Part shown: positions 1 to 64,000 of the stretch, piece by piece
Numbering within the stretch: position 1 is the stretch's first letter
How the letters are laid out: each line of letters begins with the position of its first letter
Source of the DNA: Bulleidia extructa W1219
Lineage (GTDB): Bacteria; Bacillota_I; Bacilli_A; Erysipelotrichales; Erysipelotrichaceae
Length of the DNA: 64,000 nucleotides
Direction of reading: 5' to 3'
NCBI RefSeq assembly: GCF_000177375.1
Contig: NZ_ADFR01000016.1
Span: 124,001 to 188,000 of the forward strand
Made by a program: the position numbers and the translations under genes
The notes under the pieces: model-generated
Database searches by the model: none
Told to the model about the DNA's origin: nothing
What the model saw: only the letters and a program-made list of their open reading frames with translations

Positions 1-614
1 TCATTACGGAAAGATTTACCGATTTGTCCAATCCCAAAAGGAAGTTTTTTACGATATGCTCTTTGAATGTTCTTAAATTGCACAAACATTCCTTGCGCTG
101 TTTCCGGTCGCAAATAAATGGTATTCTTAGAATCTTCTAAGATCCCTTGGAAAGTTTTAAACATCAAATTAAATTGACGAATAGGAGTAAAGTCATGGCT
201 ACCACATTCAGGGCAGGCCATCTGATGTTCTCTAATGTAGTTTTCCATCTCTTCATTCGACCAACCCTCCGGACTCACTTCTCCATTTGTGGCTTCTTCA
301 ATCAAATGATCCGCTCTATGCCTTGTCTTACAGTTTTTGCAATCCATTAAAGGATCGGAAAATCCGCTTAAATGTCCAGAAGCTTGCCACACCTTTGGAT
401 TCATCAGAATAGCAGCTTGCAATTCTACATTATTCGCATCTTCTTGAATGAATTTCTTTTGCCAAGCTCGTTTAATAGCATCTTTTAATAGCACTCCATT
501 CGGCCCGAAATCCCAAGTATTGCTTAATCCACCATAAATTTCCGAACCTTGGAAAACAAAACCGGTTTCTTTGGCATGAGCCACAATCAAATCAAAACTT
601 TTTTCTCTTTTCAT
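1..614 (-). CDS. glyQS: Glycyl-tRNA synthetase, alpha2 type, N-terminal part (runs off window)
   Basis: Charges tRNA-Gly in the cytoplasm. The visible 204 codons begin [20 protein letters not shown] and contain the class II N-terminal catalytic region, including [15 protein letters not shown], a Cys-x2-Cys pair (CKNC) and a second one (CPEC), and the motif-2 stretch around [10 protein letters not shown]. This is the single-chain GlyQS form rather than the two-gene glyQ/glyS form. The ATG at 614 is supported by AGAAGGA about nine bases upstream. The gene lies 47 bp downstream of recO, as in many Firmicutes. The 3' part is outside the window. The assignment is secure from the motifs; only the start has slight doubt. 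Confidence 0.95.
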
Positions 615-644
615 CCTTCAATTTTCCTTCTAATATGCCTTTTG

Positions 645-653
645 ATTGTACCA
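645..653 (-). promoter_or_regulatory. Extended -10 promoter for glyQS
   Basis: On the minus strand the recO-glyQS gap reads TATGGTACAAT, a TRTG-extended -10 element with TACAAT as hexamer. It sits about 30 bases before the glyQS start. No convincing -35 is seen. The same TATGGTACAAT string precedes phoH, and TATGGTACTAT precedes ftsA. The 47 bp gap leaves no room for a T-box leader. Confidence 0.5.
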
Positions 654-661
654 TATTCTAC

Positions 662-1396
662 TTACATAAATAAATGTTCATAAAAATCAAAGGACTTTAA
701 AGACAAACCGGCATGTTGTCTAAACAGATCCAAAGCAAAATGAATCTCTTGATGACCAAAATCAATCTTATTTTTCAATAAATCATAATGTTCTAATCGA
801 GCCTTAAAAGCCATCCGTAATGTTTTTAACTGATTGACTTTCATCATCGGATTTCTCAACTCTTGAGCATGATCAGCACAAAGAAATCCTCCCTCTTTCG
901 AACTAAAAGATACCACTTCTTGCTTACCACAATGAACACAAGCATCCATGTTCGGTTCAAAACCAAATTCTTGTAATAAAGTACTTAAACTTAATACAAA
1001 AATCATGTTCGCTTTCTCATTACTTTCCCATAAATCAAAGCTTTTTTCTATCAATATATAAAGATTAGAAGTATCTTCATTTAAAACAACCAATCGATCC
1101 ACAATATCAACCAATACACTGGCCATAGATGAAATCTGTAGATCACTATACACATGACGATAAAAGCATAAAGGCTTCGCTCTTTTTAATACCTGAAGTT
1201 CTTTCCCTTCCCGATGGTCATATTCCACTTCCACTTTTGTGAACAGTTGTAAAGCTGCCGCATTCTTAGAATTGATGTTTCGGATTCCCTTTGCTATAAA
1301 ACTAATTTTCCCTTCTTTTGTCAGAAGAGAAACAATGACCGCTTTCTCTTGATAAGGGACTTCTTTTAAAACAAAACCAACTGTCTGATCATTCAT
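662..1396 (-). CDS. recO: DNA repair protein RecO
   Basis: RecO helps load RecA on gapped DNA in the RecFOR pathway and anneals single strands. The protein has an N-terminal OB-fold beginning MNDQTVGFVLKE, with EVPYQEKAVIVSLLTKEGK typical of the family, and a C-terminal helical region with a Cys pair (CVHCGK) and a third Cys (FLCADH) of the zinc-knuckle type. I chose the ATG at 1396 over an upstream frame opening at 1471, because the extra 25 residues lie inside era and do not match RecO. It gives 244 aa, normal for the family. The start overlaps the era stop by 8 bp, indicating translational coupling in the ybeY-cdd-era-recO unit. Confidence 0.93.
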   Translation of the reverse strand: MNDQTVGFVLKEVPYQEKAVIVSLLTKEGKISFIAKGIRNINSKNAAALQLFTKVEVEYDHREGKELQVLKRAKPLCFYRHVYSDLQISSMASVLVDIVDRLVVLNEDTSNLYILIEKSFDLWESNEKANMIFVLSLSTLLQEFGFEPNMDACVHCGKQEVVSFSSKEGGFLCADHAQELRNPMMKVNQLKTLRMAFKARLEHYDLLKNKIDFGHQEIHFALDLFRQHAGLSLKSFDFYEHLFM

Positions 1397-2282
1397 CACG
1401 ATTCGCCCCGGCATAACCCATTTGAGAAATACGTGCATCCTTAGAACGCCATTCCTCTTCCACTCGAACAAACAATTCCAAAAACACTCTTTTACCTAAT
1501 AAAATTTCCATATCCTCTCGAGCCAAAGACCCAATTTTCTTTAACATGGATCCCTCTTTACCAATTAAAATCGGTTTTTGTGACGGCCGATCCACCAAAA
1601 TAGTTGCCTGAATATAACAGGCATTCTTTTTGACTTCCCGATTTTCGATGTATACAGCACAAGCGTGAGGAACTTCATCTTCTGTTTTGCGAAGAATCTT
1701 TTCTCGAATCATTTCCGCTAAGCGAAAATCCAAAGCATTATCACTAATGAGATCACAAGGATATAAATAACCTCCTTCTGGCAAATAGTTCAAAGTAGTC
1801 TTAATCAAATCCTCTAATTTTAAATGGAACTTAGCCGATAAGGGAAAATACTCCGCAAACGGATACCGTTTTGCCCACTCTTCTAATAGAGCGATCACTT
1901 TCTTTTTGGACAACCGATCCACTTTATTCAAAATTAAAAAGACCGGTTTTTTTAAATTTGAAATATGTTCTAAAACAAAAGCATCTCCTTTTGCGAAAGG
2001 AACACTTGCATCCACGACCAAATATAATATATCCACGTCTTGGATAACAGAGTATACTTCTTTATTCATCCGAACACCAAGACGATCCAAAGGCTTATGA
2101 ATCCCTGGCGTATCCGTAAAAATGATTTGTCCATCTTCACGACTTAAAATGCCACGAATCTCTGAACGAGTGGTTTGGCTTTTTTCTGAAACAATCGCTA
2201 CTTTCTCACCCACCAAAGCATTGATCAACGTGCTTTTACCGGCATTAGGACGACCCGCTATACCAACAAAACCACTTCTCAC
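1389..2282 (-). CDS. era: GTPase Era
   Basis: Era is an essential GTPase that binds the 3' end of 16S rRNA during 30S assembly. The P-loop GRPNAGKST, switch II DTPG and the NKVD guanine-specificity motif are all present, followed by a KH RNA-binding domain containing the GKEGSMLKKIG loop. The open frame extends to 2342, but homology begins at VRSGFVGIAGRPN, so the GTG at 2282 is the start (297 aa). This GTG overlaps the cdd stop by four bases (GTGA), with AAGAGGA about ten bases upstream. Neighbours cdd and recO are its usual partners. Confidence 0.95.
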   Translation of the reverse strand: MRSGFVGIAGRPNAGKSTLINALVGEKVAIVSEKSQTTRSEIRGILSREDGQIIFTDTPGIHKPLDRLGVRMNKEVYSVIQDVDILYLVVDASVPFAKGDAFVLEHISNLKKPVFLILNKVDRLSKKKVIALLEEWAKRYPFAEYFPLSAKFHLKLEDLIKTTLNYLPEGGYLYPCDLISDNALDFRLAEMIREKILRKTEDEVPHACAVYIENREVKKNACYIQATILVDRPSQKPILIGKEGSMLKKIGSLAREDMEILLGKRVFLELFVRVEEEWRSKDARISQMGYAGANRDE

Positions 2283-2683
2283 CGAATCACATCCTCTTTG
2301 TTGAAGTGATAAGGAAGTAGCTTTTGTATATTGGTATCCCATTCATCTCCATTGCCGTTAGATAAATAAATCGGCGTATCTAAATTCAATAATTCACTCA
2401 ATACTTGTCGACAAATCCCACAAGGAGCCGCCACCCTTGGGCCATCGCAAACAATAGCAATCGCTAGAAAATCTTCTTTTTGATAGCCTTCTGAAATAGC
2501 CGCAAACACTGCTGAACGTTCACCACAATTAGTAGCTCCAAAGCTGGCATTTTCAATATTGACGCCATGAAAAACACGACCATCTCGGCACTGTAAAGCA
2601 CTCGCTACATGGTAATTGGAATAAGGTGCATAAGAGTTCTTAAGCACTGATAAAGCCTCTTGTATCAATTCTTCTCTGGTCAT
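2279..2683 (-). CDS. cdd: Cytidine deaminase
   Basis: A zinc enzyme that deaminates cytidine and deoxycytidine to uridine forms in pyrimidine salvage. The 134-aa length is typical of the homotetrameric class. Visible motifs are NIENASFGATNCGERSA, with the zinc Cys and the catalytic Glu, and PCGICRQ, with the other two zinc cysteines. It overlaps the ybeY stop by four bases (ATGA) at its start and the era GTG at its end, so it is translated as part of a tightly packed operon. The dgkA gene often found between ybeY and cdd is absent. Confidence 0.96.
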   Translation of the reverse strand: MTREELIQEALSVLKNSYAPYSNYHVASALQCRDGRVFHGVNIENASFGATNCGERSAVFAAISEGYQKEDFLAIAIVCDGPRVAAPCGICRQVLSELLNLDTPIYLSNGNGDEWDTNIQKLLPYHFNKEDVIR

Positions 2684-3123
2684 TTTCGATCCGCTATCCC
2701 TTCTAATAGTTGATTTTGTAATGCAATCATTTTCTTTTCCTCTTTTGGATTCCTATGGTCATAGCCTAAACAATGCAATAAACCATGCGCAAACAAGAAA
2801 CAAAATTCTCTTTTTTCCGAATGACCATATTCCTTAGCTTGACGAACAGCATAATCAACATTGATAAATAAATCTCCTAAATCATGTGTCTCTATTTCTT
2901 CCCCTCCATCTTGAATCGCAAAAGATATCACATCGGTTGGACGATCAATCCCTCGATAATCTCGATTGATTCGGTGTATCGTACGAGATCGAACAAAAGT
3001 AACAGAGATTTCTTTCTTTTCATCTAATTGTAAAACTGCTTCCGCTTTCTTTCCAATTTTCCGATAAATACTTTCATATTTTTTAGCTGGAAAATTAGTT
3101 CGATAATAAAAAGTAATTTCCAT
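2680..3123 (-). CDS. ybeY: Endoribonuclease YbeY
   Basis: A metal-dependent RNase that acts in 16S rRNA 3' maturation and 70S quality control. The signature is the zinc motif HGLLHCLGYDH (H-x3-H-x5-H) near residue 115. The N-terminal core contains RTIHRINRDYRGIDRPTDV, which is also diagnostic. The length of 147 aa is normal. The start has a good AAGAGG site. The gene is separated from phoH, its usual upstream neighbour, by an inserted add gene and terminator, and it has its own TATAAT at 3147-3152. Confidence 0.95.
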   Translation of the reverse strand: MEITFYYRTNFPAKKYESIYRKIGKKAEAVLQLDEKKEISVTFVRSRTIHRINRDYRGIDRPTDVISFAIQDGGEEIETHDLGDLFINVDYAVRQAKEYGHSEKREFCFLFAHGLLHCLGYDHRNPKEEKKMIALQNQLLEGIADRK

Positions 3124-3146
3124 TTCAACTACCTCTTTTTTTTCTT

Positions 3147-3152
3147 ATTATA
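3147..3152 (-). promoter_or_regulatory. -10 element for the ybeY-cdd-era-recO unit
   Basis: TATAAT (minus strand, within GATATAATAAG) lies 24 bases before the ybeY start and just downstream of the add terminator. The -35 region is only T-rich, so the promoter is inferred from the perfect -10 and its position. Confidence 0.45.
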
Positions 3153-3165
3153 TCGTTATTTAAGT

Positions 3166-3190
3166 AAATAAAAAAGGACTTGTGTCCTTT
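3166..3190 (-). terminator. Rho-independent terminator of add
   Basis: The minus strand reads AAAGGAC-ACAA-GTCCTTT followed by TTTATTT. The seven-pair stem overlaps the add stop codon. Confidence 0.8.
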
Positions 3191-4202
3191 AGTGTTCCTG
3201 CACATAAGCTTCAATTTCAGCTAAGTATTTCTCTTTTTCTTCTATCGTTAGCCAAGAAGCCAAGAAACTATTTTTAGCAAATTGAACCATATCTTCTTTG
3301 CTTAATTTTTCCTTTTCACAAGTCGCGACATAATTGTCAGCAATATAACCGGAAAAGTAAGCCGGATCATCCGAATTCAAAGTAACCCATAAACCTTGGC
3401 GCATCAAAGAAACCATTTCCTTTGTCTTCATATCATCCTTACGCACAAAACCATTGGATAGTGGGCAACAAGTGAAGCCAATCTGATGTTCTTTGGCCAA
3501 TTGAACCAAGTTTGGATCCTCTACGATATTAGTACCATGATCAATACGTTCTACTCCCATGATTTTCAAACAATCTTCAATATGATGGATAGAATCCAAT
3601 TGATCAATATCACAATGGATGGTGATATGATAGCCGTCCTTTTTAGCCAAATCAAAGACTTCTTTGAACTTTAAAGGTGGATTATCTCGTTCATCCGAAT
3701 CCAGTCCGAAACCGACGATCCATTTCTGATAATCTTGAGCTAAACGATAGTGCTCCATTGCACTTTCAGCACTTAAATCTCTCAAAAAGCAACAAATTAA
3801 TTTCGAATCCACGCCAAATGTTCTCGCTTCTTCTTGAGCTTGATGATACCCTTTCATAAAGGTTCCAAACTCAACACCACGTGAAGTATGTGCTTGTGGA
3901 TCAAAGAACATTTCAACATAACGAACTCCTTGTTCCTTAGCTTTCCTTAAATATGCAATCGCTAATTCATAGAAATCCGATTCATCCTGTAATACATTCA
4001 TGGCTGGATAATATACCGCCAGAAAAGAAGTTAAATCATTAAAATGATAGGAATTTTTGACTTCTTCAATGGATTTTTGACCAATATCCACCTTGTTTTT
4101 TTGCGCTAAAGCCAACTTTAAATCGGGCTCAAGGGTTCCTTCTAAATGAAGATGTAATTCTGCTTTTGGTAAACCGAATAAAAAATTTTTAGAAACTGAC
4201 AT
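3189..4202 (-). CDS. add: Adenosine deaminase
   Basis: Converts adenosine (and deoxyadenosine) to inosine in purine salvage, with a zinc-dependent TIM-barrel fold. Diagnostic elements are PKAELHLHLEGTL near the N-terminus (zinc-binding HxH), ITIHCD around residue 200, RIDHGT and LNSDDPAYF near the C-terminus (zinc Asp). The length of 337 aa fits. It is inserted between phoH and ybeY, which are usually adjacent. A guanine-type purine riboswitch and a private terminator frame it, so it is a self-contained, purine-regulated unit. The RBS AAGGAGGAAACC precedes the ATG. Deamination of adenine rather than adenosine cannot be excluded from sequence alone. Confidence 0.93.
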   Translation of the reverse strand: MSVSKNFLFGLPKAELHLHLEGTLEPDLKLALAQKNKVDIGQKSIEEVKNSYHFNDLTSFLAVYYPAMNVLQDESDFYELAIAYLRKAKEQGVRYVEMFFDPQAHTSRGVEFGTFMKGYHQAQEEARTFGVDSKLICCFLRDLSAESAMEHYRLAQDYQKWIVGFGLDSDERDNPPLKFKEVFDLAKKDGYHITIHCDIDQLDSIHHIEDCLKIMGVERIDHGTNIVEDPNLVQLAKEHQIGFTCCPLSNGFVRKDDMKTKEMVSLMRQGLWVTLNSDDPAYFSGYIADNYVATCEKEKLSKEDMVQFAKNSFLASWLTIEEKEKYLAEIEAYVQEH

Positions 4203-4237
4203 GGTTTCCTCCTTCTAAAATGAAATTAATCTTTGGC

Positions 4238-4259
4238 AAAAAGAGAAAACTATGTTTTC
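4238..4259 (-). terminator. Candidate riboswitch-controlled terminator in the add leader
   Basis: The minus strand reads GAAAAC-ATA-GTTTTC followed by TCTTTTT. The stem starts at the last base of the riboswitch P1 3' strand, as expected for an expression platform. The stem is only six pairs and weak, so whether ligand turns the gene on or off cannot be read here. Confidence 0.5.
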
Positions 4260-4328
4260 GCTTAATTGTCGGATCATTAGGTGACCCGGTAGAAACTACC
4301 CAACCAAATTATGGGTATTAAACCAGCG
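4259..4328 (-). ncRNA. Purine riboswitch aptamer, guanine-type core
   Basis: The minus strand carries the conserved purine-aptamer core. P2 (UACCC/GGGUA) closes a seven-base L2 ending UUUGG. J2/3 is AGUUUCUACC. P3 is GGGUC paired with GAUCC around L3 ACCUAAU. J3/1 contains CCGACAAU. L2 GG can kiss L3 CC. The specificity base in J3/1 (GAC) is C, as in xpt-type guanine aptamers; adenine aptamers have U there. P1 can form from CGCUGGUU and AAUUAAGCG with one bulged A. It lies 57 bp upstream of add. Confidence 0.88.
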
Positions 4329-4336
4329 ATTAATTT

Positions 4337-4365
4337 ACTTTATCATCATACTAGAATTCAATCAA
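4337..4365 (-). promoter_or_regulatory. Promoter of the riboswitch-add transcript
   Basis: On the minus strand TTGATT (4360-4365) and TAAAGT (4337-4342) are separated by 17 bases. This starts transcription just upstream of the riboswitch P1, the expected place. Confidence 0.55.
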
Positions 4366-4393
4366 AAAAAGAAGCTTATTGTTCATAAGCTTC
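4364..4393 (-). terminator. Rho-independent terminator of phoH
   Basis: The minus strand reads GAAGCTTAT-GAACA-ATAAGCTTC followed by TTTTTTT. The hairpin overlaps the phoH stop codon. Confidence 0.88.
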
Positions 4394-5299
4394 AATAATT
4401 TTTTGAACTAAAGGATGACGCACCACATCTCTTCCATCCATGACCACAATAGCAATATCCTGCACATGGGCTAAACGATGTTGAACATCTAACAATCCGG
4501 ACATGACCTGATCCTTTAAATCCACTTGTGAAATATCTCCTGCAATAATCATTTTCGAGTGAAATCCCAATCGAGTTAAGAACATTTTCATTTGGGCACT
4601 AGAAGTGTTTTGAGCTTCATCTAAAATAATATACGCATTTTCTAAAGTTCTTCCTCGCATATAAGCTAAAGGAGCTACTTCTATAATTCCTTTTTCCATC
4701 AGTCTTTCCGTTTGTTCTGAACCTAACATGGCATGTAAAGCATCATATAAAGGAGTTAAATACGGATCAACCTTCTCTTTTAAATCCCCCGGCAAAAAGC
4801 CAAGACTTTCCCCGGCTTCTACTGCCGGTCTTGTTAAAACAATCCGATCAACTTCTCGATTTTTTAAAGCTGTTACTGCCTTTACAACCGCTAAAAAGGT
4901 TTTTCCCGTTCCTGCTGGACCAATAGCTACCACAATGGTGTTATTTTCCATAGCCTTCGCAAAATGATATTGTCCTAAAGTCTTTGGATTGATTCTCTTA
5001 CCTGAAGAAGTCCGACCAATCTGAATCTGATCCACTAAACCCAACCCTGCCTTTTGACTATTTTGAATTAAAAATTGCACTTCTGATAAACTTAAAGAAT
5101 GGTTGATTCGCACAAAACGTACCAACTCTTCCAAGATAGAAAATGCTTCCTCCTTTCCGTCAATAATAAAATGATGATCGCGTAAAATAATCAAGCTTTG
5201 AAAAGCAGATTCAATCTCTTTCAAGTATTGATCTTGTGGTCCAACCAAAATTTGTAAATCTTGTGTACTTAACTCTCTTAAATCAATTGTCTTATTCAT
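4376..5299 (-). CDS. phoH: PhoH-family ATPase
   Basis: A cytoplasmic P-loop ATPase related to helicase cores, thought to act in RNA metabolism together with YbeY. The Walker A GPAGTGKTFLAV lies around residue 128, the Walker B-like IILDEAQN around 225, and IIAGDISQVDL follows. The length of 307 aa fits the PhoH/YbeZ family. It is divergent from the YjbR-like gene with only 36 bp between the two starts. No Shine-Dalgarno precedes the ATG. TGGTACAAT ends only eight bases upstream, so the mRNA probably has almost no leader. A strong terminator follows, so ybeY is not in the same primary transcript. Confidence 0.93.
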   Translation of the reverse strand: MNKTIDLRELSTQDLQILVGPQDQYLKEIESAFQSLIILRDHHFIIDGKEEAFSILEELVRFVRINHSLSLSEVQFLIQNSQKAGLGLVDQIQIGRTSSGKRINPKTLGQYHFAKAMENNTIVVAIGPAGTGKTFLAVVKAVTALKNREVDRIVLTRPAVEAGESLGFLPGDLKEKVDPYLTPLYDALHAMLGSEQTERLMEKGIIEVAPLAYMRGRTLENAYIILDEAQNTSSAQMKMFLTRLGFHSKMIIAGDISQVDLKDQVMSGLLDVQHRLAHVQDIAIVVMDGRDVVRHPLVQKIIEAYEQ

Positions 5300-5307
5300 A
5301 CAACATT

Positions 5308-5329
5308 ATTGTACCATAGGTATTATAAT
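5308..5329. promoter_or_regulatory. Overlapping divergent -10 elements of phoH and the YjbR-like gene
   Basis: The minus strand has TATGGTACAAT, with the TACAAT hexamer at 5308-5313, eight bases before the phoH ATG. The plus strand has TATAAT at 5324-5329, exactly six bases before the ATG at 5336. The two promoters are back to back and neither gene has a Shine-Dalgarno site. Confidence 0.55.
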
Positions 5330-5335
5330 ATTCTT

Positions 5336-6097
5336 ATGAAAAATATCCGTTATTTCATTATTAAACAAGCCGAAAAGAAATTTCATATCCACGCAGAACA
5401 TCCTTTTCGAAGAATTCCAGAAGCTCAAGTTCTTCGTATTCCAAATAAAAAGAATTGGTTTGCACTATTTATGAAAATTCCCAAAAGAAAACTTGGCATA
5501 AATGAAGAGGGATTGGTGGATATTGTAAATTTGAAAAGTGACGAATTTATTTCGGGAACTTTGAGAAGAAATCCCGGTTATTTTCCAGCTTATCATATGA
5601 AAAAATCAAATTGGGTGTCTATTCTTTTGGATGGGACAGTTTTGAGTAACGATATTTTAGAGCTATTAGAAATCAGCTATGACCGTTGTGCTCATCCAAT
5701 TCAAAATAGACCGTTTAAAGATCAAACTTGGATCATTCCTTCCAATCCAAAATACTATGATATTCATCAAGAAATTGAAAACAGCCCTGACCATAGTCTT
5801 CTTTGGCATCAATATCCCAATTTCCATAAGGGAGATACTGTCTTTATTTATGAAACAGCTCCCAGTCAAAAGATCATTTATGAAGGCTATATAAGTGAAG
5901 AAAAGATTCCTTGTTCTGATACAAACGAACCTTTTTCTTCCAAACAAAATATGCTCATTAAAATTCTATTCGACGATCGTTCTCAAGAGTTCACTTTATC
6001 TATGATGAAAGAATATGGGGTAGGCCCTATTCGTGGACCTCGTCATTTACCGGAAGAATTGGTTCAAGATTTGAGAGCTTCTAGAAAAAATCATTAG
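5336..6097 (+). CDS. MmcQ/YjbR-like protein with a C-terminal PUA-like (EVE/ASCH-type) region
   Basis: Residues about 1-125 resemble the YjbR/MmcQ family (CyaY-like fold). Shared elements are VDIVNLKSDEF, RRNPGYFPAYHMKKSNWVSILLDGT and a closing SYD. Residues about 135-253 (WIIPSNPKYYDI, FHKGDTVFIYETAPSQKIIYEGYI) look like an EVE/ASCH-type PUA fold, which in other proteins binds modified bases or RNA; this part is weaker inference. The frame opens at a TTG at 5309, but ATG 5336 is preferred: TATAAT ends six bases before it and no Shine-Dalgarno exists for either start. The protein has no signal peptide or membrane segment. Its function is unknown. Confidence 0.7.
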   Translation: MKNIRYFIIKQAEKKFHIHAEHPFRRIPEAQVLRIPNKKNWFALFMKIPKRKLGINEEGLVDIVNLKSDEFISGTLRRNPGYFPAYHMKKSNWVSILLDGTVLSNDILELLEISYDRCAHPIQNRPFKDQTWIIPSNPKYYDIHQEIENSPDHSLLWHQYPNFHKGDTVFIYETAPSQKIIYEGYISEEKIPCSDTNEPFSSKQNMLIKILFDDRSQEFTLSMMKEYGVGPIRGPRHLPEELVQDLRASRKNH

Positions 6098-6134
6098 ACC
6101 ATTTTAAATGTTAGTTCCAAAATGTACCTTATAT

Positions 6135-6160
6135 ATAAAAAAGAAGTCTTTCGACTCCTC
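6135..6160 (-). terminator. Rho-independent terminator of rpsU
   Basis: The minus strand reads AGGAGTC-GAAA-GACTTCT followed by TTTTTTAT, with a GNRA-type loop. Confidence 0.85.
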
Positions 6161-6165
6161 TGAAA

Positions 6166-6348
6166 TTACTTGTTGCGCTTCCTAGCCTTCTTCGCAGCTT
6201 CAATCTTAAGCTTACGCTTAATACCCGGCTTAACGTAATATTCTCTCTTACGAGCTTCTGCGAGGGTTCCATTGCGGGAGACCTGGCGCTTAAAACGACG
6301 TAAAGCATCATCAAGGTTTTCGTTTTCTTTTAATACGACTCTTGCCAT
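6166..6348 (-). CDS. rpsU: 30S ribosomal protein S21
   Basis: A small basic protein of the 30S platform near the anti-Shine-Dalgarno region. The 60-aa sequence starts [20 protein letters not shown] and ends in a lysine/arginine-rich tail, typical of Firmicute S21. AAAGGAGG precedes the ATG. A consensus sigma-A promoter and a terminator make it monocistronic here; the yqeY partner often found next to rpsU is absent. Confidence 0.97.
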
Positions 6349-6379
6349 TCAACAACCCTCCTTTCAACTTAGCTTTATG

Positions 6380-6408
6380 ATTATATCCTAAATAATGATA
6401 CTTGACAA
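6380..6408 (-). promoter_or_regulatory. Sigma-A promoter of rpsU
   Basis: Minus strand TTGTCA (6403-6408), a 17-base spacer and TATAAT (6380-6385). This is one of the best consensus promoters in the window. Confidence 0.85.
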
Positions 6409-6476
6409 TAGAAGTTTTCTTTTTTTAACGATTCATCCAAAACATCTTTTCTGCCAATTTCTCAACAAATATGATA

Positions 6477-6959
6477 TTAGTATAATTTTGATATAATCGC
6501 TCCTACAAAATGACCTAATGGTGAAGAAATAAGTTCTGAAATTTTATGGATACACTCTGATTTTTCAAGTCTTAAAACCTCATCCCCCATTCTTGTACAA
6601 TCATATGCATTAGCACCAAAGTGATTAGGTAGACCATTTTCACAAATCAATTTAGCCTCCAGAAGTTCCTTCAATAATGACTTGAACTGTTCTTGATATA
6701 CTCCTAATTTTAGACTATCTATATATTTATATTCACTGATGGCCTTTAGTAACACATAGCGCCTATCCGCCGAATTTTTCAATTTATAACCACGTAAATT
6801 AAATGGATATCTCGTCCCATTCAAAATTAGAAATTCCCCATTCTTATAGTCTAATCCGGGGATTTTATCAATATTTTTTCGAACTGTACTTAATTTTACA
6901 CCCGCCATAGCCAGAAATTCATCCATACTAACCATATTATTTTTTGATAATTCACTCAT
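6477..6959 (-). CDS. Unrecognised 160-aa protein with helix-turn-helix-like regions
   Basis: I do not recognise this family. Residues about 10-35 (MDEFLAMAGVKLSTVRKNIDKI) look like a DNA-binding helix-turn-helix. A second helical region about 85-130 (QFKSLLKELLEAKLI ... AYDCTRMGDEVL) has a winged-helix appearance. There is no signal peptide or membrane segment. The start is well supported by AGGAGGAAATAC. The DNA looks more AT-rich than its neighbours, and the gene stands alone between rpsU and deoC, which suggests a recent insertion. It could be an orphan regulator or part of an eroded accessory element. Confidence 0.6.
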   Translation of the reverse strand: MSELSKNNMVSMDEFLAMAGVKLSTVRKNIDKIPGLDYKNGEFLILNGTRYPFNLRGYKLKNSADRRYVLLKAISEYKYIDSLKLGVYQEQFKSLLKELLEAKLICENGLPNHFGANAYDCTRMGDEVLRLEKSECIHKISELISSPLGHFVGAIISKLY

Positions 6960-7074
6960 GTATTTCCTCCTGCATATGAATGATTTATTGACAAAAATCA
7001 GCTTTCAACCTTGGTGAATTCTCTAAAAGCAGAAAAATCATTCAATGACTTTCTTCTATATTATGACATGAACT

Positions 7075-7114
7075 TCAACAAAAAAATTCATAAACCCTAC
7101 GTTATGAATTTTTT
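7075..7114 (-). terminator. Terminator of the rsmE-murE-deoC unit
   Basis: The minus strand reads AAAAATTCATAA, a seven-to-eight base loop, then TTATGAATTTTT and further Ts. The stem is long and AT-rich. Confidence 0.7.
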
Positions 7115-7126
7115 ATTTCCAACTAT

Positions 7127-7768
7127 TTATTCTTCCATCAATTTCACACCAGAAGAAGTTCCAATGCGTTGGGCACCTGCTTCAATCATAGCGTAAAGAT
7201 CATCCTTAGATCGCACTCCACCAGCTGCTTTTACCTGAATGGCATCTCCGGCCACCGCTTTTAGAATCTTCACATCTTCTACCGTTGCTCCATGAGTTGA
7301 AAATCCGGTACTCGTCTTCACAAAATCAGCTCCACCTAAAATGACATCTTGGGTAGCTCTTTTCTTTTCCTCATCTGTCAATAAACAAGTTTCAATGATC
7401 ACCTTCAAAAGATGATTACCACACGCTTCCTTAACAGCTTTGATTTCATCAATCACATATTGATCATGACCATCTTTCAATTGACCAATATTCATGACCA
7501 TATCAATTTCATCCGCTCCCATTTCTAAAGCATTTTTTGTTTCAAAAACTTTGGTAGCGCAAGTCATAGCTCCTAAAGGAAAACCAATCACACAAGCTGA
7601 TAATACGTCCGAACCCTTTAAAGCTTCTTTCACAGTAGGAATCCAACTGGGATTTACCATACAAGTCATGAAATTGTATTTTTTAGCTTCTTCACATAGT
7701 TGAAGAATTTGTGCCTTTGTGGCATCCGGTTTTAAAAGTGTATGATCAATATATTTGTTCAAATTCAT
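7127..7768 (-). CDS. deoC: Deoxyribose-phosphate aldolase
   Basis: Cleaves 2-deoxyribose-5-phosphate to glyceraldehyde-3-phosphate and acetaldehyde in deoxynucleoside catabolism. The TIM barrel carries the conserved [24 protein letters not shown] (Schiff-base region start), DFVKTSTGF with the catalytic Lys, and VKAAGGVR. The length of 213 aa is normal. The start overlaps the end of the murE-like gene by 23 bp and has a strong GGAAGGAGAGGAC site. The grouping with a Mur ligase is unusual and has no obvious functional logic. Confidence 0.96.
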
Positions 7769-9224
7769 AGTCCTCTCCTTCCTTGATCAAAACGTATTTC
7801 TTCAATACTTCTTTTACAATTATAACATCTCCTTGGTAAGAACAACGTCCAATATCTCTTTCCATGAATTTCTGATTACCCTTTCCAAGAACTAAGACCG
7901 TATCTTCCGGATCCGCCAGTTCCAATGCTTGGCGAATAGCATCATAGCGATCCGAAATAATCAAGTATGGTGTTTTATCAATACCTTTTGCGATTTCTTC
8001 TGCAATCTCTCTAGGGCTTTCATTACGTGGATCCTCTTCTGTTAAAATAATCATATCGCAATACTGATCCATCAAATTTCCCACTTTCTGTCGCTTGATT
8101 TTATCCCTTTTACCAACTGAACCATTGACTACAATAATTCGACAATTTTTAGGCGTAATTGAAGTAGCATATTCCAATACCCTAGATAGCCCATCTACCG
8201 TATGTGCTATATCGACTAAAACATTGAAATTTTGCCCTTCTTGAATCATTTGCATGTGACCTTCCATCTGTGTTAAAAATTTTACTCTTTCCTGAATGAG
8301 TTCCATCTTTACGCCGGATTCATGTAAAGCCACAATAGCGGCCGTCAAATTCATTAAATTAAACCGAGAAACCAAATTTGTTTCTATATCATATTCTTGA
8401 TCATAAACTTTCAAGCAGAAACTGGTTCCATCTTTTTTCAAACGATATTGTCGAATCGAATACATCGCTTCTTCACTCATTCCATAAGTCACCACACGTG
8501 CTTCACTATCTTCAACCATCTTCAAGCCATAGGGATCATCTATATTAGTAATAGCACAAGCTTTTTCATCTAAATCATCAAAAAATTTTTTCTTAGCTTC
8601 GAAATAATTCTGCATAGTTCCATGAAAATCTAAGTGATTATGATCCAAATTTGTAAAAATAGCGTAATCAAAATGAACAGATTGTACTCTTTTTTGTTCT
8701 ACACCAACGGAACTGACTTCTAATGTGGCCGCTTTCATACCGGCATCAACCATTTCTTTTAGAATGGAATGCAAATCAATGATGTTAGGCGTCGTTAATA
8801 ACGGTTGTAACTTCACAGTCCCATAGGTGATGGAGTCGCTTCCAATATTTCCAGTCGCTTTGTCGGGATTTAAAACTTCTTGAATGATTTTAGCAATAGA
8901 TTCCTTTCCATTTGTCCCAGTGACTCCAAACATTTGAAGATGATAAGATGCCTCGGCATAAAATAAATCAGCAATCACATTAAGCGTATCGACCACATCA
9001 TTAACACGGAAATATAGAATCCCTTCTTCATAATGGACTAATTCTTCACTATGCACCACTGCAATCGCTCCATTTTCAATCGCATCTTGAACAAATTGAT
9101 GCCCATCAAAGCGCATCCCCTTGACACAAAAGAACAGACTGTTCGGTTTTTTCTTACGAGAATCATCGTTGATGGATTGAATCTCAATTTCTGGAGCTTG
9201 TTTAAATAATTGATTCAGTAACAT
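7746..9224 (-). CDS. murE: MurE-like Mur ligase with an atypical P-loop
   Basis: The overall architecture is that of UDP-MurNAc-L-Ala-D-Glu:diamino-acid ligase. There is an N-terminal UDP-binding domain with [17 protein letters not shown] and the central ATP domain with GVTGTNGK. The region [12 protein letters not shown] follows, then [22 protein letters not shown] containing the carbamoylated-Lys region. The C-terminal domain has EDPRNESP and GKGNQ. The length of 492 aa is typical. The P-loop reads GTNGKES instead of GTNGKT(T/S), and the usual DYAHTPD is DIAHTVD, so activity may be altered. It may be a true MurE that has diverged or a paralogue with another role. It lies between rsmE and deoC. 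Confidence 0.8.
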
Positions 9225-9226
9225 CT

Positions 9227-9934
9227 CTATATCTCCTTCATCGCTACCACTGATACTGCAAAAATAGCAGCCGTTTCAGCTCTTAATATACGATTTCCTA
9301 AACTAATCGAACGAAACCCCATTTTTTCTAATTTCACTATTTCTTCACTACTAAATCCACCTTCCGGTCCAATGACAATGGTGGTATTTTTTTTAGTTTT
9401 CAGATCAAAGAACGTGTGTTCTTGATGTTTCGTTTCATTAGCAACTACATTATCTTCGCTTTGGTAATTCTTTAAATCATCAAGATGAACCACCTCCAAC
9501 ACCTCTGGAATATAGTTTCGCTTGCACTGTTGACTGGCCTCCAAAACAATTTGGCCATATCGTTTTTTCATTTTCATCTCTTTTTCTTTTTGAACTTTAA
9601 CAATCGTTCTTGAACTGGTAAATGGCACAATTTTTTTCACTCCCAATTCCGTTGCTTTTTGCAGAACCCATTCAAATTTTTCTTTTCGGATCAAAGCCAT
9701 GCAAAGAGTGATTTCTTGTTCTAATTCATTGACAAAAAGATCCTCTTTCTCTACAAAACATTGAAATTGACCATCTATCACAGTTGCGATTGCGAAAAAT
9801 GCTTTCCCATCATAAACCAATCGCAACACTTCATGATCTAAATGAAGCACATGATGAGCATGGTGTTCTTGTTCCTTTAATAAAGTATACGTTTGACCAA
9901 CTATCGGTTTTGTTTGACAAAAATATTGATGCAT
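9227..9934 (-). CDS. rsmE: 16S rRNA (uracil-1498-N3) methyltransferase RsmE
   Basis: A SPOUT-family enzyme that methylates U1498 in helix 44 of 16S rRNA. The N-terminal PUA-like part begins MHQYFCQ, and the C-terminal trefoil-knot part has VIGPEGGFSSEEI and LGNRILRAETAA, both diagnostic. The length of 235 aa is typical. It is followed after two bases by the murE-like gene. The start codon comes about ten bases after the terminator hairpin of the upstream transporter gene and has no real Shine-Dalgarno, only AAGAA next to the ATG. Expression must rely on read-through or an unusual initiation mode. Confidence 0.93.
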   Translation of the reverse strand: MHQYFCQTKPIVGQTYTLLKEQEHHAHHVLHLDHEVLRLVYDGKAFFAIATVIDGQFQCFVEKEDLFVNELEQEITLCMALIRKEKFEWVLQKATELGVKKIVPFTSSRTIVKVQKEKEMKMKKRYGQIVLEASQQCKRNYIPEVLEVVHLDDLKNYQSEDNVVANETKHQEHTFFDLKTKKNTTIVIGPEGGFSSEEIVKLEKMGFRSISLGNRILRAETAAIFAVSVVAMKEI

Positions 9935-9939
9935 TTCTT

Positions 9940-9961
9940 AAAAAAGAGGATCACTCCTCTT
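9940..9961 (-). terminator. Terminator of the CNNM-type transporter gene
   Basis: The minus strand reads AAGAGGA-GTGA-TCCTCTT followed by TTTT. It overlaps the stop codon, and the U-tract ends six bases before the rsmE ATG. Confidence 0.75.
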
Positions 9962-11216
9962 CCTCCTGTTCTTTTTCCTCAACACGAATACGAACTTCAT
10001 TCACCTTACGGTTATCAGCCTTCGTGATTTGAACAAATAAATTTTCAAATTGGAAGGACTCCCCCACTTCAGGAATATGTCCTAATTGAGCAATAGCCCA
10101 ACCGGAAACAGAGTTGTAATCATCTTCTTCCTCTTCCTTGACTTCAATATCAAAACGTTCGAATAAATCATCGACTTCCGCTTCTCCCTTGACCAAATAT
10201 TCATTATCAGAAATTTTGGTGTAAAATTCTTCAACGACATCATGTTCATCCCAAATTTCACCAACCAATTCTTCGACAATATCTTCTAATGTAATCAAGC
10301 CATCCGTTCCACCCCATTCGTCTAAAACAACCGCCATATGGAGCTTTTCTCTTTGTAAAATCTGCATTAATTCGTAAATATGTGTATTCGGACTGGTATT
10401 AATCACTTTTGTAATGATAGAATGCAAGTCATTCTTTTTATGATATAAAAGATCATAAAAATCTTTTTCATGAATCACTCCTATAATATGATCAATGGTT
10501 TCTTCATAAACCGGTAAACGGCTATAAGAATTGATACGGAAAGTTTCCTCAATTTCTTTCAAATCTTCATTCACATCCACCGCCACAATATCCACACGTG
10601 GTGTGAAAACATCTTTTACTTCTAAATCACGAAACTCAATCGCTGCTGAAATCAAGGAAGATTCATGTTCTTGAAGATCCCCTTCTTTTTCTGCCTCATC
10701 CACCATGGTAATAAGATCGTCTGTAATATCCCCATCATCTTCTTCAATAGGAATTAGTTTACTCATTAGCCATTTCCAACCCGATAATAACCATGTCAGA
10801 GGGAAAAGAAGAAAGACCATCACCTGTACAAAACCGACCATGGCACAACTAAACCGCTCCGGAATCATTTTAGCAATTGATTTAGGCGTCATCTCTCCAA
10901 AAAGCAAAACCACAATGGTCATCACAATAGTGGAAATCGTTGGTCCATTGGCTTGGAAGTAACGAGTAAATAATACTGTACCAATCGTAGCCGAAGCAAT
11001 ATTGACCACATTATTTCCAATTAAAATGGTTGTCAAAAAACGATCAAAATGATCCAATATTTTTAAAACTTTCTTAGCACTTTCATTCCCATCGTTTGCC
11101 ATGGAACGCAAACGAATTTTACTAGCAGAACTAAAACTTGTTTCTACAGCCGAAAAAACACCTGACAAAAGGATTAAGACTATTAAGGTCAATAAATAGG
11201 CAGAGTTGGAAGTCAT
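9951..11216 (-). CDS. CNNM/CorC-HlyC family transporter (DUF21, CBS pair, CorC domain)
   Basis: A membrane protein of the CNNM/MpfA type, associated with Mg2+ export or homeostasis. Residues about 1-180 form the DUF21 membrane domain with three to four hydrophobic segments (LLTLIVLILLSGVFSAVE; IVMTIVVLLFGEMTPKSIAK; VFLLFPLTWLLSG). A CBS pair follows (VFTPRVDIVAVD ... AVVLDEWGGTDGLITLEDIVEELVG), and then a CorC_HlyC domain ending in an acidic tail. I chose ATG 11216 over the GTG at 11219 because AAAGGAAG is eight bases upstream of it. A terminator overlaps the stop. The transported ion is inferred from the family only. Confidence 0.88.
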   Translation of the reverse strand: MTSNSAYLLTLIVLILLSGVFSAVETSFSSASKIRLRSMANDGNESAKKVLKILDHFDRFLTTILIGNNVVNIASATIGTVLFTRYFQANGPTISTIVMTIVVLLFGEMTPKSIAKMIPERFSCAMVGFVQVMVFLLFPLTWLLSGWKWLMSKLIPIEEDDGDITDDLITMVDEAEKEGDLQEHESSLISAAIEFRDLEVKDVFTPRVDIVAVDVNEDLKEIEETFRINSYSRLPVYEETIDHIIGVIHEKDFYDLLYHKKNDLHSIITKVINTSPNTHIYELMQILQREKLHMAVVLDEWGGTDGLITLEDIVEELVGEIWDEHDVVEEFYTKISDNEYLVKGEAEVDDLFERFDIEVKEEEEDDYNSVSGWAIAQLGHIPEVGESFQFENLFVQITKADNRKVNEVRIRVEEKEQEEEE

Positions 11217-11291
11217 CACACATACTTCCTTTCAAGTAAAATAAATATAGGTATTTCAAGATCCTCCAAAATAGACACATCCTTTCATTGA

Positions 11292-11310
11292 TGCTATTGA
11301 TTATAGCATA
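11292..11310 (-). promoter_or_regulatory. Extended -10 promoter inside a 7-bp inverted repeat
   Basis: The minus strand reads ATGCTAT-AATCA-ATAGCAT. The sequence TGCTATAAT is an extended -10 element placed inside the palindrome. The transporter gene starts about 80 bases downstream. The symmetry could be an operator for a repressor, or chance; no second copy was seen. Confidence 0.45.
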
Positions 11311-11323
11311 GTTTTAAAAAATT

Positions 11324-11348
11324 AAAAAAACCACTATTTCTAGTGGTC
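11324..11348 (-). terminator. Terminator of ftsA-ftsZ
   Basis: The minus strand reads ACCACTA-GAAA-TAGTGGT followed by TTTTTTT. Confidence 0.9.
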
Positions 11349-11356
11349 AACTCACA

Positions 11357-12409
11357 TTAACGAAAGAAAGTAGGAATATTCTCATCTTCATCCACATGGA
11401 TACCAAAGTCACCGGTAGTAGATTCCACACCGATTTGAGGAGCATACTCTTCCTTATTTTCCGACTCATGACCAGGTAAATCAAATCCGGTTGCAATCAC
11501 TGAAACAATGATGGCATCGCCCAATTTATCATTAATAGCCACCCCAAAAATAGTATCAATTTCAGTTCCGGCCGCCCCTTCAATAGTCTCAACCGCTTGA
11601 CTGGCTTCCTGCAAAGTCACCCCAGATCCGCCTGTCACGTTAATAATGGCGTTCTTAGCTCCTTGAATTTGAGCTTCCAATAATGGGGATTGAATAGCAC
11701 GCAAAGCCGCTTCTTCAGCCTTGTTATCGCCTTCAGCCATGCCAATTCCAAATAAAGCCGTACCCTGTCCTTCCATAACAGACTTAATATCCGCAAAGTC
11801 CAAATTCACCATCGCTTGAACCGCAATCAAATCAGTAATCGTTTGAACTCCTTGGCGCAAGATATTATCCGCTTCTCTAAAGGCTTGATCAAATGGGACA
11901 GAACCCAAAACATCTAACACCTTATTATTCGATATAATAATTAAAGAATCCACATATTCCCTCAAATTAGTAATACCCTGATTGGCTTGATTGGAACGTT
12001 TCTTACCCTCAAATCTAAATGGGGTTGTGACAACACCGATAGTCAAACAGCCTAATTCCTTAGCTACTTTTGCAAACAATGGAGAAGCTCCGGTTCCGGT
12101 TCCTCCACCCATGCCGGCGGTAATGAAGACCATGTCTGCCCCTTCCATAGCTTGACGAATTTCTTCTTCACTTTCATCAGCAGCTCGACGACCATTATCC
12201 GGATTGCCACCAGCGCCTAATCCTTCTTTACCTAATTGCAATTTATTCGCAACTGGGGACATATCCATTGCTTGTAAATCAGTGTTAGCGATATAGAATT
12301 CAACGCCCTTAACACCATCTTGAACCATGCGATTTACTGCATTTCCGCCAGCACCGCCAACACCGAAGACTTTAATCTTCGCTACCTGATTGTAAGTTAA
12401 TTCTGCCAT
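11357..12409 (-). CDS. ftsZ: Cell division protein FtsZ
   Basis: The tubulin-like GTPase that forms the division ring. Visible motifs are [16 protein letters not shown], the GTP signature [10 protein letters not shown], the T7 loop [12 protein letters not shown], and the C-terminal conserved peptide DENIPTFFR, which binds FtsA and other partners. The length of 350 aa is on the short side because the linker between core and C-terminal peptide is only about 30 residues. It lies directly downstream of ftsA with a 18 bp gap and ends at a strong terminator. No ftsQ, mraZ or mur genes are in front, so this is a reduced division operon. Confidence 0.97.
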
Positions 12410-12427
12410 AACGACTCCTCTTTACTC

Positions 12428-13687
12428 TTATTTACTAGTAAACATACTCTTCAAACGATTTGTAAGAGTATCTTCCTTTTTCTTCCCTTTTCTACTCTTT
12501 CGGAAAGAAATCTGGCGGACGAATTCATCCACATCTACGCTATCTTGTATTTCTCCATAAATAGGGAGCTTATCTTGATAAGCATAGAATAAACCCAAAC
12601 AAGTCGCCAACGCCGCATCTCTTCCCCCTAAAGATTCAGGAATGTAACTACGAGTTTCCACTTGGAGGTTCTTATTCAAAAGTTTTACAAAACCCTCTTG
12701 TTCTCCACCTTCACCATTAACTATAACAGTACTTTCACCTGTTTTCAATATTGGAGAGCAAGTATTTACAACTGTTTCAATCCATTGGGACACACGCTCC
12801 CAAATTGATTTCATAAATTCTTCTTCACTCAAAAGAAACAATTCTCCATTTTTCAATTTCCACATATGAATTGGATTCTTTGAAAATACTTCTTTATCAA
12901 TTTGTGTGCCATATTTTAATAATTCAATGGCCATTTCTTTGGTCAAACCATACCTATCTATAACCGGTTGAACCATGTCGACCAATCCGCCTTTAAACAA
13001 AACCGAATTTTGAAGTTTTCCCCTGTAAATTTGATTTAAAGTCGTTGAATCATATTCCAAATCAATCGAAATGATTTGCTTATTTAAAGAAGACTCAATC
13101 AAAGCCGCCTCTTTCGCAATCGCAAAGCCGGACACAAATAAATCCATCAAAGTCAAACCGGCATTCTGGATGACCATAGCGATATCGTAAGCTAACTTCT
13201 TATCCACAAAATATAAATCCACATCCACAGTTAATTGAGAACAACGATCCCCAATCGGAGGTTTTCTTGTGCTAATCCCATTGATTGTAAAACGAGATGC
13301 CGTGCTTTGTACACGGACATATTGATCACCATATTTTAAAGTTTCCGCCTTATGAATGGCACCTTGAATATCTTTGGCAGTGATCACACCATCAAACCCC
13401 GCAATATCCACTGTTTGTTTGGAATTCAAATGTTTGAAACGATACGAAGGAACGCAAGTAATCACACCTTTGATATCCATCTTTAGTTTTTCCTTCACCT
13501 GCTGAACCGCTTTATGAATAGCATTGACTAAAGCATCTTGATTCTCAACCCCTGTATAACTCATGCCTTGACAAGGAATACGAACCACTTGAAAAATTTG
13601 AAAACGAGTGTTAAAAAATTCTCCTACCACTAAGCGTACCTCATGGCTAACAATCTCTAGGGTCGCATATATTTTTTTCTGACTCAC
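12428..13687 (-). CDS. ftsA: Cell division protein FtsA, divergent
   Basis: An actin-like membrane tether for FtsZ. It is supported by the position before ftsZ, the SHS2-type insertion region (residues about 85-160) and the C-terminal basic amphipathic helix TLTNRLKSMF after a Lys/Arg-rich linker. The nucleotide-binding motifs are poor. The phosphate-1 region reads ATLEIVSHEVRLVVGE without the usual DIGT, phosphate-2 reads IDLEYDSTTLN, and the adenosine motif reads VNGEGGEQEG. It starts at a GTG with AAGGAG eight bases upstream. It may bind ATP weakly or not at all. The length of 419 aa is normal. Confidence 0.85.
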   Translation of the reverse strand: MSQKKIYATLEIVSHEVRLVVGEFFNTRFQIFQVVRIPCQGMSYTGVENQDALVNAIHKAVQQVKEKLKMDIKGVITCVPSYRFKHLNSKQTVDIAGFDGVITAKDIQGAIHKAETLKYGDQYVRVQSTASRFTINGISTRKPPIGDRCSQLTVDVDLYFVDKKLAYDIAMVIQNAGLTLMDLFVSGFAIAKEAALIESSLNKQIISIDLEYDSTTLNQIYRGKLQNSVLFKGGLVDMVQPVIDRYGLTKEMAIELLKYGTQIDKEVFSKNPIHMWKLKNGELFLLSEEEFMKSIWERVSQWIETVVNTCSPILKTGESTVIVNGEGGEQEGFVKLLNKNLQVETRSYIPESLGGRDAALATCLGLFYAYQDKLPIYGEIQDSVDVDEFVRQISFRKSRKGKKKEDTLTNRLKSMFTSK

Positions 13688-13711
13688 CGAAAGACTCCTT
13701 TCATCGTTTCT

Positions 13712-13722
13712 ATAGTACCATA
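13712..13722 (-). promoter_or_regulatory. Extended -10 promoter for ftsA-ftsZ
   Basis: The minus strand reads TATGGTACTAT about 25 bases before the ftsA GTG, matching the TRTG-extended -10 elements at glyQS and phoH. Confidence 0.45.
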
Positions 13723-13740
13723 AGCTCTATCTATTCTGTA

Positions 13741-15108
13741 TTATTTTTCCAACGCAATTGCTTTTCTTTCATTTTCTAATGCCCCATGCACTTGACGTAA
13801 GGTCATCAGTAACATAGGCATCAAGAATAAATCTGCTCCTAGCCAAGCTGTTTGATCAGCCCAAGTAATAGCCTCATAGCCAAAATCTTTAACAAAAACC
13901 AAACTAACAAAAACTCGACAAATCATTTCAATCACACCGCAAAAAATAGCTCTATTAGCAAATCCTAATCCCTGAACAGCCATTCTACCGATATTCAAAA
14001 AAGACAATAACCACCAGCCATACCCCATTCTTCTCAAATACAAAGCCGAAGCATTTAAAACAGCCCAACTATCCCGATTCACAAATAACATACTTAATTG
14101 ATAACCAAATAAAATCATGATCGCGCCAGAAATAAGAGAATATATTAATGCAATCCCAATTCCTTTATAAATCCCTTCACGGATACGACCTTCTTCTTTC
14201 GCCCCATAATTTTGTGAGACATAGGTAGAAACAGCAGCTCCAAAAGCATCAAAAGGACTTAACATAAACAGTTTGATTTTCAAACCGGCAGTAAAGCCGG
14301 ACACATATAAAGTTCCCAAGCCATTATTAGCCGCTTGAAGAACCATTGAACCGATAGCTGTAATGGAATACTGAAGTCCCATGGGAATTCCCATCCCTAA
14401 GACTTTTCGACTTTTTGACCATTGGAACATTCTTTCCTTTTTCCCCATTTGTAAGATGGTGAATTTTCGACGAATTAAAATCAAACAAAGAAATCCGGAA
14501 ATGGCTTGAGAAAGTACCGTTGCGAAAGCTGCTCCAAAAACCCCCATCTTTAAAACAACAATGCAGAAGACATCTAAGAAAATGTTTAAAATAGCAGACA
14601 AAGTTAAAAAATAAAAAGGGGTCTTGGAATCTCCTACAGCTCTTAAAATACTAGATAAAAAATTATAGAGAAGTGTAAAAGGAATACCTATAAAAATCAT
14701 TAAAATATACCGATATGTATCTTGATAAATTTCTTGAGGAACTTGTAAAGCATGTAACAAAGGATGAATCATAAAAATAGTGATGGACGTTACCGATACT
14801 GCTAAAATAATCATCCAAAAAGCTCCTTGATATTCGTATTGTCTCATATGAGACAACCGATTACCTCCAAATTCTTGAGCAACCGGAATCGCAAAACCAA
14901 CCATACTTCCAATACAAAAACCTAAGACTAAAAATTGAACAGAACTGGTAGCCCCAACGGCCGCTAAAGCATTGGGACCTAAAATTTGTCCGACAATCGC
15001 CGCATCCGCCATGTTATAAGTTTGTTGAAATAAATTTCCCAACAACAAAGGAAGGCTGAATTCCAATATCAATCGAAGGGCATTTCCCTTTGTCATGCTT
15101 TTTATCAT
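13741..15108 (-). CDS. MATE family efflux transporter
   Basis: A multidrug and toxin extrusion-type exporter with about twelve membrane segments in two homologous halves. The N-terminus FSLPLLLGNLFQQTYNMADAAIVGQILG is typical of bacterial MATE proteins. A start at the second ATG (15108) is preferred: GGGAGG is 11 bases before it but only two bases before the first ATG (15117). The TATAAT at 15136-15141 is a possible -10. It stands downstream of nothing on its strand and before ftsA without a clear terminator, so some read-through is possible. The substrate and coupling ion cannot be told. Confidence 0.9.
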   Translation of the reverse strand: MIKSMTKGNALRLILEFSLPLLLGNLFQQTYNMADAAIVGQILGPNALAAVGATSSVQFLVLGFCIGSMVGFAIPVAQEFGGNRLSHMRQYEYQGAFWMIILAVSVTSITIFMIHPLLHALQVPQEIYQDTYRYILMIFIGIPFTLLYNFLSSILRAVGDSKTPFYFLTLSAILNIFLDVFCIVVLKMGVFGAAFATVLSQAISGFLCLILIRRKFTILQMGKKERMFQWSKSRKVLGMGIPMGLQYSITAIGSMVLQAANNGLGTLYVSGFTAGLKIKLFMLSPFDAFGAAVSTYVSQNYGAKEEGRIREGIYKGIGIALIYSLISGAIMILFGYQLSMLFVNRDSWAVLNASALYLRRMGYGWWLLSFLNIGRMAVQGLGFANRAIFCGVIEMICRVFVSLVFVKDFGYEAITWADQTAWLGADLFLMPMLLMTLRQVHGALENERKAIALEK

Positions 15109-15195
15109 AGTGATCATTTCCTCCCATTTCTACTTATTATACGGGAAAGAATCGTTGTTTTTCCAACCATTTCTTATGCCGGAGTGGATTTCCCC

Positions 15196-15224
15196 TTGCC
15201 AAGATTTGATTTTTTTGATAATAT
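15196..15224 (+). promoter_or_regulatory. Promoter of rpmB
   Basis: TTGCCA (15196-15201), a 17-base spacer and TAATAT (15219-15224), followed by AAGGAGG before the rpmB ATG. Confidence 0.6.
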
Positions 15225-15260
15225 TGTCAAGCATTCAAAAACAGGTAAGGAGGTTATGGT

Positions 15261-15464
15261 ATGTCTAGAGTTTGCACCGTATCCGGTAAGAAAGCTTTAT
15301 ATGGAAACAAACGTTCCCACTCATTACGAGCTACACGTCGTAAGTGGAATGTTAACTTACAAAAAGTTCATATGATTGTGGATGGCAAGCCACAAACACT
15401 ACGCATTTCTGCTCGTGCCCTTAAGACCTTAAAGGCAGGACAAAGAGTTAGTGAAGCTGAATAA
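15261..15464 (+). CDS. rpmB: 50S ribosomal protein L28
   Basis: A 67-aa large-subunit protein starting MSRVCTVSGKKALYGNKRSHS and continuing ATRRKWNVNLQKV, both diagnostic for L28. It has one N-terminal Cys but not the CxxC pair of zinc-type L28, so it is the zinc-independent form. AAGGAGG lies before the ATG. It is divergent from the MATE gene and ends in its own terminator. Confidence 0.97.
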   Translation: MSRVCTVSGKKALYGNKRSHSLRATRRKWNVNLQKVHMIVDGKPQTLRISARALKTLKAGQRVSEAE

Positions 15465-15484
15465 ACCTCTTATGAGGTTTTTTT
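15463..15484 (+). terminator. Terminator of rpmB
   Basis: AAACCTC-TTAT-GAGGTTT followed by TTTT on the plus strand, overlapping the stop codon. Confidence 0.85.
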
Positions 15485-15494
15485 ATTGATCATT

Positions 15495-15526
15495 AAAAGG
15501 GGCTTGAACGAATCAAGCCCCTTTTT
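15495..15526. terminator. Bidirectional terminator after thiN
   Basis: A strong hairpin with arms AAAAGGGGCTTGA and TCAAGCCCCTTTT. It gives a T-tract on both strands, ending the priA-to-thiN operon leftward and backing up the rpmB terminator rightward. Confidence 0.88.
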
Positions 15527-16121
15527 CATCCTCACATTGCATACATAACACCAACCCTTTTCTCACGGTTAATTCAATCTCATCTTGAAGAAACTGATTG
15601 GATGTTGCGAATAAATCTTCCTTCGTTAAACGTAATTTTCTTAAAGGATATAATAATCCTTCTGCACTTAACTCACTACTATCATTTGTTAAAAAAGAAA
15701 GATACTTATATTCCTTTTGAATTCGATATTGACCAGGTGCCAACACTTTCAATACTTGATGATGGTCACGCATTTCAATTCCCGGATACCGATATAACAA
15801 ACCGATATTGACTAACTCATGATCCATTCTTCCTCCCATTGCTCCCCAAAGGATGATGGAATCATATCCTTTTTGTTTTAAAACTTTTAAAGAAGCCGCA
15901 CTATCGGTATCTTCTTTTAAAGTCGGTAGTACGATGACTTCTTCAGCAAAGTTTCGTATTTCATCTAAAGCATCCGTCGAATCAAAATCACCAATTGCCA
16001 ATTTCATAAAGATTCCTCTAGTAGCTAAAAAATCGGCTCCATAGTCCACTCCAATCCAATCCACATTGGTATATGACGGCAATTCTTGAACCCTTCCCAA
16101 GATAACAATCGCTTGATTCAT
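15513..16121 (-). CDS. thiN: Thiamine pyrophosphokinase
   Basis: Transfers pyrophosphate from ATP to thiamine to make thiamine diphosphate, the cofactor of enzymes such as the pyruvate oxidoreductase encoded later in the window. Key motifs are IGDFDST (residues about 43-49), KEDTDSA and GAMGGRMDH, which hold the metal-binding acids. The length of 202 aa is normal. The start overlaps the rpe stop by four bases. It is the usual last gene of the prkC-rsgA-rpe-thiN unit. Confidence 0.94.
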   Translation of the reverse strand: MNQAIVILGRVQELPSYTNVDWIGVDYGADFLATRGIFMKLAIGDFDSTDALDEIRNFAEEVIVLPTLKEDTDSAASLKVLKQKGYDSIILWGAMGGRMDHELVNIGLLYRYPGIEMRDHHQVLKVLAPGQYRIQKEYKYLSFLTNDSSELSAEGLLYPLRKLRLTKEDLFATSNQFLQDEIELTVRKGLVLCMQCEDEKGA

Positions 16122-16747
16122 CGCAAACTTTGCACTCTTTCCTCAATCTTTCCTTTAAAGATATAAGAACCGGCAACCAAAACTGTTGCCCCTTTCTCTT
16201 TACAAAGATAACCGGTTTCCTGATCAATTCCTCCATCCACTTCAATTTCGAAATTTTCTGAACGACGGGCTAACTGTTCAATTTTATCCAGAGCCATCGG
16301 CATAAACGATTGACCACCAAACCCCGGTTCCACAGACATGACCAAAACAATGTCTACCAGACTCAAATACTCCTCAATCGCAGATACAGGGGTAGCTGGT
16401 TTGATAGAAATACCAACCTTTACACCTTGTTGATGTAGCTGATGAATGAATGGAACAATTTCTTCTTTCTTTAAAGCCTCCACATGAAAAGTAATGGCAT
16501 CCGCTCCCGCTTTAATAAAGGCATTGGCATAGAAAATAGGATCGCTCACCATCAAATGAACATCAAAAAATTTATGGCTACTAGATCGAAGCCCTTTGAC
16601 CACATGAGGACCATAACTCAAATTCGGCACAAAATGACCATCCATAATATCTATATGGATCCATTCTGCACTAGATTGATTCAATTCATCCATTTGTTGG
16701 GAAAAACGGTTCATTTGAATAGCTAAAATAGATGGGGCAATTTTCAT
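16118..16747 (-). CDS. rpe: Ribulose-phosphate 3-epimerase
   Basis: Interconverts ribulose-5-phosphate and xylulose-5-phosphate in the pentose phosphate pathway. It is a TIM barrel starting KIAPSILA, with IHIDIMDGHFVPNLS (metal His/Asp), VHLMVSDP, VLVMSVEPGFGGQSF and EVDGGID. The length of 209 aa is typical. It overlaps rsgA by four bases and thiN by four bases, so translation is coupled. Confidence 0.96.
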   Translation of the reverse strand: MKIAPSILAIQMNRFSQQMDELNQSSAEWIHIDIMDGHFVPNLSYGPHVVKGLRSSSHKFFDVHLMVSDPIFYANAFIKAGADAITFHVEALKKEEIVPFIHQLHQQGVKVGISIKPATPVSAIEEYLSLVDIVLVMSVEPGFGGQSFMPMALDKIEQLARRSENFEIEVDGGIDQETGYLCKEKGATVLVAGSYIFKGKIEERVQSLR

Positions 16748-17613
16748 CGTTTCATCCTCCTGTTTTCTTCTCTTATTAAAGCTAGCACTTGCAAATAAGA
16801 CTGGTACCGACTTTTGGCTATATCCCCTTTTAAAACAGCTTTTTTAATAGTACAGTCCGGCTCATTTTCATGCAAACAATCGTTAAATCGACACTGATGA
16901 AGATATGGTTCAAAGTCGGGAATACAATCAGCCATATCCTTTAGTTCTAAATGCGAAAAACTCAAAGAACTAAAACCTGGTGTATCGGCTACCAACCCGC
17001 CAGCGATTTCATGCAATTCTGAATGCCGAGTGGTATGCTTTCCACGTCCTAAAGCCTTGGAAATTTCCTGTGTTTCTAAATGAAAACTGGGATCTAGCGT
17101 ATTTAACAAAGTTGATTTACCCGCTCCGCTTTGCCCGGTTAAAACGGTTATTTTACCTTCTAAAGAATGCTGGATGGCCGGATTTATAAATCCCTTTTCC
17201 GTTCGAATCACCAGCATTTTTCCTCTTTCATAGGCTTCTATTTCTGTTTCGACATCATCCGGATATTTCAAATCAGTTTTTGTAATCACTAAAATCGGTT
17301 TAATTCCGGCTGCTTTGACTAAAATAGATAGCCGATCCACCAAGGATGTCGAAAAATTAGGATCCACCACCGACATCACAATAAAAGCCTGATCTACGTT
17401 CGCAATAGCCGGTCGAACAAGCGAATTACGCCGAGGTAAGATACGATCAATGACATAACGATCCGTTTGATAACTCACCTCCACCATATCTCCAACTACC
17501 GGGGAAAATTGAAGTCGCACTTTACCCGCCACCCGAGCCATCACTTTTTCTTTTGTGTCTTCCAAAAATACACCATAATCTTTAGAAACAATTTTAATAA
17601 TTTTCGCTTTCAT
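16744..17613 (-). CDS. rsgA: Ribosome small subunit-dependent GTPase RsgA
   Basis: A circularly permuted GTPase that checks late 30S assembly. The N-terminal OB-fold is followed by the G4 motif TKTD, then the P-loop GQSGAGKSTLLNTL and DTPGFSSL. The C-terminal zinc knuckle is CRFNDCLHENEPDC. The length of 289 aa is normal. It lies seven bases after prkC and overlaps rpe by four bases, the standard arrangement. Confidence 0.96.
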   Translation of the reverse strand: MKAKIIKIVSKDYGVFLEDTKEKVMARVAGKVRLQFSPVVGDMVEVSYQTDRYVIDRILPRRNSLVRPAIANVDQAFIVMSVVDPNFSTSLVDRLSILVKAAGIKPILVITKTDLKYPDDVETEIEAYERGKMLVIRTEKGFINPAIQHSLEGKITVLTGQSGAGKSTLLNTLDPSFHLETQEISKALGRGKHTTRHSELHEIAGGLVADTPGFSSLSFSHLELKDMADCIPDFEPYLHQCRFNDCLHENEPDCTIKKAVLKGDIAKSRYQSYLQVLALIREENRRMKR

Positions 17614-17620
17614 CTCTCTC

Positions 17621-19240
17621 CTAATAAAAGAACAAGGTCACATAATTGTTTTTTTTCTGAACAAATGCAGTTCCTACCTTCGGTTCTACATCCACCACAA
17701 CACCAACTTGAATCTTATCCAATTCTTTTTGTGTCATATGACTTGTATCCCGGTTGGAACGACGGACAACAAATCCCATGGCTTCTAATTCCTTGGCTGC
17801 TTCATCCACTGTTTTACCAAGAATATCTTTTGGAATGATCTTGGTTGGATAGGCCGAATACTCCAATTGAATCGTCGCCCCTTTCTTCGGGTCAAACAGA
17901 CTACCTGGCTTCAACCCGGATTGACTTAGAATCGTTCCTGGCTTTTCTTTTGACTTTTTAGCCTGAATATGTACCTTTAATTTCGGATAGGCGGCTAATT
18001 GTTTTTGAACATCTTCCACATTTTGACCACTATAGTCTTTTACAAGAATTCCTTTACCACTCGATATGAGTAAGGATACTTTCGTTCCCTTATGAATTTC
18101 TTTTCCAATTGCAATATCTGTTTTACTCACCAGACCAGCTTCATATTCTCCCGATAATGCATGTTGAATTTTACGTTCATCCACATCCAAACCGACTTCT
18201 TTTAATCTTTGTTTAGCTTGGTTGATATCCAATCCTAATATATTCGGCATCACTACTTTTGCAAAATAATGGTTATATACCAATCCTAAGGTTCCCAACA
18301 AAACCAAAAACATTAAACCGATCAAAACCACTTTTGAAAAATAGGATTTCTTTTTTTGACTCTTTTCTTTTTTCTTTTTTGGAACGGTCTTTGGAATATA
18401 CAATTTGACATCGGAATCTTTCATGGATAAGCAAGTTTCTAAATCCGCTAATAAAGCTTCACAATTGTTATAACGATCATTTTTATCCTTTGCCATAGCC
18501 TTTAAACAGATATTTTCAATAGCAAGTGGCACCTTCTTGTTTTTATAGCGAACAGACGGCACCGGTTCACGCAAATGTTTCATCGCTATTTGAATGGCTT
18601 GTTCTGCTTTATAAGGAACATCTCCCGTCAACATTTCATAGAAAACCACTCCTAAGGCATAGATATCTGATTGTGGTGTGGCCGGATCCCCTTTCGCTAA
18701 CTCAGGAGCTAAATAATGAACTGATCCCATAACATTATTGGCTCTGGTCAATTGCAGATTTCCTTTCGCTATAGCAATCCCAAAATCCAACACTTTGATC
18801 GTTCCATCGCTTTTCACAATCACATTTTGCGGTTTGATATCTCGATGAATAATCCCTTTCATATGGGCGCAAGCTAAAGCAGAAGCCAATTGTTTCAGAA
18901 TATCTACCGCTTCTTCTAAGAATAGCGGTGCTCTTTGACGAATCATTTCTTTTAACGTTTGTCCTTGTAAATATTCCATCACAATGTAATGGTGACTGCG
19001 ATAATCTCCCACATCATAAATTTCTACAATATTCGGATGAGCTAAAGCCGCCGCAGCTTGAGCTTCTCTTTCAAAACGGACAATACTTAAAACATCTTTA
19101 CTTAAATCGCTATGTAAGATTTTGATCGCTACTTGGCGATTTAAGATCATATCCACCGCCAAAAAAACATCCGCCATGCCACCTTTACCAATATGTTTAA
19201 TCACCTCATAACGATTAGCAATGACATTTTTTTGACTCAT
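17621..19240 (-). CDS. prkC: Ser/Thr protein kinase with PASTA domains
   Basis: A membrane kinase that senses muropeptides or lipid II and controls cell wall and division functions. The kinase domain (residues about 10-270) has IGKGGMADVFLA, VAIKIL, HRDIKPQNV and DFGIA. A Lys-rich juxtamembrane segment and one membrane helix (VVLIGLMFLVLLGTLGLVY, about 305-324) lead to three extracellular PASTA repeats, each with a VP/MPNILG-type or similar start. The length of 539 aa is a little shorter than four-PASTA kinases. It overlaps the phosphatase gene stp by four bases. Confidence 0.95.
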   Translation of the reverse strand: MSQKNVIANRYEVIKHIGKGGMADVFLAVDMILNRQVAIKILHSDLSKDVLSIVRFEREAQAAAALAHPNIVEIYDVGDYRSHHYIVMEYLQGQTLKEMIRQRAPLFLEEAVDILKQLASALACAHMKGIIHRDIKPQNVIVKSDGTIKVLDFGIAIAKGNLQLTRANNVMGSVHYLAPELAKGDPATPQSDIYALGVVFYEMLTGDVPYKAEQAIQIAMKHLREPVPSVRYKNKKVPLAIENICLKAMAKDKNDRYNNCEALLADLETCLSMKDSDVKLYIPKTVPKKKKEKSQKKKSYFSKVVLIGLMFLVLLGTLGLVYNHYFAKVVMPNILGLDINQAKQRLKEVGLDVDERKIQHALSGEYEAGLVSKTDIAIGKEIHKGTKVSLLISSGKGILVKDYSGQNVEDVQKQLAAYPKLKVHIQAKKSKEKPGTILSQSGLKPGSLFDPKKGATIQLEYSAYPTKIIPKDILGKTVDEAAKELEAMGFVVRRSNRDTSHMTQKELDKIQVGVVVDVEPKVGTAFVQKKNNYVTLFFY

Positions 19241-19983
19241 CGATCATCACCTCGCAAATCCACAATAATAGCTGTCACATTATCAAAGCCGCCCACTCGA
19301 TTGGCAACTTCAATCAAACGCCGAGCTTTTTTAGCGACCGGAATCGAATTGGAAAACAAGATCGATCGAATGACTTTTTCATCTACGTAGGCATGTAAGC
19401 CATCTGAACAAAGAAGAACGCCTTGAATTCCTGAAAAACCATGAAATTCATCAAAGCGAACATCCCGCCACACACCCAGTGCATTTGTCAACATATTCTT
19501 TTGTTTTGAGTGTTTCGCTTCTTCAAGTGTCATTTCTCCTTTACGAACTAAATCGTTCACATAAGAATGATCTTGGGTGATTTGTTGGAAACGACCATCT
19601 GCAAACCAAGCATACGCTCTTGAATCGCCAATATTCACAAACCAGCAACCCAATTCACAAACTAAAAGAGCACAAAGCGTTGTTCCCATTCCCTGATAAT
19701 CCGGATGACTTTGTGCATAGTAAAAAATTTGTGAGTTTGCATTACTGATCGTATTACGCAACCATTCATGGATCTGATTTGGTTGATTGAATTTTAAAGA
19801 CGACGAAAAACCCTCACACATCACCGATACTGCAATGCGTGAAGCAATATCTCCTCCTCTGTTTCCTCCAATTCCATCCGCCACAACGGCCAACACATCC
19901 TTAGATTCATTTGTGGCAATCACATAAGAATCTTGGTTGCTTTTACGGATAAAGCCTTTGTCGGTGATTCCATAATACTTCAT
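19237..19983 (-). CDS. stp: PP2C-family protein phosphatase
   Basis: A Mn/Mg-dependent Ser/Thr phosphatase that reverses PrkC phosphorylation. Metal-binding motifs visible are NQDSYV, ADGIGGNRGGD, NIGDSRAY, LLCSDGL and FDNVTAIIVDL. The length of 248 aa is typical for Stp/PrpC. It overlaps rlmN and prkC by four bases each, so kinase and phosphatase are made together. Confidence 0.95.
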   Translation of the reverse strand: MKYYGITDKGFIRKSNQDSYVIATNESKDVLAVVADGIGGNRGGDIASRIAVSVMCEGFSSSLKFNQPNQIHEWLRNTISNANSQIFYYAQSHPDYQGMGTTLCALLVCELGCWFVNIGDSRAYAWFADGRFQQITQDHSYVNDLVRKGEMTLEEAKHSKQKNMLTNALGVWRDVRFDEFHGFSGIQGVLLCSDGLHAYVDEKVIRSILFSNSIPVAKKARRLIEVANRVGGFDNVTAIIVDLRGDDR

Positions 19984-21026
19984 ACACGTATTCTACCTTT
20001 TTCGTGTTTAGCTCTTAATTGGCCACAAGCCGCATCAATATCATCCCCATGTTTCTGACGAAGAGTGGCTTTGACTCCATGTTTCATCAACACATCATAA
20101 AAATGTAATGCTGTTTTATCATCCGTGGATTCATACCCTTTTTCATCCACTTTATTGTATGGAATTAAATTCACATAGGCATTCATTCCTCGAATCAAAT
20201 GAGCTAATTCAATCGCATGCTGATCTGAATCATTAACACCATGTAATAAAATATATTCAAATGTGATGCGACGATGATTACTTTCACTATATTCTTTTAA
20301 AGAATCCATCAATTCTGATAATGGATAACGATGATTGATGGGCATCAGTTTATCTCTTAATTCCTGATTTGGTGCATGCAATGAAATAGCCAAATTATAT
20401 TGATAATGACTTTTTGAAAACTCACGAATTTTTGGCACGATACCGCAAGTGGAAATCGTAATATGTCGGGCTCCAATCCCTAAACCAATATCTTGATTAG
20501 CAGTCTTACAAAAACCCAAGACATGGTCGTAATTGTCAAAAGGCTCTCCTGTCCCCATGACAACAATATTACTGATACGAAGATTTTCGCTATCCAACTC
20601 TTTTTGAACATACATCAATTGACCCAGGATTTCTCCTTGGCTAAGATCTCTTTGTTTCTTAAGAAGACCCGAAGCACAAAAAGTGCAACCCATATTACAG
20701 CCTAATTGAGAAGTAACACAAAGACTTTCACCAAAATTAAAATGCATTAAAACCGTCTCAATAGAACTACCATCTTCTAACGAAAACAAATATTTCCGAG
20801 TTCCGTCTTTAGAAACTTGGCGCATCACTTCTTTGACTGGCATAATGATAAAATGAGATTTAAGTTCTTCAATAAAAGAAGTCGGTAAATCTGTCATTTC
20901 TTCAAAACTTAACACTCGTTTACGGTATAACCAGGTGAATAATTGCTTAGCACGATACTTTTTTTGTCCTAATTCTAAAACCAGTTCTTCTAATTGGTGA
21001 AGGGTTAAATCGTATATTGTTTGCAT
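19980..21026 (-). CDS. rlmN: Dual-specificity 23S rRNA/tRNA (adenine-C2) methyltransferase RlmN
   Basis: A radical SAM enzyme that methylates A2503 of 23S rRNA and A37 of some tRNAs. The iron-sulfur motif is CNMGCTFCASG (CxxxCxxC) around residue 110. GTGEPFDNY binds SAM, and the catalytic Cys is in AACGQLR near the C-terminus, with another in the STCGIVP region. The length of 348 aa is normal. It lies between rsmB and stp in the usual operon order. Confidence 0.96.
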   Translation of the reverse strand: MQTIYDLTLHQLEELVLELGQKKYRAKQLFTWLYRKRVLSFEEMTDLPTSFIEELKSHFIIMPVKEVMRQVSKDGTRKYLFSLEDGSSIETVLMHFNFGESLCVTSQLGCNMGCTFCASGLLKKQRDLSQGEILGQLMYVQKELDSENLRISNIVVMGTGEPFDNYDHVLGFCKTANQDIGLGIGARHITISTCGIVPKIREFSKSHYQYNLAISLHAPNQELRDKLMPINHRYPLSELMDSLKEYSESNHRRITFEYILLHGVNDSDQHAIELAHLIRGMNAYVNLIPYNKVDEKGYESTDDKTALHFYDVLMKHGVKATLRQKHGDDIDAACGQLRAKHEKGRIRV

Positions 21027-21031
21027 GCCTT

Positions 21032-22246
21032 TTATTTTACCATATCTTTTCGTTTTCTTCTTAGCTTTGCGTAATAAAAACCATCACTTCCATTTTTCGG
21101 AAAAAACGTTTTTTCTTTCTCTAAGATAAATTCTTCATATTGGTTTAAAAATTGTTGAATTTGTTTGTGATTTTCTTTTTGGTTAAGTGTGCAAGTACTA
21201 TAGACCAGAATTCCTTCTTCTTTTAAATAAGAAGCATTAACCTCTAAGATTTTAGATTGTAATTGTTGAATTTCATCTATGGAATTCGGACTAATGTGAT
21301 AACGTATTTCTGGTTTATGACTTAAATCTCCTAAACCCGAACAAGGCACATCCAATAAAATTCGATCAAAGGCTTGCTGCCAATCTTTCCGAAAACAACT
21401 GGCATCTTGTAACTCACTGTGAATGATCTTAGTACCTGTTTGACTAGCCAATTGATCCAGCAGTTTTAAACGATGAGGATAAATATCACAACTGATGATT
21501 TCTCCGTCATTACACATATACGTAGCGATCTGTTGGGATTTGGTACCAGGAGAGGCGCAAGCATCCAAGACTTTCAACCCCCTTCTTAGATCCAATTGTG
21601 GGACAATCATTTGAGAATGGCGGTCTTGAACTAATACTTTATGATTTCGAAAAGCTTCGGTGGAAAGTAGATTACCTGTATAGGAAACACAATCGTTTTC
21701 ATAGAATGTAAATCCGGTCAATTCTTCTTTTTTAGCTAAAAAAGGATTATACCTTCCATACACTTTAGACGGTTTTTGGTTTTCTGCTAAAATTTCTAGG
21801 GTTTTATTCAAGCCATATTGAGCCAACCACAGACGAATCAACCATTCCGGATGCGAATAACGAATCGCCAAGTCTTCCGGATTATTTCCCATCGGTTCTA
21901 TCCATTCAGATTGAAAAATCTTTCGTAATACCGCATTTACAAACCCTTTTTCCTGCGATTTCACCAATTCAACTGTAGAATTGACAATCGCATAATCCGG
22001 CACTTTCATAAAATGATGTTGGTATAAAGCCATCACCAAAAGAACATCCATTTTCTTCTTGATTTTTTTCACAAAGGGTTTGTATTGTTCTTGCAAAAGC
22101 TTGTAATGACGTAACGTTCCATACACCACCTCTGTCACAAATCCTATACTACCCTCTATTTTTAGCTGTTTCAAACTCAAAGACGCATATGCATGATCAT
22201 ATAAAACATGCTCCAAAATTCGAACAATGGCTTCTCTTTCTTTCAT
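21032..22246 (-). CDS. rsmB: 16S rRNA (cytosine-967-C5) methyltransferase RsmB
   Basis: Has an N-terminal NusB-like RNA-binding domain (residues about 1-130, starting REAIVRILEHVLYDHAYASL) and a C-terminal SAM-dependent methyltransferase domain. The latter contains VLDACASPGTKSQQIA, DIYPHRLKLL, the PC motif LLDVPCSGLGDL with one catalytic Cys, and YSTCTLNQKEN with the other. The length of 404 aa fits. Its ATG is two bases after the stop codon that priA would use in the restored frame (22249-22251). The def and fmt genes often found between priA and rsmB are missing. Confidence 0.94.
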   Translation of the reverse strand: MKEREAIVRILEHVLYDHAYASLSLKQLKIEGSIGFVTEVVYGTLRHYKLLQEQYKPFVKKIKKKMDVLLVMALYQHHFMKVPDYAIVNSTVELVKSQEKGFVNAVLRKIFQSEWIEPMGNNPEDLAIRYSHPEWLIRLWLAQYGLNKTLEILAENQKPSKVYGRYNPFLAKKEELTGFTFYENDCVSYTGNLLSTEAFRNHKVLVQDRHSQMIVPQLDLRRGLKVLDACASPGTKSQQIATYMCNDGEIISCDIYPHRLKLLDQLASQTGTKIIHSELQDASCFRKDWQQAFDRILLDVPCSGLGDLSHKPEIRYHISPNSIDEIQQLQSKILEVNASYLKEEGILVYSTCTLNQKENHKQIQQFLNQYEEFILEKEKTFFPKNGSDGFYYAKLRRKRKDMVK

Positions 22247-22248
22247 AC

Positions 22249-22331
22249 TTACTCCAAATACAAAGGATTGACATCAATCTTCATCCCTTGTAACTCTACT
22301 GTTGTCACTTCTAAAAAAGCTCTTATTTTTT
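22249..22331 (-). other. Frameshifted 3' end of priA at an A7 run
   Basis: The annotated priA frame stops as TTA-AAA-AAA-TAA within a run of seven A. One extra A, or a -1 slip at A-AAA-AAA, would continue as KIRAFLEVTTVELQGMKIDV followed by NPLYLE and a stop at 22249, two bases before rsmB. The extension ends like other PriA proteins, whose last strand carries a (V/I)DV(D/N)P motif. The reading frame is therefore broken or recoded here. Confidence 0.85.
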
Positions 22332-24407
22332 TAATAAATTTTCTAAATATTTCTCTTTCACCACAATACGATAACGATATAAATCCTGTTTTTTTAATAA
22401 TGCAGCAACCCCCAAGCTAAAACAAATCTTCGCTATTTCTTGCTGAAAATTTTCCGCTATTTCTCTTACTTTCTCTTCTTTTCTACCTTCAAATGTAAAG
22501 CTGACAAAAGAAGTATAAGGTGGATATTTAGCTAAATGGCGGTAGACCATTTCTTGCTTAAAAAAACTTTCATAATCCTGTTCGATAGCAAAGCGAATAG
22601 CAAAATGAGTTGGATTATACACCTGAAAAATAACAGTTCCTTTTTTTTCTCCTCTTCCACTTCGCCCAGCTGCCTGCATCAAAAGATCAAAGGTATGTTC
22701 ACCACTTCGATAATCACTTCTTTGTAAACCATCGTCTGCATTTAAAACGCCTACTAAAGTCACATTAGGAAAATCCAACCCCTTAGCCACCATTTGTGTT
22801 CCAACAAGAATATCGGCTTTATGGTTCCCAAAAGATTCCAAAATTTTTCGATGAGCGTTCTTTCGTTGCGTGTTGTCAAAGTCCATTCTCAAAATTCTGG
22901 ATTTCGGAAATTCTTTTTGTACTTCTTCACATAAACGTTGTGTGCCAAATCCATAACCACTAAAACCGTGTTCACTTCCACAATGCGGACATCTTCTCAA
23001 AACCTTCATTTCATAACCGCAACTATGACATTTCATCTTTTGACAATCCGCATGATACGATAGTGCCAAGTCACAATGTGGACAAGTTAATACTTCCTGA
23101 CAAGATTTACAACGCAATAAGCGACTATATCCCCGTTTGTTTAAAAGAAGAATGGCCTGTTCTTTTTTTCTTAAAACTTCTGTTAGTCTCTGTTTCAATT
23201 CATCCGACAAAATGTAATCCTTACCCTGACGGATTTCTTGGCTCATATCCACCACATGAACTTTAGCCATATCTTGACCAAAACGAGTCTTTAAAGAAAC
23301 CATCTGATATACCCCTTTTAGTGCTTTGGCATAACTTTCCAAAGAAGGGGTCGCCGATCCTAAAACCAAAGGGCAATGATGAAATCCAGCTCTTTCCACC
23401 GCTACATCCCGACAATGGTAACTTGGTTGCACATCCTGTTTATAAGAAGAATCATGTTCTTCATCCAACACAATTAAGCCTAATTTTTGAAAGGGTAAAA
23501 AAATGGCCGAGCGTGTTCCCACAATCACTTTCAAACGTCCTTGTTTGACAAGTTGATATTGTTCATAACGTTCTTGTTCATTCAAACCCGAATGATACAT
23601 TCCTAAGTCTTGACCAAAGACACGTGAAACACGGTTGACCATTTGTGGTGTCAACCCAATTTCCGGCACTAATATCAATACCTGTTTTCCTTCTTCTATT
23701 GCTTTTTTTGCTAAATGAAGATACACTTCCGTTTTCCCGGATCCTGTTTGCCCATATAAAAGATGAACTCCTTCTTTTCTTTGGATCAACTGATATGCTT
23801 TCGTTTGTTCTTGATTCAAAACCTTCAAAGGTTGCACTTCCTGTTCGGCTTGTAAAAAGGATAAACGTTCTTGAGCTTTCTTGATGAAAACTCCCTTATT
23901 TAACAAAGTTTTTACGATGGATGGATATTTTTTTCGTAATTCTGTATAAGAAATAGGAGTATGTTCTTGAACATAGCGTAAGCATTGCGCCTGTTTTACA
24001 CTGAGAGAAAAAGATTCATCGGCTACCTCGATGATCTGCTCCAAAACAACCGATTTCACTTTCCCCTTCACTCTTTTTTTATTGGTCATCATCACCTGAA
24101 AACAAGCAATGGTGGTAGATAATGTTTTTTCTTTTAACCACAAGGCCAAATCATATAGTTCTTGATTCAGTAGTGGCTCTTCATCTAAAATTTGTTGGAT
24201 TTCTTTCACCGGATACCCCAGTTTTTGACTAAGACTTTCTAAAGTCCCATCATATTCTTCACTATGATCCACAAAAGCCATTCGCCGACTCTTTCCAAAA
24301 GGCACATAACAACGGATACCTCTTTCAATTGGAACAGATGATCCATAGGTGAATAAATGATCTAACGAATGAACTGCATTTTCAATCCAACATTCTACTT
24401 TGTACAT
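22323..24407 (-). CDS. priA: Primosomal helicase PriA (frame stops about 25 residues early)
   Basis: A 3'-5' helicase that restarts stalled forks. It has an N-terminal DNA 3'-end-binding domain, the helicase core with Walker A LLYGQTGSGKTEVYL, DEEH, and GSATPSLES. A zinc region follows with CKSCQEVLTCPHC, CHSCGYEMKVLRRCPHC. Motifs V-VI are VGTQMVAKGLDFPNVTLVG and QAAGRSGRG. The stated frame has 694 aa and ends at an A7 run; the conserved C-terminus continues in the -1 frame (see 22249-22331). The start has no Shine-Dalgarno: TATAAT ends exactly six bases before the ATG, indicating a leaderless message. It is the first gene of the operon down to thiN. Confidence 0.93.
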   Translation of the reverse strand: MYKVECWIENAVHSLDHLFTYGSSVPIERGIRCYVPFGKSRRMAFVDHSEEYDGTLESLSQKLGYPVKEIQQILDEEPLLNQELYDLALWLKEKTLSTTIACFQVMMTNKKRVKGKVKSVVLEQIIEVADESFSLSVKQAQCLRYVQEHTPISYTELRKKYPSIVKTLLNKGVFIKKAQERLSFLQAEQEVQPLKVLNQEQTKAYQLIQRKEGVHLLYGQTGSGKTEVYLHLAKKAIEEGKQVLILVPEIGLTPQMVNRVSRVFGQDLGMYHSGLNEQERYEQYQLVKQGRLKVIVGTRSAIFLPFQKLGLIVLDEEHDSSYKQDVQPSYHCRDVAVERAGFHHCPLVLGSATPSLESYAKALKGVYQMVSLKTRFGQDMAKVHVVDMSQEIRQGKDYILSDELKQRLTEVLRKKEQAILLLNKRGYSRLLRCKSCQEVLTCPHCDLALSYHADCQKMKCHSCGYEMKVLRRCPHCGSEHGFSGYGFGTQRLCEEVQKEFPKSRILRMDFDNTQRKNAHRKILESFGNHKADILVGTQMVAKGLDFPNVTLVGVLNADDGLQRSDYRSGEHTFDLLMQAAGRSGRGEKKGTVIFQVYNPTHFAIRFAIEQDYESFFKQEMVYRHLAKYPPYTSFVSFTFEGRKEEKVREIAENFQQEIAKICFSLGVAALLKKQDLYRYRIVVKEKYLENLLKK

Positions 24408-24413
24408 AGGATT

Positions 24414-24419
24414 ATTATA
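24414..24419 (-). promoter_or_regulatory. -10 element placed for a leaderless priA transcript
   Basis: Minus-strand TATAAT at 24414-24419 followed by six bases (AATCCT) and the priA ATG. Transcription from this element would begin at or within a base of the start codon. No good -35 is seen. Confidence 0.6.
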
Positions 24420-24452
24420 TCAAAAACCCCTCTACCCAATCACCCCATTCCA

Positions 24453-24474
24453 TAAAAATCCTACCCCATAGGAT
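24453..24474 (-). terminator. Terminator of the suf-cyclo-ligase operon
   Basis: The minus strand reads ATCCTA-TGGGG-TAGGAT followed by TTTTATGG, just after the cyclo-ligase stop. The stem is short and the T-tract modest. Confidence 0.6.
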
Positions 24475-24994
24475 AGGACTCTGTGATCACAATATCTAAA
24501 GGAACATCATGGCTTTCGCTTTCTATCTGATCTACTTCTTGTTCTTGAAAAGCTAAGCCGATTTTGAATGTGGCATCTTTTAAAACCGTATCGTAATATC
24601 CCTTACCATAACCACATCGATTTCCCTTTCGGTCAAAAGCACAAACCGGTACTAAAATCAGATCCATCTCTTGGATGGCTAAGGAAGATCCACCTGTTGG
24701 TTCTAAAATGCCAAATAAACCCTTCTGTACTAAATTTGAATCATAGGGATAAAAACAAAGAGTTCCTTTTTCTACCTTTGGCACATATAAAGAAATCCCT
24801 TTTTGCTTTAAAAGAAGATTTGTTTCAACTTCACAACCCGTTGATATATAAAGAGCGACCTTTTGTTTCCCTTTCATCCAAGTTAATGCTTTTTCTTGAA
24901 TGATTTGACTATATTGATGCCTTTGTTTTGCACTTAGAAGCCTTCTTTTTTCTTGACCTCTTTTTCTGGCTTTGATCTTATCCAATAGAACCAC
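24461..24994 (-). CDS. 5-formyltetrahydrofolate cyclo-ligase
   Basis: Converts 5-formyl-THF to 5,10-methenyl-THF with ATP. Family features are the basic N-terminal [54 protein letters not shown] with its glycine-rich ATP loop, and [12 protein letters not shown] at the end. The length of 177 aa fits. The start is uncertain: the frame begins at a GTG (24994) that overlaps the sufB end by 17 bp, and a TTG at 24985 is also possible; neither has a clear Shine-Dalgarno. Translation is probably coupled to sufB. Confidence 0.9.
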
Positions 24995-26384
24995 TCATAT
25001 CTAACTTCAATAGCTGATTCAATTCCACTGCGTACTCCATTGGTAACTCCCTCGTAAATGGTTCTAAAAAGCCCATCACAATCATTTCCGTTGCTTGCTC
25101 TTCACTCAATCCACGTGACATTAAATAAAATAATTGATCTTCTGAAATCTTAGAAACCTTAGCTTCATGCTCAATCGTAGAATGGCTATTTAAATTGATA
25201 TCCACTGGAATCGTATCCGATTTAGACCGATTGTCTAAAATCAATGTATCGCATTCAATATGCGATTTCGCACGATCTGCTTGTGGTAAAATTCTAATTT
25301 CATCTCGAAAGTTCGTAACACCGCCATTTCTTGAAACAGACTTTGAAATAATAGAAGACTTCGTATCAGGAGCCACATGAATCATTTTAGCTCCTGAGTC
25401 TTGAAATTGATTTTGCGAACCCACCGCAATAGATATACAAAGACCCGTTGCCCTTGCTCCAGCTAAAATACAAGAAGGATATTTCATCGTAATACGAGAG
25501 CCTATATTGCCATCAATCCATTCCATTGATCCATCTTCTTCCACTTTCGCTCTTTTCGTGACTAAGTTCAAAATATTACCCGACCAGTTTTGCACGGAAG
25601 AATAGCGACACTTCGCTTGTTTTCCAACAAAAACTTCTACAACTGCCGCATGTAAAGAGTCCTTAGAATATTGTGGAGCTGTACAACCTTCCACATAAGA
25701 AATTTCAGCTCCATCATCCACAATGATAATGGATCGTTCAAACTGTCCCATAGATTCTGAATTGATACGAAAATACGATTGCAAAGGTTTCTCCAGCTTG
25801 ACACCAGGTGGCACATAAATGAAACTGCCTCCTGACCAAACGGCTGAGTTCAACGCAGCCAACTTGTTATCTCCAGCTGAAACAATGGTTCCAAAATATT
25901 TTTTAAAAAGATCCGGATATTCTTTCAAAGCCGAGTCAATATCAAGGAAAATCACCCCTTTTTCTTCCACTTCTTTTAGCATGGAATGATACACCGCTTC
26001 CGATTCATATTGTGTCGTCACTCCGGCCAAAAATTCTCTTTCCGCTTGAGGAATACCCAATTTTTCAAACGTATTTTTCACTTCTTCCGGGACATCCTGC
26101 CAAGATTTTCCAGTTTCATTAGAAACCCTTCTAAAATAGGTAAAATCTTGAAAATCAATATCTTGTAGATCCGGTCCCCACTTCGGTAGTGATAATTTTT
26201 CAAAAATATGGAAAGCTTGAATTCTTTTTTCACACATCCATTCCGGTTCTTTTTTGAGCTTTGAAATTTGACGGACAATCTCTTCACTGATTCCCTTTCC
26301 TGTATCAATAATACTGGTCACGTTATCGTGAAAACCGTATTTATAGTGATCTTGGGATGACAAGACTTCTTCTCTATTTTTCAT
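24978..26384 (-). CDS. sufB: Fe-S cluster assembly protein SufB
   Basis: The core scaffold of the SUF system, forming SufBC2D, on which iron-sulfur clusters are built. The 468-aa protein contains [42 protein letters not shown] with a conserved Cys, NRSKSDTIP and [20 protein letters not shown] with the essential C-terminal region. The frame opens upstream at 26471. ATG 26384 is chosen because AAGGAGG lies nine bases before it and homology starts at MKNREEV. It overlaps the sufU stop by 11 bp. The gene order sufCDSUB is typical of Firmicutes. Confidence 0.96.
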
Positions 26385-26832
26385 CCGGTTCATCCTCCTT
26401 TTCCAATATTTCTTGCAATGCGGACCAACCGATTGTGGCACATTTAATCCGATTCGCTTGACGATACACATTTTTCAAGGCGATTGCCTCCTCTAAAGAA
26501 TCTGGATCATAGGCTTCTTCATGAACCATATGTAAAAAATTCTCTATCAGTACTTTCGCTTCTTCTTTGGTTTTCCCGATCAATAAGTCTGCCATCATAG
26601 AAGTGGAAGCCGTAGAGATAGCACAAGCCACCCCTTCAAAATTAATATCCTGAATGATGCCTGCTTCAACCTTAGCCTCCACAGTAATATCATCAATACA
26701 ACTATCACTCGCTTTATGAACTGACTGATAAGGTGCTTTTTTTATTAATTTATGATGATGAGGATATTGGTAATGATCTAAAATCAATTCCCGCAACACT
26801 TCCGGTTGATCTCGATATTCTAAATTTCCCAT
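26374..26832 (-). CDS. sufU: SufU-type zinc-dependent sulfurtransferase
   Basis: Accepts sulfur from SufS in Firmicute SUF systems. The three conserved zinc cysteines are present, in [20 protein letters not shown] and RIKCATIGW. The first motif is usually CGD with Gly; here it is CID, which keeps the Cys and the Asp. The length of 152 aa is normal. It sits nine bases after sufS and overlaps sufB. Confidence 0.93.
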
Positions 26833-26841
26833 ACTTTCTCC

Positions 26842-28056
26842 TTAAAAAAAGATATCAATTGTCTTTTCAAGACTGATTTCACGCATCACTTTTACAAATC
26901 GATCAATCTCTTCTCTATTGTTATAGATAGCTAAAGAAGCTCGTACGGATTGATCCGTACCAATAATATGATGCAATAATTTAGCACAATGGTTTCCCGA
27001 ACGAACAGCAATATGATGATGGGCCAAATACCCTGCCACATCTTGCGCAAATATTCCCTTCACATTAAAAGTGATTGGGCCAAAACTATTTTTTGGATTA
27101 TAAACTTCCATCAAATCCAATTTTCTTATTTGATCATAAAAATAAGTCCTTAATTCTTTTTCATAGGCCTCAATTTCATCCAATCCGACACTCAATAAAA
27201 AATCACAAGCTGCTCCCAAACCAATCACACCTTCAATATTTGGGGTACCGGCTTCAAACTTATATGGAGCATGTTTTAATTCCACTTGTCCTTTTCGATA
27301 GAAACGAGCATTCATACCTCCACCAAGAACTATTGGATCCAAAGCCTCTAAAAGTGTTTGCTTTCCATATAAAACTCCAACGCCATTAGGACCATACATC
27401 TTATGGCTTGAAAAACAAATATAATCCACATCTAAATCTTGCACGTCTATTGGATGGTGAGCGATTGTTTGTGCCGCATCGACAACCATCATAGCCCCCA
27501 CTTCATGAGCCAGTTGTGCTAATTCCTTGATTGGTTGAATCGTTCCTAAGACATTCGTTACTTCAGCAACCGAAACGACCTTCGTATTTTCTTTCAAAGA
27601 AATCTGATCCAACCGAACTTTCCCCACCTCATCCACCGGAAGATACTCTACTTCAATACCTAATTCTTCCTGCAAGCGAAACCAAGGCAACACATTTGAA
27701 GCGTGCTCCCCTTCGGTAATATAAACCACGTCTTTTGGCTGAAGTTGTTTGCTGAGACCATATGCAATTTGATTCAAAGAAGCGGTCGCATTGGCTGTAA
27801 ATACAATTTCTCCATCCGATTTGGCATGAATCAATTTCGCTACTTTACGTCGTACAGACTCATACGCTTGATCCGCTTTAACCGCTGTTTCATAATCTCC
27901 TCTTTCCACATTGGAATTAAAATCATAGTAGTAAGAAAGAATGGACTGAATCACAGAATACGGTTTATAGGTCGTTGCACCGTTATCCAAATAAATCAAT
28001 TCCGGATGATTTTGAAGCATCGGAAATTGTGAGCGAATATTGACTAAATCCATCAT
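26842..28056 (-). CDS. sufS: Cysteine desulfurase SufS
   Basis: A PLP enzyme that removes sulfur from cysteine as a persulfide. The class-V aminotransferase features are YLDNGATTYKP, EGEHASNVLPW, VDAAQTIAHHP, the PLP Lys in CFSSHKMYGPNGVG, and the catalytic loop VRSGNHCAKLL with the active Cys. The length of 404 aa is typical. Its ATG overlaps the sufD stop by four bases (ATGA). Confidence 0.96.
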   Translation of the reverse strand: MMDLVNIRSQFPMLQNHPELIYLDNGATTYKPYSVIQSILSYYYDFNSNVERGDYETAVKADQAYESVRRKVAKLIHAKSDGEIVFTANATASLNQIAYGLSKQLQPKDVVYITEGEHASNVLPWFRLQEELGIEVEYLPVDEVGKVRLDQISLKENTKVVSVAEVTNVLGTIQPIKELAQLAHEVGAMMVVDAAQTIAHHPIDVQDLDVDYICFSSHKMYGPNGVGVLYGKQTLLEALDPIVLGGGMNARFYRKGQVELKHAPYKFEAGTPNIEGVIGLGAACDFLLSVGLDEIEAYEKELRTYFYDQIRKLDLMEVYNPKNSFGPITFNVKGIFAQDVAGYLAHHHIAVRSGNHCAKLLHHIIGTDQSVRASLAIYNNREEIDRFVKVMREISLEKTIDIFF

Positions 28057-28853
28057 AAATGAGCCAACTCACTTTCTAATTCTTCACTTAATTTCTGGTT
28101 CAATTCTTCATCATTTAAAAAGTGTGTCATGGATTGTAGATAACCACGAGCAATTAAAGCAGTGGATTGTTTAGCCGTTAAACCGCGACTTTGAAGATAA
28201 AACATTGTTTCAGCATCCATACGTCCGATGGTCATTGCATGTGAAGCTTGCACATCATTCTCATCAATAATTAATTCCGGAATAATGGTACTCTTTTGTC
28301 CTTCTTCAAAGCACATCGCTCTGGATTGTTGGTGGGATTGTGACTTGAAAGATCCGTTAACAATTTTACCAATAGCATCTATATATAAATCTCCACCCTT
28401 TAAAACAACCGCAAAATTTTGAATTTCACCTAAGGTATGTGGCGCTAAGTTAACCACATTTTGAACCAAATGATACCGATTCGCCACCAAAGCAGAACTT
28501 CCTACCAGACCATGGGCATTTGGCTCACGTAAAGCCATCCAGACATCACGTTTTACTTCCTGTTTAGATAATTCTGCATATAAAACATGTGCCTTTGCAT
28601 CAGCCATTACTTCGTGATGCTCTTGTGTTTCCAATGGATTGTTTAAACAATTCCAAACCAAATAACAAGTCGAACTGTTAGCGTAGTTAAATGTCCTAAA
28701 ATGAAACTTTCCAACCTTTTTTAAGCGAATAAAAACTTGTGCATTTTCGCTATGATTTTCCAAAGAAAGTTCAACATCTCGATCAGTATCCACCAAAATT
28801 TCGGTCAACCCTTCTTCCAAATGAATTTCAGCATCGGAACGAACGAGGATCAT
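28053..28853 (-). CDS. sufD: Fe-S cluster assembly protein SufD, short form
   Basis: The partner of SufB in the SufBC2D complex. The protein keeps the beta-helix core and C-terminal helices (HQQSRAMCFEEGQKSTIIPELIIDENDVQASHAMTIGRMD; FYLQSRGLTAKQS), but at 266 aa it lacks the long N-terminal helical part found in 400-residue SufD proteins. It overlaps sufC and sufS by four bases each. The position between sufC and sufS supports the call. Confidence 0.9.
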   Translation of the reverse strand: MILVRSDAEIHLEEGLTEILVDTDRDVELSLENHSENAQVFIRLKKVGKFHFRTFNYANSSTCYLVWNCLNNPLETQEHHEVMADAKAHVLYAELSKQEVKRDVWMALREPNAHGLVGSSALVANRYHLVQNVVNLAPHTLGEIQNFAVVLKGGDLYIDAIGKIVNGSFKSQSHQQSRAMCFEEGQKSTIIPELIIDENDVQASHAMTIGRMDAETMFYLQSRGLTAKQSTALIARGYLQSMTHFLNDEELNQKLSEELESELAHL

Positions 28854-29692
28854 TTTCCTTCTCCTTTAACCGTCATTTCTTTTACAGCACAACGACCAAG
28901 AACCGATCTTGGCTTCACTTTTGATTTCAAATTTTCCGGCGGTATAATCCCATATTTTTCATAGACCCAATCATAACCTTCAGAATCAATACGACGAGCT
29001 AAGTCCCCATCTCCTTGAATCGCAATCTTTCCGTCAATCAATACATGTGTAAATTGAGGCTCAATCATCGTAAAGAAACGATCGTAATGAGAAACAATGA
29101 TCAAAGACATTCCGCTTTCTTGACGAAGTTGATTAATCACCTCTGCAACTACCCGCATAGCATCTACATCTAAGCCTGAATCGACTTCATCCAACATCGA
29201 TAAACTTGGTCGCAACATTTCCATTTGAACGATTTCATTTCTTTTCTTCTCACCACCCGAAAAACCCTCATTCAAAAAGCGATGGGCTAAATCTTCTTTC
29301 ATTTGTAAATCTTGGATGGTTTTTTCCATGGTTTTAATAAAGGTAAACAACGGTACCGGTTGTTCACGACGAACATTCATCGCCGCTCTTAAAAAATCAG
29401 AATTAGTGACCCCGGGAACTTCTTGTGGATATTGCATAGCTAAGAATAAACCGGCAATTGAACGTTCATTCACCGGCATGGCCAATACATCCTTACCATC
29501 ATAGAAAATAGAACCTTCTGTCACGGTATAATTTGGATTTCCCATAATCGTAGCTAATAACGTTGACTTCCCATTTCCATTAGGCCCCATCAACGCGTGC
29601 ACTTCATTTTCACGAACGGTCAAATCAATACCTTTTAATATTTCTTTGTTTCCAACCGAAACATGCAAATTTTTAATTTCTAGTTTTTTCAT
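28850..29692 (-). CDS. sufC: Fe-S cluster assembly ATPase SufC
   Basis: An ABC-type ATPase energising the SufBCD scaffold, without membrane domain. The Walker A is GPNGNGKSTLLA, the Q-loop region YPQEVPGVTN, the signature FSGGEKKRNEI, and the Walker B MLDEVDSGLD. The length of 280 aa is about 30 longer than usual because of a C-terminal tail after EKYGIIPP. It is the first gene of the suf operon, preceded by GAGGAGA and an extended -10 promoter. Confidence 0.96.
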   Translation of the reverse strand: MKKLEIKNLHVSVGNKEILKGIDLTVRENEVHALMGPNGNGKSTLLATIMGNPNYTVTEGSIFYDGKDVLAMPVNERSIAGLFLAMQYPQEVPGVTNSDFLRAAMNVRREQPVPLFTFIKTMEKTIQDLQMKEDLAHRFLNEGFSGGEKKRNEIVQMEMLRPSLSMLDEVDSGLDVDAMRVVAEVINQLRQESGMSLIIVSHYDRFFTMIEPQFTHVLIDGKIAIQGDGDLARRIDSEGYDWVYEKYGIIPPENLKSKVKPRSVLGRCAVKEMTVKGEGK

Positions 29693-29711
29693 AAGTCTCC
29701 TCGATGGAGAA

Positions 29712-29720
29712 ATTATAGCA
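29712..29720 (-). promoter_or_regulatory. Extended -10 promoter of the suf operon
   Basis: The minus strand reads TGCTATAAT 20 bases before the sufC ATG. The -35 is weak. The same ATGCTATAAT string occurs before the CNNM-type gene. Confidence 0.55.
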
Positions 29721-29753
29721 TTGTTCCTTCATTTTGCCTTGTTAGATGATTAT

Positions 29754-29782
29754 TTGATAAGTCGTGTTTTTTCCCTTATAAT
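29754..29782 (+). promoter_or_regulatory. Promoter of the prsA-like/hit operon
   Basis: TTGATA (29754-29759), 17-base spacer and TATAAT (29777-29782), followed by AAAGGAGG before the ATG at 29809. Confidence 0.75.
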
Positions 29783-29808
29783 TTTACAGAGTTACAAAGG
29801 AGGCTCCT

Positions 29809-30789
29809 ATGGGTAAATTTTTAAAAAAGAACTGGTTTGTAGTCATGATCGTTATTATTTTTATCGGCATCTCTACTTACTACATTTATGATACAAATAA
29901 AGGAAAACTAAAAGGGAAGAAAACGAATGGTGAAGACGTTGTTTTCTCCATTGATAATAGTCATACAACCGCTAACCAACTCTATGACGAACTCTATCGT
30001 TTATCTGGAAAAGCAGCCATTACAACCCTTTTTAAACAAAAGGTAGCTGACGCTGCCATCAAAACAACCAACGAGATGAAAGATATCTCTGCTGCCCAAA
30101 AGAAAAATATCATTTCTCGTTATGAACAACAATATGGTTCTAAGTATGAAGCTAAATTAAAAACAGATTTACAACCAACCGGCTATACCGATTTAGAAGA
30201 ATACCTGATTAATCAACAGAAAATTCAAAAGATTGCGGCAGATTATGCTAAAAAACATTTTGATAAGTTGAAAATTCGCCAAATTTCTTATATTTTAATA
30301 AAATTTGACAATGCCAAAAAAGCAAGTAAAACACCTACCGCAAAAGAAAAGGCCAAAATGGATGCTGTAGATAAAAAATTAAAGGCAGGCATGGCCTTCT
30401 CCAAGGTTGCCGCCAAGCATACAGAAGACACAACAGCCGTTGCAAATGGTGGTAAATTGGGGATTATTGATAAGAATACCTCAAAATTAGACTCTTCTTT
30501 CTTGGAAGCTTCTCTAGCTTTAAATGAAGGAGAAGTCAGCAAATGGATTTATTCATCTAATTTTGGCTTCTTTAAGATTAAGGCAGATGCCACAACAGCG
30601 AAAACCCTTTCCGCTTTAAACGCCAAGAATGATCCATTCTTACAATTAGTTTCCACTTATGATAACACTTTAAGCAATCCGGCTATTTGGGAAAAAGCCA
30701 AAGAAGTAGGCGTTGACTTTAAAGGTAATAAAGAATTAGAAAACACCATTAAATCTTCACTTGGTGTAACAGAAAGTAGGAATAAGTAA
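29809..30789 (+). CDS. Membrane-anchored PrsA-like foldase (parvulin domain)
   Basis: An extracytoplasmic folding factor. Residues about 9-29 (WFVVMIVIIFIGISTYYIYD) form one uncleaved membrane anchor instead of a lipobox. A helical SurA/PrsA N-terminal-like region (45-165) follows. The parvulin prolyl-isomerase core is at about 168-265: IRQISYILIKFD, AKLKAGMAFSKVAAKHTED, NGGKLGII and GEVSKWIYSSNFGFFKI. The length of 326 aa is typical of PrsA. One base separates it from the next gene, also PrsA-like, so the pair probably arose by duplication. Which exported proteins it folds is unknown. Confidence 0.85.
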   Translation: MGKFLKKNWFVVMIVIIFIGISTYYIYDTNKGKLKGKKTNGEDVVFSIDNSHTTANQLYDELYRLSGKAAITTLFKQKVADAAIKTTNEMKDISAAQKKNIISRYEQQYGSKYEAKLKTDLQPTGYTDLEEYLINQQKIQKIAADYAKKHFDKLKIRQISYILIKFDNAKKASKTPTAKEKAKMDAVDKKLKAGMAFSKVAAKHTEDTTAVANGGKLGIIDKNTSKLDSSFLEASLALNEGEVSKWIYSSNFGFFKIKADATTAKTLSALNAKNDPFLQLVSTYDNTLSNPAIWEKAKEVGVDFKGNKELENTIKSSLGVTESRNK

Positions 30790-30790
30790 T

Positions 30791-31663
30791 ATGAAAACCA
30801 TTCAAAAAATCGCTTTTTCGTTAGTGACTGTGATTGCTTTAGCCGGATGTAGCGATGCTGTTACCAAAGTAAAAGATGCCCAAAATACATTAGTAACCAT
30901 CGCAGGTGAAAATTTAACTAAAGGTTCTCTTTATGCTTTCATGAAAAAATCTACCGGTGCCAGTACTGTAAACTCTATGGCCTTAAAGAAAATTTCTGAA
31001 AAAGAAGTTCCTGTTAACGAAGATATGAAGAAAAAAGCCAAAGAAACATTAGCTAACTATAAAAAATTATATGGCGATAGTTTCGCTTCTTACTTAAAGA
31101 GAATGAATTTGAGTGAGGAACAATATATGAATAACTACTTAGTTCCATCACAACAAGCTCAGAAATTAAGCGAAAAATACATTAATGCACACTACGCTAC
31201 TATTGTTAAAAAATATCAACCCGTACAGGCAACGGTCCTAAGTTTCCCTACCGCTAAAGACGCCAGAGAGGCTTTAGCTGAAATTAAAAAAGGAACCGCT
31301 GTTGAAAAAGCAGCAAAAGCCCACAAAGCTTCCAACAAATTTATCAAACAAATTTTCACTCTTGACTCCAAACAGATTGACTCCCTCGTTCGAAATGCAG
31401 TACAGTCACAAGATGAAAAAATGAATTGGACTATGGTAAGAAGTTCAGATGGTGCGAGTTTTAACTTAATCAAAGTACATTCAAAAGACAGTAATACCTT
31501 GAAAAACGAAATCATCAAAATCTTTAAGAAAGATGATAAAATCACCTCTGATTCCACTGCTTATTTCTTTAAAAAGTATCAATTCCATGTTTATGACAAA
31601 GGTATTTATGATGCCATGAAATCTGATTACCCTCAATCTTTGGTTCAGGACGCTAAGAAATAA
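30791..31663 (+). CDS. PrsA-like lipoprotein with a degenerate parvulin region
   Basis: The N-terminus is a lipoprotein signal peptide with lipobox LAGC at residue about 20, so the protein is anchored outside the membrane. Its layout parallels the preceding gene: SurA_N-like helices (YKKLYGDSFASYLKRMNLSEEQYM), then a region that aligns in position with parvulin (VQATVLSFPTAKDAREALAEIKKG). The GGxLG and other isomerase motifs are lost. It is likely a chaperone-like paralogue without isomerase activity; that is inference. It is directly followed by hit. Confidence 0.75.
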   Translation: MKTIQKIAFSLVTVIALAGCSDAVTKVKDAQNTLVTIAGENLTKGSLYAFMKKSTGASTVNSMALKKISEKEVPVNEDMKKKAKETLANYKKLYGDSFASYLKRMNLSEEQYMNNYLVPSQQAQKLSEKYINAHYATIVKKYQPVQATVLSFPTAKDAREALAEIKKGTAVEKAAKAHKASNKFIKQIFTLDSKQIDSLVRNAVQSQDEKMNWTMVRSSDGASFNLIKVHSKDSNTLKNEIIKIFKKDDKITSDSTAYFFKKYQFHVYDKGIYDAMKSDYPQSLVQDAKK

Positions 31664-31664
31664 T

Positions 31665-32069
31665 ATGTGTTTATTTTGTGATATTGTAGCCGGAAAAATT
31701 CCAGCCTATACGATCTATGAAAATGATGATATTTTAGCTTTTTTGGATATTTCTCAAACCACAAAAGGTCATACTTTAGTCATTCCAAAGAAACACTATG
31801 ATTCCTTATTGGATTGCCCCACAGATGAAGCCATCCGACTTATGACTGTCATTTCTGAGTTATCAAAAACATTAGTTACCTCTTTAGAGGCAAAAGGAAT
31901 CAATGTGTTAAGCAATGCTGGTGAAATAGCTGGTCAAACGGTTTCCCATTTGCATTTTCATCTATTACCTCGTTATTCTAAGAAAGACGGTTTTCAAACC
32001 ATCTTCTCTGAAACAAAACATCCTGATTACCTTGCGACTTTAAACCAAATCAAAAGAGACAACCCATAA
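31665..32069 (+). CDS. hit: HIT family nucleotide-binding protein
   Basis: A purine-nucleoside phosphoramidase-type protein. The start CLFCDIVAGKIPAYTIYEND, central HTLVIPKKHYDSLLD, and the histidine triad HLHFHLLPR are all diagnostic. The length of 134 aa is typical. In other Firmicutes hit also lies near prsA, in agreement with this operon. It ends at a strong terminator. Confidence 0.95.
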   Translation: MCLFCDIVAGKIPAYTIYENDDILAFLDISQTTKGHTLVIPKKHYDSLLDCPTDEAIRLMTVISELSKTLVTSLEAKGINVLSNAGEIAGQTVSHLHFHLLPRYSKKDGFQTIFSETKHPDYLATLNQIKRDNP

Positions 32070-32090
32070 CCATAGCGGTTGTCTCTTTTA
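32053..32090 (+). terminator. Terminator of the prsA-like/hit operon
   Basis: AAAGAGACAACC, a 12-base loop, then GGTTGTCTCTTTT. The convergent regR gene ends 13 bases further on. Confidence 0.8.
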
Positions 32091-32102
32091 CTTTATGAAA
32101 AA

Positions 32103-33104
32103 CTATAATGTTGATTCGTGCCAGTGAATTTCACAAGCTAAAATTTGATTTGGACATTCCTCTGCTTTCTTTTCAATCGCATCTACTAAAATTTTAGCCG
32201 ATTGATAACCTTCTTCATAAGCCGGTTGAACAATGGTCGTAACAGAAGGAGCGGATAAAGTAGTCCATTCCGTATTATCAAAACCAATCAAGCCAATGGT
32301 TTCCGGCATTAAATTACGATAGTTTCTCATCGCCAAAAACACCCTCGGCAATAAAAAGCAATTCGCTACAAAAATTAAGGTTTTTTTACCAAATTTCAAT
32401 TCACCTTCAATCAATTTTTGAAGATCTTCTACTTGAATATCGCCATCTACAATTTTCGTTTTCCAAGATAATTTTTTCAATTCCAAAGCATCTTCAAACC
32501 CTTTTACACGTTCCATTCGGGTGCTTAAAACACTAGGATTTGCAGTAATCATCATAAATTCATCATATTGAGAATCAGCGTACTTTGAAATCAAACTTAA
32601 AACCGCCTCGTAATTATTGGTCTTGACCCACTTTTCATCTTCCATAGAAACTTGTGAATCAATAAAAACCACTTCTTTTCCCTTTTCCTTAATAATTTTC
32701 GTTAAAGAAGAGAAACGACGTGAAGGCTGAATAATAAATCCATCCACCCCCATCGATAACATTCGATGAACATAATTTTTCTCAATTTCAAAATCATAAT
32801 TACTATTTCCAACAATCAGTTGATAGTGCTCCATTCGAGAAAAATCATCAATGCCTTTTACAATTTGGTTAGCAAAAGTGTTAGTAATATTTCCAATAAT
32901 GACACCTATCAAGTGTGTGTGTTTCGAACTTAAAGAACGAGCCGCTATGCTGGGATGGTAGTTTGTTTCCATAATGACTTTTTCAATTCGTTTTTTTGTT
33001 TCTTCTGACATCTTATCCATTTTCCCGTTTAAATAAAAAGAAACGGTTGTTTTGGAGGTGTTTGCCCTTTCAGCAATTTCTGTAATTGTTATTTTTTCAC
33101 TCAT
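32103..33104 (-). CDS. regR: LacI-family transcriptional regulator of the glycosaminoglycan cluster
   Basis: The N-terminal helix-turn-helix (ITITEIAERANTSKTTVSFYLNGK) and hinge (YHPSIAARSLSSK) are of the LacI family. A periplasmic-binding-like sensor domain (residues about 60-330) follows. The length of 333 aa is normal. It lies 36 bp after the heparinase-like gene, the same relative place as regR in streptococcal hyaluronate clusters. It very likely binds the three AAACCGGTTT palindromes between ugl and kdgA, repressing until a uronate-derived effector appears; this is inference from motif type and context. Confidence 0.85.
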   Translation of the reverse strand: MSEKITITEIAERANTSKTTVSFYLNGKMDKMSEETKKRIEKVIMETNYHPSIAARSLSSKHTHLIGVIIGNITNTFANQIVKGIDDFSRMEHYQLIVGNSNYDFEIEKNYVHRMLSMGVDGFIIQPSRRFSSLTKIIKEKGKEVVFIDSQVSMEDEKWVKTNNYEAVLSLISKYADSQYDEFMMITANPSVLSTRMERVKGFEDALELKKLSWKTKIVDGDIQVEDLQKLIEGELKFGKKTLIFVANCFLLPRVFLAMRNYRNLMPETIGLIGFDNTEWTTLSAPSVTTIVQPAYEEGYQSAKILVDAIEKKAEECPNQILACEIHWHESTL

Positions 33105-33140
33105 AAAAACCTTTCTTCAATCAGACTTATAGTAACATCT

Positions 33141-35027
33141 TTAGCAACTTCTTAATAGGTATACCTGTTTTTCATGAATGACGATAGCTTTAGCATGAAA
33201 CGGAATATTTTGACAAAATAAAATTTTAGATCCTTGATAAATCTCTTCTTGCAAAAGAACAATCGTATAACGATTCCCATTCTTTCTCTCAATCGTATAC
33301 GCTAATCCTTGCTTATCAGAAAGCATTGAATGATCCCCTTGTTGAATATTCACCTGATGAATCTTTGTATCAGGCGGATAAAAACAAGTCACAAAACTGC
33401 CCTCTTCTTTAAAATCATGATCAAGTTGCGCCACCAGATGATTTTCCAATTGATTATACGCTTTGGAACAAACTCCTTTTTTTAAAGTCAGAGAACCGGT
33501 ATAAAACCAAGAAACTTCCTCTAAAGAAGTAATACTTGGATCAAAGTGGAAGAATTGACTTGCGGTATGTCTACCTGAACAATGTACCTGATCCAATACC
33601 AAGCAAATCCCCTCTTCTATAAATACGATTTTTCTTGTCCATACTTCCAAAGGATTTTCAGATAAAATCGTTCCTTCTAAATAATGAAACTCACCTACAT
33701 GTTGAACAAAAGTTGGCATAACCTTCGCAAAAGCTTTGTAAGACCAACTACCTTCGGGAAGACAATTTTCTTTTTCATCCACCAATAAAACATTATGGCT
33801 TCTTTGAGATTTTAAAAGAGGTCTTAATTCACAATCTTCTCGGTACGTATAACGTCCTGTATCGATCACAATCGGCTTTCCATCTAAAAATAAACTGAAG
33901 TGTAAATTGTCACTATGCCCATGACCACTGCCCAAAGAACTATTTAAAAACATCAAGTAATTAGCCGATGAATTCCAAGAGCTACGAATGGTATAAATAC
34001 CTGAATAATCACCATCGTAATATCGTTGAGTCATTTCTTGCTCCATTTGGTTAACATAAAAATCTTTGATATCTTGACCAAAACTAAAGAAAGACTCTCC
34101 TTCTATCCCTTGAACCAAACTTAAATCTTCTTTTTTTTGAAGTAGAAAAGCCGAACGCAACAACACATCATCGATAGAAACTTCATCACTATCCCCATAG
34201 GCTTCTATTTTATTTTTTGGAGTTATCAACTGTTTTAAAGCATTGGTCATATTGAAAATAGAGTAAGCTAATAATCTCTTTAACTCTGTTTCTAATTCTA
34301 CATAATAGTAGACCTTTTGAAGACTATTTAACACTTCAACATGATACATGGTTGATTGTTCCCAATGCATACCATCTGGATAAATCTGTATTCGTAACTG
34401 ATTTTTAAATTCTTCCAAAGCCCAATTCAGTTCTTCTGTTAATTCTTCAAATAATGGTAAAACAATCAATAAAGAAGCAATCTGTATACTTCCCCAGTTA
34501 CTCAAGGTATATTTAGTTTTATACTCTTTTTTTAAATATAAAGCTTGTTTTTTCATGTTACAAAGAATCATTTCCAGTTCTTCTTTATTCAGCATATCAA
34601 AAGCTTTAAGATAAGGAAGTAATTCATAAAAATTCAATAAACGAATCCCCGTATCCAGTGTTCGAGTAGAGAGATCTATTGTCATCTTAGGATGATCTTT
34701 CACCCATAGAAGCATCCATTCTTTTGCTTTCAATAAGTAGCGCTTATCTTTTGTCATCTGGGTAGCTAGTGCTAAGTCTTTGAGATAATCCATTCGATTT
34801 AACATAAAGCACCATTCTTCATCGCCATTGGGATAAGCCAACCAATCCATAGGATCTAAGGTATAGCCTTGTAAACAACGTTCCATATCCCATCGCCTAT
34901 CGAATATAAAGGTATGGTTTAAAAGACGCTTAGCATTATCTAACGCCCTTTCATCCTTAAAACAAGATTCTTTTATTTTCTTTCGGACGATCATTTCGTC
35001 CAAAATTTTTTCAGCTATTTTTTTCAT
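33141..35027 (-). CDS. Heparinase II/III-family polysaccharide lyase, cytoplasmic
   Basis: A predicted lyase on uronic-acid-containing glycosaminoglycan oligosaccharides. It has an N-terminal alpha/alpha toroid (residues about 60-310, with LSNWGSIQIASLL) and a C-terminal beta-sandwich containing GSGHGHSDNLHFSLFLDGKPI. The latter holds the conserved HSDxL active-site region and is followed by DTGRYTY. There is no signal peptide, so it would act on imported sugars. The frame opens at a TTG at 35051, but that lies inside the upstream terminator. ATG 35027 (628 aa) is preferred, though it has no Shine-Dalgarno. Streptococcal GAG clusters carry the same gene beside regR. Confidence 0.87.
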   Translation of the reverse strand: MKKIAEKILDEMIVRKKIKESCFKDERALDNAKRLLNHTFIFDRRWDMERCLQGYTLDPMDWLAYPNGDEEWCFMLNRMDYLKDLALATQMTKDKRYLLKAKEWMLLWVKDHPKMTIDLSTRTLDTGIRLLNFYELLPYLKAFDMLNKEELEMILCNMKKQALYLKKEYKTKYTLSNWGSIQIASLLIVLPLFEELTEELNWALEEFKNQLRIQIYPDGMHWEQSTMYHVEVLNSLQKVYYYVELETELKRLLAYSIFNMTNALKQLITPKNKIEAYGDSDEVSIDDVLLRSAFLLQKKEDLSLVQGIEGESFFSFGQDIKDFYVNQMEQEMTQRYYDGDYSGIYTIRSSWNSSANYLMFLNSSLGSGHGHSDNLHFSLFLDGKPIVIDTGRYTYREDCELRPLLKSQRSHNVLLVDEKENCLPEGSWSYKAFAKVMPTFVQHVGEFHYLEGTILSENPLEVWTRKIVFIEEGICLVLDQVHCSGRHTASQFFHFDPSITSLEEVSWFYTGSLTLKKGVCSKAYNQLENHLVAQLDHDFKEEGSFVTCFYPPDTKIHQVNIQQGDHSMLSDKQGLAYTIERKNGNRYTIVLLQEEIYQGSKILFCQNIPFHAKAIVIHEKQVYLLRSC

Positions 35028-35037
35028 ATACAATAAA

Positions 35038-35070
35038 GAAAAAGGAAGCAATACTTACGGTTGCTTCCTT
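35038..35070 (-). terminator. Hairpin with T-tract between EIID and the lyase gene
   Basis: The minus strand reads AAGGAAGCAA, nine-base loop, TTGCTTCCTT followed by TTTCTTTATT. It probably gives partial termination or a processing site inside the ugl-to-regR operon, lowering lyase and regulator output relative to the transporter. Confidence 0.8.
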
Positions 35071-35078
35071 GAGGATGG

Positions 35079-35897
35079 TTATTTCAAAATACCACAGAAA
35101 CTAAGGGCGATACCAAGAACAACAGTAATCAAAACCAATTTATAGGTAGTCATCCCCTTCTTCTTGATGAGATAATACATCAACAATGTGTAAAGCACCG
35201 GTAATAAGGCAGGAGCTACTTTATCCAACATAGCTTGAATATTCACTGTTGATTGTTTTACACCTTGTTGAACTTGACCGGCTGCTAAGGAAACTTTTAC
35301 ATTCATCTTCACGAATGTAGCTGCCAATCCAGCAATAACAGTCACACCAATCATGCTGGCTGCTTCAGAAATAGTTCCCATTTGGCTGGATAATTTATCA
35401 ATCATATCGGTACCAAGTTTACGTCCATAACCACCAACAATTAACTTGATCGCTAATAAAGTAACATTTTCAGCCAATAAGAATAATAATGGAGCTAAAC
35501 TGAAACCTTGCATGGCCATAGAAGCAAAAATAGTTGAGAACAATGGAGCAATACAGAATTGTGATAAAGAGTCACCAATCCCGGCTAAAGGTCCCATCAA
35601 AGCCATCTTGATACCGCGAACCTCTTCGTATTCATAACCGTTATCAGCCATTGCTAAATGAATGGAGGTTACAAATGGTAAGAAGTTTGGGTTGGTATTA
35701 TAGAATTCAGAGTTATTTTCCAATTCTTTAGCCAATTTAGCTTGATCATCTCCATACATTTTCTTAAAAGCAGGATACATGACTAAAGCATATCCTAAAC
35801 CTTGATAGTTCGTATAATTAAATCCATTTTGTAAAAAATAGGCACGCAATGTGGTCTTTGTATAATCAGCCTTCGTTAATTTATTAAATCCAGTCAT
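35079..35897 (-). CDS. PTS mannose-family EIID component
   Basis: An integral membrane subunit of a mannose/N-acetylgalactosamine-type phosphotransferase importer. The sequence MTGFNKLTKADYTKTTLRAYFLQNGFNYTNYQGLGYA is typical of EIID, as is MALMGPLAGIGDSL. Several hydrophobic segments occupy the C-terminal half. The frame opens earlier (35984), but ATG 35897 has GGAG nine bases before it, giving 272 aa and a 14 bp overlap with EIIC. From context the substrate is probably a GAG-derived unsaturated disaccharide. Confidence 0.92.
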   Translation of the reverse strand: MTGFNKLTKADYTKTTLRAYFLQNGFNYTNYQGLGYALVMYPAFKKMYGDDQAKLAKELENNSEFYNTNPNFLPFVTSIHLAMADNGYEYEEVRGIKMALMGPLAGIGDSLSQFCIAPLFSTIFASMAMQGFSLAPLLFLLAENVTLLAIKLIVGGYGRKLGTDMIDKLSSQMGTISEAASMIGVTVIAGLAATFVKMNVKVSLAAGQVQQGVKQSTVNIQAMLDKVAPALLPVLYTLLMYYLIKKKGMTTYKLVLITVVLGIALSFCGILK

Positions 35898-36672
35898 CGT
35901 GTTCTTCTCCATTTCCGTTTTCTGTTTGTACAACGGCTTTTTTATTGGAATCATTGTAGTACTTGATAGCGAAACAAGCTCCAACTAAAGCAATTCCCAT
36001 AACAGGCATCTTTAAATAAGCAGCTAAGATATAACCAAGAATAGCGAATGGAATTAATTCCTTCTTTAACATAACTGTCATGATCATAGCGAAACCAATG
36101 GCTGGTAACATACCACCAGCTACTGACAATCCCTTCAACAATTGAGCTGGAATCAACTTCACAACATTGCTTAACCATTCCATGGAATAAGCTCCCGTAA
36201 AACCTAGGGCAAAACCGACAACAGCGAATAATACAACCGTTGCGTTAGCGTGCCAACGGAATGCTGAGAAATTTTGTTTCTTAAGAGCTTTAGCAGCGGA
36301 TTCCGGTCCACCAGCACGAACGGTATAAATAGCCGTTTGTAAGAATTGAATCGCTACCGCAAATGGAATCGAAAGCGATAAAGCGGATTCTGGTGTTACA
36401 CCAGGAACTGTAATTGCCATCAAAGTACCAATAATACCAGGTCCGATTGGATTTGGAGGAACTGTTCCACCTGCCCCAACGCCGAATCCCATAAAAGCTA
36501 ATTCAGCAATTGCACCACACTTTAAAGCCGTTGGGATGTCATTCAAGATCAAACCAACACCAAAGCTTAAAACAATAGCACGGTTTGTGAAAATCCCGAA
36601 TAACATACCGGAATAACAGAACGCGGTCCATAAGCCAATTAAGATGGCTTGGATCAAACTAATAGTTACCAT
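35884..36672 (-). CDS. PTS mannose/sorbose-family EIIC component
   Basis: The other membrane subunit of the importer. Of its 262 residues most are hydrophobic, with the conserved GGTVPPNPIGPGIIGTLMA loop and FALGFTGAYSMEWL. A charged tail ends the protein. It starts 21 bp after the EIIB gene and overlaps EIID, so the subunits are made together. Confidence 0.92.
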   Translation of the reverse strand: MVTISLIQAILIGLWTAFCYSGMLFGIFTNRAIVLSFGVGLILNDIPTALKCGAIAELAFMGFGVGAGGTVPPNPIGPGIIGTLMAITVPGVTPESALSLSIPFAVAIQFLQTAIYTVRAGGPESAAKALKKQNFSAFRWHANATVVLFAVVGFALGFTGAYSMEWLSNVVKLIPAQLLKGLSVAGGMLPAIGFAMIMTVMLKKELIPFAILGYILAAYLKMPVMGIALVGACFAIKYYNDSNKKAVVQTENGNGEEHDDWI

Positions 36673-36693
36673 ATCATTTTCCTTTCTCTCTCA

Positions 36694-37185
36694 TCATAGG
36701 TAATTTTTTATGTCCACCTGAGCAGCCCCATCGGTTCCTCCAGGTGTTGTGACCGTATTAAATTGAATCTTGTATTTTTCAACCATCGTCTTAAGAGCTT
36801 CTTTATCTTGAGCTCCTAAGAAAATGGAACGAGTAACCATTTCTTTTCCTTCAGCATTATGGATATTGCCAATATTAATTTCCTTAATTGGAACACCCCC
36901 CTCTACCAGTTTTAAGGCATCTTCACAATCCTTAATCACCAAGAAGATCGTTTGTTGGGGACTAGCTTTATGAATGATATCAATCACTTTTTGAATGCTA
37001 AAGAATCGAACAGCCAAACTCTTTGGTAAAGCTGTTTTCATCAGTGTTTGCGACATATGATCCTCACTAACCGCATCGTTAGCGACAATCACGGTGTTAA
37101 CACCTAACGTTTTTGCCCATAAGGCCCCTTGACCATGAACCAACCTTTCATCGATTCTAGTCATGACAATATTTGGTGTGCTCAT
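36694..37185 (-). CDS. PTS mannose/sorbose-family EIIB component
   Basis: A cytoplasmic phosphocarrier that passes phosphate to the imported sugar. The phospho-accepting His is in MTRIDERLVHGQ near residue 15. The length of 163 aa is normal. It follows ugl after 10 bp. No EIIA, which would phosphorylate this His, is encoded in the cluster or elsewhere in the window. Confidence 0.94.
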   Translation of the reverse strand: MSTPNIVMTRIDERLVHGQGALWAKTLGVNTVIVANDAVSEDHMSQTLMKTALPKSLAVRFFSIQKVIDIIHKASPQQTIFLVIKDCEDALKLVEGGVPIKEINIGNIHNAEGKEMVTRSIFLGAQDKEALKTMVEKYKIQFNTVTTPGGTDGAAQVDIKNYL

Positions 37186-37195
37186 ATTTTCCTCC

Positions 37196-38383
37196 TCACC
37201 AATAGGAATTCCATTGTTTTAATTGACGATAAATGGCTTCCATATAATAGTAATCGCCCCAGATATTTCCTTCATCCACTCCTTTTCCCGAATGCCAAGA
37301 ATAGACGCCATGTTCCAAAATAGCTTGACCTGGCTTTATTTCTTTGTTGGCATAATTTTGCATCAAAGATCTTAGAATAACCGCCCCAGCATGTTCATAA
37401 ACTTGAGCATCCGGATCATTTTTCAAAAATGGCAACATCTCTAAAATACCGCAGACCGCAATGGCGGCAGCTGAAGAATCTTTGGACTGGTTAGAACCAT
37501 CTGTGAAAATCAAATCCCAATAACACACATCGTCTTTTGGTAAACGATTTAAGAAGTAATGCAACATACCTTTGAAGTAAGGAATGTGATCCATGTTATG
37601 GGTATAGCGTACATTTAGCGGAATACCATAAATTCCCCACGCTTGCCCTCTAGCCCAAGCCGAACTATCCGAATAGCCTTGTCTGGTTGCTCCATGGGAT
37701 GGACCTCCTGTTTCATAATCCATATAGAAGGTATGAAATGCAGAGGCATCTTCTCGAATGACGTATTGGCAACTTGTTTTAAAATGTAAACTCGCCACTT
37801 CTGCATATTTTGGATTTTTCGAGATATCACTTGCCCAATACAATAATGGAATATTCATCATACAATCAATGATGAAACGATAATGTTCTGGACTATCTTT
37901 AGGACCCCAAGCCTGTAAAAACTCACCCTTCTCTTGCCAGCGTTCCATCAACTTATCTGCCGCCAACAAAGCCGCTTCTTTGGCTAATTCACTACCTGTG
38001 ATTTTATAGGCACTGACACAAGATAAAGAATAAAGGAATCCCAAATCATGATGATCTAACTCGATTCTCTTTTTGACTCGATTAGAGAAGCTTGCCACAT
38101 TTTTCATAGCCAAGTCACGATATTTCTCATCTTTTGTATATTCGTAACACAACCACAACATCCCTGTCCAAAAGCCATCTGTCCACTCAATGTTTTCAAT
38201 GATGGGATATTGACCTTGTTTCGTACAAGAGTAAGGGAATTTCTCTTTAAAATAATCCAAATTCGCTTCCACCTGTTTCACACACAAGTTCATGGCTTCT
38301 TCTAATTCATCCTTGCTAAGTAATTCAGAATGTAAGTATCTGTCTTTTTGCTGAATCGCTTCAATATGGATCGATCTAGCCAT
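37196..38383 (-). CDS. ugl: Unsaturated glucuronyl hydrolase (GH88)
   Basis: Hydrates the double bond of unsaturated glucuronic acid at the non-reducing end of GAG disaccharides. It releases the amino sugar and a keto-uronate. The alpha6/alpha6 barrel carries IEWTDGFWTGMLWL, the two acidic sites in LDHHDLGFLY and FIIDCMMNIPLLYWA, and QGYSDSSAWARGQAWGIYG. The length of 395 aa matches streptococcal UGL. Two adjacent ATGs exist (38386 and 38383) after AGGAGGTGAGA; the second has better spacing. There is no signal peptide, so it acts on imported sugar. It is first in the leftward operon. Confidence 0.93.
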   Translation of the reverse strand: MARSIHIEAIQQKDRYLHSELLSKDELEEAMNLCVKQVEANLDYFKEKFPYSCTKQGQYPIIENIEWTDGFWTGMLWLCYEYTKDEKYRDLAMKNVASFSNRVKKRIELDHHDLGFLYSLSCVSAYKITGSELAKEAALLAADKLMERWQEKGEFLQAWGPKDSPEHYRFIIDCMMNIPLLYWASDISKNPKYAEVASLHFKTSCQYVIREDASAFHTFYMDYETGGPSHGATRQGYSDSSAWARGQAWGIYGIPLNVRYTHNMDHIPYFKGMLHYFLNRLPKDDVCYWDLIFTDGSNQSKDSSAAAIAVCGILEMLPFLKNDPDAQVYEHAGAVILRSLMQNYANKEIKPGQAILEHGVYSWHSGKGVDEGNIWGDYYYMEAIYRQLKQWNSYW

Positions 38384-38402
38384 CATTCTCACCTCCTAAA
38401 TA

Positions 38403-38412
38403 AAACCGGTTT
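38403..38412. promoter_or_regulatory. Operator O1, AAACCGGTTT
   Basis: A perfect 10-bp palindrome in the context AAAACCGGTTTACTA, located just downstream of the inferred ugl transcription start. Such a position would block elongation or clearance. Confidence 0.75.
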
Positions 38413-38425
38413 ACTAGCAAATCCT

Positions 38426-38455
38426 ATTTTAGAAGCTCTTTATGGATTATGTCAA
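38426..38455 (-). promoter_or_regulatory. Promoter of the ugl-PTS-lyase-regR operon
   Basis: Minus-strand TTGACA (38450-38455), 18-base spacer and TAAAAT (38426-38431). The perfect -35 supports it. Confidence 0.75.
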
Positions 38456-38492
38456 GCGTTTTATAACACAAATTTCACATAATCGAATAAAT

Positions 38493-38504
38493 TAAACCGG
38501 TTTA
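38493..38504. promoter_or_regulatory. Operator O2, TAAACCGGTTTA
   Basis: A perfect 12-bp palindrome between the two divergent promoters, 11 bp upstream of the kdgA -35. It could serve looping between O1 and O3. Confidence 0.75.
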
Positions 38505-38514
38505 GTTTGTCTTA

Positions 38515-38543
38515 TTGACAAAACCGGTTTACTAAACTACAAT
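38515..38543 (+). promoter_or_regulatory. Promoter of kdgA-kdgK-dhuD-dhuI with operator O3 in the spacer
   Basis: TTGACA (38515-38520), 17-base spacer and TACAAT (38538-38543). The spacer contains AAACCGGTTT (38521-38530), so a bound LacI-type repressor would occlude RNA polymerase. Confidence 0.85.
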
Positions 38544-38570
38544 AACTTTGCATGAAAAAGGAGGAATACA

Positions 38571-39554
38571 ATGAACGATTTATATGATAGAATCTCACAA
38601 ATCGGTATTGTCCCTGTGGTCAAGATCTTGGAAGCTGAAGATGCCCTTCCCCTAGCGAAAGCTTTATACAATGGTGGCATTGATGTAGCGGAAGTGACCT
38701 TCCGTAGTGAGCATGCAGTCAATGCCATCCAACAAATTCATTCTGAATTACCGGATATGTTACTGGGAGCCGGAACTGTTTTAACAATTGAACAAGCCAA
38801 ACAAGCCAAACAGGCTGGGGCTTCTTTTATTGTGACGCCAGGGTTGAACCCAAATATTGTGAAGTGGTGCTTGGAAAATGAAATTCCTGTTTTACCCGGA
38901 GTTTCCACAGCCAGTGAAATAGAACAAGCTTTATCTTTGGGTTTGAAAACTTTAAAGTTCTTTCCGGCTGAAAGTAGCGGTGGGGCTAAAAAGTTAAAAG
39001 ATTTCAGTGGCCCTTACCAAGATGTTCAATTTTTACCAACTGGTGGCATTAATGTTTCTAACATGCACGATTATTTACAACTGCCGAATGTTATCGCTAT
39101 TGGCGGTAGTTTCATGTTGCCAAATGATGTGGTACAAGCTAAAGATTGGGAAAATATCCAAGCTTTGTCTGGAAAAGCCATTAAATCTTTATTAGATTAT
39201 CAACTCATTCATGTTGGTATCAATTGTGATAGTCCAGACGAATCTGAAAAAGTGTGTAAACTACTTTGTCAGTTATTTCACTTCACTTACTACAAGAAAC
39301 CAAAATCCAATTTTGCTGGCGTTGGTTTTGAAGTCTTACATAGTCATGGCCGTGGTCAAAATGGTCACATTGGAATCTATACCCCTTACCCGGAAAGAGC
39401 TTTATATCAACTAAAGAAAATGGGAATTCATGTTGTAGAAGAAAGTATCACACGTAATAAAAAGAGTCATCTGATTAATTTTGCGTATTTAGATTTAGAA
39501 ATAGCCGGATTTGGAGTTCACCTCATTAACCCGGATCTAAAAATGGAGGTATAA
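38571..39554 (+). CDS. kdgA: KDPG/KDG aldolase fused to a VOC-type C-terminal domain
   Basis: Residues 1 to about 208 are a KDPG aldolase. The motifs are GIVPVVKI, GGIDVAEVTFRSE with the catalytic Glu, LGAGTVL, VTPGLNPNIV, LKFFPAESSGG with the Schiff-base Lys, and FLPTGGIN. It would split 2-keto-3-deoxy-6-phosphogluconate into pyruvate and glyceraldehyde-3-phosphate. Residues about 212-327 (LIHVGINCDSPDESEKV ... GHIGIYTPYPERALYQLKKMG ... GVHLI) look like a vicinal-oxygen-chelate (glyoxalase-like) fold, which is not part of ordinary aldolases. Its role is unknown; sugar-acid binding or an added step is possible. AAAGGAGGAAT precedes the ATG. Confidence 0.9.
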   Translation: MNDLYDRISQIGIVPVVKILEAEDALPLAKALYNGGIDVAEVTFRSEHAVNAIQQIHSELPDMLLGAGTVLTIEQAKQAKQAGASFIVTPGLNPNIVKWCLENEIPVLPGVSTASEIEQALSLGLKTLKFFPAESSGGAKKLKDFSGPYQDVQFLPTGGINVSNMHDYLQLPNVIAIGGSFMLPNDVVQAKDWENIQALSGKAIKSLLDYQLIHVGINCDSPDESEKVCKLLCQLFHFTYYKKPKSNFAGVGFEVLHSHGRGQNGHIGIYTPYPERALYQLKKMGIHVVEESITRNKKSHLINFAYLDLEIAGFGVHLINPDLKMEV

Positions 39555-39555
39555 G

Positions 39556-40575
39556 ATGAAAATCATCACATTTGGTGAAATTATGTTACGGTTAGCCCCT
39601 CATGGCTACTATCGTTTTGGACAAAGTAATGATTTTGAAGCTACATTTGGAGGATGTGCTGCTAATGTGGCAGTCAGCTTGGCCAATTTTCATGAAGAAG
39701 TAGCCTACGTCACAAAATTACCAACACATGATATTGGACAATGGGCCGTCAATGAATTAAGAAGATTTGGTGTCGATACATCTCTGATTGTAAGAGGTGG
39801 CGAACGAGTCGGTATTTATTACTTGGAAAAAGGAGCCAGTCAAAGAGCCAGTCAAGTTATTTACGATCGAGATTACTCCTCCTTTGCACAAGCAAAGTCG
39901 GAAGATTTTGATTGGAAAGAAATCTTTAAAGAAGCTGATTGGTTTCATTTTACCGGTATTACCCCGGCTTTAAATCCAACGATTGCTGCCATCACTTTAG
40001 AAGCTTGTAAAAAAGCGAAAGAATTCGGGTTAACCATCTCTTGTGATTTAAATTTCCGTAAGAAATTATGGACTAGCGAACAAGCCAAAGAAACAATGTC
40101 TAAAATTGTTCCTTATGTCGATGTTTGCATTGCTAATGAAGAAGATGCCGATAAAGTCTTTGGTATCCAAGCAAGTGCTACGAATGTATTAACTGGTGAA
40201 TTATCCCAAGAAGGTTATCAAGAGGTCGCTCAAAAGCTTCAAGAAACCTTTGGCTGTAAAACTGTTGCGATCACTTTAAGAAAGAGTTTATCTGCCAGCG
40301 AAAATTTATGGTCAGCTATGTTATATGAAAACGGTAAAGCCTATTTCTCTAAGGAATATCACATGCACATTGTAGATCGAGTTGGTGGAGGAGATTCTTT
40401 TGGAGCCGGATTGATTTATGCTTGTCGTCACTTCAGTAATCCGAAAGAACGTATTGAATTTGCGGTTGCTGCAAGTTGCTTAAAGCATAGTATTGAAGGT
40501 GATTTCAATCGTGTGAAAATTAATGAAGTCTTGACTTTAGCCCAAGGGGATGGTTCAGGACGTGTACAAAGATAA
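39556..40575 (+). CDS. kdgK: 2-keto-3-deoxygluconate kinase (PfkB family)
   Basis: Phosphorylates 2-keto-3-deoxygluconate to KDPG, the substrate of the neighbouring aldolase. The ribokinase-like fold begins MKIITFGEIMLRLAPHGYYR. The anion-hole signature DRVGGGDSFGAGLIYA holds the catalytic Asp, and the earlier FGGCAANVAVSLA loop binds sugar. The length of 339 aa is typical of KdgK. It starts one base after kdgA, confirming operon structure. Confidence 0.93.
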   Translation: MKIITFGEIMLRLAPHGYYRFGQSNDFEATFGGCAANVAVSLANFHEEVAYVTKLPTHDIGQWAVNELRRFGVDTSLIVRGGERVGIYYLEKGASQRASQVIYDRDYSSFAQAKSEDFDWKEIFKEADWFHFTGITPALNPTIAAITLEACKKAKEFGLTISCDLNFRKKLWTSEQAKETMSKIVPYVDVCIANEEDADKVFGIQASATNVLTGELSQEGYQEVAQKLQETFGCKTVAITLRKSLSASENLWSAMLYENGKAYFSKEYHMHIVDRVGGGDSFGAGLIYACRHFSNPKERIEFAVAASCLKHSIEGDFNRVKINEVLTLAQGDGSGRVQR

Positions 40576-40588
40576 AAGGAGAAACGAT

Positions 40589-41392
40589 ATGTTTGAAATG
40601 AATTCATTTTCTTTGAAAGGAAAAATTGCCTTTATTACAGGGGCTAGTTATGGAATCGGTTTTGCGATTGCCACTTCTTTCGCAAAAGCAGGAGCAACGA
40701 TTGTTTTTAATGATATTAAACAAGAATTGGTAGATAGAGGCTTAGCCTCCTATCAAGAGTTAGGAATTAAGGCTCATGGTTATGTTTGCGATGTGACCGA
40801 TGAAGAAGCGGTCTTAGCTTTAGTTCAAAAAATTGAAAAAGAAGTTGGTATCATTGATATTCTTGTCAATAATGCGGGTATTATCAAACGTATTCCAATG
40901 GTAGAGATGTCTGCCAAAGATTTTCGTCAAGTCATTGATGTGGATTTGAATGCTCCATTTATTGTTTCTAAAGCTGTTATCCCTTCTATGATTAAAAAAG
41001 GTCATGGTAAGATTATTAATATTTGTTCCATGATGTCAGAATTAGGCCGTGAAACAGTAAGTGCATATGCGGCAGCTAAAGGTGGCTTAAAGATGTTGAC
41101 TCGCAATATCTGCTCTGAATATGGTAAATATAATATTCAATGCAATGGTATTGGTCCAGGCTATATCGCAACCCCTCAAACGGCTCCTCTTCGTGAAAGA
41201 CAAGCCGATGGTAGTCGTCATCCATTTGATAGCTTTATCGTGGCTAAAACTCCTGCTGAAAGATGGGGAGATCCGGAAGACTTAATGGGACCGGCTGTTT
41301 TCTTGGCATCCGATGCTAGTAACTTTGTGAATGGTCATATCTTGTACGTGGATGGAGGTATCTTAGCCTACATCGGTCGTCAACCAGAATAA
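40589..41392 (+). CDS. dhuD: SDR-family dehydrogenase, DhuD/KduD-like
   Basis: A short-chain dehydrogenase predicted to reduce the isomerised keto-uronate to 2-keto-3-deoxygluconate with NAD(P)H. The Rossmann glycine motif is TGASYGIGFA, NNAG is present, and the catalytic Tyr/Lys is YAAAKGG. The C-terminus has the family-typical FVNGHILYVDGG. The frame opens at 40550, but ATG 40589 has AAAGGAGAAACGAT before it and gives 267 aa. Gene context (kdgA, kdgK and an RpiB-type isomerase) supports the streptococcal DhuD role rather than an idonate dehydrogenase. Confidence 0.88.
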   Translation: MFEMNSFSLKGKIAFITGASYGIGFAIATSFAKAGATIVFNDIKQELVDRGLASYQELGIKAHGYVCDVTDEEAVLALVQKIEKEVGIIDILVNNAGIIKRIPMVEMSAKDFRQVIDVDLNAPFIVSKAVIPSMIKKGHGKIINICSMMSELGRETVSAYAAAKGGLKMLTRNICSEYGKYNIQCNGIGPGYIATPQTAPLRERQADGSRHPFDSFIVAKTPAERWGDPEDLMGPAVFLASDASNFVNGHILYVDGGILAYIGRQPE

Positions 41393-41403
41393 GGAGGAAT
41401 TAT

Positions 41404-42036
41404 ATGAAAATCGCATTAATCAATGAAAATTCGCAAGCGGCTAAAAATGCTATTGTTTACGCTGCTTTAAAAGAAGAAGCGGATAAAAAAGGCCATATTG
41501 TTTATAACTATGGTATGTATTCCGCTGAAGATGATGTTCAATTAACCTATGTTAAAAATGGGCTATTAGCTTCCATTTTATTAACCACTAAGGCTGTTGA
41601 TTTCGTTGTAACCGGTTGTGGCACAGGGCAAGGAGCTATGTTAGCTTGTAACTCTTTTCCAAATGTTCTCTGTGGTCATGTAACCGATCCATTAGATGCC
41701 TTCCTATTTGGTCAGGTAAATGATGGAAACTGTATCGCTATGCCATTTGCTCAAAACTTTGGTTGGGGTGGTGAAGTCAATCTTCGCTATACCTTTGAAA
41801 AACTATTCTCCGAAGAATTTGGTGGTGGTTTTCCAAAAGAACGCCGTGAACCAGAACAACGCAATAAAAAGATTTTAGATGGAGTTAAGGAAATTACCTA
41901 TCGTCCATTGATTGATATTCTGAAAGAAATCGACCGTGATTTTTTAAAGGAAACCATCTCAGGCAAACATTTTAAGGAATATTTCTACCCAAATTGCCAA
42001 GATGAAGAAATTGCCAATTTCTTGAAATCCTTATAA
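41404..42036 (+). CDS. dhuI: RpiB/LacAB-family isomerase, DhuI-like
   Basis: Predicted to isomerise 4-deoxy-5-keto-hexose uronate, the product of UGL action. It would replace the KduI of Gram-negative bacteria. It shares the RpiB fold: MKIALINENSQAAKNAIV, then VDFVVTGCGTGQGAMLACN with the catalytic Cys region. At 210 aa it is longer than ribose-phosphate isomerase B because of a C-terminal extension (FPKERREPEQRNKKILDGVKEITY). It follows dhuD after 11 bp and is the last gene of the rightward operon. Confidence 0.88.
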   Translation: MKIALINENSQAAKNAIVYAALKEEADKKGHIVYNYGMYSAEDDVQLTYVKNGLLASILLTTKAVDFVVTGCGTGQGAMLACNSFPNVLCGHVTDPLDAFLFGQVNDGNCIAMPFAQNFGWGGEVNLRYTFEKLFSEEFGGGFPKERREPEQRNKKILDGVKEITYRPLIDILKEIDRDFLKETISGKHFKEYFYPNCQDEEIANFLKSL

Positions 42037-42060
42037 AAATAAAGTAAATGAAAGCGTTAA

Positions 42061-42099
42061 AAAAAGCGATGAACAAATAGATTGTTTATCGCTTTTTTA
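42061..42099. terminator. Bidirectional terminator between dhuI and the convergent unit
   Basis: The arms AAAAGCGATGAACAA and TTGTTTATCGCTTTT flank a short loop, with T-runs on both sides. It can end dhuI rightward and the gatD-side operon leftward. Confidence 0.8.
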
Positions 42100-42167
42100 C
42101 ATTACTTCTATCAATTCAATTCCAAAAGATACGATGCCTCATTCGATGAATGTGATTCCAAATTGCT

Positions 42168-42737
42168 CTAAAGTTCGACAAAGGACTGTTTTATTTCAGA
42201 CAGTTCTTGTACCTTTCGTTCCAATACCACCGGATTCATTCCATTTTTAACTGCAATTTCATAATACTTATCAAATTCGGGATGATTATTTTGTTTCACA
42301 ACTGCTAAAAGTTCTGCAAAATATCCCCAGCTATTATTGTAGCTTTTGGTTGAAGTATAATCCTCTCTTTTCGGCATCCATTGCAGTTTTACAAAGAATT
42401 TGTAAAGTATCTTACTCCACGTTTCCACCTCATCGTCATAACAAAAAAACTTGGTCTCAAACAAACTGCCAAAACGCCTATCCCAAAATTTTACATTGTC
42501 AGGCAAATACCAAGTGTTACGGGTATCGTGACATATCAATTCGATTGCAATTCTTTCAAGTATAACAGCCGGGTCACCGCCAGCACAATCATAACTTCCA
42601 GCAACCATACTTTGTGAAGCTTCTTCTCTTAATTCCTCATAGGCTGTGCTACTATCAAGCAACACCAAAGCAATTTTTGCACGATGACCAAAAGCTTTCC
42701 CCGCACTCAATATCTTATATTTTTCAATCTGGTTCAT
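42168..42737 (-). CDS. Unrecognised 189-aa protein downstream of gatD
   Basis: I do not recognise the family. The sequence begins MNQIEKYKILSAGKAFGHRAK and is rich in Trp and Tyr (TWYLPDNVKFWDRRF, SWGYFAEL). It looks like a soluble alpha-helical protein without signal peptide or membrane segment. The frame opens at 42836, but ATG 42737 has GGGAGGAATT before it. A 95 bp gap separates it from gatD, whose operon it may extend. Base composition and amino-acid usage look foreign to the neighbours, so recent gain is possible. Confidence 0.6.
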   Translation of the reverse strand: MNQIEKYKILSAGKAFGHRAKIALVLLDSSTAYEELREEASQSMVAGSYDCAGGDPAVILERIAIELICHDTRNTWYLPDNVKFWDRRFGSLFETKFFCYDDEVETWSKILYKFFVKLQWMPKREDYTSTKSYNNSWGYFAELLAVVKQNNHPEFDKYYEIAVKNGMNPVVLERKVQELSEIKQSFVEL

Positions 42738-42832
42738 AATTCCTCCCTTCAGCAAACAGGTTCTATCGTTTTGCCAAACAGCATGATTCAAGCTCGCAAA
42801 ATTTCCCTTCGTAAAAATAGGTAGGATGACTG

Positions 42833-43558
42833 TCATTTCAATCGCTTTAGCATGATTTCTCTTGCCTTATTTTCCCATTCATCTTCAAGCGGCTTCAATG
42901 CCATCGTCATTCCTTTTCTTTTTAACGCTTTTTGTAAAATAAAGTCGGCCACTTTCGGATTTTTTGGTAACAAAGGACCATGCATATAAGTCGCAATCAC
43001 TTGTTCATTCATAAAGCCTTCAAAAGCACTTTTATATTCATTCCCATGGCCACTCAACACACGACCAAATGGTGTATCCACCTGCTTGGTTTGACCACCA
43101 TGATTTTCAAAGCCAACCACTTGAACCACCTCATTATCCAGTCTTGTTTCAATAGCAATATTACCAATACAACGATGACTTCGATCACTAGCGATTGTGT
43201 AATAAGGGAAAAAACCTAAGCCTTCGACAACTTGACCATCTTGATCCTTGTAGTATTGACCAAAGAGTTGGTATCCCCCACATATCAACAAGAATTGACA
43301 ACCTCGATGCAATAAATTTCGAATCGCTTCTTTCCGACTCAATAAATCTTGATAAATGAAATTTTGTTCCCTATCCGCTCCACCACCCATGAAGAAAATA
43401 TCGACATCTTCCATTTCAATGGTTTGATCCAAGGAACCATTCCTCACTTCCAACTCAATCCCCCTCTTAGCACAACGATACTTGAAGGTTTCCACATTTC
43501 CTTTATCCCCATACAAATCCATCAAATCGTGGTACATCCATAAAAGAACTAGTTTCAT
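42833..43558 (-). CDS. gatD: Lipid II isoglutaminyl synthase, glutaminase subunit GatD
   Basis: Supplies ammonia from glutamine to MurT for amidation of the D-glutamate in lipid II. The class-I-like amidotransferase fold (CobB/CobQ type) has DLYGDKGNVETF at the start, FMGGGADREQ, the catalytic Cys in LLICGGYQLFG, FENHGGQT and the catalytic His in ATYMHGPLL. The length of 241 aa is normal. It overlaps murT by four bases. Confidence 0.94.
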   Translation of the reverse strand: MKLVLLWMYHDLMDLYGDKGNVETFKYRCAKRGIELEVRNGSLDQTIEMEDVDIFFMGGGADREQNFIYQDLLSRKEAIRNLLHRGCQFLLICGGYQLFGQYYKDQDGQVVEGLGFFPYYTIASDRSHRCIGNIAIETRLDNEVVQVVGFENHGGQTKQVDTPFGRVLSGHGNEYKSAFEGFMNEQVIATYMHGPLLPKNPKVADFILQKALKRKGMTMALKPLEDEWENKAREIMLKRLK

Positions 43559-44865
43559 CGCACTACCTTCTTTCTAAGTAAATGGCGAGTTGAATGCAAG
43601 GCTGTATAAGTAGAAAGGACATAAGAAGGACATTCATCTTTTTCTAAAAATTCCAACGCTTCTTCTATCTTTTCTTTTACCATAACTTTTTCTTCTAAGC
43701 CCTCGTATTTTAAACGCAATGCCATATCGTATGCCCTTTTTCCGGAAGTCAAGATATGACGCACATTTCCCTTTAACAACCGTTCAAAATGGGCATCCCA
43801 AATCCAAGAAACATCGCAACCATCTTGATCGTTATCGTTTAAAATAATAACCACATTTTTTTCCTGTTCATCCTTTAAGATATACTTCAACACCTCATTA
43901 GTTCCTGTTGGATTTTTAATCAAATTGATAATACAAGGTTTGGATAATTCAAAAACTTCATTCCTTCCTTCTTTCATTTGAAATGTTTTAAAAACTTGAT
44001 TCGCATGATCCACATCCAATCCTAAATCTCTCATCACCGTTAACACAGCCGCACAATTATAGATGGCATAAATGGTATTCATAAAAGAATGGAAACTTTT
44101 TCCCAAAGCTTGAAAAGTATGGCGATCGTATTGAATAGAATGAACATATACCGTTGGTTGAATTTTACCAAAATCATCCCGCTCACAATAAAAACGACCA
44201 ATATGTGAATATTGATAATAATCATACACCAAACGATTTCCACAACGAGGACAAAATTTTCCTTCACTCGCTTCATCTGTTGTATTTTGTGACACAGCGT
44301 TTTCACAAACCGAATAAAATTGAACCCTAGCTTGTTTCGCCTGATCAGCCAAACGAACCACATTAGGATCATCACCATTTAAAATCAACGTTCCTTTAAA
44401 ATCTCGAATGATTTCTTCCACACGACGAATTATCGTTTCCATTTCTCCAGCACGATCCAATTGATCACGAAAGAAATTATGAACAACCAAATGACTCGGA
44501 TGAAGTGCTTTAAATTGATGATAGAGGGTCAATTCATCCACTTCAATCACACACGCATCCGCTTGAATCCGATAATGCCCATCACTATTCATCGCTAACA
44601 AAGAAGCAATCCCAACATTCAAATTATCTCCTTTGCGATTATGAACAACTTTCAGACCGGATTGATGCAAACTTTCTGCCAGCAAATTAGCTGTCGTCGT
44701 TTTTCCATTAGTACCTGTGACTAAAATGACTATTTTCGGCATTCGAAATTTGGAAATCATTTGCGGATCTAATTTCAATCCCAATGTTCCCGGAAAAGAT
44801 CCCCCTCTGCCCATCTTCTGCAAAACTTTACCCACAACCTGCACCAAGCGTAATGACAACGACAT
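43555..44865 (-). CDS. murT: Lipid II isoglutaminyl synthase, MurT subunit
   Basis: A Mur-ligase-like ATPase that amidates peptidoglycan stem D-Glu. The Walker A VTGTNGKTTTANLLAE is intact. A four-Cys zinc ribbon (FCPRCGNRL ... RFYCERDDF; the last metal ligand is less clear) is inserted around residue 205-230. The C-terminal DUF1727-like part binds GatD. The length of 436 aa is normal. It follows yhaM by one base with AAAGGAG upstream. Amidated stems are typical of Gram-positive walls. Confidence 0.94.
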   Translation of the reverse strand: MSLSLRLVQVVGKVLQKMGRGGSFPGTLGLKLDPQMISKFRMPKIVILVTGTNGKTTTANLLAESLHQSGLKVVHNRKGDNLNVGIASLLAMNSDGHYRIQADACVIEVDELTLYHQFKALHPSHLVVHNFFRDQLDRAGEMETIIRRVEEIIRDFKGTLILNGDDPNVVRLADQAKQARVQFYSVCENAVSQNTTDEASEGKFCPRCGNRLVYDYYQYSHIGRFYCERDDFGKIQPTVYVHSIQYDRHTFQALGKSFHSFMNTIYAIYNCAAVLTVMRDLGLDVDHANQVFKTFQMKEGRNEVFELSKPCIINLIKNPTGTNEVLKYILKDEQEKNVVIILNDNDQDGCDVSWIWDAHFERLLKGNVRHILTSGKRAYDMALRLKYEGLEEKVMVKEKIEEALEFLEKDECPSYVLSTYTALHSTRHLLRKKVVR

Positions 44866-44866
44866 C

Positions 44867-45802
44867 TTATTTCTCCTTTGGTTTATAGAACTGACGATTT
44901 TCCATTGAAAATTGACGACTTGTCCAAGAACCGGGTTCTATTTCTTTTAAAGCTGACTTTAAAGTATTCAAGCGAGCATCAATATTATCCACCAAAGAAA
45001 GAATTTCAGCTTCTTGAATGGCCGGTAAAACAGGTGAACCATATTCCAAGTGACCATGATGACTTAAAATCATATGATGCAATAAAATTGTTTCTTCCTC
45101 TTCTTCTAAATTCAATGCCGTAGCCACCTCTGTTAGCCAACCGTTCGCTAAAGAAATATGTCCTTCCAGCTTACCTGATAAAGTATATTCTGTTGTGATC
45201 GGTCCGGACATTTCCGCCGTTTTTCCCATATCATGAACCAAAGCTCCACTGATCAATAAATCTTTATTCAGTTGCGGATAGAGTTCACATAAAGCTAGAC
45301 AAGTTTTAACCATGCTTAAGCTATGTTCTGATAAACCGCCTAAAAAAGCATGATGAATTTTAGAGGCTGCCGGATAATCAAAATATTTTTGCCCCACTTT
45401 TTGAAACATACCAATTACTAATTTTCTTAAAATACTTGAATCAATTTGATCAATATAAGATTTGACTTCCTTTTTTCTTTCCTCTTCAGAAATGATGGAA
45501 GAAAGCACAAAATCTTCCAAAGCAATTGATTCACTTGGTTGCTCAGCTTGCAAAATACGTCCTTGAAGTTGTCCCTTATAATCTAAGACATCAAAAGTAA
45601 ACTGAATTAATTTTCCATTTTGAATCAGCTTCATATCTTCCGGACTGACATCCCACATTTTACATTCTAAACTGCCGGAACTATCAGCAAGAGTCAAAGA
45701 TAAATAAGGTGCCCCTTTATTGGTCATTCCATTCTTCACTTCTTTAACCAGTAACGGTAACTGATATCTTTCTCCCACTATATATTCACTAATCTTAGGC
45801 AT
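44867..45802 (-). CDS. yhaM: 3'-5' exoribonuclease YhaM
   Basis: An RNase found in Firmicutes. It has an N-terminal OB-fold (residues about 5-95, MTNKGAPYLSLTLADSSG) and an HD phosphohydrolase domain (about 150-280) with GGLSEHSLSMVKT, GALVHDMGK and HHMILSHHG. Of three consecutive ATGs, the last (45802) has the best GGAGG spacing; it overlaps the end of the GT-RecX gene by eight bases. This gives 311 aa, near the family norm. Confidence 0.92.
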   Translation of the reverse strand: MPKISEYIVGERYQLPLLVKEVKNGMTNKGAPYLSLTLADSSGSLECKMWDVSPEDMKLIQNGKLIQFTFDVLDYKGQLQGRILQAEQPSESIALEDFVLSSIISEEERKKEVKSYIDQIDSSILRKLVIGMFQKVGQKYFDYPAASKIHHAFLGGLSEHSLSMVKTCLALCELYPQLNKDLLISGALVHDMGKTAEMSGPITTEYTLSGKLEGHISLANGWLTEVATALNLEEEEETILLHHMILSHHGHLEYGSPVLPAIQEAEILSLVDNIDARLNTLKSALKEIEPGSWTSRQFSMENRQFYKPKEK

Positions 45803-47783
45803 CATCATCCTCCATGTCATTCATGACTGTATAAATATCTTCGTGACTATAACCTTGACTTAGGCAATAGCGATAAATTCGATTACGTAAATCGGATCCT
45901 TGACTCTTAAAAGCGTATCGTTTCTTGGCTTGATTGGCACATTTACGCAAATGTTCCAACTCCTTCGCATCCACTTTACTAAAATCCAATTGATTTAAAA
46001 CACCATCAATCACTTCATTTGTATAGCCCCTTTGATGAAGTCTCATACGGATGGAATCCTTTGTCTTCCTTACAGAATATGACGATGATTTCAGGACTTT
46101 TTTAGCGTATTCCAACGCAAAATTTTCTTCCTGTTCTTCTTTTTGCGATAAAACTTTTTGAATGAGATACTCTGAAATTCCCTTTTTAGCCAAACGACGA
46201 CGAACCTCATTTTCTCCAAGCAAAGACGCAAACAAAGAATGAAGGTGTTCTCTGGCGTATCGTTCATCATTTAAATAGCCCTTTTCTTTTAAGGATTGAA
46301 TGATGATTCGAACGCTCTCCAAAGAACAAGAAGTATTCTGAGTTAACCAGTCTACAATCTCTTTTTGGCTTCGATCTTTGATGGCTAATTTTCTCAAACA
46401 AGCTTGATAGGCCGCTGTTTGGACTTCTTTTGTTTTTAAAATGTCATAGACATATCGACCAAAAAAACCATGGGCTCTTAAGCCATACTCATAATAATCA
46501 TCTACTGATACTTTTAGACGCAATTCCTCTTGATCGCTCGTTCTTAAATACAACTCCACAATCGAATCCTTGGTTCGCATACGTAATATTTCATATTGAA
46601 TTCGATTTGAATCAATGGCTCGACTATAGACATCCAAGACCTTTGTATAAAAGGTTTCTGCATCAAACGGTTTTGACACTTCCACGCAACGTTTTCGATA
46701 TTGCTCGTATTGGTTTAAATCCATTTTCTCAAACTCTAAAATAGAAGTAGCCAAACTTTCTTCATCCGCAAAGAACCACCCTGTTGCACCGGGAATCAGT
46801 AAATGATCTAAAACTTCATCTTTTCTAGCAAATAAAGGTAATCCTGAAGATAGAGCTTCAATAAATGTCATTCCTTGTGTTTCTGATAAAGAAGCTGACA
46901 CAAACGCTTCACTACTGCGATATAAATCCGGAACTATTTCGCGTGAAATAGGCCCCGTTATAATAACGTCTTTTTCCAGTCCTTGCTTCGCAACTAGTTT
47001 TTGAAGACTTTCTAAATCAGGCCCACCACCAACAATCACCAACTGACTTTTCGCTCCTTTTTTAAGAGCTGTTTGATATCCAGCAATCACCAAATCTAAA
47101 GACTTTTCCTTTGCTAAACGTCCCACATAAATAATAATAGAACGGTCTAAAGATAATCCATATTTTCGACGGGTTTCCTGTTTTTGTTCTTGGCTAAACT
47201 CCTCGGGATTAAAACGATCTAAAGAAAGCCCCGTTGGAATAACCGTTAATTTTCTCTGGATTTCATACTTCTCCAACATTTCTTTGGTTTTAATGGAAGG
47301 GGTAATCACTTCTTGTGAACTTTCCCCATATAGTTTTGACAATTTAGCAACCGCCATTTTGCCAACTTCATCCACTGCTTTCGAATTAAGCAAGTTCACA
47401 TAATGGGTATAATCTTCATAAGTCGTATGATAAGTTGATACCAAAGGAATATTCAAATGTTTGGCACAAATACGAGCAAAAATACCCACTCCAAATTCTG
47501 TTTGAGCATGAATGATTTGTAAATTTAAAGAACGAATCACTTCTAAAGCTTGCGAATGAAAAGGAGAAGTCATTACATAACCGTATAAAAATTTTAACTG
47601 AATCCCATTCAGACGCAATACGTCGTGGCTTTCATTCCATTCCATACTTTCTTTTCCACGATAGGTTGTAACCACGTAAACCTCATGACCATGTCTTTTG
47701 AGTTCTTGAAAAAGGATATAGGTTGAATTCGCTACCCCATTAATTTCCGGTACAAAAGTATCTGAAAATAACCCAATTTTCAT
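45795..47783 (-). CDS. recX: GT4 glycolipid glycosyltransferase fused to full-length RecX
   Basis: Residues 1 to about 390 are a family-4 glycosyltransferase of the diacylglycerol glucosyltransferase (LafA-like) type. Motifs include GLFSDTFVPEINGVANSTY, STYHTTYEDYTHY, IYVGRLAKEKSLDLVI and the EX7E-type SLSETQGMTFIEALSSGLP. Residues about 402-662 match a complete RecX: a leading beta-rich part (LRLKVSVDDYYEYGL), three-helix repeats with RSQKEIVDWL, LKEKGYLNDERYAREHL and RRRLAKKGI. RecX normally is a separate RecA modulator. The frame is open throughout and the internal Met near residue 402 has no Shine-Dalgarno, so a true fusion is likely. It starts 12 bp after the flippase-like gene. Confidence 0.88.
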   Translation of the reverse strand: MKIGLFSDTFVPEINGVANSTYILFQELKRHGHEVYVVTTYRGKESMEWNESHDVLRLNGIQLKFLYGYVMTSPFHSQALEVIRSLNLQIIHAQTEFGVGIFARICAKHLNIPLVSTYHTTYEDYTHYVNLLNSKAVDEVGKMAVAKLSKLYGESSQEVITPSIKTKEMLEKYEIQRKLTVIPTGLSLDRFNPEEFSQEQKQETRRKYGLSLDRSIIIYVGRLAKEKSLDLVIAGYQTALKKGAKSQLVIVGGGPDLESLQKLVAKQGLEKDVIITGPISREIVPDLYRSSEAFVSASLSETQGMTFIEALSSGLPLFARKDEVLDHLLIPGATGWFFADEESLATSILEFEKMDLNQYEQYRKRCVEVSKPFDAETFYTKVLDVYSRAIDSNRIQYEILRMRTKDSIVELYLRTSDQEELRLKVSVDDYYEYGLRAHGFFGRYVYDILKTKEVQTAAYQACLRKLAIKDRSQKEIVDWLTQNTSCSLESVRIIIQSLKEKGYLNDERYAREHLHSLFASLLGENEVRRRLAKKGISEYLIQKVLSQKEEQEENFALEYAKKVLKSSSYSVRKTKDSIRMRLHQRGYTNEVIDGVLNQLDFSKVDAKELEHLRKCANQAKKRYAFKSQGSDLRNRIYRYCLSQGYSHEDIYTVMNDMEDDDA

Positions 47784-47795
47784 GAAAGTCCCCTC

Positions 47796-48827
47796 CTATT
47801 CGGTTTTCATTTTCACAATAAAAAACACCATTGCTCCAATGATTAAAGTTAAATAAAAAGTTGATAAACGCCATAAAATCATAATTGATGTGGCTTGCGC
47901 TGAAGTGAAAATAGTGGAAAACATCAATACAAAGGTTGCTTCTGTTCCCCCACTACTTCCAGGCATAGGTAAAAATGCATTCACCATGGCCACAAAAGAA
48001 CTCAAAGCTATCATATCTAAAATAGTTTTCATAGTGAATGGAATATGTAAGGCCCAAGCACAAAGAACAGGAACAGAATAAATAATTAAAAAGCGCATAA
48101 GATTAATACTGACTAATTGATACACCAAACGATGATTTTGATGAAGCGTCGTGATTTCCTGAGCCAAATTCTCTAAAGTCTTATCTAAACGACTCAAAGA
48201 AGTTTTGACATCCTTTACCAGATGCAATTTAGCTCCTATATAGATTCCTTTAGTTGTGAGCCATGTATAAAACTTTTTAGATTTCGCCAACAAAATCAAG
48301 AACATAATAATCCCCAAGGCAATCGCAAATCCGCCTAAAACAATCGCAAAAAAAGAAGAATAAGTGCGATAAAAATAACCAAAACGCATGAGTAATAAAG
48401 CCAAGACAACGGCAATCATGGTTCCCTGATAAACAATAAAATCAAGCCAAAGGACACCAACAGCCCTGGAAACAGAAACACCTTGTTTACGGAAAACATA
48501 AAGTTGAGCCACCTGTCCACCTGAAGCTCCTGGTGTAATGTTATTGAAAAGACCCGCTATATAAGCATTCACAAAACCTTCTTTAAAATGATAGTTTTTG
48601 TAATTAGCTTGTACTTCTAAAGCCAAGCCCTTCCCTAACAGTGCCTTTTCTAACACCAATAAAACCACTAATAACCATAAAATCCAAGGATTAGCGGCTT
48701 TTAAATGATTAATCACATCTTGGTAATGATCTTTTAAAGTCATATAAAACACAAAACCCGTCAGCGCAAAAACTAAAAAAATATTAAATACCGTATTTTT
48801 AAACAGCTTTTTCAGAAATTTTAGCAT
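47796..48827 (-). CDS. Lysylphosphatidylglycerol synthase/UPF0104-type membrane protein
   Basis: An integral membrane protein with about eight helices, related to the flippase domain of MprF. Examples are FLVFALTGFVFYMTLKDHY and WILWLLVVLLVLEKALLG. The conserved loops NNITPGASGGQVAQLYVFRKQG and FLPMPGSSGGTEATFVLMF are also present. The length of 343 aa is normal. It probably moves or accommodates glycolipids in the membrane, in line with the adjacent glycolipid transferase; this is inference. No Shine-Dalgarno precedes the ATG; TATAAT ends exactly six bases upstream, so the transcript is probably leaderless. Confidence 0.88.
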   Translation of the reverse strand: MLKFLKKLFKNTVFNIFLVFALTGFVFYMTLKDHYQDVINHLKAANPWILWLLVVLLVLEKALLGKGLALEVQANYKNYHFKEGFVNAYIAGLFNNITPGASGGQVAQLYVFRKQGVSVSRAVGVLWLDFIVYQGTMIAVVLALLLMRFGYFYRTYSSFFAIVLGGFAIALGIIMFLILLAKSKKFYTWLTTKGIYIGAKLHLVKDVKTSLSRLDKTLENLAQEITTLHQNHRLVYQLVSINLMRFLIIYSVPVLCAWALHIPFTMKTILDMIALSSFVAMVNAFLPMPGSSGGTEATFVLMFSTIFTSAQATSIMILWRLSTFYLTLIIGAMVFFIVKMKTE

Positions 48828-48833
48828 ACGTTC

Positions 48834-48839
48834 ATTATA
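48834..48839 (-). promoter_or_regulatory. -10 element placed for a leaderless flippase-GT-RecX transcript
   Basis: Minus-strand TATAAT at 48834-48839, then six bases (GAACGT) and the ATG at 48827. The nearest purine-rich site (AAAGGA) is about 20 bases upstream, too far for ribosome binding. The -35 is weak. Confidence 0.6.
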
Positions 48840-48934
48840 CTATCCTTTCCTTATTTTGAACATTTCACGTGTTGGTCTATATCCAAAAAACAACCTGCTA
48901 TAAATAATGATTTCAACCATGTTTCTTTCTCCAG

Positions 48935-48961
48935 AAAAAAAGCGATATCGCATTCTATCGC
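48935..48961 (-). terminator. Terminator after the small membrane protein
   Basis: The minus strand reads GCGATA, an eight-base loop, then TATCGC followed by TTTTTTT. Confidence 0.75.
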
Positions 48962-48984
48962 CCGTATCTTGATCATTATGATTG

Positions 48985-49269
48985 TTACTTGTTAAATAAT
49001 AAAGTGACAATCAATAATAAAATTCCAATCATTGAAACTATTAAATAATTCTTTTTTTCTTGAAAAAAATAGTAGCCCAATCCACCACCGATTGAAAATA
49101 AGATAGGTAATCCAACAGCCAATATTTTAGGATATGTATTAGATGGATTCCCTGAAAAATCTATCTGCACTGTCACCACTTCCGGCAAGACAATATAACT
49201 ATAGATACCCAAGACAACTGATATGATCACAATCACTCCTACTATCACTTTTTTCTTCATCTCCATCAT
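48985..49269 (-). CDS. Small membrane protein (DUF1648-like)
   Basis: A 94-aa protein with three hydrophobic segments (VIVGVIVIISVVLGIYSYIV; YPKILAVGLPILFSIGGGLGYYF; YLIVSMIGILLLIVTLLF). Between the first two lies a short VTVQIDFSGNPSNTYPK loop resembling DUF1648/SdpI-type proteins. The frame opens at 49323, but ATG 49269 has AAAGG at suitable spacing. Function is unknown; SdpI relatives act in immunity to a secreted toxin, but nothing here supports that directly. It may be cut short at its N-terminal side, as the upstream 18 codons also read protein-like. Confidence 0.5.
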   Translation of the reverse strand: MMEMKKKVIVGVIVIISVVLGIYSYIVLPEVVTVQIDFSGNPSNTYPKILAVGLPILFSIGGGLGYYFFQEKKNYLIVSMIGILLLIVTLLFNK

Positions 49270-49383
49270 TGATACCTGCCTTTCAACCATTTCATACAAT
49301 ACCCAAGCCATCTCCACTATCATTTTTATCCCATGATCTTATTTTTTTAAACTGAAACATGATTTTATATTTTCACGACTCCA

Positions 49384-49696
49384 TCACATCGTATCGTTCC
49401 ACACCTCTATCTCATCCATCCACGATAAAGGATCCTGTCCGCGCTTCCGTTTACCTTTTTCACGAACTTCATACTGCATAGTTTCCGAAAACAAACAACC
49501 CTTGATCTGAATCGTTAACTGTAGATACCCTTCTTTATTAAGATCTAATTTTATATGAATATTCTTATACTTTCTACCAAGTGCCTCATATATCTTCACC
49601 ACATCATTTATTTTATGAGTTGAACAGAAACTCCCTCTTCACATAAGGGACAATCTCTTTTTTCACCTCTTCTTTGTTCGCTCTTTGTTGCTTCAT
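49384..49696 (-). pseudogene. Possible decayed small gene(s)
   Basis: Two short frames lie next to each other. One is an ATG at 49696 giving 27 aa (MKQQRANKEEVKKEIVPYVK and on to FLFNS). The other is a GTG at 49602 giving 72 aa (VKIYEALGRKYKNIHIKLDL ...). They are in different frames with no good Shine-Dalgarno for the second. Joined, they could be one charged protein of about 100 residues, which would need a one-base loss. Family unknown. The whole stretch 49270-49831 is AT-rich and low in coding quality. Confidence 0.3.
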
Positions 49697-49788
49697 TTTT
49701 TCTACCCTATAGCCTCTTCTTCATTTTAGTATCATTTTTTACTCTTATCCAGTTCATTTCTAATCCAAATTCATCATCATATTCCAAC

Positions 49789-49828
49789 AAAAAACAATAT
49801 CACTGGCAAAAATATGCGTGATATTGTT
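49789..49828 (-). terminator. Terminator of the V-ATPase-glycosyltransferase operon
   Basis: The minus strand reads AACAATATCAC, a 14-base loop, GTGATATTGTT and TTTTG. Confidence 0.8.
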
Positions 49829-49831
49829 ATC

Positions 49832-50836
49832 TTACTGCTTCCATACGGATTCATAGACTTCTTTTAATTGTTCACCGATTTTTTCGATTTGCCTTTCTTT
49901 AGCCACCAAATAACCTTGTTCTGAAAGATCAGGCAATTGATGTTCTACAATACCTTGAAGCTTTTCTATAAACTCTCCATTATCTTTCGCTAAATACGCA
50001 TTTTGACCATCCTTCAGCCAAGGATGATAACAACCAATATCTCTTAAAAGAACTGATTGTTTTGAAGCCAACGCCTCTAGCACTACAATGCCTTCCGTTT
50101 CTTCATAACTAGGAAAGAAAAAACAATCCGCATCATGATACGCTCCTTCAATCAACGCTCCTTTCACATAACCGGGAAAAAGACAATTCTTAGGAGCCTC
50201 TTGAATAGCTAAAGTAATTTCCGGTGGAATAATCAGCTTAGAAATATCACCAAACCAAATGAAGGTATATTCCGGCAATCGTTTCGCCACTTCAATAAAA
50301 TCAAGAATACCCTTTCGCTTAAACAACAATCCCACTCCCATGACTACTTTTTGATTGGGTTGTATATAAAAATAATCACGATATAATTGGATCTTTTGTT
50401 TATCATAAGCATAGCGATTTAAATCAATCCCATTAGAAATCGCATAAATTTTTTGTGTTAATCCATACCCTTCCAACAAAGATTTCGAATAAGGAGTGGG
50501 CGTAATAATGGCATCAGCCTGTTTGTACAAATCCACCAAACGAATCTTCACAAATGGGGCAATCATATTGGAAAAAGTAAACGAATTACGGAAATCTTCC
50601 ATCGTACTATGGGCATGATAGATGACTTTCTTTCCTCTTTTTTTAGCATGATGAATGATCGCATCTGAATTCATTCCCCAAGTATTAATATGTAAAATAT
50701 CATAGTCATCTGCCCAAGGATCAGTGGTATACTCCACTCCTTGTGAACTAAGAGCTTTCATTTGATGCTGAAGAGCCCGACCAATTCCGGACTTTGCCAA
50801 AGCATCTTGCCCTTCAAAGTATAGTAAAACTTTCAT
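49832..50836 (-). CDS. GT4 glycosyltransferase, LafB/CpoA-like glycolipid synthase
   Basis: Probably adds the second sugar to monoglucosyl-diacylglycerol, forming the lipid anchor of lipoteichoic-acid-type polymers. The start MKVLLYFEGQDALAKSGIGRALQHQMKAL, with the ILHINTWG region, is typical of LafB/CpoA. The GT4 donor-site signature is FFFPSYEETEGIVVLEALA. The length of 334 aa is normal. Its ATG overlaps the stop of the V-ATPase subunit D gene by four bases, so it is translationally coupled to the ATPase operon. The presumed first-step enzyme is the GT-RecX fusion about 2 kb away. The sugar transferred is not certain. Confidence 0.82.
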   Translation of the reverse strand: MKVLLYFEGQDALAKSGIGRALQHQMKALSSQGVEYTTDPWADDYDILHINTWGMNSDAIIHHAKKRGKKVIYHAHSTMEDFRNSFTFSNMIAPFVKIRLVDLYKQADAIITPTPYSKSLLEGYGLTQKIYAISNGIDLNRYAYDKQKIQLYRDYFYIQPNQKVVMGVGLLFKRKGILDFIEVAKRLPEYTFIWFGDISKLIIPPEITLAIQEAPKNCLFPGYVKGALIEGAYHDADCFFFPSYEETEGIVVLEALASKQSVLLRDIGCYHPWLKDGQNAYLAKDNGEFIEKLQGIVEHQLPDLSEQGYLVAKERQIEKIGEQLKEVYESVWKQ

Positions 50837-51456
50837 AAAACTTGTTTTTCCTTTTGTGCTTTAATCACCTTCAAGCGAGAAAATTCTTCTCTTTCCTTTT
50901 CTTCCAAAGAGGCGGAAATGCGTTGAATTTGTGAAGATAAACGAGGAAGAACGACATTTTTTAAAGCGTTCGCCCTTTTTTGAGTTTGAGCAATCGAAGA
51001 AGCCAAACGATAGACCGCATTATCTACCTCTGCTAAGGTATAACTTAATTCTTTGATTTTTTGAAACTGTAAATACGCTTCATCAATACGCGAAGAAGTA
51101 TTTTGAAGACCATAAGGAATTTCCCGGTTTTCTTTTGGAGTGTATAGAACATTTGGGATTTCAACACCCATGACAGAACGATACGTTAGTTCCACATCCT
51201 CTTCTAACGTTACTTGTTCTGCAATCGACTGAATGATTCCTGAAGACATATTGGCTTGTTGAAGAAGATAATATCCAAGATGATAGGCTTCTGTGATTTC
51301 CTTACGAAGTACCTTGACCTTTTCTACCATCTCCATCATTTCCTTGATTAAAATATTTCGCTTGCGATCCATCAAATCATACCCGTTTTTCGCTAAATCA
51401 TACGAATGTTTTAAACGAAGTAGGTTTCCTTTTGTCATCGGGATCTGAGTAGGCAT
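50833..51456 (-). CDS. ntpD: V-type ATPase subunit D (central stalk)
   Basis: Forms the rotating shaft in the A3B3 ring. The 207-aa chain is a long antiparallel coiled coil, with the family-typical PTQIPMTKGNLLRLKHSYDLAKNGYDLMDRKRNIL start and RRANALKNVVLPRL-like region (KRANALKNVVLPRL). It begins at the last base of ntpB and overlaps the glycosyltransferase start. Confidence 0.95.
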   Translation of the reverse strand: MPTQIPMTKGNLLRLKHSYDLAKNGYDLMDRKRNILIKEMMEMVEKVKVLRKEITEAYHLGYYLLQQANMSSGIIQSIAEQVTLEEDVELTYRSVMGVEIPNVLYTPKENREIPYGLQNTSSRIDEAYLQFQKIKELSYTLAEVDNAVYRLASSIAQTQKRANALKNVVLPRLSSQIQRISASLEEKEREEFSRLKVIKAQKEKQVL

Positions 51457-52871
51457 TACACCACTCCCTTTCTCGCCAGATCAATCACATTTTGAGCTCT
51501 TTGCGGATGATAATATTCCTTGATTAAATCATCATCCAACCGATCTAAAGCTTCTTTTGGAAGGATGGCTAATAAAGCCCAAGCCAAATCTAAAGTTTCA
51601 ATGATCGATCGATCATCCCCTTTTTGACCAATAAAGACCTCTTCTACCTGACGACCAAATTTCATATATAGCTGATCTGTTTCGGATAATTCATCTTCTC
51701 CAATGACCGAAGCTAAAGAACGAGCTTCTTGTACTTTTGAATACGAAGCGAATAATTGGTTGGCGACAGATTGATGATCTTTACGAGTATATCCTTCGCC
51801 AATACCATCCTTCATCAAACGAGATAAAGAAGAAAGAATCCCGATAGGAGGTTGAATACCATTCATGAATAAGTCGCGATCCAAAACAATCTGTCCTTCT
51901 GTGATATATCCCGTTAAGTCCGGAACCGGGTGAGTAATATCATCATTTGGCATTGTTAGAATCGGAATCTGTGTCACGGAACCTTTTCCTCCTTGAATGA
52001 TACCGGCTCTTTCATAAAGTGAAGCCAAATCAGAATATAAATAGCCGGGATATCCTTTACGAGAAGGAATTTCTCCTAAAGTACTAGAAAACTCGCGGAC
52101 AGCTTCACAATAAGACGTCATATCTGTCAAAATAACCAATACATTTTGATGCTCTTCAAAGGCTAAATATTCAGCAGCGGTTAAAGCTACACGCGGTGTC
52201 ATCATTCTTTCTAAAATCGGATCATCAGCCAAATTTAAATACATGCAGACTTTTTCCATGACCCCTGTTTCTTCAAAAGCTTTTTGAAAAATGTCCGCCA
52301 CATCTTTTTTAACTCCCATCGCTCCAAATACAATACAAAATTTATCCGCATCTTCCCCTGTTAAATGAGCTTGGCGAACAATTTGAATCGCTAATTGATC
52401 ATGAGGTAATCCAAAACCGGAAAAAATAGGCAACTTTTGACCTCGAATCAACGTATTTAAACCATCAATAGCCGAGATGCCGGTATTGATATAATGACGA
52501 GGATATTGACGTGAAATCGGATTTAAAGGTCTACCGTTCACATCTTCATAGTTTTTTACAAAGACCGGTCCTAAATCATCTATCGGTTCTCCTAATCCGT
52601 TAAAAATACGTCCTAAAATTTCTTTTGAAACCCCTAACTCCATGGGATGACCCAAGAATTTCGTTTTAGTATCCGTCTTTGAAAATTCATCCGTTCCTTC
52701 AAAAACTTGAATAATGGCTTTATCACCTTGAATTTGAACCACACGACCAGAGCGACGACGACCATCCTTCAGTTGAATCTGAACCATTTCTTCATTGGAT
52801 ACTCCTTCACAATGATCTAAAGCGACTAGAGAACCTTGAATTTGAGATAATCCTAATTTTCGAATACTCAT
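51456..52871 (-). CDS. ntpB: V-type ATPase subunit B (non-catalytic)
   Basis: The regulatory subunit of the A3B3 headpiece. It lacks a Walker A Lys, having PIFSGFGLPHDQLA instead, as expected. Other family motifs are NTGISAIDGLNTLIRGQ, TDMTSYCEAVREFSS and GYLYSDLASLYERAG. The length of 471 aa is normal. It begins 10 bp after ntpA. Confidence 0.96.
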   Translation of the reverse strand: MSIRKLGLSQIQGSLVALDHCEGVSNEEMVQIQLKDGRRRSGRVVQIQGDKAIIQVFEGTDEFSKTDTKTKFLGHPMELGVSKEILGRIFNGLGEPIDDLGPVFVKNYEDVNGRPLNPISRQYPRHYINTGISAIDGLNTLIRGQKLPIFSGFGLPHDQLAIQIVRQAHLTGEDADKFCIVFGAMGVKKDVADIFQKAFEETGVMEKVCMYLNLADDPILERMMTPRVALTAAEYLAFEEHQNVLVILTDMTSYCEAVREFSSTLGEIPSRKGYPGYLYSDLASLYERAGIIQGGKGSVTQIPILTMPNDDITHPVPDLTGYITEGQIVLDRDLFMNGIQPPIGILSSLSRLMKDGIGEGYTRKDHQSVANQLFASYSKVQEARSLASVIGEDELSETDQLYMKFGRQVEEVFIGQKGDDRSIIETLDLAWALLAILPKEALDRLDDDLIKEYYHPQRAQNVIDLARKGVV

Positions 52872-52881
52872 GGTATTCCTC

Positions 52882-54639
52882 CTATCGTATCGTTGCTAGT
52901 GCAGCATGAATCTTATCTTTAAAATCATCCAGCACTTCCAAGTGGTCATTTAAAACTGTATATTTTATTTTGATGACTTCCTCAAAAATACCTGTCTTCA
53001 AAATCAAAGACATAGGAATATGTTTCTTCACTAAAGGAAGACATGCCTGATTCAAATCATGAATCACTTGTAACATCTTCAATTGTTTTTCCATCGGGAC
53101 ATAAGTATCTTCTTTGTGGAAAGAATTTTGTTGCAGATAACCAACGCGAACCACCCGAGCCATTTCTAACAATAACTTCTGATCATCCGGTAAAACATCC
53201 GCTCCAATCAAACGCACAATTTCCATCAATCTACCTTCTTCGTGTAAAATTTGTTGTATTTCTTCTCTTAAATCTAAGAAATCACGAGATACTTCATGAT
53301 TGTAATACGGCGTTAACTCTCCTATATAATCGGAGTAAGAATCACTCCAATTGACTGCCGGATAGTGACGAGCATACGCTAAATTTTTATCTAAAGCCCA
53401 AAAACAGCGAACAAAGCGACGAGTATTTTGGGTCACAGGTTCTGAAAAATCAGCCCCTTGAGGAGACACAGCTCCGATCAAAGAAACCGATCCTTTTTGA
53501 CCATTTAACGTTTCTACCATACCGGCTCTTTCATAAAATTGTGCAATTCGACTTGGAAGATAAGACGGAAATCCTTCTTCCGCCGGCATTTCTTCTAAAC
53601 GTCCGGAAATTTCCCGCAAAGCCTCTGCCCAACGGGAGGTGCTGTCTGCCATTAAAGCCACATGATAGCCCATATCACGATAATATTCAGCAATCGTTAC
53701 CCCTGTATAAATAGAAGCTTCCCGAGCCGCCACCGGCATATTTGATGTATTGGCGATCAAACAGGTCCGATCTAATAAAGGTTGATTGCTCTTAGGGTCT
53801 ACCAATTGTGAAAATTCTTCTAAAACTTGTGTCATTTCATTCCCACGTTCACCACAACCGACATAAATAATAATATCCGCATCACACCACTTAGCAATCT
53901 GATGTTGCATCATCGTCTTACCAGCTCCAAAACCACCCGGAATCGCAGCTGAACCACCTTTAGCTAATGGAAATAAAGTATCAATAACACGTTGACCTGT
54001 GATCAAAGGAACTTGAATTCTCTGTCTTTTCCTGATCGGACGGGGAGTACGAATCGGCCATTGCTGTGTTAAGGTAAACGGAATGATTTTTTCATTTTTA
54101 TCCAATTTTACCTCGATAATAGTGTCCTTAACCGTATACAATCCATTTTCTTGCACACAAACCACCGTTCCACTCATTCCTATAGGCACTAAAGAACGAT
54201 GTTCAATCAAAGAAGTCTCAGGACATCTAGCAAAAACATCTCCTTCATTCACATGTTCTCCTACATGAACTTCTATAGAAACATCCCATTTTTTCTCCTC
54301 ATTCAAGGCAGGAATCGGATCCCCCGCTACAATGAAAGAACCCTGTTGTGCTTGAATAGCCATCAAAGGACGCTCAATACCATCAAAGATATTTCCTAAA
54401 ATACCTGGTCCCAATGTCACATTTAATAAACTGCCCATACCAACGACCGGATCTCCCTTACGAAGACCAACTGTGGATTCATAAACCTGAATCATTGTCT
54501 TGGTTACATCAATACGAATGACTTCTCCTAATAAACCTTCTTTTCCAACACGAACGACTTCCTTCATACTAAAAGAGTGTGTTTCCAAGACCGAAATAAC
54601 CGACCCGTTGATAGAATAAATTTCAGCCATATTATTCAC
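52882..54639 (-). CDS. ntpA: V-type ATPase catalytic subunit A
   Basis: The catalytic ATPase subunit. The P-loop is IPGGFGAGKTMMQH, with GERGNEMTQVLEEF containing the arginine-finger region contact, DSTSRWAEALREISGRLEEMPAEEG, and the non-homologous region typical of V-type A subunits at residues about 110-200. The length of 585 aa is normal. It overlaps the subunit E gene by eight bases. Confidence 0.97.
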   Translation of the reverse strand: MNNMAEIYSINGSVISVLETHSFSMKEVVRVGKEGLLGEVIRIDVTKTMIQVYESTVGLRKGDPVVGMGSLLNVTLGPGILGNIFDGIERPLMAIQAQQGSFIVAGDPIPALNEEKKWDVSIEVHVGEHVNEGDVFARCPETSLIEHRSLVPIGMSGTVVCVQENGLYTVKDTIIEVKLDKNEKIIPFTLTQQWPIRTPRPIRKRQRIQVPLITGQRVIDTLFPLAKGGSAAIPGGFGAGKTMMQHQIAKWCDADIIIYVGCGERGNEMTQVLEEFSQLVDPKSNQPLLDRTCLIANTSNMPVAAREASIYTGVTIAEYYRDMGYHVALMADSTSRWAEALREISGRLEEMPAEEGFPSYLPSRIAQFYERAGMVETLNGQKGSVSLIGAVSPQGADFSEPVTQNTRRFVRCFWALDKNLAYARHYPAVNWSDSYSDYIGELTPYYNHEVSRDFLDLREEIQQILHEEGRLMEIVRLIGADVLPDDQKLLLEMARVVRVGYLQQNSFHKEDTYVPMEKQLKMLQVIHDLNQACLPLVKKHIPMSLILKTGIFEEVIKIKYTVLNDHLEVLDDFKDKIHAALATIR

Positions 54640-55228
54640 CTCTTTCTAAAATAAAGCCCGAATGTCCATGAAACCACTCCAAACTTTCTTCTAAACGTTC
54701 CGCTAATGCACAAGTAAATTCCAATCCTTGTTCAATATCAATGTAACGAAAACCTCCAAACTGAAAGTATTGTGTATACACTTCATGGTTCATTCCTCTC
54801 TTTGCTAAAAGGGATAAAAACAATGCTTTATCTTCTTCTCGAACACAGAAATACCCACTTTCTAAAATAGGAGCCTTTTTTAAATTTTGAACTAAATAAT
54901 CCTGATATCGTTCACTTTTTACAAAAGCATGAATTCTTTCCTTAACTTCCTCTACCATTTCTGAAATGTATTCAGCACGCATGTTCAATAAACGTCGCAT
55001 ATACTCAAACTTTACTTGTGATTTTTGATTGGCGACAGAAACTCGAAGATCATTTAATTCTTTTTCCAAATAATGTTCTGTTTCATGTTTTAAACTTTGT
55101 TCATAAAGTGATAAGGTATCATCGTGCATCTGATGAATTTCATTTCTTAATGTATCTAAAACCATTTGGGATTCTGATTTCACACCCTGTTCAATCGCAT
55201 TCAAGATTTTCTTTTCGTAATCTTCCAT
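54632..55228 (-). CDS. ntpE: V-type ATPase subunit E (peripheral stalk)
   Basis: Forms the stator with subunit G. The N-terminal long helix is Glu/Gln-rich (ILNAIEQGVKSESQMVLDTLRNEIHQM) and the C-terminal globular part has FRYIDIEQGLEFTCALAERLEE. The length of 198 aa is typical. It follows the frameshifted subunit F gene by seven bases, with GGAGGG just before the ATG. Confidence 0.9.
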   Translation of the reverse strand: MEDYEKKILNAIEQGVKSESQMVLDTLRNEIHQMHDDTLSLYEQSLKHETEHYLEKELNDLRVSVANQKSQVKFEYMRRLLNMRAEYISEMVEEVKERIHAFVKSERYQDYLVQNLKKAPILESGYFCVREEDKALFLSLLAKRGMNHEVYTQYFQFGGFRYIDIEQGLEFTCALAERLEESLEWFHGHSGFILERGE

Positions 55229-55235
55229 ATCCCTC

Positions 55236-55543
55236 CTATAATTTCAAGCCAATAGCCGAACTAATATATCCGTCGATTCTCTCACTGATTTTTGCGGATC
55301 CATGACGATCTGAAATTTCCACAATCAAAGGTTGTTTCAAATCCATCTTCCATTTAGCAACCACATCCGCTACTTCGTTCATAGCATGCGTTGTCATAAA
55401 GATGATGGCAATGGATGGATCTTTTGTTTTTCTTGTAATGTTTTCAAAATTTCTTCTTTTTCGTGTAATACCACGCCTTCAATACCGGCTAGTCGTAATC
55501 CTGTTTGGGTATCCACATTATCTGATATACAATAGGCTCTCAT
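55236..55543 (-). pseudogene. ntpG: V-type ATPase subunit F, frameshifted
   Basis: From ATG 55543 the frame reads MRAYCISDNVDTQTGLRLAG and on through VVLHEKEEILKTLQEK, then shifts out and stops at 55394. The second half continues in the -1 frame as DPSIAIIFMTTHAMNEVADV, then VEISDRHGSAKISERIDGYI and a stop at 55236. Joined, they give a normal subunit F of about 102 aa. One A missing from the run at 55427-55431 explains the break. Subunit F links the shaft to subunit d/C, so a real mutation should harm the enzyme; a sequencing error is an alternative. Confidence 0.82.
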
Positions 55544-55545
55544 AA

Positions 55546-55977
55546 TTAAAGTTTGTTGATAATCAAAATGGAAATCAATAAACCATAAATCGCTACCCCT
55601 TCACCAAGGGCAACAAAGATAATGGCACGACCAAAGTTATTTCCATCTTCACTTACAGCTCCAATAGCCGCTGGAGCTGCACTGGCAACCGCCCAGCCGG
55701 CACCCAAAGAAGAACCGGCCACTGCAATAGCAGCCGCAATAAAGCCTAAACCGGCATTACTATTACTAGATTGAGTGGCTTCTTGAGCAAAAGACGCAAA
55801 TTGATTAGCCTGGAAAAGAACCGTTGTTAAAAAAGCACCGGCAAATATCGCCACTTGCATCAAAACTCTAGATTTCACATTCTTTTGATTCACTCCATGG
55901 CGAACAATCAGCCATAAAGGTCCAACGATTAAAATAACAGCCATAAATGGTAAAAAAATTTGATTCAACGATAACAT
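55546..55977 (-). CDS. ntpK: V-type ATPase proteolipid subunit K
   Basis: Forms the membrane rotor ring. It has four hydrophobic helices. The second hairpin is glycine/alanine-rich (FIAAAIAVAGSSLGAGWAV) and carries the ion-binding Glu in FVALGEGVAIYGLL. The first hairpin lacks both, giving one ion site per four helices as in V-type rotors. The frame opens at a GTG (55998), but ATG 55977 follows AAGGAGGAGTGT and gives 143 aa. Whether H+ or Na+ is moved is not decided here. Confidence 0.93.
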   Translation of the reverse strand: MLSLNQIFLPFMAVILIVGPLWLIVRHGVNQKNVKSRVLMQVAIFAGAFLTTVLFQANQFASFAQEATQSSNSNAGLGFIAAAIAVAGSSLGAGWAVASAAPAAIGAVSEDGNNFGRAIIFVALGEGVAIYGLLISILIINKL

Positions 55978-55987
55978 ACACTCCTCC

Positions 55988-57796
55988 TTATTCTGCACTC
56001 TTTTTTGTGCTATATGCTATAAATTTTGTGCCACCACCGGTGTAATAGCGAGAAAACATTTCATAATATTCCAAGCGCAAGGTTTGAATGCCTACAATTA
56101 AACCCTCCAACCCCATCACAAAGATATTACCTAATACAAATACCACCATGCCGCCTGAACCGGTCATTTTCATTAAAGTGATCACAACCAACATCATCCC
56201 GGCATGAGATAAAATAAACCCGCCTACCCGCAAATACGATAAACTATTAGTCACAAAACTCAATAAGATTTCAAACACTTCAAAGAAATTTTGAACCATA
56301 TAACTAAGCCAACCCCCACTTGGTTTAAAAGAATGACCGTTCGCTACCGCTTCAAAGCGCTCTTTCATCAAGAAACAAAGCAATGGTGTATACACAAACG
56401 GAATCATCCATGAAAGTGTCATTAGACGGACATGGTATAAAACTTGAGCACCAATAGCGACTAAAATAAAACCATAGAAACTAAATCCTGCGACTCCATT
56501 TTGTGAGAAAATCGCTTCGATCCATCTCTTATGACGGACATGATTCCAAATATTCATCAACATGGTGATCAGAATTAAACTAGCCCCAATCAACACTGCC
56601 CCAATCAATAATCCCATGGTATTAGAACCATCCATCACATCCAACAGCTTTTCACGAACATTAAATATTTGTTGATGAATTGGATTGAGAACCTCTTCTA
56701 AACCAAATACGGATCCATATAAGAAACCAAAGATAGAAGAAGTCACACCAACACGAGCAATGATACCAAACAACTTTCCTTTCTTTTCAAATAAGAACCC
56801 CATCAAGGCCAACAATAAGCCCTGTCCTAAATCTCCAAACATAATGCCAAAAATCAAAGAATAGGTCACCGCCACAAATGCTGTAGGGTCAAAATCATCG
56901 TATTTTGGCAAACCATACATTTCCACAAAAAGTTCAAACGGCCTTGTAAACCAATGATTATGTAGAACCGTTGGACAAGGAATGGAAACATGAATCGGAT
57001 CTTTCTCTTCCCAAGAAACTTCTTTTAACAAAGCTTTGAAATTTTGAACTTCCTTATCTTTGACAAAACCCGCCAATTCATAGCGATCCCCTTTTTTTAA
57101 TACATAAGGATATAGTTTCAAGATAGAAGATTGTTTTAAGCAATAAGAATATACATCCATCATCTTCATGCGACAGTCTTGAACCCTTTTTTCCCGGTCA
57201 AAAGAAGGAATTTTGATCGGCTCAAAGAACAAGGAATGAAGGACTTTTTTCGTTCTCATTAAATAAGCATCACTGGTCACATAGATCAACCAAACGTATT
57301 GATTATTGCTATGTAATTTATGAATTGAAAAATTTTCCCCAGCGTAAAGAGAAATCTTTTTGTATGAATCTAAAGGTAACCGACCTAAACCGAAATTTAA
57401 GTACTGTGCCTCCTTAATTCTTTCAAATCCTAATGGTGCTACTTCCCTTAACGCCTTTTCATCATCCTCTGATAGTGTTTCCAGATCCCCATTGGTATCT
57501 AAACCGAATTCATGGTTTAACTCGGCGATATAAGCCTGAATTTCCTCTTCTGAATAAACTCCTGTTGGCTCTTTTTCCTGTAAGACACAACCAACCATAT
57601 GCCCAATATTTTGAAACCCTTGAACATAAGAATCATAAGGATTATCCCCACTCATTAAAACACCCTCTTCATTTTCCACCAATTGACTGGCTAAAATGGG
57701 ATGGATATACTGACTCTTTCCAACTATCTCTAACATCTTATTCAACTGGCCTTTTGAACAAGAAAGAGACACATATTTCATTTTTTCAATTGCCAT
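55988..57796 (-). CDS. ntpI: V-type ATPase subunit I (membrane stator)
   Basis: The a/I subunit, providing the ion half-channels. The soluble N-terminal half (residues about 1-300, EKMKYVSLSCSKGQLNKMLE) is followed by seven to eight membrane helices, among them FGIMFGDLGQGLLLALMGFLF, FGFLYGSVFGLEEVLNP and SYLRVGGFILSHAGMMLV with the essential Arg. The length of 602 aa is slightly short but complete. It lies 11 bp after subunit C and overlaps the open frame of K. Confidence 0.95.
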   Translation of the reverse strand: MAIEKMKYVSLSCSKGQLNKMLEIVGKSQYIHPILASQLVENEEGVLMSGDNPYDSYVQGFQNIGHMVGCVLQEKEPTGVYSEEEIQAYIAELNHEFGLDTNGDLETLSEDDEKALREVAPLGFERIKEAQYLNFGLGRLPLDSYKKISLYAGENFSIHKLHSNNQYVWLIYVTSDAYLMRTKKVLHSLFFEPIKIPSFDREKRVQDCRMKMMDVYSYCLKQSSILKLYPYVLKKGDRYELAGFVKDKEVQNFKALLKEVSWEEKDPIHVSIPCPTVLHNHWFTRPFELFVEMYGLPKYDDFDPTAFVAVTYSLIFGIMFGDLGQGLLLALMGFLFEKKGKLFGIIARVGVTSSIFGFLYGSVFGLEEVLNPIHQQIFNVREKLLDVMDGSNTMGLLIGAVLIGASLILITMLMNIWNHVRHKRWIEAIFSQNGVAGFSFYGFILVAIGAQVLYHVRLMTLSWMIPFVYTPLLCFLMKERFEAVANGHSFKPSGGWLSYMVQNFFEVFEILLSFVTNSLSYLRVGGFILSHAGMMLVVITLMKMTGSGGMVVFVLGNIFVMGLEGLIVGIQTLRLEYYEMFSRYYTGGGTKFIAYSTKKSAE

Positions 57797-57807
57797 AATA
57801 CCTTCTT

Positions 57808-58850
57808 CTAATAAATTAACAGAGCCTTTGTTTTCTCTTGACTGATACCATAATGAACCGCTTCTATGATATCAATCAAATTTTGAATTTCAATTTCACT
57901 TAAATGAATATAAGCAAACATCAAGATATTCAGGTTTGATTCCTGATACATAAAATGCCGATTCAGTTCATATTGAATTCTCTTTGTAAAATGTTCAATA
58001 TATTGAAAGTGAGTCATCCCTATGTATTTTTTATATCTGGTTTGATGAAGCTTTTCTAAAATTTGATCCGCCGTCAACTGATCCACCCATTCCATTAACT
58101 TTGTCCAAGAAATATAAGCTGTTTGCTTCATCAATAAAGGACGAATTTGTTCAGGATTTACTTGGAAATATTTCTTTAAACGATAAATCACTCGAATATT
58201 TTCCAACTCAATACCAATTCTTAGAATCTCATTCATCTTCCTTTGCGTATCTTCACTGCCAAATTGACGAATATAAGACATGGTTTCTTCATCCATTTTC
58301 TCATGTAAGCGATGTTCCAAGGTCACAAAATCTAACTCTTCAATGGGTTTTGAACCATATAACTTTAAGACTGACACATAAGCCGTTTTCTTTAGTAAAG
58401 TTAACAATTCTTCAAAATTTGACACGTTACTTAAACCCATAAAATCAAAACTGCTATATTGTGATACATACAACGGTATATGTGTAATCAAATCTTCTCG
58501 TAATACTAAATTCCCTGAAGACAAAGCCCGTATTTTCATCATAATCAATTCAATTTCCGTATTAGAAATCAAATTATGCACAAGATGTTTCCCACTTCCT
58601 TCCATATACCGAATCAGTTTATTGATACGATGAAAGATTTCTGTCCGAATCAAAACCTCCAATTGACCCCGATGAATCGCTTTCACATTGATCCCCATTA
58701 AGCAATCATGAAAAAGATCACTATTCTGCAAAAAAGAGGCGACTTCCGATTCGTTTTTTTATGTAAAAGCATCAGATAATCTTTTTCTTGAAAAGAATGT
58801 CCATACATCGATCGAACTTTTGCCATAATGGCATTGCTGGAACTATTCAT
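57808..58850 (-). pseudogene. ntpC: V-type ATPase subunit C/d, frameshifted near the N-terminus
   Basis: From ATG 58850 (after GGAAGAATATC) the frame reads NAIMAKVRSMYGHSFQEKDY, then LMLLHKK, and runs into another frame at an A7 run (58754-58760), stopping soon after. The rest of the AC39-type protein is in the -1 frame as ESEVASFLQNSDLFHDCLMG, down to the stop at 57808. With one more A the product would be 347 aa, normal for the subunit that couples the stalk to the rotor ring. Without correction only a TTG-started 307-aa fragment could be made. Confidence 0.85.
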
Positions 58851-59172
58851 GATATTCTTCCAAAGAAGTCACACGCTTACTTAGCATTTCGATCCATTCG
58901 TCTCGATGACTGGAAAACTGTTTTTCTAATTTTTCTTTATTTTTGTTAAAACGACCTTCTAACCGTTTTTTTTCATCAGCCACTTCTTTTACCATTTCCT
59001 TTTCTTTCTGTTCAATTGTCACATGAACTTTATCCCACACTTCTTTAGAGAGACGTTGTTCTTCTATGGCAATCTTGGCAAGAAGTTGATTTTTTTCCTC
59101 ATGGGCAGCCGCCACTTCTTTCCTAGTTTTTTCATCTAAATCTAGAAGTTTTTTAATTTGCTCAAGATCCAT
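58843..59172 (-). CDS. ntpF: V-type ATPase subunit G/H-like peripheral stalk protein
   Basis: A charged 109-aa coiled-coil protein (LDLDEKTRKEVAAAHEEKNQLLAKIAIEEQ ...) in the first place of the operon, matching the G/H stator subunit that pairs with subunit E. Two ATGs are available; the second (59172) has GGAGG at proper spacing. It overlaps the start of subunit C by eight bases. The sequence itself is low in specific motifs, so the call rests mainly on context and coiled-coil form. Confidence 0.8.
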   Translation of the reverse strand: MDLEQIKKLLDLDEKTRKEVAAAHEEKNQLLAKIAIEEQRLSKEVWDKVHVTIEQKEKEMVKEVADEKKRLEGRFNKNKEKLEKQFSSHRDEWIEMLSKRVTSLEEYHE

Positions 59173-59195
59173 ATTCATCCTCCATACAACGTCTT

Positions 59196-59201
59196 ATTAT
59201 A
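59196..59201 (-). promoter_or_regulatory. -10 element for the V-ATPase operon
   Basis: Minus-strand TATAAT (59196-59201) about 24 bases before the ntpF start codon. The -35 region is weak (A-rich). Confidence 0.45.
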
Positions 59202-59253
59202 ATCCTCATCACCCTGTTTTTTCATTTTTTTCCCAATTTTCTAATTCCAAATG

Positions 59254-59283
59254 AAAAAGAATGTACCGAAATACACTCTTTTT
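59254..59283 (-). terminator. Terminator of nifJ
   Basis: The minus strand reads AAAAAGAGTGTA, a six-base loop, then TACATTCTTTTT, with one G-U pair. The T-rich end is part of the stem. Confidence 0.7.
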
Positions 59284-59288
59284 GACCA

Positions 59289-62200
59289 TTATGATGGTTC
59301 TTCATCTTGTATACGTTTCTTCATTTGAAGCTTTGTATAACGCATTTGAGCATCTGTACAAGCTTTATCAAATAGCTGATTCGCCTCTTCTTCGCCCTTG
59401 ATCTTCACTAAGTTGAAATAGCGTCCTTCATTCATCAAGAAATCTTTGAACTTTTCCCACTTAGGTGTACGAGAATCAATCGTTAGCGGTTTATCCTTGC
59501 GTGGATCATAACGATACAAAACGGTATACCCACATTCCACTGCATTCTTTTGCGTCACCGGCATATTGATCAAGCCACCCTTAATTCCTTGTTCAATACA
59601 TGGAGCGTAAGCAATCACAATAGAAGGTCCTTTGTAAGATTCGGCTTCCTTGAAAGCCTTAATTGTTTGGCTTTGATTAGCTCCCATCGAAACAGAAGCA
59701 ACGTAAGCTGTCCCATATTCCATAAAGATCTGACCCAAATCCTTCTTCGCTAAAGCCTTACCACCAGCCGCAAACTTTGCAATGGACGCTGCTTGCGAAG
59801 ATTTCGAAGATTGTCCACCTGTATTCGAGTACACCTCTGTATCTAACACCAGCACATTCACATCCAAATTATTAGCCATCACATGATCCAGTCCACCATA
59901 ACCGATATCATAAGCCCATCCATCACCACCAACGATCCATACAGACTTCGATATCAAGTCATCTTCATAGCTCAATAATTCTTTAACAGCTTCTACCTTA
60001 GAACTCCTTAAATGCTCCACTAAGCTCGATTTGATTTGGCGTTGCGCTTCGCGATTATCATTCGCTGCTAAATAAGCTTCAAAATCAGCCTTCAATTCAG
60101 GTTCTACTGTATCCAAATTTTCTTCCATCAACTTCAAAATATGAGCCGACTTATATGAATTCGCAATAGCCATACCAAAACCATATTCAGCATTATCTTC
60201 AAATAAGGAGTTTGCCCATGCCGGACCATCGTTATTTTCGTCAGTAACAAATGGTGAAACAGGAGTTGCCGAGCAGTAAATCATCGAACATCCCGTTGCA
60301 TTGGCAATCATCATATCCTTACCAAATAATTGAGTGGCTAAGCGATAATATCCGGCTTCTCCACAACCAGGACATGCCCCAGACACTTCAAAATAAGGCA
60401 TCATCAAAGAAACACCGGCCTCCGTATTTTGATTTCCAAATTCAGGTTTATAAGTCACTTCTTTATATAAGTAATCAGCTAACGCTTGTTGCTCCCTTTG
60501 CGTATTGATATCCTTTGCACTTAAAGCATCCACCGGACATACTGTAATACAAACACCACAGCCAACACAGTTTTCCGTTGAGACTTGAATACGGAATTTC
60601 AAGCCGGCTTCTTTTGCTCCTTTATAAGCAGGTGTCGGATCCTTGTAAGTTAATTCAAGGTTATTTTCCTTCGCGATTTCATCAGCCTTAATCAATTCTT
60701 TTTCGTCCATTAATACCGAACGAATGGTAGCATGAGGACAAGCAAATCCACACTTACCACATTCAATACACTTATTCACATCCCATTCCGGAACAAAAGC
60801 ACCAACGCTTCTTTTTTCCATAAAGGCTTCATTACTGCGAACGGAACCATCTAAAATATCGTGTTTTATAAAAGTCGATATAGGCATATGATTGCCATCT
60901 AAAGCATTAATACGTTGGGCCACTTCATCATAATAAGAATCACCTGTTTCTTTATATAAAGCATTAGAGTAAGGCAAGTCTACCCATGCCGGATTCACCG
61001 GAATTTCAACCAAACCATCAGCACCGGCTTCAATAGCACGAATATTTGCGGCCACAACTTCTGGTCCTTTACGAGCGTATGTCTTTTCAGCTGAATGCTT
61101 CATCAACTCAAGAGACTTATGATAAGGCATGATTTGTTCATTTAACTTAAAGAAAGCCGACTGTAAAATCGTATTGGTGTGACGACCCATACCTGTTTCT
61201 TGTGCTAACTTAGTTGCATTAATGATAAACCACTTAGCTTTCTTCTTTGCCAAAGTCGCCAGCAAACGATTTGGCATACGATTGACAATTTCTTCCGCTG
61301 AAATCATGGTATTTAATAAGAAAGTACCACCTTCCTTTAAATCACGAACCATATCAAACTTGAAGCAATACGATTCTTGTGAACAGGAAATAAATTCAGC
61401 TTTATCAATATAGTAAGGAGAATGAATCGGAGATTTACCAAAACGTAAATGTGAACGTGTGACGCCTCCTGATTTCTTAGAGTCATAAGCAAAATAAGCT
61501 TGCGAGTAAAGATCGGTATTATTCCCGATGATTTTAACGGTTGACTTATTGGCACCAACGGTACCATCCGATCCCAAACCATAGAATAAGCAAGAAGTAT
61601 AATCAGCATCTACAGAAATTGGTGCTTTGGCTAAAGATAAATTCGTAACATCATCTTCAATACCAATCGTAAATTCTTCTTTTGGATGACTCTTCTTTAG
61701 CTCTTCATACACTGCATTAATATCCGATGGATTTGTGTCCTTTGAAGATAGACCATAACGACCACCAATGATAGTTAAATCCTTATGTTTACGTAAAGCT
61801 GAAACAACATCTAAGAATAATGGTTCACGAGCTCCTTGCTCCTTTGTACGATCTAATACGGCAATACTCCTAACACTAGCTGGCAGCACCTCTTCTAACA
61901 TCTTAGTGGAGAACGGACGATATAAGTAAACCTTCACCAAGCCAACTTTTTCACCACGTTTCACTAATGTATTGATGGTCTCTGTAATCGTATCCGTAAC
62001 CGAACCCATAGCGATGATAATTCGCTCTGCATCCTTAGCACCAACATAAACAAATGGAGCGTAAGTACGTCCTGTATAATCCGAAACTTTCTTCATATAA
62101 GAAGCAACAATTTCAGGAATTTGATCAAAGTGTGTATTTTGTGCTTCCGCTGCTTGGAAGAAAATATCATCGTTTTGTGTACCACCACGTACCACTGAAT

Positions 62201-62849
62201 TGCCATGTGGATTCAACGCATGTTTACGGAATTCAGCTAGCTTTTCTTGATTCAGCAAAGACTTCAAAAAATCATAATCCATGACTTCAATCTTATCGAT
62301 TTCATGAGAAGTACGGAAACCGTCAAAGAAATGCATCACCGGAGCACTTGCTTCAACAGCAACGGCATGGGCCACTCCAGTTAAATCCATACAATCCTGC
62401 ACCGAATGAGAACACATTTGGATAATGCCCGTTTGACGAGTCGCATAAACATCAGAGTGATCACCAAAAATACTTAATGTATGCGTTGCCAACGTACGAG
62501 CCGCTACATGAATAACCCCCGGTAACATTTCCCCTTTTAATTTGTAAATATTCGGAATCATTAACAGCAATCCTTGCGAAGCTGTAAATGTAGTGGCTAA
62601 AGAACCAGCTTGTAAAGCACCATGAATAGCACCTGCCGCACCACCTTCCGATTGCATTTCAACCACTTTCACACGATCACCAAAAATATTTTGACGATTA
62701 GTCGTTGACCAAGCATCGACACTTTCCGCCATTGGTGATGATGGGGTAATGGGATAAATTCCAGCTACTTCTGTAAACGCATAGGCAGCGTGCGCTGTGG
62801 CTGTATTCCCATCCATCGCTTCGAATACTTTCTTATGTTCTGTACTCAT
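59289..62849 (-). CDS. nifJ: Pyruvate:ferredoxin (flavodoxin) oxidoreductase
   Basis: Oxidises pyruvate with CoA to acetyl-CoA, CO2 and reduced ferredoxin or flavodoxin, a key step in anaerobic fermentation. The single 1186-aa chain has all domains. The N-terminal part has YPITPSSPMAE and the CoA-binding domain follows. Two 4Fe-4S clusters are at CIECGKCGFACPH and CVGCGVCITVCP (about residues 690 and 745). The thiamine-diphosphate site has GDGWAYDIGYGGLDH and EVYSNTGGQ, with further cluster ligands in SGACPGCGE. AAGGAGG precedes the ATG. It is monocistronic here, with its own promoter and terminator. Confidence 0.97.
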   Translation of the reverse strand: MSTEHKKVFEAMDGNTATAHAAYAFTEVAGIYPITPSSPMAESVDAWSTTNRQNIFGDRVKVVEMQSEGGAAGAIHGALQAGSLATTFTASQGLLLMIPNIYKLKGEMLPGVIHVAARTLATHTLSIFGDHSDVYATRQTGIIQMCSHSVQDCMDLTGVAHAVAVEASAPVMHFFDGFRTSHEIDKIEVMDYDFLKSLLNQEKLAEFRKHALNPHGNSVVRGGTQNDDIFFQAAEAQNTHFDQIPEIVASYMKKVSDYTGRTYAPFVYVGAKDAERIIIAMGSVTDTITETINTLVKRGEKVGLVKVYLYRPFSTKMLEEVLPASVRSIAVLDRTKEQGAREPLFLDVVSALRKHKDLTIIGGRYGLSSKDTNPSDINAVYEELKKSHPKEEFTIGIEDDVTNLSLAKAPISVDADYTSCLFYGLGSDGTVGANKSTVKIIGNNTDLYSQAYFAYDSKKSGGVTRSHLRFGKSPIHSPYYIDKAEFISCSQESYCFKFDMVRDLKEGGTFLLNTMISAEEIVNRMPNRLLATLAKKKAKWFIINATKLAQETGMGRHTNTILQSAFFKLNEQIMPYHKSLELMKHSAEKTYARKGPEVVAANIRAIEAGADGLVEIPVNPAWVDLPYSNALYKETGDSYYDEVAQRINALDGNHMPISTFIKHDILDGSVRSNEAFMEKRSVGAFVPEWDVNKCIECGKCGFACPHATIRSVLMDEKELIKADEIAKENNLELTYKDPTPAYKGAKEAGLKFRIQVSTENCVGCGVCITVCPVDALSAKDINTQREQQALADYLYKEVTYKPEFGNQNTEAGVSLMMPYFEVSGACPGCGEAGYYRLATQLFGKDMMIANATGCSMIYCSATPVSPFVTDENNDGPAWANSLFEDNAEYGFGMAIANSYKSAHILKLMEENLDTVEPELKADFEAYLAANDNREAQRQIKSSLVEHLRSSKVEAVKELLSYEDDLISKSVWIVGGDGWAYDIGYGGLDHVMANNLDVNVLVLDTEVYSNTGGQSSKSSQAASIAKFAAGGKALAKKDLGQIFMEYGTAYVASVSMGANQSQTIKAFKEAESYKGPSIVIAYAPCIEQGIKGGLINMPVTQKNAVECGYTVLYRYDPRKDKPLTIDSRTPKWEKFKDFLMNEGRYFNLVKIKGEEEANQLFDKACTDAQMRYTKLQMKKRIQDEEPS

Positions 62850-62872
62850 TTTGTCCTCCTTAATATGATTTC

Positions 62873-62878
62873 ATTATA
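62873..62878 (-). promoter_or_regulatory. -10 element for nifJ
   Basis: Minus-strand TATAAT (in GACTATAATG) about 23 bases before the nifJ ATG, followed by AAGGAGG. The -35 (TTTTAT at 17 bases) is poor. Confidence 0.5.
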
Positions 62879-62989
62879 GTCTTTCCCTTTTGAAAATAAA
62901 ATTTTTTTGCCCATGGTGATACATTCCTCAATATATTAAGAAAGATACAATATTTATATGAAGCTTATTTTGCAATAGAAAATAGGCAA

Positions 62990-63025
62990 AAATAAAAACA
63001 GTCTTTCCTTCGAAACACTGTTTTT
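62990..63025 (-). terminator. Terminator of the flavoprotein reductase gene
   Basis: The minus strand reads AAAAACAGTGTTTC-GAAG-GAAAGACTGTTTTT with a small bulge, then ATTTTT. Confidence 0.85.
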
Positions 63026-63032
63026 ATACATT

Positions 63033-64000
63033 CTATTTGTTATCTTCAACAATCGCTTTGGCAGCACTGCGACCAGAAACAAAAATTTCAACAATGGCAT
63101 TACCACCTAAGCGGTTACCACCATGAATTCCACCAGTTACTTCACCTGCCGCATATAAGCCCTTAATAGCCTTGCCGTCTTTATCTAAGACATGGCGTTT
63201 CGCATCAACAACCAATCCTCCCATGGTATGGTGTGTGGATGGAGCTAATAGACGTATTTTTAACTTAACACCATCTAAAGTATATGTTTCCGGCTTAAAC
63301 TTACCTTTCGCATCTTTTTCAGCTTTACCAATCAAATGAGTCCAGCCTGTCTTGGTTGGATTTAAATTCTTTTCCTGACCAGTCATCAAAGCCTTATCGT
63401 ATTCTATGATTGTCTTCTTAACTTCTTCTGCATTAGTCTGTAATCCAAGTTGCTTAAATAAATCACCCAATTGATCCACTGTACGAGTGTATTGACGATT
63501 CTTAACATCACGATTCCATAACGTAAGGTCGTCGTCCTTTGGTGTACCATACGGATATGGTCCAGGAATATGATGATTATTATTCGCAATTTCAATGATA
63601 GTTCCATTAGAACCCTCAAAGCGAATACCATGATCAAATTCACCTAACGATAAAACATCCCGTTCTCCTGTTTCATTCACAAAACGCTTACCGGTCTTCG
63701 GATTGACGTAGATAGTATAATTACCACCACCAAAAGCCAAATTACCATTATCTACCCAAGAAATTGGCATCAATTGTGTATAACCCATACCGGTTAATTG
63801 TGCCCCTACTTTTTGAGCCATATCCAAACCACTACCCACTAAACTCGAACGATTGGTCGTCTTGGTAGAATCTGTCAACGCTCCATCTTTCCAATAAGTG
63901 TTTGTTTCTTTAACACGTTTAATATTAGCCGCATAACCTCCAGTGGTTAACACAACGCCCTTTTTAGCGTGTAAAATGACTTCTGTACCGTCATATTTTT
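63033..64000 (-). CDS. Flavocytochrome c-type FAD reductase (fumarate/urocanate reductase family), C-terminal part
   Basis: The frame is open through the window edge, so only the last 322 codons are seen. They match the FAD-binding domain of soluble fumarate/urocanate reductases: GVVLTTGGYAAN at the visible start, a capping domain (QYTRTVDQLGDLFKQLG), HHTMGGLVVDAKRHVLD, then KGLYAAGEVTGGIHGGNRLGGNA with the substrate-binding His and Arg. It likely serves as a terminal electron acceptor reductase in anaerobic growth, possibly as an extracytoplasmic lipoprotein with an FMN domain in the unseen N-terminal part. Fumarate versus another acrylate-type substrate cannot be told. Confidence 0.9.
   Translation of the reverse strand, partial: KYDGTEVILHAKKGVVLTTGGYAANIKRVKETNTYWKDGALTDSTKTTNRSSLVGSGLDMAQKVGAQLTGMGYTQLMPISWVDNGNLAFGGGNYTIYVNPKTGKRFVNETGERDVLSLGEFDHGIRFEGSNGTIIEIANNNHHIPGPYPYGTPKDDDLTLWNRDVKNRQYTRTVDQLGDLFKQLGLQTNAEEVKKTIIEYDKALMTGQEKNLNPTKTGWTHLIGKAEKDAKGKFKPETYTLDGVKLKIRLLAPSTHHTMGGLVVDAKRHVLDKDGKAIKGLYAAGEVTGGIHGGNRLGGNAIVEIFVSGRSAAKAIVEDNK

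Follow-up and report, generated by a model that had tools for sequence, protein, structure and literature searches.

An in-frame fusion of an Mgs-like glycosyltransferase and RecX in Bulleidia extructa and other Erysipelotrichales

In Bulleidia extructa W1219 a single gene joins a glycolipid glycosyltransferase of the GT4 type to the RecA regulator RecX, which raises the question of whether membrane lipid synthesis is linked here to DNA repair, as an earlier note on this DNA had suggested, or whether two neighbouring genes have run together. The window analyzed is a stretch of 64,000 nucleotides, and the gene lies on its minus strand with the coordinates and layout first described for it (Table 1). 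It forms one frame of 662 codons without an internal stop and without N or ambiguous bases, is preceded by a strong Shine-Dalgarno (SD) sequence (AGGAGGGG) upstream of the start codon of the glycosyltransferase (GT) half, and has a similar G + C content in both halves (0.366 and 0.367). In an AlphaFold2 model of the whole protein, for which 43 homologues were supplied (pLDDT 87.9, pTM 0.65), both folds were confident but the placement of the GT domain relative to the RecX domain was not, and the Foldseek matches of this model were GT-B enzymes, among them MshA, BshA, and PimB'. Judged from its sequence, the gene encodes a genuine two-domain protein consisting of a GT4 glycosyltransferase and a full-length RecX of the Firmicutes type.

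Table 1. Features of the fused gene and its surroundings (positions within the window).
Feature	Position	Strand	Remarks
Fused mgs-recX gene	45795..47783	minus	662 aa, ATG start, SD AGGAGGGG, TAA stop
GT half, residues 1–392	46608..47783	minus	GT4, GT-B fold, EX7E motif
Junction	46596..46610	minus	last GT helix (375–394) to first RecX strand (396–405); no conserved start codon with SD
RecX half, residues 395–662 and stop	45795..46601	minus	N-terminal beta domain and three three-helix repeats
yhaM (3'-5' exoribonuclease YhaM-like)	44867..45802	minus	probable ATG at 45802, SD GGAGG inside recX
murT and gatD (lipid II amidation)	42833..44865	minus	downstream of yhaM
Flippase-like membrane protein (LPG_synthase_TM)	47796..48827	minus	immediately upstream of fused gene
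IagA/BgsA-type glycolipid glycosyltransferase	49832..50836	minus	501 bits, cut-off of 460 exceeded

The GT half belongs to the GT4 enzymes by its GT-B fold, its Pfam domains Glyco_transf_4 (residues 14–190) and Glycos_transf_1 (residues 201–364), both above the cut-off, and an EX7E motif (E301...E309) that is invariant across 44 homologues. The best curated match of residues 1–396 was the alpha-monoglucosyldiacylglycerol synthase NF049988 (NCBIfam), matched at full length with 249.8 bits; because this is below the equivalog cut-off of 400 bits, the GT half is named only Mgs-like here, according to best match and context. It shares with Mgs NF049988 the GT4 domains, the EX7E motif, and the proximity to genes for a flippase-like protein and an IagA/BgsA glycolipid enzyme, but differs from it in the score, in the RecX at its C-terminus, and in that its acceptor and donor are predicted. 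Since the flippase-like protein and an IagA/BgsA enzyme scoring above its cut-off are neighbours, a role in glucolipid synthesis fits the GT half. Its most likely product is monoglucosyl-diacylglycerol, which would be formed on the inner side of the membrane and supplied to the adjoining IagA-type enzyme and flippase.

Within the RecX half, the Pfam repeats RecX_HTH1, HTH2, and HTH3 lie inside residues 458–654 and scored 51.9, 32.3, and 34.5 bits, all above the gathering score of 26 each, and the N-terminal beta domain of long RecX proteins is present at about residues 395–442. When modelled alone this half reached a pLDDT of 94.7, its best six PDB matches were all RecX, and the model and the sequence profile matched the solved RecX structures 3d5l, 3e3v, 3c1d, and 3dfg, with TM-scores of the fold of 0.82–0.85 normalized to the solved chains. 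RecX PRK14135 (NCBIfam) was the best curated match of residues 447–658 with 101 bits, under its equivalog cut-off of 240 bits, a value that no genome in the class sample (139 genomes) attained either. The view that both domains are complete thus held, as did the in-frame fusion itself. In length, repeats, and N-terminal beta domain the RecX half equals the long Firmicutes RecX (B. subtilis RecX/YfhG, 264 aa, PMC3527212; 3d5l, 3e3v); unlike the free RecX of B. subtilis, it follows about 392 glycosyltransferase residues and shows no start of its own. A search of the B. extructa genome for a second, free RecX found none besides the fused copy, and recA is present on another contig. In B. subtilis, where RecX limits RecA threads, RecX-YFP is seen together with RecA in damage foci (PMC3527212); a partner at one end need therefore not keep RecX from RecA. 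The most likely role of the RecX half is to restrict RecA filaments, which it would do independently of the GT half.

The same two-domain layout, which the earlier note had proposed to look for elsewhere, extends across an entire order of bacteria from the gut and the mouth; the join is real and old. A homologue was present in all 60 relatives, in most of them as one unbroken frame over both halves. In the order Erysipelotrichales a RecX match was obtained in 236 of 245 genomes, where many of the sampled genomes are metagenome-assembled genomes (MAGs) and absence from an incomplete genome is no proof of loss. Among the 150 of these 236 matches that were listed, 132 lay inside open frames of 597–794 aa; of the remaining 18, two (G020, G165) are fused genes truncated by contig ends, which leaves 16 that are not fused. 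A scan of named genomes detected the fusion in Lactimicrobium massiliense, Dielma fastidiosa, Amedibacillus dolichus, Merdibacter massiliensis, and Breznakia pachnodae as well as in many MAGs of Erysipelotrichaceae and Solobacterium, and in a sample of 392 genomes from the phylum (the rows shown all belonging to the same class) frames with both halves occurred only in the two families of the order. The GT4 and HTH3 domains were matched in all 44 aligned homologues, HTH1 in 41, and HTH2 in 29. Pairwise dN/dS ratios ranged from 0.04 to 0.28 across both halves, with values of 0.067 (GT) and 0.138 (RecX) between the window and its nearest relative, and according to these ratios both halves are under purifying selection.

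Some loci of unusual appearance were also encountered. The 700–870 extra bases in the tblastn spans of L064, L068–L070, L072, L073, and L103 do not stem from an insertion between the two halves, as the span also covers a GT paralogue upstream and the fused frame itself is of normal length. In L101 and L102 a relative of the GT half is encoded separately, and the gene after it is not recX but one that, from its sequence, is taken to encode triosephosphate isomerase. Two genomes of about 2.3 Mb that are 98–99% complete (G079, G094) yielded neither first-look GT4 candidates nor RecX, which is unusual in this order and perhaps explained by a different genetic code, by mis-binning, or by a true loss of the genes.

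In families f8, f10, and f19, which belong to other orders, mgs and recX are separate adjoining genes in a run of flippase, mgs, recX, and yhaM. Seven of eight loci from f8 and f19 contain a GTG with an SD-like GGAGG or GAGGT in the recX frame, located inside mgs 23 nt before its end, and an overlapping ATG with SD is present in two of four f10 loci; we infer that these codons are the true recX starts of the outgroups. As no stop interrupts the recX frame where it passes the end of mgs, a single small indel within this overlap would suffice to join the two genes. The ancestor probably possessed this old gene run, with recX starting inside the end of mgs from its own Shine-Dalgarno sequence; a small indel in the overlap, presumably only one, would have placed recX in frame with mgs, whereupon the separate recX start would have been lost. 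The fusion would thereby have replaced the translational coupling of the overlapping pair and then persisted with recX and mgs expression tied one-to-one, retained presumably by drift or for co-expression and not because the activities need each other. The outgroup arrangement resembles the mycobacterial recA-recX pair, in which recX likewise overlaps the preceding gene and is co-transcribed (PMC3062782), although the partner there is an expected one, recA, and the two products remain separate. The junction is nearly constant in length among members (38–42 residues from Y386 to K424) and that of family f2 (L109) aligns by eye with it, which suggests one fusion event; a single event is therefore favoured over two, but the tree branch uniting f1 and f2, the two families of the order, is weak (SH-aLRT 70) in these quick searches, with outgroup RecX rows on long branches. 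The alternative description in the earlier note, a chance fusion, is thus not quite apt: a joining of two genes it is, but of neighbours in an old conserved run, and it was kept across the order.

The halves have come apart again repeatedly. Adjoining separate mgs and recX genes with overlapping frames were found in L086, L088/L106 (where stop and start overlap as ATGA), L089, L107, and L105. In both trees the clade of L086, L088, and L089 was nested deep among the fused genes, and its placement outside them was rejected by the AU test (p-AU 0.001), which identifies its split pairs as products of later re-splitting. L093 also looks split, but the start of its RecX is missing and the locus may be damaged or mis-assembled. 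RecX without a GT half occurs in part of genus g19 (L150–L155) and in L141, L146, L147, L148, and L170, the gene order in L141 being flippase, recX, and yhaM. In-frame decayed GT stubs of about 118 residues (L143, about 4764–5918, minus strand, in a single-contig genome) and about 185 residues (L108, 3440–4822, plus strand) precede RecX with weak scores but in the right place, and appear to be intermediate stages in the loss of the GT half. A close Mgs or IagA was sought elsewhere in the genomes with GT-less RecX and was not found in most of them, so that the glucolipid pathway was seemingly abandoned while RecX was kept. Three genomes (G163, G191, G208) encode a distant Mgs-like enzyme elsewhere; that of G163 (L181, 3780–5663, minus strand) is a GT4 protein of 628 aa with 33% identity and a C-terminal VTT (DedA-type membrane) domain, adjoins an IagA homologue, and perhaps substitutes for the GT half that recX lacks in this genome. 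In family f8, GT-containing frames of some 650 aa (G311, G327, G347, G538, G589) may be similar. Conversely, G147 has a GT of 402 aa that ends just past the GT fold, and no RecX match. A minimum of eight changes between fused and not fused was counted on a quick RecX tree of the order.

Because relatives re-split the halves or lost one of them, the fusion looks like overlapping neighbours that ran together, and since losses and re-splits occurred in every direction, neither half needs the other and a necessary link from lipid synthesis to DNA repair is not supported. The favoured explanation, with a probability of roughly 77%, is a neutral or co-expression fusion of two overlapping neighbour genes whose products work independently. 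Its persistence over the order and many genera may, however, exceed what a purely neutral fusion would last. A functional coupling, in which the membrane-bound GT half would hold RecX at the membrane, off RecA, and free or activate it depending on the state of the lipids, thereby coordinating envelope synthesis with recombination, would agree with the conservation of both the fusion within the order and the mgs-recX adjacency outside it. The related glycolipid synthase MG517 of Mycoplasma uses an amphipathic helix to bind the membrane (PMC6506492), a tether would matter for a protein that acts on the nucleoid as RecX-YFP does in B. subtilis (PMC3527212), and in the AlphaFold2 model the last GT helix leads directly into the first RecX strand through a very short linker. 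The re-split pairs, the retention of RecX after loss of GT and IagA and of the GT after loss of RecX, and the uncertain placement of the two domains nevertheless make such a coupling unlikely. Given the membrane binding of MG517, RecX of the fused protein may still be held at the membrane as a possible consequence of the fusion; it is rather doubtful that RecX is membrane-anchored order-wide, with control of RecA filaments taking place at or being limited by the membrane and scaling with the level of the glucolipid enzyme.

In another reading two products would still be made, with RecX freed by proteolysis or weak internal initiation and the fused frame representing mere genetic linkage. Each fold is complete by itself, and the junction of the window contains a weak AAGGA before an in-frame GTG at residue 409. 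This is the sole SD-like sequence there and it is not conserved in relatives, in accordance with the initial impression that no internal start is recognizable. A conserved internal start with SD was absent from all 71 fused genes searched, as opposed to seven of eight outgroup pairs of f8 and f19, and start codons with SD were at background level at the junction of fused genes (9 of 269, compared to 68 of 1,455 inside the GT), so that an internal RecX start is rejected as a conserved feature and the separate recX start seems lost. Together with the confidently modelled junction that offers no loose loop, this renders two products quite improbable. A sequencing or assembly artefact joining two genes can be dismissed, as unbroken frames of about 660–690 aa occur in many independently sequenced homologues, including the single-contig genomes G037, G041, and G066.

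The fusion preferred here, of overlapping neighbours with independent products, is a well-sampled case in which two proteins without an obvious common job were fused and afterwards split again or deprived of one domain several times over, and in which the separate overlapping pair survives in outgroups. It cautions against inferring function from fusion alone ("Rosetta stone" logic), bears on the annotation of RecX and of the glycolipid synthase throughout the Erysipelotrichales, and, as a RecA regulator joined to what is probably a membrane enzyme, lends itself to testing. In the open literature searched, no publication describing a GT-RecX fusion was found; the architecture may already be recorded, uncommented, in domain databases.

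The probable ATG of yhaM overlaps the end of the fused gene (yhaM region, 44867–45820), and the adjacency of recX and yhaM persists even in lineages without the GT; the literature search yielded no paper that connects the function of RecX with that of YhaM. The genes murT and gatD follow yhaM in most loci of the genus of the window. Between the flippase and IagA genes, a small protein with a marginal match to DUF1648 is encoded at 48985–49323 (minus strand).
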